Below are positions 1 through 35,237 of a stretch of 35,237 nt of DNA, in pieces. How positions within the stretch are numbered: the stretch's first letter is position 1; every line of letters begins with the position of its first letter. This DNA comes from Bacteroidales bacterium (lineage in GTDB: Bacteria; Bacteroidota; Bacteroidia; Bacteroidales; JAAYJT01). Made by a program: the position numbers and the translations under genes. Under the pieces are notes generated by a model. The model saw only the letters and a list, made by a program, of their open reading frames with translations. It was not told where the DNA came from and did not search any database. The DNA lies in contig JAAYJT010000013.1 of the NCBI GenBank assembly GCA_012522795.1, positions 1 to 35,237 of the forward strand, read 5' to 3'.

Positions 1-144
1 GAATAATATCAGCGCAAGTTTAGCGCAATAACGTATTCCTTTATTCATAAGCATAAATTTTTGTTTTATAAAAGTTCACCCTGCAAATAATACGAATTGT
101 ATTTACAATTATCAAAAATCAAAATACTTATCTGGTTTCTGAGT
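1..144. other. Left-edge non-coding stretch with small AT-rich inverted repeat
   Basis: No gene is visible here. It lies downstream of yqeY at the 3' end of the dcw operon. A perfect 7-bp inverted repeat (AATTGTA at 95-101 and TACAATT at 104-110, 2-base loop) could form a small AT-rich hairpin, but there is no GC-rich stem followed by a T-run, so I do not call a terminator. A short direct repeat AGCGCAA occurs twice near positions 11-28. Its role is unknown. Confidence 0.3.
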
Positions 145-603
145 TTAATTTCCGGCAAGCAGTTCCTTAACAATAGCTGCAATAGTTTTGTTATCAGCTT
201 TTCCCATCAGTTGCTTTGAAGCTTCGCCCATTACCTTCCCCATATCCTTTATACTTTTTGCATCAATGCTTTTGATTAGATCAGCAATAACAGCTCTGAC
301 ATCCTCTATATCGAGCTGTTTTGGCAAATATGCCTCGATAACAGAGATCTGGCTCTCTTCTGTTTGAGCAAGATCCATTCTTCCCTGGCTACGGAAAATT
401 TCAGCAGACTCCCGGCGTTGTTTAACCATTTTTTGCAATAGTTTAATTTCTTCCTCTTCCGAAATGGTTTCCACAAAAGCTGTCCCTCTGGTTTTCTCAA
501 GCAAAATAGCTGCTTTTATTGCTCTCAGTGCTTCCAGTTTACCGGCATCCCGCGCTAACATGGCAGCCTTGATATCAGTCATTATTTTTTGTTCGAGGTT
601 CAT
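145..603 (-). CDS. yqeY: GatB/YqeY domain-containing protein
   Basis: A 152-residue protein of the YqeY family, which is related to the tRNA-binding tail domain of GatB, the amidotransferase subunit that makes Gln-tRNA or Asn-tRNA. It starts with a helical segment (residues 1-20, MNLEQKIMTDIKAAMLARD) and keeps the family features: a basic stretch around residues 58-65 (MVKQRRES), a YLPKQL motif near residues 92-97, and a C-terminal part rich in small residues (GKVMGEASKQLMGKAD) ending in a helix. Length is normal for a stand-alone YqeY (about 150). It begins 11 bases after the ftsZ stop and is the last gene of the dcw operon, a position common in Bacteroidota. The cellular function of stand-alone YqeY is not well established; a tRNA- or translation-linked role is only inferred from the domain. 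Confidence 0.9.
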   Translation of the reverse strand: MNLEQKIMTDIKAAMLARDAGKLEALRAIKAAILLEKTRGTAFVETISEEEEIKLLQKMVKQRRESAEIFRSQGRMDLAQTEESQISVIEAYLPKQLDIEDVRAVIADLIKSIDAKSIKDMGKVMGEASKQLMGKADNKTIAAIVKELLAGN

Positions 604-614
604 AGTTAAAAGGA

Positions 615-2195
615 TTAATCCGGATTATCGTACAAATATGCGTTATTACTACGAATTTCAGTATTATTTTCCTCATCAACATCAAGAACATAACGTGAAG
701 CCTGCAAACCAACATTTGGAGGAGGATCTTTAAGTTCAAAATTCACACGTTTGTATGCCGGCTCATTTTCCAATTCACTTAATCCTGCCGGTGTTTTCAT
801 TTTCATGCTTAAGCTTTTCAGCCTTTGAATACGTTCTTCTGACTGTTTTCTCAGCAGGTCGGTATCTTCGGTTTCAAATGATTCAACAGGCTTGCTGGCC
901 GGTGCAAAAATCCTGTCTTCGTCAGTATCCTGAATGGTATCTTCAGTTTGTTTCAATTTTGGAGAATCAATTTCAAATTTCTGAATATTATCCTCTTCTT
1001 CTTTCATTAACGAAGATTCTTCAAGTTTCTCTTCTTCGTCCGGGAATAGCTTCATGGTTTCTGATTCTGACCTTTTTACTACCGGTTCAGATATCTGATC
1101 AAACAAGCTTATCAACTGATTATCAGGCTCGCTGGTTATTTCTTCATCCGGTCTGACCTCAATATGTTCCTTCTCTATGATATTGGAATCGGCAACTACA
1201 CCTACGATTTTCTTTTCTATCTTTGGATGTTCTGACTTTTTCCTGTTGAACCCTGTTGCAACAACTGTTACACTGATTTTTGAGCCAAGCTCAGGATTTC
1301 TTGCATAACCCCATAATATCTGAGCGCTCTGACCTGCCTCATTTTGAATATATTCAGTTATTTCATTGATCTCATCAACACTTATTTCATCTTCACCTGA
1401 ATTTATTTGCAACAAAATATTATCGGCACCTTTAATTGAGTTGTCGTTAAGCAATGGCGAATTTAACGCACCCTTCACAACCTTTGCTGCACGGTCCTCT
1501 CCGTCAGCGGTATCTGAACCCATTATAGCCTTGCCACTATCGGTTAAAACTGTTTTAACATCTTCAAAGTCAACGTTTACATATCCTTCCATAGTAATTA
1601 TCTCAGCTATGCCTTTAGCGGCAGTGGTAAGAATATCGTCAGCGCGGTTGAATGCCTCGCTTAATTTCAGGTTTCCGTATAGTTCCCGTAATTTATCATT
1701 ACTTATCAGCAGCAATGCATCAACATATTTCCTCATTTCTTCAATTCCGGCTTCAGCCTGCTGGCAGCGTTTGCGTCCTTCAAACGAAAATGGCAAGGTA
1801 ACAATACCCACAGTAAGTATGCCTGATTCACGGGCTGCCTGAGCAATTACAGGTGCTCCGCCGGTACCTGTGCCACCTCCCATTCCGGCTGTAATAAACA
1901 GCATTTTTGTATTCACCTGAAATATTTCATTGATCTGATCAATTTGCTCAAGTGTTGCAATCCGCCCTATTTCGGGTACTGAACCGGCTCCCAGCCCTCG
2001 TTTGCCCAATTGAATTTTTGTAGGAACCGGGCTAAGTTCCAATGCCTGAGCATCAGTATTGCAAACTATAAAATCCACACCTTTAATACCTTGCTCATAC
2101 ATGTATGATACGGCATTGCTTCCGCCGCCTCCTATTCCCAACACTTTAATAATGCTGGAACCATTTTTTGGCAGGTCAAATTCTAAGTCAGTCAT
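615..2195 (-). CDS. ftsZ: Cell division protein FtsZ
   Basis: Tubulin-like GTPase that polymerises at midcell into the Z ring. The 526-residue protein has the N-terminal nucleotide-binding GGGGSNAV (residues 22-29), the tubulin signature GGGTGTG (106-112) and the T7 synergy loop NxDxxD (N207, D209, D212) that completes the GTPase site of the neighbouring subunit. The globular domains end near residue 320. They are followed by an unusually long acidic, Glu/Asp-rich linker of about 180 residues and a conserved terminal peptide ending NNAYLYDNPD, the Bacteroidota form of the tail that binds FtsA and other partners. E. coli FtsZ is only 383 residues; the difference is almost all linker. It follows ftsA by 45 bases and precedes yqeY. 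All catalytic motifs are intact. Confidence 0.98.
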   Translation of the reverse strand: MTDLEFDLPKNGSSIIKVLGIGGGGSNAVSYMYEQGIKGVDFIVCNTDAQALELSPVPTKIQLGKRGLGAGSVPEIGRIATLEQIDQINEIFQVNTKMLFITAGMGGGTGTGGAPVIAQAARESGILTVGIVTLPFSFEGRKRCQQAEAGIEEMRKYVDALLLISNDKLRELYGNLKLSEAFNRADDILTTAAKGIAEIITMEGYVNVDFEDVKTVLTDSGKAIMGSDTADGEDRAAKVVKGALNSPLLNDNSIKGADNILLQINSGEDEISVDEINEITEYIQNEAGQSAQILWGYARNPELGSKISVTVVATGFNRKKSEHPKIEKKIVGVVADSNIIEKEHIEVRPDEEITSEPDNQLISLFDQISEPVVKRSESETMKLFPDEEEKLEESSLMKEEEDNIQKFEIDSPKLKQTEDTIQDTDEDRIFAPASKPVESFETEDTDLLRKQSEERIQRLKSLSMKMKTPAGLSELENEPAYKRVNFELKDPPPNVGLQASRYVLDVDEENNTEIRSNNAYLYDNPD

Positions 2196-2240
2196 TGTAA
2201 ATTCTCCTTAATTAATTTAGTGATTATTTATTTAATTTTC

Positions 2241-3521
2241 TTATGATTTTTTGAATAATTCTACCAGAACATTAAAAAATTTACCTCCTTGCCCTGAGCC
2301 AGAAGTACTTTTTGAAGAATAATAATCCTTCTTTTTTCTTTTCTCCTCTGATTGCTGAATTCCAAGCATTACAAGTCCTACTCCTGTTGCAAACATAGGG
2401 CTGCCAAGTTCTTTAGGCAAATCATTTGCAAGATGCTGGCTGGGATAACCAATACGAACATCCATGCCAGTAATAAATGATGTAAGCTGAGCCAGATGTT
2501 TTAACTGCGACCCGCCCCCTGTAAGAACAATGCCCCCAATCAGCTTATCTTCATAACCTGAATTCCTGATCTCATAACACACATGATCAATTATTTCTGT
2601 CATACGCGACTGAATAATGCCTGCAAGGTTGCGAAGGGTAATTTCTTTTGATGGTCTCCCCTGTAAGCCCGGTATTGTAACAATTTCCTCATCTTTATTT
2701 TCTTTTGCCACTGATGAACCAAACCTTACCTTAAGCTCCTCGGCATGTCTTTTAATAATTGAGCATCCCTTTTTAATATCTTCGGTTACTATGTCGCCTC
2801 CAAGAGGTATCACAGCAGTATATCTTATCAGATTATCCTGAAAAATCGCAAGATCAGTAGTACCTCCTCCAATGTCAACCAATGCAACTCCGGCTTCTTT
2901 TTCTTCTTCGCTTAGTACCGCTTCAGCTGAAGCAATTGGCTCAAGTATAAGGCCAGCCGCAGTAAGTTTTGCACTTTCCACACATTTAATAATGTTTTTG
3001 GCTGCCAATGTCTGTCCGGTTATAATATGGAAATTTGCTTCAAGTTTCGAACCCAATACACCGCGGGGTGCTTTTATACCAGTCTCACCGTCAACAGTGT
3101 ATTCCTGTGGTATCACTTCAATTATCTGTTCCCCCGGATTGATTACCAGCTTGTACATATCGTTGGTCAAACGATCAATTTCTTCCTGAGTAATCCCATC
3201 TTCTCTGTTATCGCGAATGATATGTCCCTGATGCTGTTGGCTTTTGATATGTTGCCCTGCAATACTAACATAAACCGAGTTAATATCCACATTGGCCCGA
3301 TGACCTGCAAACTCCACCACCTGCTGAATTCCTGCAACAGTATTTTCAATATTATTTACCATACCACGTCTTACACCATATGAATCAGTTTTGCCAAATC
3401 CAAGGATTTCAATCTTACCCAATTCATTAAGCCTTCCCACAATAGCAGCAATCTTTGTTGTGCCAATATCAAGTCCTACAATAATATCTGATTGTTCCAT
3501 AGTTGTTAGATTTTTGAACAT
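2241..3521 (-). CDS. ftsA: Cell division protein FtsA
   Basis: Actin-like ATPase that anchors FtsZ filaments to the membrane. Up to 426 residues. It shows the phosphate-1 motif GLDIGTTKIAAIVG (residues 16-29), the SHS2/1C domain in the middle (about 95-175), the phosphate-2 motif DIGGGTTDLAIF (216-227) and an adenosine motif GIVLTGGGSQL near 320-330. The last residues (FFNVLVELFKKS) form an amphipathic helix suited to membrane binding. The start is ambiguous. The first ATG (3519-3521) overlaps ftsQ by 16 bases and has a weak AGG upstream. A second in-frame ATG (3498-3500, MEQSDIIVGLDIG) lies 5 bases after the ftsQ stop and gives a more typical N terminus. It sits directly upstream of its partner ftsZ. 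Confidence 0.97.
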   Translation of the reverse strand: MFKNLTTMEQSDIIVGLDIGTTKIAAIVGRLNELGKIEILGFGKTDSYGVRRGMVNNIENTVAGIQQVVEFAGHRANVDINSVYVSIAGQHIKSQQHQGHIIRDNREDGITQEEIDRLTNDMYKLVINPGEQIIEVIPQEYTVDGETGIKAPRGVLGSKLEANFHIITGQTLAAKNIIKCVESAKLTAAGLILEPIASAEAVLSEEEKEAGVALVDIGGGTTDLAIFQDNLIRYTAVIPLGGDIVTEDIKKGCSIIKRHAEELKVRFGSSVAKENKDEEIVTIPGLQGRPSKEITLRNLAGIIQSRMTEIIDHVCYEIRNSGYEDKLIGGIVLTGGGSQLKHLAQLTSFITGMDVRIGYPSQHLANDLPKELGSPMFATGVGLVMLGIQQSEEKRKKKDYYSSKSTSGSGQGGKFFNVLVELFKKS

Positions 3522-4297
3522 ACTACCTGTTTGTTGTATTTTAAGTTGATTGTTTTATATAAATCAAGGTTTTGAATAGCTTTTTCCGAGCGATAAAACT
3601 TTACCAGCCTGTCTAACTTATTTTCAGCTTCAAATCCGTCTCCAAACAAAATTCTCTGCCTGCCGACATGAGTATATAATTCAAGTTCATCGTTATGATT
3701 TATAAATATCTGTTCAATTAAAGATTGCAAAAAGTCATCATCATGAATATATAAACCCACCTGAAGAGCCTGATACAGGCTACTGCTCCTGAACACAGGC
3801 ATATTTTCTGCCATCATCTGTAAATTAATTCCGGGCTTCAGTTGGTCAGGCTGTAGTATATCGCTATTTATAATCAGTAGTCTGTGAGGATGATTTTTCG
3901 ACAATGACATAACCACACCTTTATTGTCAACGTACCAGGCTTCGCTGCCAAACATAACTTTAACTGCCGGCACCCGCTGAACAGCCCTGATACGTAATAA
4001 ACCGTCAAGTGTCAAATCAATGTCGCAGTTTTCGATATAATGAGTTTTAAGGATCTCATCCCTTATCTGAGCAATATCCCCCGCTGTTAAAACCCTGCCT
4101 TCGGGAGCCCCGAGTTTATTTTTGATAAGTGCTCTTATTTCAGATTTTGTAATCAAGGTATCCTGGTTTATATATTTCAAATCAATTTCCTGGCTTACGC
4201 AAACCATAGTACTATGCTCCTGCCTGATAAAACCAAGCAAAACGAAAACTCCTGCCAGTAACAAAATGGTAAAGACTATATTTAAGATACGCTTCAT
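3506..4297 (-). CDS. ftsQ: Cell division protein FtsQ/DivIB
   Basis: A bitopic divisome protein that links the early Z ring to the septal peptidoglycan synthase. The 263-residue protein has a short cytoplasmic N terminus, one membrane segment (about residues 5-23, IVFTILLLAGVFVLLGFI) and a periplasmic part. That part begins with a POTRA-like region (about 40-110, including SEIRALIKNKLG) and continues into the FtsQ beta domain with AVKVMFGSEAWYVDNKGVVM. FtsQ is weakly conserved in sequence; the call rests on this architecture and on its place between murC and ftsA. Its ATG overlaps the murC stop by 4 bases (ATGA), so the two are translationally coupled. Confidence 0.9.
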   Translation of the reverse strand: MKRILNIVFTILLLAGVFVLLGFIRQEHSTMVCVSQEIDLKYINQDTLITKSEIRALIKNKLGAPEGRVLTAGDIAQIRDEILKTHYIENCDIDLTLDGLLRIRAVQRVPAVKVMFGSEAWYVDNKGVVMSLSKNHPHRLLIINSDILQPDQLKPGINLQMMAENMPVFRSSSLYQALQVGLYIHDDDFLQSLIEQIFINHNDELELYTHVGRQRILFGDGFEAENKLDRLVKFYRSEKAIQNLDLYKTINLKYNKQVVCSKI

Positions 4298-5685
4298 GAA
4301 TGTATGGCTTTAAAGGTTGTTTCAATTGGTTCAACAAGTCTGTCAATATCGCCGGCGCCAATAGTTAAAAGAATTTCGGGTTTGATAACTTTTAAAAATG
4401 ATATGAGATCTTCTTTGGCACACAGATATTTATGTTGATGATCTATCATCTTCAGTAGGTTTTCAGAGCTTACCCCTTCAATGGGCAACTCTCTTGCAGG
4501 ATAAATATCAAGCAAAATAATTATGTCCAGCGCTTTTAAACTCTGAGCAAATTCACCGGCAAAATCACGGGTCCGGGTGTAAAGATGCGGCTGAAATACT
4601 CCTGTAATTTTTTTCTCAGGATATAATTTTCGCACTGAATCAATGCAGGCTGTAATTTCATTTGGGTGATGAGCGTAATCATCAATGAATATGAAATTGT
4701 CGCGCTCTATCCTGATATCAAAACGCCGTTTAACGCCTTTAAAGGATGATAATCCGGTTTTTACTGTTTCTTCATCTGCATTGGTAAGAATAGCAACTGC
4801 CGAAGCTGCCACCGCATTTTCAAGGTTGATAATGCCCGGAATTCCTGATTGCAGACCTTTTACCTCCCTAAAAGGTGTAACTAAATCAAATTTGTTAATC
4901 CCGCTCTTCACATTAATATTAATTGCATGAAAATCAGCTTTTTCAGAAAGCGAATATGAATAAACCGATACTGACTCATTTACTTCAGTAAAGAGTTCAA
5001 TACCTTTTTTTATCAGAAGTTTTCCATTAGGTTTTATTTTTGAAGTAAATGACCGGAATGAGTTTTTAAGATGCTGGTGATCGCCATATATATCAAGATG
5101 ATCGGCATCAGTTGAGGTAATCACGGCAATCCATGGTCCTAACTGTAAAAACGAACGGTCGTATTCATCGGCTTCAGTAACAAAAAGATCAGTTTCAGGT
5201 GCGAACACCAGATTTGATCCCAGATTTTTTGATATTCCTCCAAGTAGGGCATTGCATTTATTTGAACCCTGATTCAAAACATGAGCTATCCAGCACGATA
5301 TGCTTGTTTTACCGTGTGTTCCTGCCACTGCAATAAGACGCTTATCTCTGGTAAGAAACCCTAATAATTCAGCCCTTTTCATTAGGGGAATATCAGAAGC
5401 TGATAAATGAACAAACTCCTTATTATTTTTAGGAATGGCAGGAGTATAAACAGCCAGATCTAAAGCTGAGGGTATAAGTCTGGTATTTTCTTCATAATGA
5501 ACCGGAATTCCCTGAGAAATAAGTTCCTGAGTTAATTTTGACTCAGTACGGTCATATCCTGATACATTCACACCCTGAGCCTTGAGCATCCTGGCAAGAG
5601 CACTCATGCCAATACCCCCGATCCCTAGAAAATAAACATTTCTCCAGGATTCTTCAGCCGGAATATGACTTTTTACTTTATTCAT
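4294..5685 (-). CDS. murC: UDP-N-acetylmuramate--L-alanine ligase
   Basis: Cytoplasmic Mur ligase that adds L-Ala to UDP-MurNAc, the first step of stem-peptide synthesis. The 463-residue protein has a Rossmann-type N-terminal domain with GIGGIGMSALA (residues 21-31), the ATP-binding GTHGKTS (122-128), the central-domain ligase motifs including EADEYDRSF, and a C-terminal domain with DDYAHHPNEI, the usual MurC form of the conserved motif. Length is typical (about 460-490). Its start codon shares one base with the murG stop (TGATG-like), and its stop overlaps ftsQ by 4 bases. Tight spacing on both sides marks a polycistronic mRNA. Confidence 0.98.
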   Translation of the reverse strand: MNKVKSHIPAEESWRNVYFLGIGGIGMSALARMLKAQGVNVSGYDRTESKLTQELISQGIPVHYEENTRLIPSALDLAVYTPAIPKNNKEFVHLSASDIPLMKRAELLGFLTRDKRLIAVAGTHGKTSISCWIAHVLNQGSNKCNALLGGISKNLGSNLVFAPETDLFVTEADEYDRSFLQLGPWIAVITSTDADHLDIYGDHQHLKNSFRSFTSKIKPNGKLLIKKGIELFTEVNESVSVYSYSLSEKADFHAININVKSGINKFDLVTPFREVKGLQSGIPGIINLENAVAASAVAILTNADEETVKTGLSSFKGVKRRFDIRIERDNFIFIDDYAHHPNEITACIDSVRKLYPEKKITGVFQPHLYTRTRDFAGEFAQSLKALDIIILLDIYPARELPIEGVSSENLLKMIDHQHKYLCAKEDLISFLKVIKPEILLTIGAGDIDRLVEPIETTFKAIHS

Positions 5686-6806
5686 CAGTTTTTTCTGTTT
5701 TTATCTGCAACCGCCAATACCTCTTTTGCAATTCTCTCAGCAGCATCGGTATATGCCATTTTTTTTATATTTTCTGAGAGTTTAAGCAAAACCACATTAT
5801 CATTTATTATCTCGATTATTGTTTTTCCAAGTTTTTCTCTTGCTTCACTATCCCTTATCATTATTGCCGCCTTATTTTTCACTAACGCCATGGCATTATG
5901 AGTCTGATGATCTTCAGCCACATTGGGCGAAGGAATAAGAACAGCAGGTTTGCCCACAATACACAATTCTGATAGCGAAAGTGCGCCGGCTCTTGACACC
6001 ACAATATCAGCAATGGCATAAGCCAGATCCATTCTGGAAATGAATTCCATTATTCTTATCCCTTTACTTTCAACTTCGGGGATAAGACCGGCAGCTTCAG
6101 GAAAATAATTTTTACCACATTGCCATATCACCTGCAATCCATTATCAATAAAGAGCTGTAAATATTTATGTATGCTTTCATTTATTGTTCGGGCGCCAAG
6201 GCTTCCGCCGGTAACCAGCAATGTTTTATGTTTTGTATCAAGATTAAAATAAGCGGCAGCTTCCTGTTTTTTGGTTTCTGTGTTCAAAATATCTTTACGA
6301 ACCGGATTGCCGTACAGTAGGATTTTATCCTGCGGAAAATACTTCTCCATGTTTTCGTATGCAACACAAATACGTTCAGCCTTGCCCGCAAGCAATTTAT
6401 TTGTAACTCCCGGATAGGAATTCTGCTCCTGTATCACAGCCGGAATACCTGAATTCATAGCTACTTTCAACAAAGGTCCTGAAGCATAGCCCCCCACTCC
6501 TACTACCACGCCGGGTTTAAACCTGCGGATAATGCTTCTTGATTTTATAAGACTGATTATCAGGCGGAAAGGAAAAGAGATCAAAGAAAGCGAAAGCCTG
6601 CGCTGAAATCCTCTTACCGGGATTCCTTTAATCGGATATCCTGCGGCGGGTACTTTTTCCATTTCCATTTTGCCTGTAGCTCCCACAAATAGAATATTAG
6701 CCTGAGGTTCAAGGTTCTTCAAAGCATCGGCAATGGCGATGGCAGGAAAAACATGTCCTCCGGTTCCACCTCCGCTGATTATGATATTTAATGGTTTCTC
6801 AGGCAT
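5685..6806 (-). CDS. murG: UDP-GlcNAc--lipid I N-acetylglucosamine transferase
   Basis: Membrane-associated GT28 glycosyltransferase that adds GlcNAc to lipid I to make lipid II on the cytoplasmic face. From the chosen start it has 373 residues, with the lipid-I-binding GGGTGGH at residues 12-18, a second glycine motif GVGGYASGP, and the UDP-GlcNAc site including SRAGALSLSEL in the C-terminal half. The open frame extends to 6872 and adds a hydrophobic leader, but that stretch overlaps the end of ftsW by about 70 bases and is not a family feature. I therefore use the ATG at 6804-6806 (MPEKPLNIIISGGG), overlapping ftsW by 8 bases; the ATG at 6816-6818 is also possible. Confidence 0.95.
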   Translation of the reverse strand: MPEKPLNIIISGGGTGGHVFPAIAIADALKNLEPQANILFVGATGKMEMEKVPAAGYPIKGIPVRGFQRRLSLSLISFPFRLIISLIKSRSIIRRFKPGVVVGVGGYASGPLLKVAMNSGIPAVIQEQNSYPGVTNKLLAGKAERICVAYENMEKYFPQDKILLYGNPVRKDILNTETKKQEAAAYFNLDTKHKTLLVTGGSLGARTINESIHKYLQLFIDNGLQVIWQCGKNYFPEAAGLIPEVESKGIRIMEFISRMDLAYAIADIVVSRAGALSLSELCIVGKPAVLIPSPNVAEDHQTHNAMALVKNKAAIMIRDSEAREKLGKTIIEIINDNVVLLKLSENIKKMAYTDAAERIAKEVLAVADKNRKN

Positions 6807-7953
6807 AGGCTTCAACATTTTTTTCTGTATCTTCAACAAAACGACTAATACTGAGCATAATACCAATAGCAATACTGGTGAACCATATTGATGTTCCGCC
6901 CATACTTATCAACGGCAAAGGCTGCCCTGTAACCGGCAATAAACCTACTGTTACGCCCATGTTTATAAATGCCTGGAATACCAGGCTGAAACTCAGCCCA
7001 AAAGCGAGTATGGTCCCGAAAATATTATTGGACTTCGTTGCAATCCTAATGCCCCGGAATAAGAGAATTAAATATATGAGGATCAATCCGAAGCCACCGG
7101 CTAAACCATACTCTTCTATAATAATTGCATAAATAAAATCAGAAAAAACCTGTGGCAGCCAGTTCTTTTGATTACTGTTCCCCGGACCTTTTCCCAGAAT
7201 AGTTCCTTCGGCAATTGCAATTTTTGAATGTGTTATCTGCCATTTACCTTCTTCACTCTTTCCCAAATAACTTTCAATGCGTTTATCCCAGGTTGAAGTA
7301 CGGTTAATGCTGTCACTTCCCTTAGGAATGGCAAGATAGATTAGAAAAGCCACAGAAAGAGATCCTACAGTGATAAGTAAAAATTTCATCCTCACTCTTC
7401 CTATGAACATTATAACCAGGCTGGTGAAAAACACAATAGCTGCTGTTGACAGGTTCGAAGGCAATATCAAACCAGTAATGATAAGGGTTGGAAACAGTAG
7501 CAATGTTAAAAAATATCTGTAATCGCTAATTTCTTCACGTGCTTTTGATAGTATCCATGCCAGATAAATAAGTAAAGCAAGTTTGGCAAAATCCGATGGC
7601 TGAATGGTCAGGTTAATTATTGGTAATACCAAATATCTTTTCGCATCAAACATTGTGGTTCCAAACACCAGAACAGCAATTAACAGGAATATTGATAACG
7701 TTATTCCATAATGCGATTTTCGTCCAAACCATTGAAAAGGGATCAGATGAGTAAGATACATTAAAACCAGACCTAAACCCAGGATCCCCAGATGCTTTAG
7801 CAGATAATATTCAGTGTTATCCTGCTGATACCGGTAAGCCAGTGAACTAGATGAACTATAAACTGCCAGAATTGAGTATATTGAAAACAGAATGACAACA
7901 ACCCAGATGGCTTTGTCACCCCCTATGTTTAATTTTATTTTACCGTTGCTCAT
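6799..7953 (-). CDS. ftsW: Septal peptidoglycan glycosyltransferase FtsW (SEDS family)
   Basis: Polytopic SEDS protein that polymerises lipid II at the septum together with the transpeptidase FtsI. The 384-residue protein has about ten hydrophobic segments. Family signatures are the region LPIINLTIQPSDFAKLALL, the GPGNSNQKNWLPQVFSDFIYA loop followed by IIEEYGLAGG, and the C-terminal PLPLISMGGTS. The first matches the conserved QPSEFAK-type motif of SEDS proteins, with Asp in place of Glu. It could in principle be RodA, but the position between murD and murG in a dcw cluster with ftsI and ftsQ makes FtsW the natural reading. It is separated from murD by 75 bases with no clear promoter. Confidence 0.95.
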   Translation of the reverse strand: MSNGKIKLNIGGDKAIWVVVILFSIYSILAVYSSSSSLAYRYQQDNTEYYLLKHLGILGLGLVLMYLTHLIPFQWFGRKSHYGITLSIFLLIAVLVFGTTMFDAKRYLVLPIINLTIQPSDFAKLALLIYLAWILSKAREEISDYRYFLTLLLFPTLIITGLILPSNLSTAAIVFFTSLVIMFIGRVRMKFLLITVGSLSVAFLIYLAIPKGSDSINRTSTWDKRIESYLGKSEEGKWQITHSKIAIAEGTILGKGPGNSNQKNWLPQVFSDFIYAIIIEEYGLAGGFGLILIYLILLFRGIRIATKSNNIFGTILAFGLSFSLVFQAFINMGVTVGLLPVTGQPLPLISMGGTSIWFTSIAIGIMLSISRFVEDTEKNVEAYA

Positions 7954-8028
7954 TATTAAAAGGTTTTAGCTGGTTTTCAATGGCTTATATCTATTATTAA
8001 CTTTCTATGTTTTTGATTTTCAAACCAA

Positions 8029-9372
8029 TTATAATTTCCTTACCAGTTCTTTGAACTGATTTCCTCTGTCTTCATAATTTTCAAACAAATCAAAACTGGC
8101 ACATGCAGGTGAAAGCAATACTGTATCACCCGGTTCGCTTAAATAATAAGCAGTTTTTACAGCATCTTCAGCCGAACGGGTATCAACAATAACCTTTACA
8201 ACTCCCGCAAAAGCTTCATGAATTCTTGAATTATCAAGTCCAAGGCATACAACGGCTTTAACTTTTGATTTTACCAGTTCCATCAGCTCTGAATAATCAT
8301 TACCCTTGTCAACACCTCCGGCTATCCAGATTATGGGTTTCAAAGAGCTTTCAAGCGCCCACCATGTTGAATTGATATTTGTGGCTTTTGAATCATTAAT
8401 AAACTGAACCCCATGAACATTTGCCACAAACTCAAGCCTGTGATCAACATTCTGAAAATCACCCAGACTTTTTCTGATGGTGTCCTTGCGCAAATTCATC
8501 AAACTTGCGCTGATACCGGCAGCCATCGAGTTGTAAATATTATGTCGTCCCTGCAATGCCAATTGTTCGATTGTCATACTAAAATGGTTTATATTGGTTT
8601 GTATAACTACTTCATTATCTTTTATATAAGCTCCGTTCTGTCTTATCTCCTGCTTAATTGAAAAAGGATAAACCCTCGCTTTCACTTCCCTCATTTTTAA
8701 TTCCTCCGCAATTATTGGATCATCAGCGCAATAAATGAATGCATCATCGTTTGTCTGATTTTGTGTGATCCTGAATTTAGATTCAATATAATTACTGAAG
8801 CGGTTGTCGTAGCGATCCAGATGATCAGGTGTGATATTGAGTAAAACTGCTATATCGGCTTTGAAATCAAACATTCCGTCCAACTGGAAGCTGCTTATTT
8901 CAAGTACGTAGTAATCATAGTTTTGCAGTGCCACCTGTTGAGCAAAGCTTTTTCCGATATTCCCTGCCACACCTGCATTCAATTTCCCAGCCTTCAGAAT
9001 ATGCCATAAAAGCGCAGCCGTGGTGGTTTTACCATTACTTCCTGTAATACATACTTTAAAAGCATTTGAATATCGTGCTGCAAATTCAATTTCTGAAATA
9101 ATAGGCACTCCATTCTCACGTATAGCTCTAAGCAATGGAATCTGATCAGGGATACCGGGGCTTTTAATCACCTCTCCGGCTTTCAGCAATTCCGCTACTG
9201 AGTGCATACCTTCTTCAAAATCAATGTCATACTGTAAAAGAACGTTTTTATATTTTGTTTTAATTTTTCCCTTATCTGAAACAAAAACCGGTATTCCCCG
9301 TGTTTTTGCAAGTATTGCAGCTCCTACCCCGCTTTCGCCAGCACCAAGCACTGCAATACCATCTTTAGTCAT
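8029..9372 (-). CDS. murD: UDP-N-acetylmuramoylalanine--D-glutamate ligase
   Basis: Cytoplasmic Mur ligase that adds D-Glu to UDP-MurNAc-L-Ala. The 447-residue protein opens with a nucleotide-fold motif VLGAGESGVGAAILA (residues 8-22), followed by SPGIP (71-75), the ATP-binding GSNGKTTT (111-118), NITPDHLDRY in the central domain, and the C-terminal motif FINDSKATNINST containing the DSKATN signature of MurD. LLSPACASFDLFENYEDRGNQF closely matches the usual MurD C-terminal block. Length is typical. It follows mraY by 19 bases and belongs to the same operon. Confidence 0.98.
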   Translation of the reverse strand: MTKDGIAVLGAGESGVGAAILAKTRGIPVFVSDKGKIKTKYKNVLLQYDIDFEEGMHSVAELLKAGEVIKSPGIPDQIPLLRAIRENGVPIISEIEFAARYSNAFKVCITGSNGKTTTAALLWHILKAGKLNAGVAGNIGKSFAQQVALQNYDYYVLEISSFQLDGMFDFKADIAVLLNITPDHLDRYDNRFSNYIESKFRITQNQTNDDAFIYCADDPIIAEELKMREVKARVYPFSIKQEIRQNGAYIKDNEVVIQTNINHFSMTIEQLALQGRHNIYNSMAAGISASLMNLRKDTIRKSLGDFQNVDHRLEFVANVHGVQFINDSKATNINSTWWALESSLKPIIWIAGGVDKGNDYSELMELVKSKVKAVVCLGLDNSRIHEAFAGVVKVIVDTRSAEDAVKTAYYLSEPGDTVLLSPACASFDLFENYEDRGNQFKELVRKL

Positions 9373-9391
9373 ATCATATTCCTTTCATTAT

Positions 9392-10645
9392 TTATCTGAT
9401 CTTTAATGTTATAATTGTTAATACTGCAAGCATAAGCCCAACAATGAAAAATCTCTGTACTATTTTGGGTTCCGCATATCCGCTTAACTGATAGTGATGA
9501 TGCAGTGGCGACATTTTAAATATCCGTCTTCCCTCTCCATATTTTTTTCTGGTGTATTTAAACCATGAAACCTGCATCACTACCGAAAGATTTTCAACCA
9601 GAAATATTCCACAAAGAATAGGGATAAGCAATTCCTTTCGGATCATAATGGCAAAAACTGCAATTACACCACCCAAAGCAAGACTGCCGGTATCGCCCAT
9701 AAAAACCTGTGCCGGATATGTATTATACCATAAAAACCCAATACAAGCCCCAACAAAAGCACTCATATAAATTGTAAGCTCCCCTGTGTCAGGCAAGTAC
9801 ATAATATTTAAATAATCAGCAAAAATTATGTTACCCGACACCCATGCCAGTACACCCAGAGTAGCTCCAATAATAGCCGATGTTCCCGTAGCAAGCCCAT
9901 CTATACCGTCAGTAAGGTTTGCTCCGTTCGAAACTGCCGTAATGATCAGGATTACAATAGGTATATATATCAGAAACGCATATTTATGAGCATTTTTACC
10001 CAGTGGTTTCAGCAAAACTGCATAATCCAGCTCATTATTCTTAAAAAACGGGATCGTGGTTTTTGTTGACTTAACTGATTGCTTTGCAAATCTAACAATA
10101 GGAGCCATTTCAATTTCATCAGAATCCTGGAATTCAGATACTACTATATCCTTTGACGGAACTTTTTCCCTAATCACTACCGATTCACTGAAAAACAATG
10201 TAGTTCCGACCACAATTCCAAGAACTATCTGTCCGATTAGTTTGAAACGTGCGGCAAGGCCTTTTTTCTCATGTTTAAAAACCTTGATATAATCATCAAC
10301 AAAGCCGATAACACCAAGCCAAACAGTAGTGAAAATAATAAGCAGGATATAAATGTTGTTGAGTTTTGCAAAAAGCAGTACAGGAATGAGTATAGCAGCA
10401 AGAATTATCAAACCGCCCATTGTAGGAGTTCCTTCTTTTGCCTTCTGTCCTTCTAATCCCAGATCCCTTATAGATTCCTTTACCTGTTTTTTCTTAAGAT
10501 AATTAATGAGCGATTTACCAAAAAACAGAGAAATAGTCAGCGAAACAATTACGGCAGCACCAGCACGAAATGAGATATATTCGAATAATCCGGTTCCGGG
10601 CAGATCGAAGTTTTTATCAAGATATGAAACAAGAGAATATAACAT
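9392..10645 (-). CDS. mraY: Phospho-N-acetylmuramoyl-pentapeptide-transferase
   Basis: Polytopic enzyme that transfers phospho-MurNAc-pentapeptide to undecaprenyl phosphate, making lipid I. Catalytic motifs are intact: EGTPTMGGL (residues 71-79), the Asp pair in FVDDYIK (115-121), [12 protein letters not shown] (243-254), [11 protein letters not shown], and the histidine motif [10 protein letters not shown] near the C terminus. At 417 residues it is about 55 longer than E. coli MraY (360). The extra length is a charged, hydrophilic insertion at about 152-222 between two membrane segments, rich in Glu, Asp, Lys and Ser. Longer MraY proteins are usual in Bacteroidota. The stop lies 19 bases before murD, and murE ends 4 bases before the start. 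Confidence 0.97.
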
Positions 10646-10649
10646 AGTC

Positions 10650-12134
10650 TCAGTTTTTTGTTAAGTCTTGGTTTATAGCTCTGTGATTCAGGATTTCATG
10701 TAAGATCTTTTTGTCATCAAAGGGGTATTTCACTCCTTTAATTTCCTGATATTTCTCATGTCCTTTGCCGGCTACAAGAATGATATCACCTTCTTTCGCC
10801 ATTGCACATGCAGCCTTTATTGCCTCCAGCCTGTTGGTAATGCTTAAGGTTGTCATTTTTTTATCGGCAGGTATTCCTTTTTTCATTTCTTCAATAATAG
10901 CCTCAGGCTCTTCGAACCGCGGATTATCTGAAGTAAGAATCACCCGGTTACTTAATTTGCATGCTATTGAAGCCATCACAGGACGCTTGGCTGTATCACG
11001 GTCTCCACCGGCTCCTATCACAGTGGTCAATTGCTCATTACCTGTTCTTACAGAGTTAATGGCTTTAAGCACATTTTCAAGCGCATCCGGACTATGAGCA
11101 TAATCAACAATGGCAATAATACCGTCAGTAGAGATGAAATGATCAAAGCGTCCCTCAATCGGCATTATATCAGACAATACGGTTAAAATATTTTCCTGGT
11201 CTTCGCCCAGTAACACGGCACAAGCGTAGACGGCAAGCAAATTATATGCATTAAACTGCCCTACCAGTCTGAACCAGATATCAACGCCATCAATATTCAA
11301 TTGTAAACCATTGAACCGGTTCTCAATAATACGGCAGCGAAAATCGGCCATACTTTTTAAACCATAATAGGAAGTCCTGCCTTTTGTATTTTGCAGCATG
11401 AACCTTCCATTCCTATCGTCAGCATTTGACAATACAAAAGCCGCAGAAGGCAGTTCATCAAAAAAACGTTTTTTAGTGTCGCGGTATGCCTCAAAACTAT
11501 GATGATAATCCAGATGATCGTGGGTTAAATTTGTAAACACCCCTCCAGAAAAAACTATACCCGCAATTCTCTGTTGGTCAATTGCATGCGAACTCACCTC
11601 CATGAAGCAATATGCTATACCCTTTCTGACCATAACAGAAAACAACTTATTCAGAGCTAAAGCATCGGGAGTGGTATGAGTAGCTGGTAATTCTTTGGTT
11701 CCAACCATTATTTTTATGGTTGATATCAAGCTACAGTTATAACCTAATTTAGTGAACAAACTGAAAAGCAGGGTGGCAATTGAGGTTTTTCCGTTAGTTC
11801 CCGTAATACCAATTATTTTTAAGGATTCTGACGGATTATCATAGAAGTTGGCAGCAATAGTACCAAGTGCAAGACTGCTGTCTTTAACTCTCATAAAAGT
11901 AATACCATCAGCAGTTTCCTCAGGCATCTCTTCACATACAACAGAGGTAGCGCCTTTCTCAATAGCCTGTTCAATATATTTATGCCCGTCGGTCAGAGTG
12001 CCGCGAACTGCAACAAAAAGATCTCCGGCAGTCACAATACGGGAATCAACCGTAATATTGCTTACCCCTTGCAGCATGTCGCCCCTTACTTCCAGTAGCC
12101 CGACTTTGTATAATATATCTTTCAGTGTTTTCAA
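10650..12134 (-). CDS. murE: UDP-MurNAc-L-Ala-D-Glu--2,6-diaminopimelate ligase (TTG start)
   Basis: Mur ligase that adds the third stem-peptide residue. The 494-residue protein has an N-terminal substrate domain with DSR (30-32) and GDLFVAVRG (38-46), the P-loop GTNGKTS (112-118), THDHLDYH in the central domain, and DNPR at 403-406. DNPR is the motif that selects meso-diaminopimelate rather than lysine, so this cell wall is predicted to be DAP-type. The start codon appears to be TTG at 12132-12134. An in-frame TAG lies three codons upstream with no ATG between, and the next Met is residue 20, inside the conserved N-terminal domain. It starts 9 bases after the ftsI stop. Confidence 0.96.
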
Positions 12135-12143
12135 AATAAGCTA

Positions 12144-14246
12144 TTATATGCTTAGAGTTAGTTTAATTTCAGTTTTTTCATCAATATCTTCTCCCGGTAC
12201 CGGAATCTGACTTACCACAATTCCGGAACCATGAAGCGCGATCTTTAAGCCTAGCTTTTCAAGAATATATGTTGCATCGCGGGCACTCATACCAATAACA
12301 TCAGGTATCTTTTCATTTTCAATTTCCCTGCTTATTATCTTAATAGTATCGCGACAAATAACTGCCTGAACCCATTCATCAGAGCCTTCATTTATTATCT
12401 TGTGATTCAACTGTTTAAAAGTTGCTAACAAATTTTTCCGATTACCTGCAATAACACGTTCAGCATATGACAAATCAGCTTTACTGTCAGAATCGGGTTG
12501 TATCTCGAGGCTGCTTGCATAGACTTTATCTGCTATCTCAAGAAAAACAGGAGCCGATAATTGCGCACCATAGTACCTCCCCATATTTGGCTGAGAAATT
12601 ACCACTATCATGCTGTATTTAGGATTATCGGCAGGAAAATAGCCAACAAATGAAGCATTGTACTTTCTGCTGCTATAACCCTTTCCAGCTTCATGCAAAC
12701 GGGCTGTTCCGGTTTTACCAGCTATCATATATCTGGTTTCTTTAAGATTTTTTGCAGTTCCGTTTTCAACTACCCCTCTTAAAAGGCTTTTCGCTTTCTC
12801 AATAGTATGTACAGAAGCAATTGAAGGATTGATTACCACAGGTTCAAATTTCTGAACAGTTACCCCCATATCTCTTATCTCTCTGGCAAACAATGGCCTT
12901 ACCATTTTTCCATTATTAGCCACTGCATTATAAAAAGTCAATGTTTGTAATGGGGTGAGATTTATTTCATAACCCATGGCCAGGGAAGGAAGGCTGTAAT
13001 TAGCCCATGTTTTTTCAGGAACATTATTTATAACCGGAGTTCCTTCGCCGGGCAATTCTATCCCATGTTTTTCGCCAAGCGACATCTTTCTGAGATGATC
13101 AAGGAACATTGTCTGTCGGTCTTTATAATATTGATGAATCAACCTTGCCATCCCAATATTGGAACTGACTTCAAAAATCCTTCTTATCGAGGCTCTTCCA
13201 TAACCTCCTCTATGTGAATCTTCTATCCTTCGTGAACCAAAATTAAAAAATCCTTCACCGGTATCAATGGTATCATTCAGGCTGATAGGATTGTCTTCCA
13301 ATGCTACCATCAGCGATGCGAGCTTAAAAGTAGAACCGGGGTCTCCTGCCTGAGCAATTGCATAATTATACCTTTCCTCATATTTGCCCGGAGCTACACG
13401 TTGTAAGTTAACTATAGCATGTACAAATCCGGTTTCCACCTCCATTAATACCACACAACCCTGTTCTGCATCATTAGCAGCCAATTGCCTGTAAAGTGCG
13501 TCATGGGCTACATCCTGAATTATAATATCAATAGAACTAACAACATCTTTTCCGTTTCGCGACTCTACAACAAAATCTTCGTATACTGGTCTCCAATCAT
13601 GTTTTCCGATACGTTCAACCCATTGCTTCCCTTTCACACCTGTAAGAACCTCGTTATAGGCTGCTTCCAGTCCCATGTTCTGAACAGTTCCCTGCCTGTC
13701 CCAGCCTATTGTTCGCTTTGCCAGTTCGTTAAATGGCAATTCGCGCCGGCTTTGAATTTCAGCTATTAAACCTGAACCATATTTGCTTTTTCTGAAAAGT
13801 GGTAAGGTTCGCAATACCTTTAACTGATCATAACTCACATTCCTTTTAACAAGCAAATACCTGTTATTTTCTTCTCTTGCCTTTGTAATCCTGGTTTTAT
13901 ATTCATTTTTATCATATTCAGGAAAGAGCTTGTTCAAACCAATAGCTAATGAATCAATATTGTTATTAAAAATACTGTCAGGAAATATCTTACTACTTGC
14001 ATCAATATGTATATTGAATATAGGTATCGAGACTGCGAGCAGCTTTCCGTCAGATGAGAATATATTACCTCTTATGGCATCAATTTCTCTAACACGGTAG
14101 TTCAGGGAATCAGCCTTTTCTCTAAGTTTATCGCCCACCACAAACTGCAGATATATTACTTTGCCAGCAATAGCCAATGCAAAGAGGAAAATGAGCAGAT
14201 AAGCTATATAAGCTCTGGTGAGTATGGTCTTTCTCATTTTTTCCAT
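12144..14246 (-). CDS. ftsI: Septal class B penicillin-binding protein FtsI/PBP3 with PASTA domain
   Basis: Periplasmic transpeptidase that cross-links septal peptidoglycan with FtsW. The 700-residue protein has a short cytoplasmic tail, a membrane anchor (about 11-36), a class B dimerisation region, and a transpeptidase domain with the three active-site motifs: S305-TFK, SSN (361-363) and KTGT (511-514). Residues about 643-700 form a single PASTA domain (IPDVIGMSARDATYILEKLG then IPVPGEDIDEKTEI). PASTA is absent from E. coli FtsI but frequent in FtsI of Bacteroidota and in Gram-positive PBPs. The protein lies between ftsL-like and murE. Two nearby Mets (residues 1 and 4) are both possible starts. 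Confidence 0.97.
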   Translation of the reverse strand: MEKMRKTILTRAYIAYLLIFLFALAIAGKVIYLQFVVGDKLREKADSLNYRVREIDAIRGNIFSSDGKLLAVSIPIFNIHIDASSKIFPDSIFNNNIDSLAIGLNKLFPEYDKNEYKTRITKAREENNRYLLVKRNVSYDQLKVLRTLPLFRKSKYGSGLIAEIQSRRELPFNELAKRTIGWDRQGTVQNMGLEAAYNEVLTGVKGKQWVERIGKHDWRPVYEDFVVESRNGKDVVSSIDIIIQDVAHDALYRQLAANDAEQGCVVLMEVETGFVHAIVNLQRVAPGKYEERYNYAIAQAGDPGSTFKLASLMVALEDNPISLNDTIDTGEGFFNFGSRRIEDSHRGGYGRASIRRIFEVSSNIGMARLIHQYYKDRQTMFLDHLRKMSLGEKHGIELPGEGTPVINNVPEKTWANYSLPSLAMGYEINLTPLQTLTFYNAVANNGKMVRPLFAREIRDMGVTVQKFEPVVINPSIASVHTIEKAKSLLRGVVENGTAKNLKETRYMIAGKTGTARLHEAGKGYSSRKYNASFVGYFPADNPKYSMIVVISQPNMGRYYGAQLSAPVFLEIADKVYASSLEIQPDSDSKADLSYAERVIAGNRKNLLATFKQLNHKIINEGSDEWVQAVICRDTIKIISREIENEKIPDVIGMSARDATYILEKLGLKIALHGSGIVVSQIPVPGEDIDEKTEIKLTLSI

Positions 14247-14258
14247 AATACCTGAATA

Positions 14259-14630
14259 TCAATTTACTGAATATATTTTTTGCGGTGGAACAACTGCTTC
14301 CTTAACTCCCGTACCTGTAAGCTTTTTAGCTACTTCCGACTGCCTGTTGAATTCTCTGGTCAGCTTCGATTTCATAACTATATGCTTATAATACAATTCC
14401 TTATTCTCTCTTTCAAGCTTATTTACCATACGTATCAATTTTTCAGTACTATATATGTTTCCAATATAAATCAGCGAGAAAACCATAAGCATGATCAAAA
14501 AAGGAAGCTGTTTTACTACGTTTTTCTTTGTAAGTATAGTTCCTGAAATGACCCATGCAAACGAGCTGGCGATCACGTTTCCCCGTTTTTTCTTCGGAGC
14601 TTCTTTTTTATGCGTTCTTAATTTATTCAT
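14259..14630 (-). CDS. ftsL: FtsL-like divisome protein (Bacteroidota type)
   Basis: A 123-residue single-pass membrane protein. The basic cytoplasmic N terminus (rich in Lys, residues 5-19) is followed by one membrane segment (about 44-62, LPFLIMLMVFSLIYIGNIY) and a periplasmic leucine/charged-rich coiled-coil stretch (about 63-105). The layout matches FtsL, which joins FtsQ and FtsB to activate FtsW-FtsI. The sequence itself is poorly conserved; the call rests on topology and on the position between rsmH and ftsI, where FtsL is found in other bacteria. It ends 12 bases before ftsI and starts 2 bases after rsmH. Similar proteins have sometimes been mislabelled as methyltransferases because of the neighbouring gene. 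Confidence 0.85.
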   Translation of the reverse strand: MNKLRTHKKEAPKKKRGNVIASSFAWVISGTILTKKNVVKQLPFLIMLMVFSLIYIGNIYSTEKLIRMVNKLERENKELYYKHIVMKSKLTREFNRQSEVAKKLTGTGVKEAVVPPQKIYSVN

Positions 14631-14632
14631 AA

Positions 14633-15526
14633 TTACAACCTTTCGCCAATTCTTAGTTTTGCACTTCTCACACGATTGTTTTCACTTATCTCTTCTTTTG
14701 ATGGAGTTATTGGTTTTCTGTTTATTTGTTTAAAAGTAAGGTCAGGGTTCCCATAAAAATCTTTAATCAGCTCACCTTCAATATTCCCAGTTTTAAAAAT
14801 GTTCTTAACCAAACGATCTTCAAGTGAATGGTAAGAAATAATTACCAGCCTGCCACCTGGTTTTAACACTTCCACAGCCTGATTGAGCATATCAGCCAGT
14901 GCGCCAAGCTCATCATTCACAGCAATTCGCAATGCCTGAAAAACTTTTGCACCTGTTTTATATTCACGATTTCTTGGTGCTACTTTTTTAACTACTTCCA
15001 TTAACTGACCTGTAGTCTTTATCGAACTATTAATGCGTGTGCTGCATATCTCCCTGGCAAGCCACACAGCCTCAGCAACTTCACCAAACTCTTTTAAAAT
15101 TGTCCTGATACTCTCTTCAGAATAATCATTAATGATATCGGCAGCCGTAAGGTCACCCATCTGGTTCATACGAAGATCAAGAGGAGTATCAAAACGGAAT
15201 GAAAACCCCCGCTCAGGGTCATCAATCTGATAAGAGGAAATGCCAAGATCGGCAAGTATTCCATCAACAGGTAATGCTTTGTAAAACTTTAAGAAATTCT
15301 TCAGGAACCTGAAATTTGAATGAACAAGGATCAGACGTTCATCATCTATTTTATTTGCCAGTGCATCTTTATCCTGATCAAAAGCAATCACAGTTCCATC
15401 ACCTACTTTGCTAAGTATTAGCCTGCTATGCCCGCCTCCTCCATAAGTAAGATCAGCATAAATACCTCCGGGTTTAATATTAAGCCCTTCAATTGTCTGA
15501 TATAATAAAGCGGGTTGGTGATACAT
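14633..15526 (-). CDS. rsmH: 16S rRNA (cytosine(1402)-N(4))-methyltransferase
   Basis: SAM-dependent enzyme (formerly MraW) that N4-methylates C1402 in the decoding centre of 16S rRNA. The 297-residue protein begins with YHQPALLYQTIEGL (the usual HxPVLL-type start) and has the SAM-binding ADLTYGGGGHS motif near residues 24-34, then AFDQDKDAL, ADLGISSYQIDDPERGFSF, and the C-terminal VIISYHSLEDRLVKN block with NRVRSAKLR at the end. Length and all motifs are typical. It follows mraZ by 5 bases and precedes the ftsL-like gene by 2, as in most bacteria. Confidence 0.98.
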   Translation of the reverse strand: MYHQPALLYQTIEGLNIKPGGIYADLTYGGGGHSRLILSKVGDGTVIAFDQDKDALANKIDDERLILVHSNFRFLKNFLKFYKALPVDGILADLGISSYQIDDPERGFSFRFDTPLDLRMNQMGDLTAADIINDYSEESIRTILKEFGEVAEAVWLAREICSTRINSSIKTTGQLMEVVKKVAPRNREYKTGAKVFQALRIAVNDELGALADMLNQAVEVLKPGGRLVIISYHSLEDRLVKNIFKTGNIEGELIKDFYGNPDLTFKQINRKPITPSKEEISENNRVRSAKLRIGERL

Positions 15527-15531
15527 AATTT

Positions 15532-15993
15532 TTAATCTTCTTCAATATCGCCTAATACATTATCAATAATTTCTCCTATATCTTCTATTGTTTCAGTCAT
15601 TATAAGCTTATAATTATCTGAATCCCAAATCTCAAGATAATCGAATGCAGGAGAAAGTGTAACTTCATTTTTAATTTCAGCATAATTTACCAGCTCTTTT
15701 GGCAGCAAAATGCGTCCTGCTGAATCGAGCTGAATATTCTCAATGACTCCATCCATCAAATGCCTTATCGCAATTTGATTATGTTGCTTAAATTTGTTCA
15801 ATTTTTCAATAAGCCGTTTGGTTTTACCCCAACTGGCTTTGGTGTATAATTGTAATGACTTTGTATTAATGGAACGTTTTAGCACAAACCCTTCTGCCAG
15901 AGCCTCTCCCATAGTTTTCCGGTATACGGCCGGAAACAGCAGCCTGCCCTTGGCATCAACCTTACATTCTTGAAAGTCTGTAAATTTGTACAT
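15532..15993 (-). CDS. mraZ: Transcriptional regulator MraZ
   Basis: First gene of the dcw operon. MraZ is a ring-forming DNA-binding protein with two tandem AbrB-like domains; in other bacteria it regulates its own operon. The 153-residue protein shows both copies of the DxxxR motif: DAKGRLLFPAVYR (13-25) and DSAGRILLPKELV (90-102). Length matches the family (about 145-155). Its ATG is about 45 bases downstream of three 10-bp-spaced repeats matching known MraZ boxes, described separately, which supports autoregulation. The C terminus is acidic. Confidence 0.96.
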   Translation of the reverse strand: MYKFTDFQECKVDAKGRLLFPAVYRKTMGEALAEGFVLKRSINTKSLQLYTKASWGKTKRLIEKLNKFKQHNQIAIRHLMDGVIENIQLDSAGRILLPKELVNYAEIKNEVTLSPAFDYLEIWDSDNYKLIMTETIEDIGEIIDNVLGDIEED

Positions 15994-16018
15994 GGTAGAA
16001 CTATTATTTTTTCGAAGA

Positions 16019-16026
16019 CAAATATA
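16019..16026 (-). promoter_or_regulatory. Predicted -7 element of the dcw operon promoter
   Basis: On the minus strand the sequence TATATTTG exactly fits the Bacteroidota -7 consensus TAnnTTTG. It lies 25 bases upstream of the mraZ ATG, giving a short predicted leader of about 20 bases. No good TTTG is found at the expected -33 place; that zone is occupied by the MraZ boxes. Confidence 0.6.
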
Positions 16027-16038
16027 TATATATTTCTC

Positions 16039-16065
16039 CCACTTTTACACACTTTTTACCACCTG
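16039..16065 (-). promoter_or_regulatory. MraZ box: three 10-bp-spaced operator repeats
   Basis: Read on the minus strand, three heptamers start exactly 10 bases apart: CAGGTGG (16059-16065), AAAGTGT (16049-16055) and AAAGTGG (16039-16045). Two match the AAAGTG[T/G] repeat described for MraZ in mollicutes, and the GTGG/GTGT cores and 10-bp period also match the TGGGN-type repeats of E. coli MraZ. The array lies between the mraZ start and the upstream region, covering the -15 to -40 zone of the predicted promoter. Binding there would be expected to repress or tune the whole dcw operon. Confidence 0.75.
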
Positions 16066-16251
16066 TTAATAACTTTTTTTATTTTTCATGACCTTTTTTC
16101 TTAAAAACAACCATTGTCTCACTGATAATCATATTATTACATTATTTCATAATTTTTAAAAAAGTTATCAGAGAAATTGATTTTTTATTAAAAAAGACAA
16201 AATCCTGACTTTTTTATACCTTAAACCTAAATTTTCGATGCTTTAATTATC

Positions 16252-16259
16252 TATTTTTG
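16252..16259 (+). promoter_or_regulatory. Predicted -7 element for the acyltransferase operon
   Basis: TATTTTTG fits the Bacteroidota TAnnTTTG consensus, 29 bases upstream of the ATG at 16289. The -33 region is weak. The 295-base gap between mraZ and this gene is otherwise AT-rich, with an 11-bp inverted repeat (16069-16079 with 16158-16168). Confidence 0.45.
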
Positions 16260-16288
16260 TATGTTTTTATATGCGAATCGTTTAAATC

Positions 16289-17137
16289 ATGAATGAAAAT
16301 TCTGAAATTAGGGTAGTGGGCAAAAAGTTTATTGATATTGAAGAAGTTTTTGCAGGTAAAAGTCCTAAGATGTCCAGACTTATACCCGGTTTTGTTTTCA
16401 GATATCTGAAACGAATTATCCATCAGGATGAGCTTAACGATGTCCTCGAACGCTATAAAGACAAAATGGGACTTGATTTTATTGATCACATTCTTGATGA
16501 ATTTGGTGCTAAAATCATTGTTGAGGGGATCAATAACATGCCGGCTGAAGGGCGCTATATCGTTGCTGCCAATCATCCTCTGGGAGGACTCGACGGAATG
16601 GTACTGATGAAAGTAGTCGGGAAAGTACGTCCTGACATTTTATTTCCGGTTAACGATTTGCTGATGTATCTGCCAAATCTGAAACCTTTGTTCATACCAA
16701 TTAATAAACATGGTAGAAATACTGAGAACCTTAGAATATTTGATGATGCTTTTGCCTCCGACTCGGTTATTCTTTACTTTCCGGCAGGCTTATGTTCAAG
16801 GAAAATAAAAGGGAAGATTGAAGATCTGGAATGGAAAAAAACTTTTATAAGCAAAGCCCGTAAATTTGAACGCGATATTATACCTGTTTATGTAGAAGGC
16901 AAGAATTCAAATTTCTTTTATAATCTTGCAAACTGGCGTGTGAGGCTAAGTATTAAGCTAAATGTAGAAATGTTATACCTTGTGGATGAAATGGCTAAGC
17001 AGAAAAATAAAGAAATAATACTCAGATTTGGAAAACCTGTATCTTATACCCTGTTTAATGACCCTCGTAAAGACAAAGAATCAACTCAAATGATAAGGCA
17101 AATGGTATATTCTTTGGCAAAATCAGACAATAATTGA
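16289..17137 (+). CDS. PlsC-like lysophospholipid O-acyltransferase, GlsA-like
   Basis: A 282-residue acyltransferase of the PlsC/LPLAT superfamily. The active-site block reads NHPLGGLDG (residues 95-103); H96 and D102 are separated by five residues rather than the classical four (HX4D). The acceptor motif is FPAG (164-167) in place of FPEG, followed by basic SRKIKGK. It is directly followed 19 bases later by a GNAT-type N-acyltransferase. In Bacteroides thetaiotaomicron a similar neighbouring pair, GlsA (O-acylation) and GlsB (N-acylation), makes glycine lipids, so this protein likely adds the second acyl chain. A general lysophosphatidate acyltransferase role is less likely but not excluded. 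Confidence 0.85.
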   Translation: MNENSEIRVVGKKFIDIEEVFAGKSPKMSRLIPGFVFRYLKRIIHQDELNDVLERYKDKMGLDFIDHILDEFGAKIIVEGINNMPAEGRYIVAANHPLGGLDGMVLMKVVGKVRPDILFPVNDLLMYLPNLKPLFIPINKHGRNTENLRIFDDAFASDSVILYFPAGLCSRKIKGKIEDLEWKKTFISKARKFERDIIPVYVEGKNSNFFYNLANWRVRLSIKLNVEMLYLVDEMAKQKNKEIILRFGKPVSYTLFNDPRKDKESTQMIRQMVYSLAKSDNN

Positions 17138-17156
17138 ACAAATTATATAAAACACT

Positions 17157-18176
17157 ATGCAACAGGTAATTGCGCCGGTAGCGCGCGAATTGATAGAAGC
17201 GGAATTAACTCCCGAACGATTTGTAAGGAAAACCAGTAATGGTAATAACCTTATTTATATCGTCAACTGGTACAATGCTCCTAATACAGTTACAGAGATC
17301 GGGCGATTGCGTGAAATATCATTTCGTGATGCAGGTGGAGGAACTGGTTTGGAATGCGATATTGACCAATATGATAAATGTAGCGACTGTTTCGAACAGC
17401 TTCTGGTATGGAATCCTACCGATAAAGAGATTATTGGTGGGTACAGATTCATCCATGGCAGGAATCAGAAAGTTGATGCATCTGGAAATCTGATTGGACC
17501 AACCGGAAAATTATTCAGCTTTAGTGAAAAGTTCATTAAGGAATACCTGAGCAAATCAATTGAGTTAGGAAGGTCTTTTGTTCAACCCAGCTACCAGCCT
17601 ATGGTAAATTTCAGAAAGGGAATGTATGCTCTTGATAATATTTGGGACGGGCTTGGTGCCATAATTGTTGACAATCCTGACATTCTTTATTTCTTCGGCA
17701 AAATCACCATGTATCCTCAATATAATATTGAGGCACGCGATATGGTTCTGTATTTTCTTCATCGCTATTTTCCTGATAAGAAAAAACTTGCTTCACCATA
17801 CGAACCGGTAGAGCCTGTTATTGCAAAGGAAAAGCTTGACAATATCTTTACTGGTGCATCATACGAAGAAAACTATAAAATACTGGTACAACAGGTTCGT
17901 GAAAGAAAAGAACATGTGCCTCCTTTGGTAAATGCATATATGAATCTCTCGCCAACCATGAAAACTTTTGGAACAGCTATCAATTATGAGTTCGGAAAAG
18001 TTGAGGAAACCGGCATCATGGTCACCATCAGCGATATACATGAAGTTAAAAGGGTAAGATACCTCGATTCATATATTAACGAGAAATTAAAGCTCCTTAA
18101 AGCCAGGATGCCTAAAATAAAAATTAAAATCTCAGACCTTAAGGGAAAACGTAAGCGTTTAAGAAGGTCAAAATAA
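17157..18176 (+). CDS. GNAT-type N-acyltransferase, GlsB/OlsB-like ('hemolysin' family)
   Basis: A 339-residue protein of the acetyltransferase family that includes the ornithine-lipid enzyme OlsB and the Bacteroides glycine-lipid enzyme GlsB; members are often misnamed hemolysin. The recognisable part is in the first half: a block like RDAGGGTGLECDIDQYD (about residues 57-73), then LLVWNPTDKEIIGGYRF, and later ELGRSFVQPSYQ. The predicted reaction is transfer of a 3-hydroxyacyl group from acyl carrier protein to the amino group of glycine. The C terminus (KLKLLKARMPKIKIKISDLK then KRKRLRRSK) is strongly basic and may bind membrane lipids. It is transcribed with the upstream O-acyltransferase and the downstream engB. 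Confidence 0.82.
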   Translation: MQQVIAPVARELIEAELTPERFVRKTSNGNNLIYIVNWYNAPNTVTEIGRLREISFRDAGGGTGLECDIDQYDKCSDCFEQLLVWNPTDKEIIGGYRFIHGRNQKVDASGNLIGPTGKLFSFSEKFIKEYLSKSIELGRSFVQPSYQPMVNFRKGMYALDNIWDGLGAIIVDNPDILYFFGKITMYPQYNIEARDMVLYFLHRYFPDKKKLASPYEPVEPVIAKEKLDNIFTGASYEENYKILVQQVRERKEHVPPLVNAYMNLSPTMKTFGTAINYEFGKVEETGIMVTISDIHEVKRVRYLDSYINEKLKLLKARMPKIKIKISDLKGKRKRLRRSK

Positions 18177-18196
18177 AATCATTGATTTACCAACCA

Positions 18197-18790
18197 ATGA
18201 AAATAATCAGCGCCGTATTTCTTAAAAGTAGTGCCTTAGCCGCGCAATGCCCTCCAACAAATCTGCCTGAGTTTGCATTTATAGGCCGTTCAAATGTAGG
18301 TAAATCATCGTTAATAAATATGATTACTGGCGTAAAAGGGTTGGCAAAAACATCTGGAACACCGGGTAAAACTCGACTTATAAATCATTACGTTATTAAT
18401 AATGAGTGGTATCTTGTTGATTTGCCAGGCTATGGATATGCCAGAATTTCAAAAAAAATAAGAAAGGATTGGGAAAAAATGATCCAGGGATATCTAAAAA
18501 CAAGAACTAACCTGAAATGTATTTTCATTCTTGTTGATATACGCCTTGCACCACAGCCCAATGATTTGAAAATGATGGAAAGGATCGCAGATCAGGAGCG
18601 TCCTTTCGTAATTATTTTTACAAAAGCTGATAAGCTCAACAAAAATGATTTAGCGGAAAATGTTCAGGCTTACAGAAACTTTCTGGAACATGAATGGGAA
18701 GTGCCTCCTGTTAATATTGTAACCTCCTCGGCAACAACATTTGGGAAAGATGAGCTTCTTACATTTATTAAACAGATCATGAACTCATGA
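18197..18790 (+). CDS. engB: Ribosome biogenesis GTPase EngB (YihA/YsxC)
   Basis: Small GTPase needed for late assembly of the large ribosomal subunit. From the chosen ATG it has 197 residues with G1 GRSNVGKSS (30-38), a G2 threonine region KTSGTPGKTRL, G3 DLPGYG, G4 TKAD and G5-like SSATT. The frame also opens at TTG 18182, but the ATG at 18197 gives MKIISAVFLKSSA, the usual EngB N terminus, and is preferred. It starts 20 bases after the upstream acyltransferase, so it is probably cotranscribed with it. Confidence 0.96.
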   Translation: MKIISAVFLKSSALAAQCPPTNLPEFAFIGRSNVGKSSLINMITGVKGLAKTSGTPGKTRLINHYVINNEWYLVDLPGYGYARISKKIRKDWEKMIQGYLKTRTNLKCIFILVDIRLAPQPNDLKMMERIADQERPFVIIFTKADKLNKNDLAENVQAYRNFLEHEWEVPPVNIVTSSATTFGKDELLTFIKQIMNS

Positions 18791-18809
18791 ACAGACCTAT
18801 GACCTGTTC
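18789..18809. terminator. Possible hairpin between converging genes
   Basis: Inverted repeat GAACAG (18789-18794) and CTGTTC (18804-18809) with a 9-base loop sits in the 28-base gap where engB and the biotin carrier gene converge. It could act as a bidirectional terminator, but no strong T-run follows on either strand, so this is a weak call. Confidence 0.3.
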
Positions 18810-18818
18810 TAACGAATT

Positions 18819-19145
18819 TTATTCTAACTCAATTAGTAATTGATTTTTTGAAACCACCTGTCCGGTTTTTACTAGTACTTTGGCTATTACTCCCTGAGCT
18901 GAAGCCAATATTGAATTATTCATCTTCATTGCTTCGAGCACCAGTAAATTATCGCCTTTATTCACAGTATCCCCTTCATTCACTAATACTTTTTTAATTG
19001 TACCGGGTATAAAGGCAATAACCTTTTTGGGGTCATTAGGCTGATAGGGTTTTCTTTGGAGGTATTTCTTTGACAAACGGGTTCTATATTTATCGCCGTC
19101 AACAATAAATGTCTTAATGTCATTTGTTACTAATTGCTCTTTCAT
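18819..19145 (-). CDS. Biotin carboxyl carrier protein of a biotin-dependent acyl-CoA carboxylase/decarboxylase
   Basis: A 108-residue protein whose C-terminal 70 residues are a biotinyl domain with the EAMKM motif; K74 is the expected biotin attachment site. The first 40 residues form a basic leader without a clear domain (VDGDKYRTRLSKKY resembles the leader of carrier subunits from Na+-pumping decarboxylases and propionyl-CoA carboxylases). It lies 114 bases downstream of the carboxyltransferase gene on the same strand and is most simply its carrier subunit. No biotin carboxylase, beta or delta membrane subunit is present nearby. Confidence 0.9.
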   Translation of the reverse strand: MKEQLVTNDIKTFIVDGDKYRTRLSKKYLQRKPYQPNDPKKVIAFIPGTIKKVLVNEGDTVNKGDNLLVLEAMKMNNSILASAQGVIAKVLVKTGQVVSKNQLLIELE

Positions 19146-19259
19146 TCTCCTAGGTTTTAAAGTTCATTAAATTCTTAAATAATCCGGGTGTGAATCAGTC
19201 AGGCAATAATTTATGGGTGATGTATTCTTGTCTGTTCGATTCAAATTATTAAGTAATAT

Positions 19260-20807
19260 TTAAAATGGTGGGATTCCATGTTTTTTATTTAGTCGGATCT
19301 CACTTTTATCAGACGAAATTTCCAATGAGTGTATCAGAAGATTTCTGGTTTCTGATGGTTCGATAACTGCATCAATATAACCATATGCGGCAGCAACATA
19401 AGGATTTGCAAATTTCTCCTTATACTCTTTAATTTTTTGTTTCCGCACTTCCTCAGGTTTTTCAGCATTCTTTATTTCATTTCTAAAAATAATATTAGCA
19501 GCACCTTCAGGTCCCATTACTGCAATTTCAGCAGTAGGCCATGCAAAAACAAAATCTGCCCTAAGATGGCTTGAACACATGGCTATATAACCACCTCCAT
19601 AGGCTTTGCGAAGAATCACAGTGATCTTTGGTACGGTAGCTTCACTGTAAGAATAAAGTACTTTGGCTCCATGACGGATAACTCCGGCATGCTCCTGATC
19701 AATACCGGGCAGGTATCCCGGAAGGTCAACCAGTGTAACCAAAGGAATATTAAAAGCATTACAGAATCTGATAAAACGGGCTGCTTTATCAGATGAGTCC
19801 ACATCCAGCACTCCGGCAAGAACCATAGGCTGGTTTGCTACAAATCCAACAGTATGCCCTGCCATACGTGCAAATCCTATAACTATGTTTTGAGCAAACA
19901 TTTCCTGTACTTCAAAAAAGTCGGAGTCGTCAACAATTGCTCTGATAATATCTCTCACATCATAAGGCTGACGCGGATTTGTAGGGAAAATGTTTTCAAT
20001 TTTATAATTCCGGCTGCGGGGAGGTTTTTTAGGAAACGGATCAGCTTTTTTGATATTATTCCATGGGATAAAACTAAAAAGGCGTTTGATCTGATCAAAG
20101 CACTCCTGTTCGCTATTTGAGAAAAAATGAGCATTACCGGTTATTTCAGCTTGTATGCGTGCACCACCCAGATCCTCCATTGAAATTTCCTCACCAAGTA
20201 CTGTTTTAATTACTTCAGGTCCGGTAATGAACATCTTTGAAATCTTATCAACAACAAAAACAAAATCTGTAAGTGCAGGCGAATAAACAGCTCCTCCGGC
20301 ACATGGACCCAAAATCACTGAAATCTGAGGAATTATCCCTGATGCCTGGGTGTTGCGATAAAAAATCTCGCCATAACCGGCCAATGAGTTCACACCTTCC
20401 TGAATACGTGCTCCACCTGAATCGTTGATACCTATCAATGGCACCTTCAGTTTCATGGCATGATCCATAATTTTAGTGATCTTTTTGGCATGCATCCATC
20501 CAAGTGAACCTCCTGCAACAGTAAAATCCTGAGCAAAAATACATACCGGGTAGCCGTTAATTGTTCCTGTACCTGTAATTACTCCATCGCCTGGCAAATA
20601 CTTATCACTCATATCAAAGTCTTTACCTGCATGTTCAACAAACAGGTCATACTCATAAAATGATTTGGGGTCTAAAAGGGTTATAATTCGCTCACGAGCA
20701 GTCATTTTTCCTGTAGCTTTCTGCTTCTCAATTGCTTTTGCTCCTCCCCCACTAAGAGCATCCTGCATTCGCTTTTTAAGCTCAGAAGTCTTTTTATGTA
20801 AAGACAT
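19260..20807 (-). CDS. Acyl-CoA carboxylase carboxyltransferase subunit (propionyl/methylmalonyl-CoA type)
   Basis: A 515-residue carboxyltransferase with both crotonase-like halves: the N half has GKMTARERI (near 31-39), INDSGGARIQEGV and GPCAGGAVYSPAL, while the C half has LVDLPGYLPG, AYGGGYIAMCS and AVMGPEGAANIIFR. The glycine-rich oxyanion segments are intact. The family includes the beta subunit of propionyl-CoA carboxylase and the alpha subunit (MmdA) of methylmalonyl-CoA decarboxylase; sequence alone does not separate them here. With the biotin carrier downstream it would interconvert propionyl-CoA and methylmalonyl-CoA, a step of the succinate-propionate pathway common in Bacteroidota. 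It has its own clear promoter. Confidence 0.93.
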   Translation of the reverse strand: MSLHKKTSELKKRMQDALSGGGAKAIEKQKATGKMTARERIITLLDPKSFYEYDLFVEHAGKDFDMSDKYLPGDGVITGTGTINGYPVCIFAQDFTVAGGSLGWMHAKKITKIMDHAMKLKVPLIGINDSGGARIQEGVNSLAGYGEIFYRNTQASGIIPQISVILGPCAGGAVYSPALTDFVFVVDKISKMFITGPEVIKTVLGEEISMEDLGGARIQAEITGNAHFFSNSEQECFDQIKRLFSFIPWNNIKKADPFPKKPPRSRNYKIENIFPTNPRQPYDVRDIIRAIVDDSDFFEVQEMFAQNIVIGFARMAGHTVGFVANQPMVLAGVLDVDSSDKAARFIRFCNAFNIPLVTLVDLPGYLPGIDQEHAGVIRHGAKVLYSYSEATVPKITVILRKAYGGGYIAMCSSHLRADFVFAWPTAEIAVMGPEGAANIIFRNEIKNAEKPEEVRKQKIKEYKEKFANPYVAAAYGYIDAVIEPSETRNLLIHSLEISSDKSEIRLNKKHGIPPF

Positions 20808-20875
20808 AGTACTATTGGTTAGTAAATAATCTGTTTTGTTCCGTATGGACTAAAAAGTTTTCCTCCGAAGAAAAG

Positions 20876-20906
20876 CAAAAGTAAAGAAATTATTCCATTA
20901 TCCAAT
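20876..20906 (-). promoter_or_regulatory. Predicted promoter of the carboxyltransferase gene
   Basis: Read on the minus strand, ATTG at 20903-20906 is followed after exactly 19 bases by TACTTTTG (20876-20883), an exact TAnnTTTG. The start codon lies 69 bases downstream. The same two elements with the same spacing occur before the tRNA-Asn gene of this window. Confidence 0.6.
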
Positions 20907-21006
20907 TAAAAGATATCAACAATACATCAATATTTTAAGAATAACACCACCGCTCATCCCAATACCTGCAAATTATTATCCGACTGTCAGTTACTTTAAA
21001 AATCAA

Positions 21007-21014
21007 TACTTTTG
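21007..21014 (+). promoter_or_regulatory. Predicted -7 element for the yjbR-like gene
   Basis: TACTTTTG matches the TAnnTTTG consensus, 100 bases upstream of the chosen ATG at 21115. No good -33 element is seen. Confidence 0.45.
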
Positions 21015-21114
21015 CGTTCCAAAGTACAATTCGCTTACTATTAATTAATAACGACTACTAATTTAGGTTCCGGATTATCAACAGAAACATATTTAAATCT
21101 AATCATTGGCTTAT

Positions 21115-21471
21115 ATGAATATTGAAGATTTCCGAAATTATTGCCTCATGAAGCCCGGCGTTACTGAAAGTTTCCCTTTTGATGATACAACGCTGGTGTT
21201 CAAGGTTTTTAATAAAATATTTGCACTTACCGATCTTGAAGAAGATTTCAAACTAAATTTAAAATGCAATCCTGAAAAGGCCGCCATACTCAGAGAACAG
21301 TTTATATCAATCACTCCAGGATATCATATGAATAAAAAACATTGGAACACAATCATTATAGATGGTACTATTGATGATGACATTGTTTATAACCTCATTG
21401 ATCATTCCTATGATTTAGTATTTCAAAGTCTTCCGAAAAAGATCAGGGTTCAGCTAAATACAACAGCATAG
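21115..21471 (+). CDS. MmcQ/YjbR family DNA-binding-fold protein
   Basis: A 118-residue protein of the MmcQ/YjbR family, a CyaY-like alpha/beta fold often described as DNA-binding, though without a firm function. Typical features are the N-terminal block MNIEDFRNYCLMKPGVTESFPF, the central KIFALTDL and LKCNPEKAAILREQF, and the C-terminal GYHMNKKHWNTIIIDG and LIDHSYDLVFQSLPKK. The frame opens three codons earlier at TTG, but the ATG at 21115 gives the standard family N terminus. It is a single-gene unit, convergent with the DUF6132 gene. Confidence 0.93.
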   Translation: MNIEDFRNYCLMKPGVTESFPFDDTTLVFKVFNKIFALTDLEEDFKLNLKCNPEKAAILREQFISITPGYHMNKKHWNTIIIDGTIDDDIVYNLIDHSYDLVFQSLPKKIRVQLNTTA

Positions 21472-21478
21472 CCGGAAG

Positions 21479-21697
21479 TTAGCTTTCCCTGGGCTCTTTC
21501 TTTGATTTTTTAAATCCAACAATCATATCAACAAGCAGATAACCCATCAAGCCTCCCCATATCATACTCATAAAAGGATTGGATGTAATAGGGCATGAAC
21601 CTGAATTACAACCGATAAATTTGTAATAAAAGTATCCGCCGACAATTCCTATTATTGCTCCCACAAGCTGAGCATAATATTTCTTTAATATTTTCAT
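21479..21697 (-). CDS. DUF6132 family small membrane protein
   Basis: A 72-residue protein with two predicted membrane segments (about 11-27, QLVGAIIGIVGGYFYYK, and 43-60) joined by a Cys-containing loop GCNSGSCPITSNPF. The two cysteines in C-x4-C spacing and the CPITSNP stretch are the hallmark of the family as I recall it. The C terminus is basic and cytoplasmic. The frame extends to a TTG at 21721, but the ATG at 21695-21697 (MKILKKYY) is the better start. Function is unknown; relatives are common in Bacteroidota, sometimes next to rhodanese or redox genes, so a thiol or sulfur-related role is possible but not shown here. Confidence 0.8.
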   Translation of the reverse strand: MKILKKYYAQLVGAIIGIVGGYFYYKFIGCNSGSCPITSNPFMSMIWGGLMGYLLVDMIVGFKKSKKEPRES

Positions 21698-21932
21698 CTG
21701 TTGGTAAATGTTAAAACACAATCAGTAATTGCTGTTATCTCTATTATGATACAATAAAGACCTTAACAATATTCACTAAACGGTTTTATCCGGTCTTTGT
21801 TGAACAAAATCAAATCCATGTATTAACAACTAATTATTTTATCACAACACAGTGATGAGTAGCCCTTTGATATTTAACTACTTAGACGCCTACTGGGCTT
21901 AAAAATCTTTATGACTAATTTTTATAAACATT

Positions 21933-24347
21933 TCACCTAAAGCTCACTATAGTCATTCCTGCACCTCCCCTGTCAGGATGCCCTTCTTTTAAACTTATTA
22001 TTTCTGGAATACTATTCAGATAATCGCGGATAACATTTCTCAGTATGCCGTCTCCTTTGCCGTGGATGATTGTAAATTCAGCAATACTCAACAAAATAGC
22101 ATCATCCACATGCCGTCTAACAATCTGAAGTGCCTCTTCAGCTTTCTTACCTCTGAGATCAATGCTTAGTTTAAAATTTGCTGTTCTGTCGAGAATGGTT
22201 TTATAAACTAAAATTTTGCCTTGTCCGCCCTGCTGCTCTGATTTACTTTTATCAGAAGGGCTGGCTGCTATAAGTCTGTCAGCACGAACATGCAACATCA
22301 TTTGCCCGGCTTCCAGCACAACTTCCTGATCACGAATTTCAATTATCTGCCCTACAGTTGTTTGATTTTTAATCCTTACCCAATTACCCACAGCCAAAAC
22401 CGGCAATGTTTCCTTAGTACTTTCCTGAGTTTCAGGTTTATCTTCAGCAAGCTTTTTAATTTCTGATTCAAGCTGGGTGCGCGCTTCCTGGACTCTTTTT
22501 CTCAATTTCAGAACCGTTTGCTTTTCTGCCTTGCTTTCTTTAATAGCCTGCACTGTGTTCTCAATAAGCTTATTTGACCTTTTGATAATCCGCAAAGCTT
22601 CTTCACGGGCTTCCTTTATAATTTTCTCCTTTTCAGCTTTTAACTCACTGTTCATCAGCTTATACTTACCAACCAATTCTGAAAGAAACTCATCTGTAAT
22701 ACTAATGCCTGTTTTTTTCTGGTCCAGTGCAGATTTCTCGACTTCCAGTTCCTGAAGCAGTTTGTCGTAATCAATAGCACTTTTATTTATTTTGCTTTCT
22801 GCTTTTTTAAGAATGTCAACCGGGAATCCGATCTTTTCAGCTATTTCAAAAGCATAGGAGCTTCCTGGATTACCAATGCGTAGCACAAACAAAGGCGATA
22901 AGTTTTCAGGATCAAAAAGCATGGCACCGTTAATTATTCCCCTGATCCTTCGGGCAGCATCCTTTAGGTTAGCATAATGAGTAGTTATAACGCCAAAACA
23001 GCCTTTATCCGCAAAATCCTCAATACTGGCTTCGGCAATAGCACCGCCAAGCTGTGGTTCAGTACCCGAACCAAATTCATCAATTAAAACCAGAGTTTGA
23101 CCATCAGCATTTTCAATAAAAAAGCGAAGATTTTTTAGATGCGAGGTATATGTACTTAAATCATGCTCAAGGGATTGCTCATCGCCGATATCAATGAATA
23201 TTTTTTTAAAAATCCCCGCTTCACTGTTTTCATCAACAGGTATCAATAAACCACACTGCAGCATATATTGCAGGAGACCTGCGGTTTTAAGCGCTACAGA
23301 TTTTCCACCCGCATTGGGTCCTGAAATTATCAATATTCGTTGCTTTTGATTCAGCGACAGATCAAGAGGAACCACAGTCTTTTTCTGACTCCGGTGAGAA
23401 ATATATAATAAAGGATGTACTGCATTTTTCCATTCACAAACCGGAAAGTCATGAAGGTGTGGGAAATATGCATTAATATCAATAGCAAATCTGGCTTTTG
23501 CCCTTATGAAATCAATTTTTCCCAAAAAGTAATAACACTGAAGCAGGCTCTCAATATGTGGGCGTATAAAATTCGCAAATTCAGTAAGTATCCGATTAAT
23601 TTCCCTTAATTCAGCATTCTCGAGTTCACGGATTTCATTATTTATCTCAAAAACCTCTGCCGGTTCAATAAAAACCGTCTGGCCGGTAGCCGATTCATCA
23701 TGAATGAAGCCTTTTATCCTTCTTTTATACGAAACGGGAACAGGTATAACCGGACGACCATTACGTATTGTAACCTCAAGGTTTTCGCCAGCCAGCCCTT
23801 CTCTTTTTACCTGTGTAAATATTTTTGCCATGATTGATTCCGCAAATCGCTGTTTCTGCACAAGCTTACTGCGGATATCCTTTAAAACAGGTGAAGCGCT
23901 GCTTTTGATTAATCCTTTGGGATCAATAATACGGTCAATCTCAATTAGTATTTCATTTTCTACTGAAACCTTTGAAGCAACTGTAAGCAGATATGTCACC
24001 TTTTCAGGTTCCTGATTTTCAATGAATCTTTTTATTTCCAGAATTGTATTAAGCGAAACATGCAGTACAGAGAGGCTTTCAGGTTCAATTGCAGTTCCCG
24101 GGGTCTTAATCCGAATAAGTTCAGTAGTGGGGTCAAGATAATCCTGCTGCGGAAAAGAAAGTCCATTGCGGAGCAGATTTGCCATTTCATTGGTTTCATT
24201 GAGCCAGGTTCGCAGGGTAACCAGATCATCAGTAAAACACATATCCTCCAGATATTTTTTGCCCAAATCACAAAGAATATGTTTGCTGATATGCAATTTC
24301 ACTGTGGCAAATCCAATCTTTTCTTCAAAGTTCTGTGGATATATCAT
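21933..24347 (-). CDS. mutS2: Endonuclease MutS2 with Smr domain
   Basis: An 804-residue MutS-family ATPase without the mismatch-binding domain. The N-terminal part holds the lever/clamp helices. It is followed by the ATPase with Walker A GPNAGGKS (343-350), Walker B LVLIDEFGSGTEP and the TTHYANLK switch. A long charged coiled coil (about 520-640) follows, then a KOW-like segment, and last the C-terminal Smr nuclease domain with DLRG (730-733) and HGKGDG (762-767). MutS2 limits recombination and, in Bacillus, acts on collided ribosomes. All motifs are intact and length is standard. An exact TAnnTTTG element (TAACTTTG, minus strand 24418-24425) lies 71 bases upstream. Confidence 0.97.
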   Translation of the reverse strand: MIYPQNFEEKIGFATVKLHISKHILCDLGKKYLEDMCFTDDLVTLRTWLNETNEMANLLRNGLSFPQQDYLDPTTELIRIKTPGTAIEPESLSVLHVSLNTILEIKRFIENQEPEKVTYLLTVASKVSVENEILIEIDRIIDPKGLIKSSASPVLKDIRSKLVQKQRFAESIMAKIFTQVKREGLAGENLEVTIRNGRPVIPVPVSYKRRIKGFIHDESATGQTVFIEPAEVFEINNEIRELENAELREINRILTEFANFIRPHIESLLQCYYFLGKIDFIRAKARFAIDINAYFPHLHDFPVCEWKNAVHPLLYISHRSQKKTVVPLDLSLNQKQRILIISGPNAGGKSVALKTAGLLQYMLQCGLLIPVDENSEAGIFKKIFIDIGDEQSLEHDLSTYTSHLKNLRFFIENADGQTLVLIDEFGSGTEPQLGGAIAEASIEDFADKGCFGVITTHYANLKDAARRIRGIINGAMLFDPENLSPLFVLRIGNPGSSYAFEIAEKIGFPVDILKKAESKINKSAIDYDKLLQELEVEKSALDQKKTGISITDEFLSELVGKYKLMNSELKAEKEKIIKEAREEALRIIKRSNKLIENTVQAIKESKAEKQTVLKLRKRVQEARTQLESEIKKLAEDKPETQESTKETLPVLAVGNWVRIKNQTTVGQIIEIRDQEVVLEAGQMMLHVRADRLIAASPSDKSKSEQQGGQGKILVYKTILDRTANFKLSIDLRGKKAEEALQIVRRHVDDAILLSIAEFTIIHGKGDGILRNVIRDYLNSIPEIISLKEGHPDRGGAGMTIVSFR

Positions 24348-24417
24348 GATATTACTAACTGATTTTTCTCAGAATTTTCTAAGAGTGAATTAATGTCTGC
24401 TTTTTTATGTTCATGTG

Positions 24418-24425
24418 CAAAGTTA
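24418..24425 (-). promoter_or_regulatory. Predicted -7 element of mutS2
   Basis: Minus-strand TAACTTTG fits TAnnTTTG and would give a leader of about 64 bases before the mutS2 ATG. No convincing -33 element is seen. Confidence 0.5.
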
Positions 24426-24491
24426 GCAGAGTTAATTGTTTTATAACCAGCCTGAACAAAGATGCCCTAAAAATTACAAGTATTTTTAAAC

Positions 24492-24522
24492 AAAAAAACC
24501 CGCTAATATTGCAATCAGCGGG
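24492..24522 (-). terminator. Rho-independent terminator of the DHOD-like gene
   Basis: On the minus strand a 6-bp stem CCCGCT/AGCGGG (24517-24522 with 24499-24504) with a 12-base loop is followed by seven T (24492-24498). It lies 25 bases beyond the stop of the dihydroorotate-dehydrogenase-like gene. Confidence 0.85.
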
Positions 24523-24546
24523 CTTAATTAATTTTTGGATTATCAA

Positions 24547-25557
24547 TTAAAGCTGAACCTTTTTAAGCAAACTATTCGAACCGAGCAATGCATCAACGTA
24601 TTGAGCACGTTTGTATATAAATGGATCGTTAAGAGTTGCTGCCGATAATTTTCCACGGAAAGATTCGAGATTTGAATAATCTTTCTTTTCCATCCAGGCT
24701 GTAAGATCTTCCAGCATTTTTGCAATATGCTCAGGCTTGTTGCGGTACAAAGTACTGACTACCTGAACAGCATCAGCACCTGCAAGAATCATAGCAGCTA
24801 CATCCTTACCTTCAAAAATTCCGGTGCTACTACATATCTGTGCCTTTATTCTGCTGTACAGCACGCCTGCAAAACGCAAAGGCACTCTCTTGTCATTGGG
24901 TTCACTAAGATTCCAGGGAGTAATATGTTTCTCGTCTTCAATATTTATTTCGGGCTGGAATAATTTGTTAAAAAACACGAAACCTTTTACACCCAGATCG
25001 TCAACCTGTTTTATGAAATTAAGCGGATTGGTGTAATAAAGGCTCAGTTTAACACTTACAGGGATTTTAACTTTACCTAAGATAGCTTTAATAATGTCAA
25101 TCTGCTCAAGTTCAATGGTTTTACTGTCTTTATCAAATTTATTCGGAATCGAATAAAAATTCAATTCCAGAGCATCTACGCCGGTCTGTTCCAGTTGTTG
25201 AGCATAATCTACCCACGATTCTTTATAAACTGCATTTAGGCTGGCTATTAAAGGAATTCCCAGCACTGATTTTGCTTTACTCAAATTTTCAAGATGTTCC
25301 TGTGGTCCGGCATGTTCAAGGTTTGGGAAAATACTTAGCATTTCAGCACTACGCTCTGCGTACTCGCCAAGATCTTCATCCATCTGATACCTTTCAAGCT
25401 GAATCTGCTCTTCGAAAAGAGATTTGTAAACAACAGCAGCGGCTCCACTGTCTTCAAGCCTTTTTAAAACGTCATGATCAGTGCTTAAATTACAGCTTCC
25501 GGCAATGATGGGATTTTTTAACTTCAATCCTAGATAAGTAGTCTTTAAATCAGTCAT
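24547..25557 (-). CDS. Dihydroorotate dehydrogenase-like flavoprotein (not typical PyrD)
   Basis: A 336-residue TIM-barrel flavoprotein of the class 1 dihydroorotate dehydrogenase family: LGLKLKNPIIAGSCNLS at the start, IPLIASLNAV (101-110), ALELNFYSIPN (129-139), VSVKLSLYYTNP, and the C-terminal FMN-phosphate segment STGIFEGKDVAAMILAGADAVQV. In true class 1A enzymes the strand motif is N-x-S-C-P-N with the catalytic Cys. Here the aligned stretch is NFYSIPN with Ile in its place, and no other Cys is close, so normal dihydroorotate oxidation is doubtful. It is divergent from the pyruvate:ferredoxin oxidoreductase gene, an association I recall in other Bacteroidota and in cyanobacteria, suggesting a ferredoxin-linked redox role. 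It has its own terminator and a predicted promoter. Confidence 0.88.
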   Translation of the reverse strand: MTDLKTTYLGLKLKNPIIAGSCNLSTDHDVLKRLEDSGAAAVVYKSLFEEQIQLERYQMDEDLGEYAERSAEMLSIFPNLEHAGPQEHLENLSKAKSVLGIPLIASLNAVYKESWVDYAQQLEQTGVDALELNFYSIPNKFDKDSKTIELEQIDIIKAILGKVKIPVSVKLSLYYTNPLNFIKQVDDLGVKGFVFFNKLFQPEINIEDEKHITPWNLSEPNDKRVPLRFAGVLYSRIKAQICSSTGIFEGKDVAAMILAGADAVQVVSTLYRNKPEHIAKMLEDLTAWMEKKDYSNLESFRGKLSAATLNDPFIYKRAQYVDALLGSNSLLKKVQL

Positions 25558-25660
25558 AAATTGTTTATTTTCAGGTGAATAATAGCTTTGTCGAACTTCG
25601 GTATGCTAGGATTTAAACGTAAATCAAAGCATTGTTGTTCAAAAAACAAACATGTTTTGG

Positions 25661-25668
25661 CAAAATTA
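25661..25668 (-). promoter_or_regulatory. Predicted -7 element of the DHOD-like gene
   Basis: Minus-strand TAATTTTG fits TAnnTTTG exactly, about 100 bases before the ATG. The palindrome AAACATGTTT (25648-25657) falls at the expected transcription start and could be an operator. Confidence 0.45.
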
Positions 25669-25831
25669 AAACAATTAGCTAAATGAAAGACCTAATTTTA
25701 GTAAATTCCGCCATATTACATTTCAAATGCTTTTTTCATCGTATGTAAATCACAAAGTGCTCGCTTATTTAAAACACTTCCAAATAAGCACTGATAATGA
25801 GTTTGTTGAGTTTCAATTCAATTAAATTAAT

Positions 25832-25839
25832 TAATTTAG
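25832..25839 (+). promoter_or_regulatory. Possible -7 element of nifJ
   Basis: TAATTTAG differs from the TAnnTTTG consensus at one position and lies 57 bases before the nifJ ATG. The -33 region is poor, so the call is weak. Confidence 0.3.
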
Positions 25840-25896
25840 CACAAAATTTCTTTTAAACTCAAAGTGTTAATTAACAGACTTTTAATTATATAAATT

Positions 25897-28800
25897 ATGA
25901 CAAAAAAGAAAAAATTCATTACTTGTGATGGCAATTATGCCGCAGCGCACATTGCATACATGTTCAGTGAAGTGGCTGCTATTTACCCTATTACCCCTTC
26001 TTCGAATATGGCTGAGCATATAGATGAATGGGCTGCTCATGGAAGAAAAAATGTGTTTGGAGAGCCGGTAAAGGTTACTGAAATGCAATCAGAAGCTGGA
26101 GCGGCAGGTGCTTTACATGGTACTTTGCAGGCTGGTGCTCTTGCCAGTACGTTTACTGCATCTCAGGGATTGTTATTAATGATACCAAACATGTTTAAAA
26201 TATCCGGAGAGCTGCTTCCCGGAGTTTTTCATGTTTCAGCTCGTAGCGTTGCTGCTCAGGCATTATCAATTTTTGGTGATCATAGTGACGTAATGAGTGC
26301 CCGCCAAACTGGTTTTGCAATGCTGGCTACAAGCAGTGTACAGGAAATCATGGACATAGCAGCAGTAGCTCATTTCGCAGCAATTAAATCCCGTATTCCA
26401 TTCCTACACTTTTTTGATGGATTCCGTACCTCGCACGAAATGCAAAAAGTTGAGTATTTTGACATGGAAGAAATCGCCGATTTAATGGATCGCGATGCAT
26501 TGCAGGAATTCCGCAAAAACGCTCTAAATCCGGAAAACCCTGTAACCCGCGGAACTGCTCAAAACCCTGATATCTATTTTCAAACACGTGAGGTTGCAAA
26601 TAAATTTTACGATGCTGTACCCGATATTGTAGAATCATATATGAAAGAACTTTCAGCCCGTTGTGGCCGTGAGTATCATCCATTTATGTATTATGGAGCA
26701 CCTGATGCTGAAAACATCATTGTTGCAATGGGTTCAATAACCGAAACTATTCGCGAAACAGTAGAACACCTTAATAATAATGGTGAGAAAGTTGGAGTTG
26801 TAGTAGTTCATCTGTATCGTCCGTTCTCTGAAAAATATTTCTTCAATGTGCTTCCCAAAACTGTTAAACGCATTGCTGTCCTTGACCGCACCAAAGAACC
26901 CGGTTCAATTGGAGAACCTCTGTACCTCGATGTAAAAAGCATGTTTTACAGTAAGAAAAATCAGCCTCTGATTGTTGGAGGACGTTATGGTCTGAGTTCA
27001 AAAGATACTCATCCTTCGCATATTGTTGCTGTTTTTAAGAACCTTTCAAGGTCAGAACCCAAAAATGACTTCACAATAGGTATTGTTGATGATGTAACCT
27101 TTAAATCACTTCCTGTTGAACCCGCTATAAATGTTTTGCCTAAAGGCACATTCAGCGGCAAGTTTTATGGGCTAGGGTCTGATGGTACTGTTGGCGCCAA
27201 TAAAAACTCAATTATGATCATTGGCGACAATACCGATAAATATGCACAGGGTTATTTTGCTTACGACAGTAAAAAATCAGGCGGTATTACTGTTTCACAC
27301 CTGCGCTTTGGCGACAAACCTATACGTGCTCCTTATCTGGTAAAAAATTCTGATTTTGTTGCCTGCCATGTTACTTCGTATCTTGGGAAATATGATATGA
27401 TTACAGGTTTGAAAAAGGGTGGGGTATTTCTACTTAACAGCATATGGGATGCCGAAGAAACTAAAGATCGCCTGCCGGATGATATGAAAAAATATATGGC
27501 TGATAATGATATCAATTTTTATATCATTAATGCCACCAAAATTGCTGCAGAAATAGGACTTGGCGGCAGAACCAATACCATCATGCAGTCGGCATTTTTC
27601 AAAATTTCTGAAGTGATTCCTTATGAGGAAGCTGTTGGACATATGCGCAAAGCCATTATCAAATCTTTTGGCATAAAGGGAGAAGAAATTGTCAATATGA
27701 ACTTTGCTTCAGTTGACAAGGGAGGTGAACTTGAGAAAATTGAAATCCCTACTGAATGGTCAAAAATTAAAGTCACTTCAAAAGTTGACAATCGCGATAT
27801 TCCTGATTTCATCAGAAATGTTGTAGAACCTATGACAGCCCAACTTGGCGATGATCTTCCTGTTAGCACCTTTGTTGGTCGTGAAGATGGCTCATTCCCT
27901 CCGGGAACAACTGCATATGAAAAAAGAGGTATAGCTGTTGAAGTTCCTGAATGGCAACCTGAGCATTGTATCCAATGTAATCAGTGTGCATTTGCCTGTC
28001 CTCACTCCTGCATAAGACCATTTCTTATTAATGAGGACGAATTAAAACAACTTCCAGAGGGAGTTACTACTCTTAAAGCTATCCCGAAAACATTTGAAGG
28101 TCTTGTATACAGACTGCAGGTAAGTCCACTTGATTGTACCGGGTGTGGTGTTTGTGTGGATGTTTGTCCTACAAAGATTAAATCACTTGAGCTTAAGCCT
28201 CTTGAAACTCAAAGCATTGAGGTTCAGAATTGGGAAATTATTTCAAAGACAGTTTCATACAAGGATAACATTGTTCCAAAAGATAAATCGGTAAAAAACA
28301 GTCAATTTGCTCAACCACTCTTTGAATTCTCAGGCGCCTGCGCTGGTTGTGGCGAAACTCCTTACTTAAAACTTGTTACTCAGCTTTTTGGGGACAGAAT
28401 GATTGTTGCCAATGCTACAGGCTGCTCTTCAATATATGGAGGCTCAGCACCGGCAACACCCTATACTGTAAATCACAACGGTCATGGTCCGGCATGGGCG
28501 AACTCACTGTTTGAAGACAATGCTGAGTATGGATATGGAATGGCACTTGCAAACGAGAAAATGCGAGAAAGAATTGCATTAAAAATGAAAGAAGCTATCC
28601 AGAATGGAATTGATGAAAAAGTTAAATCAGCCTTTATTAGCTGGATCGAAAGCATGAAAGATGCAGAAAAATCTAAGGAGGCTTCAGCCAATGTGATAAA
28701 AGTACTTGAAGGAAGCAAACATGCAGTGGCTAAAGAAATATTATCACTGAAACAATACCTTGTTAAAAAATCAATTTGGATCTTTGGTGGCGACGGCTGG

Positions 28801-29424
28801 GCTTACGATATCGGATTTGGTGGACTGGATCATGTTATTGCCTCAGGTGAAAATGTGAACCTTTTAGTTCTTGATACTGAAGTATATTCAAATACTGGTG
28901 GTCAGGCTTCAAAATCTACACCTATAGGAGCGGTAGCCAAGTTTGCTGCTTCTGGAAAGAAAATCCGGAAAAAAGACCTGGGAATGATGGCAATTTCATA
29001 TGGTTATGTTTATGTAGCACAAATAGCTATGGGTGCAAGTCAGGCACAAACATTAAGAGCGATTCGTGAGGCAGAAGCTTATGATGGGCCATCACTCATT
29101 ATTGCATATTCGCCTTGTATTGCTCACGGCTTACGTGCCGGCATGGGTAAAACTCAGGAAGAAGCCAAATTAGCTGTTGAATGTGGATACTGGCATAATT
29201 ACCGTTTCAATCCTGCTCTTGAACCAGAAGGTAAAAATCCTTTTGAGCTCGATTCAAAAGAACCCGACTGGAGCAAATTTCAGTCATTCCTTGGTGGAGA
29301 AGTTCGCTATACTTCATTGAAAAAAGCATTCCCCGCTGAAGCTGAAGAGCTGTTTAAAGCTGCCGAAGAAAATGCACGGTGGAGATACAATGCCTATAAG
29401 AGAATGGCTACAATGGAATATTAA
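25897..29424 (+). CDS. nifJ: Pyruvate:ferredoxin (flavodoxin) oxidoreductase, homodimeric type
   Basis: A 1175-residue single-chain enzyme that oxidises pyruvate to acetyl-CoA and CO2 and reduces ferredoxin. Domains in order: N-terminal pyruvate/TPP pyrimidine-binding domain with YPITPSS (near residues 29-35) and the ATSSVQEIMD segment; the second transketolase-like domain (about 255-400); the gamma/EKR region; a ferredoxin insert with two [4Fe-4S] sites (C691, C694, C697, C701 and C747, C750, C753, C757); and the C-terminal TPP domain with ACAGCGE, GDGWAYDIG (about 966-974) and DTEVYSNTGGQ. Length and all cluster ligands are as expected. It is a single-gene unit with a strong terminator. As the main pyruvate-oxidising enzyme of an anaerobic metabolism it would supply ferredoxin for reductive reactions. 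Confidence 0.98.
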   Translation: MTKKKKFITCDGNYAAAHIAYMFSEVAAIYPITPSSNMAEHIDEWAAHGRKNVFGEPVKVTEMQSEAGAAGALHGTLQAGALASTFTASQGLLLMIPNMFKISGELLPGVFHVSARSVAAQALSIFGDHSDVMSARQTGFAMLATSSVQEIMDIAAVAHFAAIKSRIPFLHFFDGFRTSHEMQKVEYFDMEEIADLMDRDALQEFRKNALNPENPVTRGTAQNPDIYFQTREVANKFYDAVPDIVESYMKELSARCGREYHPFMYYGAPDAENIIVAMGSITETIRETVEHLNNNGEKVGVVVVHLYRPFSEKYFFNVLPKTVKRIAVLDRTKEPGSIGEPLYLDVKSMFYSKKNQPLIVGGRYGLSSKDTHPSHIVAVFKNLSRSEPKNDFTIGIVDDVTFKSLPVEPAINVLPKGTFSGKFYGLGSDGTVGANKNSIMIIGDNTDKYAQGYFAYDSKKSGGITVSHLRFGDKPIRAPYLVKNSDFVACHVTSYLGKYDMITGLKKGGVFLLNSIWDAEETKDRLPDDMKKYMADNDINFYIINATKIAAEIGLGGRTNTIMQSAFFKISEVIPYEEAVGHMRKAIIKSFGIKGEEIVNMNFASVDKGGELEKIEIPTEWSKIKVTSKVDNRDIPDFIRNVVEPMTAQLGDDLPVSTFVGREDGSFPPGTTAYEKRGIAVEVPEWQPEHCIQCNQCAFACPHSCIRPFLINEDELKQLPEGVTTLKAIPKTFEGLVYRLQVSPLDCTGCGVCVDVCPTKIKSLELKPLETQSIEVQNWEIISKTVSYKDNIVPKDKSVKNSQFAQPLFEFSGACAGCGETPYLKLVTQLFGDRMIVANATGCSSIYGGSAPATPYTVNHNGHGPAWANSLFEDNAEYGYGMALANEKMRERIALKMKEAIQNGIDEKVKSAFISWIESMKDAEKSKEASANVIKVLEGSKHAVAKEILSLKQYLVKKSIWIFGGDGWAYDIGFGGLDHVIASGENVNLLVLDTEVYSNTGGQASKSTPIGAVAKFAASGKKIRKKDLGMMAISYGYVYVAQIAMGASQAQTLRAIREAEAYDGPSLIIAYSPCIAHGLRAGMGKTQEEAKLAVECGYWHNYRFNPALEPEGKNPFELDSKEPDWSKFQSFLGGEVRYTSLKKAFPAEAEELFKAAEENARWRYNAYKRMATMEY

Positions 29425-29455
29425 AACAGTATTCTATGATAATTTATAAACTATG

Positions 29456-29490
29456 CCCGGCTAATAAAACAGCCGGGTTTTTATTTTTTA
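29456..29490 (+). terminator. Rho-independent terminator of nifJ
   Basis: A 7-bp stem CCCGGCT (29456-29462) with AGCCGGG (29471-29477), 8-base loop, followed by a T-rich run. It begins 31 bases after the nifJ stop. Confidence 0.92.
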
Positions 29491-29537
29491 ACAACCCTGT
29501 TTGGGTTCAAAAAAAGAAGAGTAAATAATTTTAACTG

Positions 29538-30230
29538 TCAGCCATTCTTATTAATTGATTCGAGCATAGACTGATTAAGGATTTCAAGATAATTACCATT
29601 AAGTGAGATAATTTCTTCGTCTTTAAACTTTTTCAATACCCGAATAGCACTTTCCTTTGTCATTCCTGAAAGATCAGCCAGTTCCTGCCGCGAAATGGTT
29701 AGTTCGAAAGCCTTATTATTATAAACTGACGAAGCCAGATATAAAATTGTATCAGCCATTCGTCCATAAATATGTTTTTGTGTCAAACCCGATATTTTAT
29801 GAAAAAGGTTAACAGTTTGCAAACTAGCTTTACGAAGAAATTCAGATGCAAAACTTACATTAGCTTTCATCAGCTCAACTATAATATCAATATTAAAGAG
29901 GCAGGCTGTGGTTTCTTCGACCGCAACGGCAGAGTAATGATGGCGCTGGTCAACGAAAGCTCCAGGCATTAAAAGATAATTACTTGGTCTGGTTAAGCTG
30001 AAAATCAAATCATTACTATTTTCATGTTCTATATATGATTTAACTAGTCCTGAAGTAATGCAAACTAAACTATGACAAGGTGTTCCTTGTTTGAAAATAA
30101 CTTCGCCTGGCTTATAATAAATACTAACCTTCTCGCAATCAATGCGCTGAAGCTGATCATCATTTAAAGTATTAAAAATATCAGAGCGGCTCCTACAAGC
30201 AAAGCAGTTGGTTTTTAAGAGCTTTCCCAT
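29538..30230 (-). CDS. Crp/Fnr family transcriptional regulator
   Basis: A 230-residue regulator with an N-terminal cyclic-nucleotide-binding-type beta-roll (about 25-125), a dimerisation helix (about 127-150) and a winged helix-turn-helix (about 175-220, ISRQELADLSGMTKESAIRVL). E193 and R197 in the recognition helix correspond to the FNR and CRP residues that read the TGA half-site; the FNR Ser position is Ile. Cysteines are C9, C12, C32, C52, C57 and C110. C9-x2-C12 near the N terminus and C110 (EETTAC) line up well with FNR C20, C23 and C122, but the third N-terminal FNR Cys is missing, so an Fe-S sensor role is possible but unproven. The divergent cytochrome operon and an exact FNR-type palindrome upstream point to control of respiration. 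Confidence 0.93.
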   Translation of the reverse strand: MGKLLKTNCFACRSRSDIFNTLNDDQLQRIDCEKVSIYYKPGEVIFKQGTPCHSLVCITSGLVKSYIEHENSNDLIFSLTRPSNYLLMPGAFVDQRHHYSAVAVEETTACLFNIDIIVELMKANVSFASEFLRKASLQTVNLFHKISGLTQKHIYGRMADTILYLASSVYNNKAFELTISRQELADLSGMTKESAIRVLKKFKDEEIISLNGNYLEILNQSMLESINKNG

Positions 30231-30291
30231 TTGTAAAGATATTTTGAGAATATCACTGTAATATAAATAAAAAAATGAGCTATATGTTCAA

Positions 30292-30315
30292 TTACATTGA
30301 TTCAGATCAATGTAA
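30292..30315. promoter_or_regulatory. Perfect FNR-type operator between regulator and cytochrome operon
   Basis: TTACATTGAT (30292-30301), spacer TCAG, then ATCAATGTAA (30306-30315): both arms are exact reverse complements over 10 bp. The core TTGAT-N4-ATCAA is the full FNR consensus. It lies 61 bases upstream of the regulator ATG and 103 bases upstream of the first cytochrome gene ATG, in the divergent promoter region. The Crp/Fnr protein encoded alongside is the likely ligand, controlling itself and the operon. Confidence 0.88.
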
Positions 30316-30386
30316 AACACGAAAATATCAATAAAAACTCTAATTACAATCAACAAGCATATAAAATATCATATCCAAATATTTAT

Positions 30387-30394
30387 TTATTTTG
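30387..30394 (+). promoter_or_regulatory. Possible -7 element of the cytochrome operon
   Basis: TTATTTTG has one mismatch to TAnnTTTG and lies 24 bases before the chosen ATG. If used, the FNR-type site would be centred near -97; a site closer to the palindrome is not evident. Confidence 0.3.
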
Positions 30395-30418
30395 CTACAT
30401 GGTAAAATAAAGCTTGAT

Positions 30419-30808
30419 ATGGATTATCCAACATCTGCCCGAAATTTTCTGATCTATGCCTTCACATTAGTTTTACTAATGTTTCTGCCTTCCTGTCAAT
30501 ACGAGTTTATTGAAGAAGACGCACCCGACCCGAATAAAGAATATTCATTTAAAGATGATATTCTTCCAATTTTTGAAGCAAAGAGTTGTACAAGCTGTCA
30601 CCGTTCCGGCTCTACCTATCCTGATCTCACACCTACCAATGCGTATAATTCAATTGTACCCAATCTGGTTAACCTTTCAAATCCGGAATCAAGTAAAATA
30701 TATTCCTATCCCCATCCGGCAACAACTACACATGGGTTCCAGAAATATTCAACGGCTCAGGCAAATATAATTCTTGAATGGATAAAACAGGGTGCAATAA
30801 ATAATTAA
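30419..30808 (+). CDS. Monoheme c-type cytochrome lipoprotein
   Basis: A 129-residue predicted lipoprotein. The signal peptide has a hydrophobic core (about 10-23) and lipobox LPSC with C26 as the lipid-bearing residue. A short acidic linker leads to one heme motif, CTSCH (57-61), within DDILPIFEAKSCTSCHRSG, the pattern of small c-type cytochrome domains found in environmental bacteria. The C-terminal ILEWIKQGA is a typical cytochrome c closing helix. No Met ligand is obvious after the heme, so the sixth ligand is uncertain. The frame extends to a TTG at 30392, but the ATG at 30419 gives a normal lipoprotein signal. It is the first gene of the operon, 18 bases before the DUF5777 gene. Confidence 0.88.
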   Translation: MDYPTSARNFLIYAFTLVLLMFLPSCQYEFIEEDAPDPNKEYSFKDDILPIFEAKSCTSCHRSGSTYPDLTPTNAYNSIVPNLVNLSNPESSKIYSYPHPATTTHGFQKYSTAQANIILEWIKQGAINN

Positions 30809-30826
30809 CTTCAACGAAACAAATAC

Positions 30827-31690
30827 ATGAAAAGGATACTACTCATCGTTATAGCTCTTATTGGTGTACTCAGCCTTATGGCTCAGGAAGAACCCACCAA
30901 AGACCGTCCAGTAAGGGCACCTTTTAATAGTGGTATATTAATTGATAATCAAACAAGTGTTATTCCTGCTGATAAAACACTTGAATTTCAAATCCAACAT
31001 AAATTTGGCAAGATTGATAATGGCTTTTCTGATCTTTTTGGTCTTTATGCTCCAGGTGCCAACATTCGTCTTGCTTTAAACTATGTTCTAATAAAGAATT
31101 TACAAATTGGATATGGGCTTAGCAGAATTAGGATGTATAGTGATTTTTCAATAAAATACACCATTCATGAACAAACAAGGAGAAATACATTTCCTGTAGC
31201 TGTTGCTGTTTTTGCGAATATGGCTGTTGATGGCCGAAACAAAAGTGATTTTGGCAATAACTATAAATTCGGCAACAGATACTCATATTTCTCACAACTG
31301 ATCGTTGGTCGCCGTTTTAACGACTGGTTATCAGTACAAGCAAATGCAAGTTTTACCCATTACAATATTACTGAACCCGGAATAGATCACGATAAAGTTT
31401 CAGTTGGCTTTAATGGCAGGATAAATTTTTCATCTCAGTCGTCAATTCTTTTTCAGTACGATATTCCGCTTAAAATCAAGAGTATCACTGAGCACCGTGA
31501 ATGGACGAACCCGGCTAAGCCAAATCTTGGTATAGGCTGGGAAATAAGAACTAGCACCCATGCGTTTCATATCTACCTTTCATCAACTGATGGCATGATC
31601 CCACAGCATAATACAGTATATAATACTAACGACTGGACTAAAGGTGATATGATGTTTGGATTCTCAATAGTAAGATTTTGGAATTTTTAA
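30827..31690 (+). CDS. DUF5777 family beta-barrel protein
   Basis: A 287-residue protein with a cleavable signal peptide (hydrophobic residues 4-18, likely cut after SLMA). It then has alternating amphipathic strands and a C-terminal strand ending in aromatic residues (MMFGFSIVRFWNF), the sorting signal of outer-membrane barrels. Blocks such as LEFQIQHKFGKI, LFGLYAPGANIRLALNY and NLQIGYGLSRI are what I recognise as DUF5777. Members are found in Bacteroidota, often beside c-type cytochromes. The function is unknown; here it could be a channel or a scaffold that lets lipoprotein cytochromes reach the cell surface, which is inference from position only. Confidence 0.85.
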   Translation: MKRILLIVIALIGVLSLMAQEEPTKDRPVRAPFNSGILIDNQTSVIPADKTLEFQIQHKFGKIDNGFSDLFGLYAPGANIRLALNYVLIKNLQIGYGLSRIRMYSDFSIKYTIHEQTRRNTFPVAVAVFANMAVDGRNKSDFGNNYKFGNRYSYFSQLIVGRRFNDWLSVQANASFTHYNITEPGIDHDKVSVGFNGRINFSSQSSILFQYDIPLKIKSITEHREWTNPAKPNLGIGWEIRTSTHAFHIYLSSTDGMIPQHNTVYNTNDWTKGDMMFGFSIVRFWNF

Positions 31691-31726
31691 TAAATAAGTA
31701 TTTAATAACCAAATTGTTGCAAAATT

Positions 31727-32143
31727 ATGAAAAGAAAGATTTTTTTCCGTTTGATGTTAGCAGTAGCAGCTTTTGCTATGATAGCTTTTGTAGTTCCACA
31801 AGAACAAAAAAAGGGTGGTCCATGGGAGATCCCAAAAGAATACAAAGAAAAGAAAAACCCGTTTAAAGATGATGCCTCTCTTGTAAAATTAGGAAGGACC
31901 ATTTACAACAAGCATTGTCGTTCATGCCACGGAAACGCCGGCCTTGGTGATGGAGTAATGGCCAAGAATCAAAAAACATTTCCGGGGGATTTTTCAAGTG
32001 CTGAATTTCACAAATATACTGACGGTGAATTATATTTTATGTCAATTATAGGTCGTGATGAAATGCCAAATTTTGAAAAAAAGATCACAGATGAAGAAGA
32101 AAGATGGGCAGTGATAAACTACATCCGAACTATGAAAAAATAA
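31727..32143 (+). CDS. Monoheme cytochrome c (class I)
   Basis: A 138-residue periplasmic cytochrome with an N-terminal hydrophobic segment (about 8-24), which is either a signal peptide or an uncleaved anchor. The class I cytochrome domain starts near residue 50: LGRTIYNKHCRSCHG with the heme motif C64, C67, H68, then GLGDG, and M113 in RDEMPNF as probable sixth ligand. A final helix is WAVINYIRTMKK. This is a small electron shuttle of the kind that passes electrons between membrane and terminal oxidoreductases. It follows the barrel gene by 36 bases. Confidence 0.93.
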   Translation: MKRKIFFRLMLAVAAFAMIAFVVPQEQKKGGPWEIPKEYKEKKNPFKDDASLVKLGRTIYNKHCRSCHGNAGLGDGVMAKNQKTFPGDFSSAEFHKYTDGELYFMSIIGRDEMPNFEKKITDEEERWAVINYIRTMKK

Positions 32144-32188
32144 CACATTGACCGAACCTTTTAGTTTTTATCATATATTCTCAAAATA

Positions 32189-33196
32189 ATGGATCTGACG
32201 AAGTTTGTAAAGAAAATAAGGAAAACAGGGGCAAGATGGCTTTTACTTGTCTTGCCTTTGTTTATTGCATGGCTTATGTCAGGTGCAGATGTTAGCTTGG
32301 ATCCTAAAGTAGAATTCGACGAGGAAACATTACAATGCCTTGAATGTCATGGTGCTATGCGTTATACCCTTGTTGACCCTGAAACCGGAGATACCGTTTC
32401 AATGAAAATGTATGAAGAACTCAGAATTGACCCTAATGTATATGCAAAAGCAACCCATGGAAGCTTTTCCTGTATTGACTGTCACTCACCTGATTTTGAA
32501 ACTCATCCGCACCCGGTTTCAGTAAAGTTCGAGCCCAATTTTGAATGTATTGACTGCCATGGTCCTGACGAGAAATATGCAGATTTCAACTTTGAAACCA
32601 TTGAAGAAGAATATTCAATAAGTGTTCATGGCAATCATTATATTGAAAACTTCAGCTGCTGGAGCTGCCATAATCCTCATACATATAAAAATACAGCCAG
32701 ACAAAGTGAAAGTATCACCGAAATAGTTGCATATAACAACTCAATGTGTTTAGGATGCCATGGTGATATTAGTCATTATGAAGTACTTATTGAAAGACAG
32801 CTTACAAATATGCTTTCAAAACATGACTGGCTTCCAAACCAAAGTCTCCATTTCCGAAAAGTAAGATGTATTGATTGTCATGCTGCTGTTCACGAGGATA
32901 TACTGGTTGCCCATCAGGTGTTACCTGCAAATCAGGCAGTAAGAAATTGTGTTGATTGTCATTCAACAAATTCTATCCTCATGGGCTCGCTATATAAACA
33001 TCAGGTAGTGGAGAAAAGAAGTAAATCTGGATTTTTTAATGCAGCAATCACAAATCAGGCATATATTATAGGAGCAAACAGAAATTATTATTTCAATGTA
33101 TTCAGTGTAGTTATTTTCGGTCTTGTACTGGCTGCAATTGCTGTTCATGCTACACTCAGGTATATAAGTTACAGGAGGCAACATGGCAAAAAGTAA
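32189..33196 (+). CDS. Heptaheme membrane-bound c-type cytochrome
   Basis: A 335-residue cytochrome with seven CxxCH motifs (heme His at 54, 99, 124, 161, 191, 231 and 258), framed by two hydrophobic segments at 15-32 and about 302-322. The N-terminal one may be an anchor; the C-terminal one, followed by basic RYISYRRQHGKK, is a clear membrane anchor, placing the hemes in the periplasm. Several extra His residues (90, 106, 108, 147, 150, 164, 196, 212) can serve as distal ligands. It overlaps the next gene, a b-type cytochrome, by 14 bases, so the two likely form one complex. Seven c hemes with a partner b cytochrome recall CbcBA of Geobacter, a menaquinol oxidase feeding extracellular electron transfer. 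Confidence 0.9.
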   Translation: MDLTKFVKKIRKTGARWLLLVLPLFIAWLMSGADVSLDPKVEFDEETLQCLECHGAMRYTLVDPETGDTVSMKMYEELRIDPNVYAKATHGSFSCIDCHSPDFETHPHPVSVKFEPNFECIDCHGPDEKYADFNFETIEEEYSISVHGNHYIENFSCWSCHNPHTYKNTARQSESITEIVAYNNSMCLGCHGDISHYEVLIERQLTNMLSKHDWLPNQSLHFRKVRCIDCHAAVHEDILVAHQVLPANQAVRNCVDCHSTNSILMGSLYKHQVVEKRSKSGFFNAAITNQAYIIGANRNYYFNVFSVVIFGLVLAAIAVHATLRYISYRRQHGKK

Positions 33197-33842
33197 AAAA
33201 CTATACTTGTATCCTCTCTGGCTAAGGATATGGCATCATGTTAATGCTATACTTATGATTTTCCTGATTGCTACAGGAATAAGTATGCAATATTCAGATC
33301 CGGCATACCCGCTTATAAGATTTGATATTGCTGTTACTGTTCATAATATTGCCGGAGTTTCGCTGACAGTATCATATTTTATATTTCTGTTAGGTGTGCT
33401 TTTTACTTCAATAGGTAGGTTTTATGTTGTTAAAACTGAAGGCTTACTGACTTCCTTTTCCAAGCAATTACGTTATTATCTGTTTGGTATTTTTAAAGGG
33501 GAACAAAGTCCTTTTAAAGTAAGTGAAAAACAAAAGTTCAATCCTGTACAGCTTATCACCTATAATCTTATTATGCACGCAATTATCCCTGTCACCTTTA
33601 TAACCGGCTGGGCACTTCTTTTTCCTGAAACAATAGTGCTCAACGTGTTTGGTTACAGCGGAATAATGCTTACAAGCCTTGTACATTCAATAGCAGGTTT
33701 TTTCATCTCTATTTTCCTGCTTATTCATCTTTACGTGATCACCATAGGGTCAAGTACAACTGCAAATTTGAAGAGTATTATTTATGGATATCACGAAGAG
33801 CACGATACTGACGATGACCAATCAGAAGAAATTAAAGAATAA
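33183..33842 (+). CDS. Cytochrome b/b6 domain protein (quinol-oxidising membrane subunit)
   Basis: A 219-residue integral membrane protein with four predicted helices (about 20-36, 50-75, 125-147, 162-188) in the style of the b-type subunit of formate dehydrogenases and Ni-Fe hydrogenases. Histidines suited to ligate b hemes are H18 or H19 (WLRIWHHVNA), H54 (VTVHNIAG), H168 (VHSIAGFF) and H182 (LIHLYV). The motif order matches the diheme cytochrome b561/HydC fold. The C terminus is acidic and cytoplasmic. Its start lies inside the end of the heptaheme gene, strong evidence of a joint complex: it would take electrons from menaquinol and give them to the c hemes. Confidence 0.9.
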   Translation: MAKSKKLYLYPLWLRIWHHVNAILMIFLIATGISMQYSDPAYPLIRFDIAVTVHNIAGVSLTVSYFIFLLGVLFTSIGRFYVVKTEGLLTSFSKQLRYYLFGIFKGEQSPFKVSEKQKFNPVQLITYNLIMHAIIPVTFITGWALLFPETIVLNVFGYSGIMLTSLVHSIAGFFISIFLLIHLYVITIGSSTTANLKSIIYGYHEEHDTDDDQSEEIKE

Positions 33843-33886
33843 TTAAAAATATATTTTACTGAACAGTAACCTAAAATTATACTATT

Positions 33887-34936
33887 ATGAAAGGGAAACT
33901 AACATTTGTAACAGTAGCAACTGTCATGATTTTACTAATGACCGGAATGATAATTTCAAGTTGTACTAAAGAAGGACCTGAAGGCAAACCTGGACTCGAT
34001 GGGATAGATGGCAAAGATGGAGCTGAAAGCTGTAGTTCATGCCATAATTTTTCTGAAATATTACTTGCAAAGATAAGTCAGTATCAAAATTCAGTTCATG
34101 CTAAAGGAGCTACTTTAGACCATAATAATCAAGGCTGCGGGCACTGTCATACAAGTATGGGGTTCAGAAATTACTTAACTGACGGTACAATTGCCACTGT
34201 TAATAATCCCACACCAATAAACTGCCGTACTTGCCATCCTATTCACGAATCGTACACACTTAATGATTATGGACTTAGAACCAGTGTACCGGTAAACTTG
34301 TTATTGGGTGAAGGTGAATATGATTATGACAATTCAAACCTATGCGCCAACTGTCATCAGGCGCATGATCTTAATCCATATCCTGTTGCTGGTGGAGACT
34401 CTTTGTCAATTGCCAGTAAATATTATGGTCCTCACCATGCTCCTCATGTTAATATGCTTATTGGTAAAGGACCTTATCAGATTCCCGGAAGTATGGAATA
34501 TTTAAATTCGCCACATACCATAGTTGTTAAAAGTGGTTGTGTTACATGCCATATGGGCGATGCTACCGGAAACTGGGCTGGAGGTCATCAGATGAATATT
34601 GAATACAGGAACAGCTATGGAGCTATTGCATACCAATATACCGGCTGCTTAAGTTCAGGATGCCACGAAACAACAGCAGAGGTAACAGCAAAAATTAATC
34701 CTAATCGTGCAGAAATTCAGGGACTTCTGTCAGAATTAAAAACAAAATTATTGGATAAAGATTTAATGGATCCTGACGGATATATCAGACCCAATAAGAA
34801 AATGAGTCAGATGGACCTTGCATGCTTCATTAATTATAAATTTGTTTCTGAAGATAACAGTTACGGAGCACATAATTACCGATTTACTAAAGCACTGCTG
34901 GTTAATACATTAGAATATATTAATCCTCCGAGATAA
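33887..34936 (+). CDS. Hexaheme lipoprotein cytochrome with collagen-like stalk
   Basis: A 349-residue predicted lipoprotein: signal peptide with hydrophobic core (7-24) and lipobox SSC with C26. Residues 30-47 are six exact Gly-X-Y triplets (GPEGKPGLDGIDGKDGAE), a collagen-like stalk directly after the lipid anchor. Heme sites follow: CSSCH (49-53), CGHCH (84-88), CRTCH (113-117), CANCH (153-157), CVTCH (218-222), and one unusual C-x4-CH site CLSSGCH (254-260). Many free His (for example 71, 79, 120, 160, 183, 184, 187, 210, 234) may be distal ligands. The last 80 residues have no hemes. It is probably the outer-membrane or surface end of the electron path, but could also be a reductase for an unknown substrate. 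Confidence 0.88.
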   Translation: MKGKLTFVTVATVMILLMTGMIISSCTKEGPEGKPGLDGIDGKDGAESCSSCHNFSEILLAKISQYQNSVHAKGATLDHNNQGCGHCHTSMGFRNYLTDGTIATVNNPTPINCRTCHPIHESYTLNDYGLRTSVPVNLLLGEGEYDYDNSNLCANCHQAHDLNPYPVAGGDSLSIASKYYGPHHAPHVNMLIGKGPYQIPGSMEYLNSPHTIVVKSGCVTCHMGDATGNWAGGHQMNIEYRNSYGAIAYQYTGCLSSGCHETTAEVTAKINPNRAEIQGLLSELKTKLLDKDLMDPDGYIRPNKKMSQMDLACFINYKFVSEDNSYGAHNYRFTKALLVNTLEYINPPR

Positions 34937-34975
34937 TATTTGTGATTGAAATACATTTTTTTGGAACCTCTTTTG

Positions 34976-35010
34976 AAAGCCATCTGTTTAACGGGTGGCT
35001 TTTAAATTTT
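34976..35010 (+). terminator. Terminator of the cytochrome operon
   Basis: A 7-bp stem AAAGCCA (34976-34982) with TGGCTTT (34996-35002), 13-base loop, followed by an A/T-rich run with several T. It lies 40 bases after the last stop codon. Confidence 0.75.
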
Positions 35011-35043
35011 TAAATAAATAGTGTTGAAAAATAATTCAAACAT

Positions 35044-35074
35044 ATTGCAGAATCAAAAATAATTTTTACTTTTG
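35044..35074 (+). promoter_or_regulatory. Promoter of tRNA-Asn
   Basis: ATTG (35044-35047), 19-base spacer, TACTTTTG (35067-35074), an exact TAnnTTTG. The tRNA begins 16 bases after the -7 element, consistent with a very short leader. Confidence 0.7.
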
Positions 35075-35090
35075 CAGACCGAAATAATAA

Positions 35091-35164
35091 TCCTCCTTAG
35101 CTCAGTTGGTTAGAGCATCTGACTGTTAATCAGAGGGTCGCTGGTTCAAGTCCAGCAGGGGGAG
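35091..35164 (+). tRNA. tRNA-Asn (anticodon GTT)
   Basis: A 74-base tRNA with full cloverleaf: acceptor TCCTCCT (35091-35097) pairs with AGGGGGA (35157-35163) with one T-G wobble; D arm GCTC..GAGC; anticodon stem TCTGA/TCAGA around loop CTGTTAA with anticodon GTT at 35125-35127; T arm GCTGG-TTCAAGT-CCAGC. The discriminator base is G. CCA is not fully encoded (CAA follows), so it must be added by the nucleotidyltransferase. It has its own promoter and terminator. Confidence 0.97.
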
Positions 35165-35170
35165 CAAATC

Positions 35171-35195
35171 AAAGAGGCAGCAAAGCCTCTTTTTT
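35171..35195 (+). terminator. Terminator of tRNA-Asn
   Basis: An 8-bp stem AAAGAGGC (35171-35178) with GCCTCTTT (35185-35192), 6-base loop, running into a T tract. It starts 6 bases after the tRNA. Confidence 0.92.
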
Positions 35196-35237
35196 GTTTA
35201 TGTATTATCTTTATATTATTGTTTCTCAGAGGGTTAA

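Follow-up and report, generated by a model that had tools for sequence, protein, structure and literature searches.

A conserved FNR-type palindrome at fixed distance from a Bacteroidota -7 box, between a Crp/Fnr regulator gene and a putative electron-transfer operon

The 35,237-nucleotide stretch of Bacteroidales DNA analysed here (the window) carries at 30292-30315 a palindrome, TTACATTGAT-TCAG-ATCAATGTAA, which is assigned to neither strand and which, on well-supported comparative grounds, appears to be a genuine and conserved FNR-type operator of the local regulator, to which we infer that the regulator binds. Read directly from the window, the palindrome consists of two 10-bp arms that are exact complements, separated by a 4-bp spacer, and it contains the core TTGAT-N4-ATCAA at 30297-30310, confirming the perfect palindrome with an FNR core claimed in the original prediction. 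It is the main operator and the outermost of an array, and it lies between the start of a Crp/Fnr regulator gene (30230, minus strand) on one side and a multiheme cytochrome operon on the other. A palindrome conserved across many uncultured Bacteroidota and held at a fixed distance from the operon promoter points to a dedicated regulator for a possible respiratory chain reaching the cell surface. We consider it reasonably probable that, from the palindrome array, a redox regulator resembling FNR activates a putative extracellular electron transfer (EET) operon and that it also controls itself; activation, a redox signal and EET are our best guesses, with certainty falling in that order.

Of 119 relatives, 91 have a homolog by protein search at E 1e-25 or better; genome contigs were also scanned, and the best 80 of 354 relatives, mostly Bacteroidales or Bacteroidetes MAGs, were used. 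Among these best 80, six operon proteins were matched in 41 loci, five in 17, four in 4, three in 3, one in 5 and none in 10, several loci being short or cut. The operon is divergent from the regulator at 40 loci and downstream in the same direction at 33, and 16 loci have none near. The exact core is present in 22 of 73 homologous operon fronts, compared with a mean of 0.15 in dinucleotide-shuffled sequences, and the form TTGAY-N4-RTCAA in 44 of 73 (0.6 shuffled); within 350 bp upstream of the regulator, the corresponding figures are 24 of 89 (0.15) and 32 of 89 (0.3). The counts of operon fronts, offsets and boxes omit L042, L043, L045, L046 and L047, which are duplicates of L104, L061, L124, L127 and L128. 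A site score of at least 8 is by itself weak evidence, being reached in 71 of 73 operon fronts versus 37.45 in shuffles. Two sites are present at many co-directional loci, ahead of the regulator and between the regulator and the operon, and the sites therefore follow both promoters. TTGAT-N4-ATCAA operators of the FNR type thus stand at own and target promoters across the window and its relatives, and the proposal that such an operator separates a Crp/Fnr gene from a divergent multiheme operon gains support from its retention in relatives. In nine close relatives (L055-L059, L062-L064 and L066), strict TTGA-N6-TCAA was not found and only a weaker WTGAY-N4-RTCAY-like block is present.

RNA transcribed from the palindrome could form a 10-bp stem with a 4-base loop, but that the palindrome is a hairpin or terminator, or arose by chance, is highly improbable. 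Divergent genes need no terminator at this place, and we rejected the terminator reading on finding nothing terminator-like in 29800-31000 and no covariation of the outer arms in relatives. The spacing of the half-sites is also strict, with N4 in 17 of 68 loci and N3, N5, N6 and N7 in none; N2 (5 loci) and N8 (2 loci) are perhaps overlapping repeats. These 68 loci are what is left of 80 after removal of 10 in which no ATG was found and 2 with less than 150 bp upstream. Counting outward from the exact core in the 22 operon fronts that have one, pairs 1 to 5 show complementarity in 13, 6, 4, 9 and 9 cases. Conservation in relatives does not extend to these extra pairs; the core is therefore the functional unit, and the added arm length in the window is probably incidental. 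Across the window, Rfam gave no RNA match other than a tRNA at 35091-35164.

The promoter that the operator serves was located by alignment of relatives, which placed a -7 box, TTATTTTG, at 30387-30394 on the plus strand, in agreement with the Bacteroidota consensus T[A/T]nnTTTG. The ORF finder chose the TTG at 30392, but this falls inside the box, and the first start codon of the operon is therefore most likely ATG 30419, 25 nt after the G. All 52 boxes found through their TTTG begin with T followed by A or T, the window having TT rather than TA; for 21 of 73 operon fronts, an in-phase -7 box was not obtained. A scan for E. coli-type sigma70 promoters was uninformative, with 5 promoter-like sites versus 5.1 in shuffles, and the Bacteroidota -7 promoter found here differs from the -35/-10 promoters of E. 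coli FNR. According to PMC7366714, no -33 element could be recognised in F. johnsoniae, and PMC9723704 places the box at -12 to -5 in a flavobacterial map of transcription starts. With the G of the box at -5, transcription in the window would start near 30399, 20 nt before ATG 30419, and the centres of the three array sites described below would fall near -95, -74 and -52. The original prediction had mentioned a weak plus-strand -7 element that would put the palindrome at about -97: the element is conserved in relatives, the adjective did not hold, and the site centre is predicted near -95.

The centre of the palindrome lies 90.5 bp from the G of the -7 box, and two further positions follow on its operon side, likewise without a strand: CACGAAAATATCAA at 30318-30331, whose centre is 69.5 bp from the G, and CTAATTACAATCAA at 30340-30353, at 47.5 bp. 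From the outermost inward, the sites score 10/10, 5/10 and 8/10, the second having only its right half-site, ATCAA (30327-30331). When the fronts of the window and the four closest loci are aligned, the core is the most conserved block, followed by a second ATCAAT 21 bp on and by the conserved TTTG; the distance from site centre to G is 90.5 bp in the window, L041 and L104 and 91.5 bp in L061. Over 71 scorable loci, the best site stands 90.5 bp from TTTG in 18, 91.5 in 12 and 89.5 in 5, so that 35 of 71 fall at 89.5-91.5 with 0.68 expected per bin. Further sets occur at 69.5 (7 loci) and 111.5-112.5 (8 loci), and an offset of 106.5 (12 loci) was set aside as stemming from similar co-directional sequences. 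Anchoring on T[A/T]nnTTTG only, the top three of about 130 offsets are 91.5, 69.5 and 47.5 in divergent loci and 90.5, 69.5 and 47.5 in co-directional ones. Anchors placed on the reversed element gave no such set of offsets, and random anchors reached the observed value in 0 of 300 trials in each arrangement. Among 20 non-redundant representatives (regulator identity below 65%; L041, L048, L051, L052 and L053 omitted), 10 are in phase and 10 are out of phase. Judged from these alignments, the site keeps phase with a conserved Bacteroidota -7 box in both arrangements; this, and the array itself, which had gone unnoticed in the original prediction, are new here.

We propose that a dimer of the adjacent FNR-like regulator would bind TTGAT-N4-ATCAA as its main operator, that weaker dimer sites would continue toward the operon promoter in steps of about 21-22 bp, or two helical turns, and that from this upstream array (about -95, -74 and -52) the regulator would most likely activate the cytochrome operon. 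Tandem phased sites can repress too, and a site at the regulator's own promoter (offset 22.5) does overlap the core promoter, but the enriched operon offsets of 47.5, 69.5 and 90.5 place the sites upstream of the core promoter rather than on top of it; that the regulator represses the operon, the array forming a nucleoprotein block, is in our estimation rather unlikely. Before the regulator in co-directional loci, the top offsets are 22.5, 66.5 and 44.5, about 22 bp apart, and the site at 22.5 sits over the regulator's core promoter, which suggests negative autoregulation in these loci: bound about 22.5 bp from the regulator's -7 box, the protein would block RNA polymerase. Divergent loci show mixed offsets on the regulator side, and in the window a regulator-side -7 box was sought and not found, which leaves the original estimate of roughly -45 for the regulator provisional.

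How far the regulator reaches was judged from a scan of the genome (G000; 2,879,278 bases, or 2.88 Mb, in 100 contigs). The exact core has 8 copies, versus 2 for a control with the reversed pattern; seven lie elsewhere than at the palindrome, 5 inside ORFs and 2 intergenic, and the only other copy in the window (20425) is inside an ORF. The longer form ACATTGAT-N4-ATCAATGT is matched perfectly only at the window copy, the next best having 2 mismatches. TTGAY-N4-RTCAA occurs at 20 sites (control, 9), of which 14 are inside ORFs and 6, including that of the window, are intergenic. The five other intergenic sites have no TTTG at 47.5, 69.5, 89.5-91.5 or 111.5-112.5; the one at C12:38707 has a TTTG at 113.5 on the minus strand. 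With 14 of 20 sites inside ORFs and no TTTG at array offsets for the other intergenic ones, a global regulon was rejected. The phased pattern TTGAT-N4-ATCAA-N79-81-TTTG is matched once per genome, at the operon, in G000, G001, G002 and G007. It is matched in 54 of 99 genomes, the control in fewer; many relatives also have matches elsewhere, many of which may be due to chance. A phased pattern occurring once in the genome, at this operon, fits the self-contained switch suggested originally, and such a local, single-copy phased target in this genome is unlike the large regulon of E. coli FNR. The genome encodes two further cNMP-binding regulators, one of which, on contig C25, keeps the CxxC, the equivalent of C110 and the KESA helix of the adjacent regulator, and either could in principle be the main reader of the site. 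We regard this as distinctly unlikely, given that site and adjacent regulator gene occur together whichever of the two arrangements is present and that a phased pattern found once in the genome fits a local regulator. Contig C25 also has an exact TTGAT-N4-ATCAA, at C25:41235, in the gap after an ORF that we take to resemble a transposase fragment.

The adjacent regulator (29538-30230, minus strand) is a protein of 230 aa with a cNMP-binding-like beta-roll (PF00027) and a Crp-type HTH (PF13545), both above cut-off; the curated Fnr model PRK11161 gave 67.6 bits, below its cut-off of 228. Like E. coli FNR, it has the Crp/Fnr fold, the core TTGAT-N4-ATCAA as its presumed site, E and R in the recognition helix and cysteines at the positions of C20, C23 and C122. 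The helix reads K192 E193 S194 A195 I196 R197, in which the near-invariant E193 and R197 align with FNR E209 and R213. Unlike in FNR, I196 replaces S212 and K192 replaces V208, leaving the FNR set E209-S212-R213 incomplete; the fit of E193 and R197 to the half-site, as originally predicted, therefore stands in so far as the helix is FNR-like, but it is not FNR-identical.

Of its cysteines, C9, C12 and C110 align with FNR C20, C23 and C122, and the equivalence of C110 to C122 is also seen in a PDB alignment with another FNR, whereas FNR C29 aligns with I18, so that the four-cysteine set is incomplete, and C57 is present. In an alignment of 134 homologs, which counts five loci twice (L006/L104, L007/L061, L009/L124, L010/L127 and L011/L128), includes the fragments L067 and L198 and uses a manually entered E. 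coli FNR reference, 113 have both the N-terminal CxxC and C110, 14 have neither, 6 have C110 alone and 1 has CxxC alone. Since CRP also has a cysteine at the C110 position, C110 alone is not diagnostic. Position 57 is a cysteine in 87 of the 113 triad-bearing homologs versus 2 of the 21 others, and C57 may substitute for the missing C29; it presumably lies, as does C110, on neighbouring strands of the beta-roll. An extra N-terminal cysteine occurs in 12 of the 26 triad proteins that lack C57 but also in 48 of the 87 that have it, so that a swap involving C57 is not proved.

As regards the signal, FNR and DNR-type proteins cannot be told apart by the DNA motif, as DNR/NnrR-type regulators use the same TTGAT-N4-ATCAA sequence. 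With the same operator and regulator, the signal could be nitric oxide or another nitrogen oxide; the regulator shares with DNR/NnrR its fold and the core motif, DNR (3dkw) is among its PDB matches (E 1.2e-12), and the hexaheme protein of the operon is related in fold to nitrite reductases. Yet the regulator differs from DNR/NnrR in the conserved N-terminal CxxC and C110, whose co-conservation suggests sensing through metal-sulfur or thiol chemistry and not through heme, and no nitrogen-oxide genes were identified in the window operon; we rate a nitrogen-oxide signal as fairly improbable. We favor a redox signal, in which a thiol or iron-sulfur sensor formed by C9, C12, C110 and probably C57 would put the regulator in its activating state when reduced or anoxic.

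The operon, on the plus strand, encodes in order a monoheme lipoprotein with one CxxCH (30419-30808; heme motif and orthologs), a DUF5777 outer-membrane beta-barrel (30827-31690; PF19089, E 4e-72), a monoheme cytochrome c (31727-32143; Pfam), a heptaheme cytochrome with seven CxxCH (32189-33196; motifs and orthologs), a cytochrome b561 (Ni_hydr_CYTB) that is likely the quinone-side partner (33183-33842; PF01292, E 5.2e-21) and a hexaheme lipoprotein with a collagen-like linker and an OcwA/NrfA-type fold (33887-34936; profile, model and Foldseek). From sequence and structural models, the operon is plausibly one for EET. Its products would make up a quinone-linked chain of cytochrome b and the heptaheme protein, together with a periplasmic cytochrome, the outer-membrane barrel and the two heme lipoproteins, one of them OcwA-like. 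MtrB-type conduits are much larger than the DUF5777 barrel, modelled with 12 strands (pLDDT 86.5; best Foldseek match, FapF), so that electron passage across the outer membrane is only hypothetical. In 33 orthologs of this barrel H58, H178 and H245 are invariant, possibly marking a metal or heme site.

The hexaheme protein has five CxxCH motifs and one CX4CH. In 26 orthologs, its lipobox C26 is invariant and T27, K28 and E29 are nearly so, suggesting a lipoprotein, with putative surface exposure; a collagen-like GxxGxxG linker follows the lipobox. Outside the heme motifs, H71, H120, H183, H210, H234 and H329 are near-invariant and would suffice as six second heme ligands. Its model (pLDDT 84.1) shows an NrfA-type heme domain with a C-terminal three-helix bundle (263-290, 308-323 and 331-345). 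OcwA (6i5b) is its best match and closest solved relative by both profile (E 1.4e-13) and fold (Foldseek E 7.9e-6; Z 15.3 over 259 residues, rmsd 4.4, the next rows having Z 13.9), and it too has three C-terminal helices; NrfA-type nitrite reductases and an S-layer undecaheme cytochrome come after it. According to PMC6703420, OcwA works at the cell surface as a terminal reductase of Thermincola potens, with nine hemes, two of them penta-coordinate, and a Gram-positive host, compared with six motifs in a lipoprotein of a Gram-negative phylum here. OcwA also reduces nitrite (PMC6703420), and a soluble acceptor is thus conceivable for the hexaheme protein.

Crp/Fnr control of respiration has, to our knowledge, been little studied in Bacteroidota. 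Searches of open-licence PMC papers yielded no description of such a pair of Crp/Fnr regulator and multiheme operon and no paper on DUF5777. Passages in PMC8258643 report a seven-gene cluster, uncharacterised and likely for EET, in an anode-enriched Bacteroidetes MAG. By description alone, that cluster resembles the operon in its multiheme cytochromes, b-type cytochrome and single outer-membrane beta-barrel; the passages on it describe no regulator or promoter, unlike what is seen in the window. We raise, tentatively and as something we doubt more than we believe, that this is an undescribed Bacteroidota EET pathway, made up of the quinone-linked heptaheme protein and cytochrome b, the 12-strand DUF5777 barrel and an OcwA-like hexaheme lipoprotein at the surface, with its own FNR-like sensor, whose cluster would use an altered set of cysteines (C9, C12, C57 and C110), and a conserved three-site, helically phased promoter array. 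The promoter grammar of site, spacing and -7 box can be used to find other targets, the cysteine set of the sensor is testable, and the conserved operon becomes a candidate for electron transfer at the cell surface of anaerobes that are abundant but uncultured.

From the last operon gene to the end of the contig there are 301 bp, and more operon genes may lie beyond; the tRNA gene at 35091-35164 stands just before that end, and the operon may continue past it or be cut. At L041, from a genome of the same genus, the next genes of the cluster encode a NapC/NirT-type cytochrome and an Fe-S protein that belongs to a recurrent family. Across 86 loci, an Fe-S protein with a twin-arginine-like leader is near 28 and an NrfD-type membrane protein near 25 (for example, L091:14162-16441), and a NapC/NirT-type cytochrome is in the neighbourhood of 13. 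A second DUF5777 gene is present at L093, L097, L101 and L108, on the far side of the regulator and about 4 kb from it.
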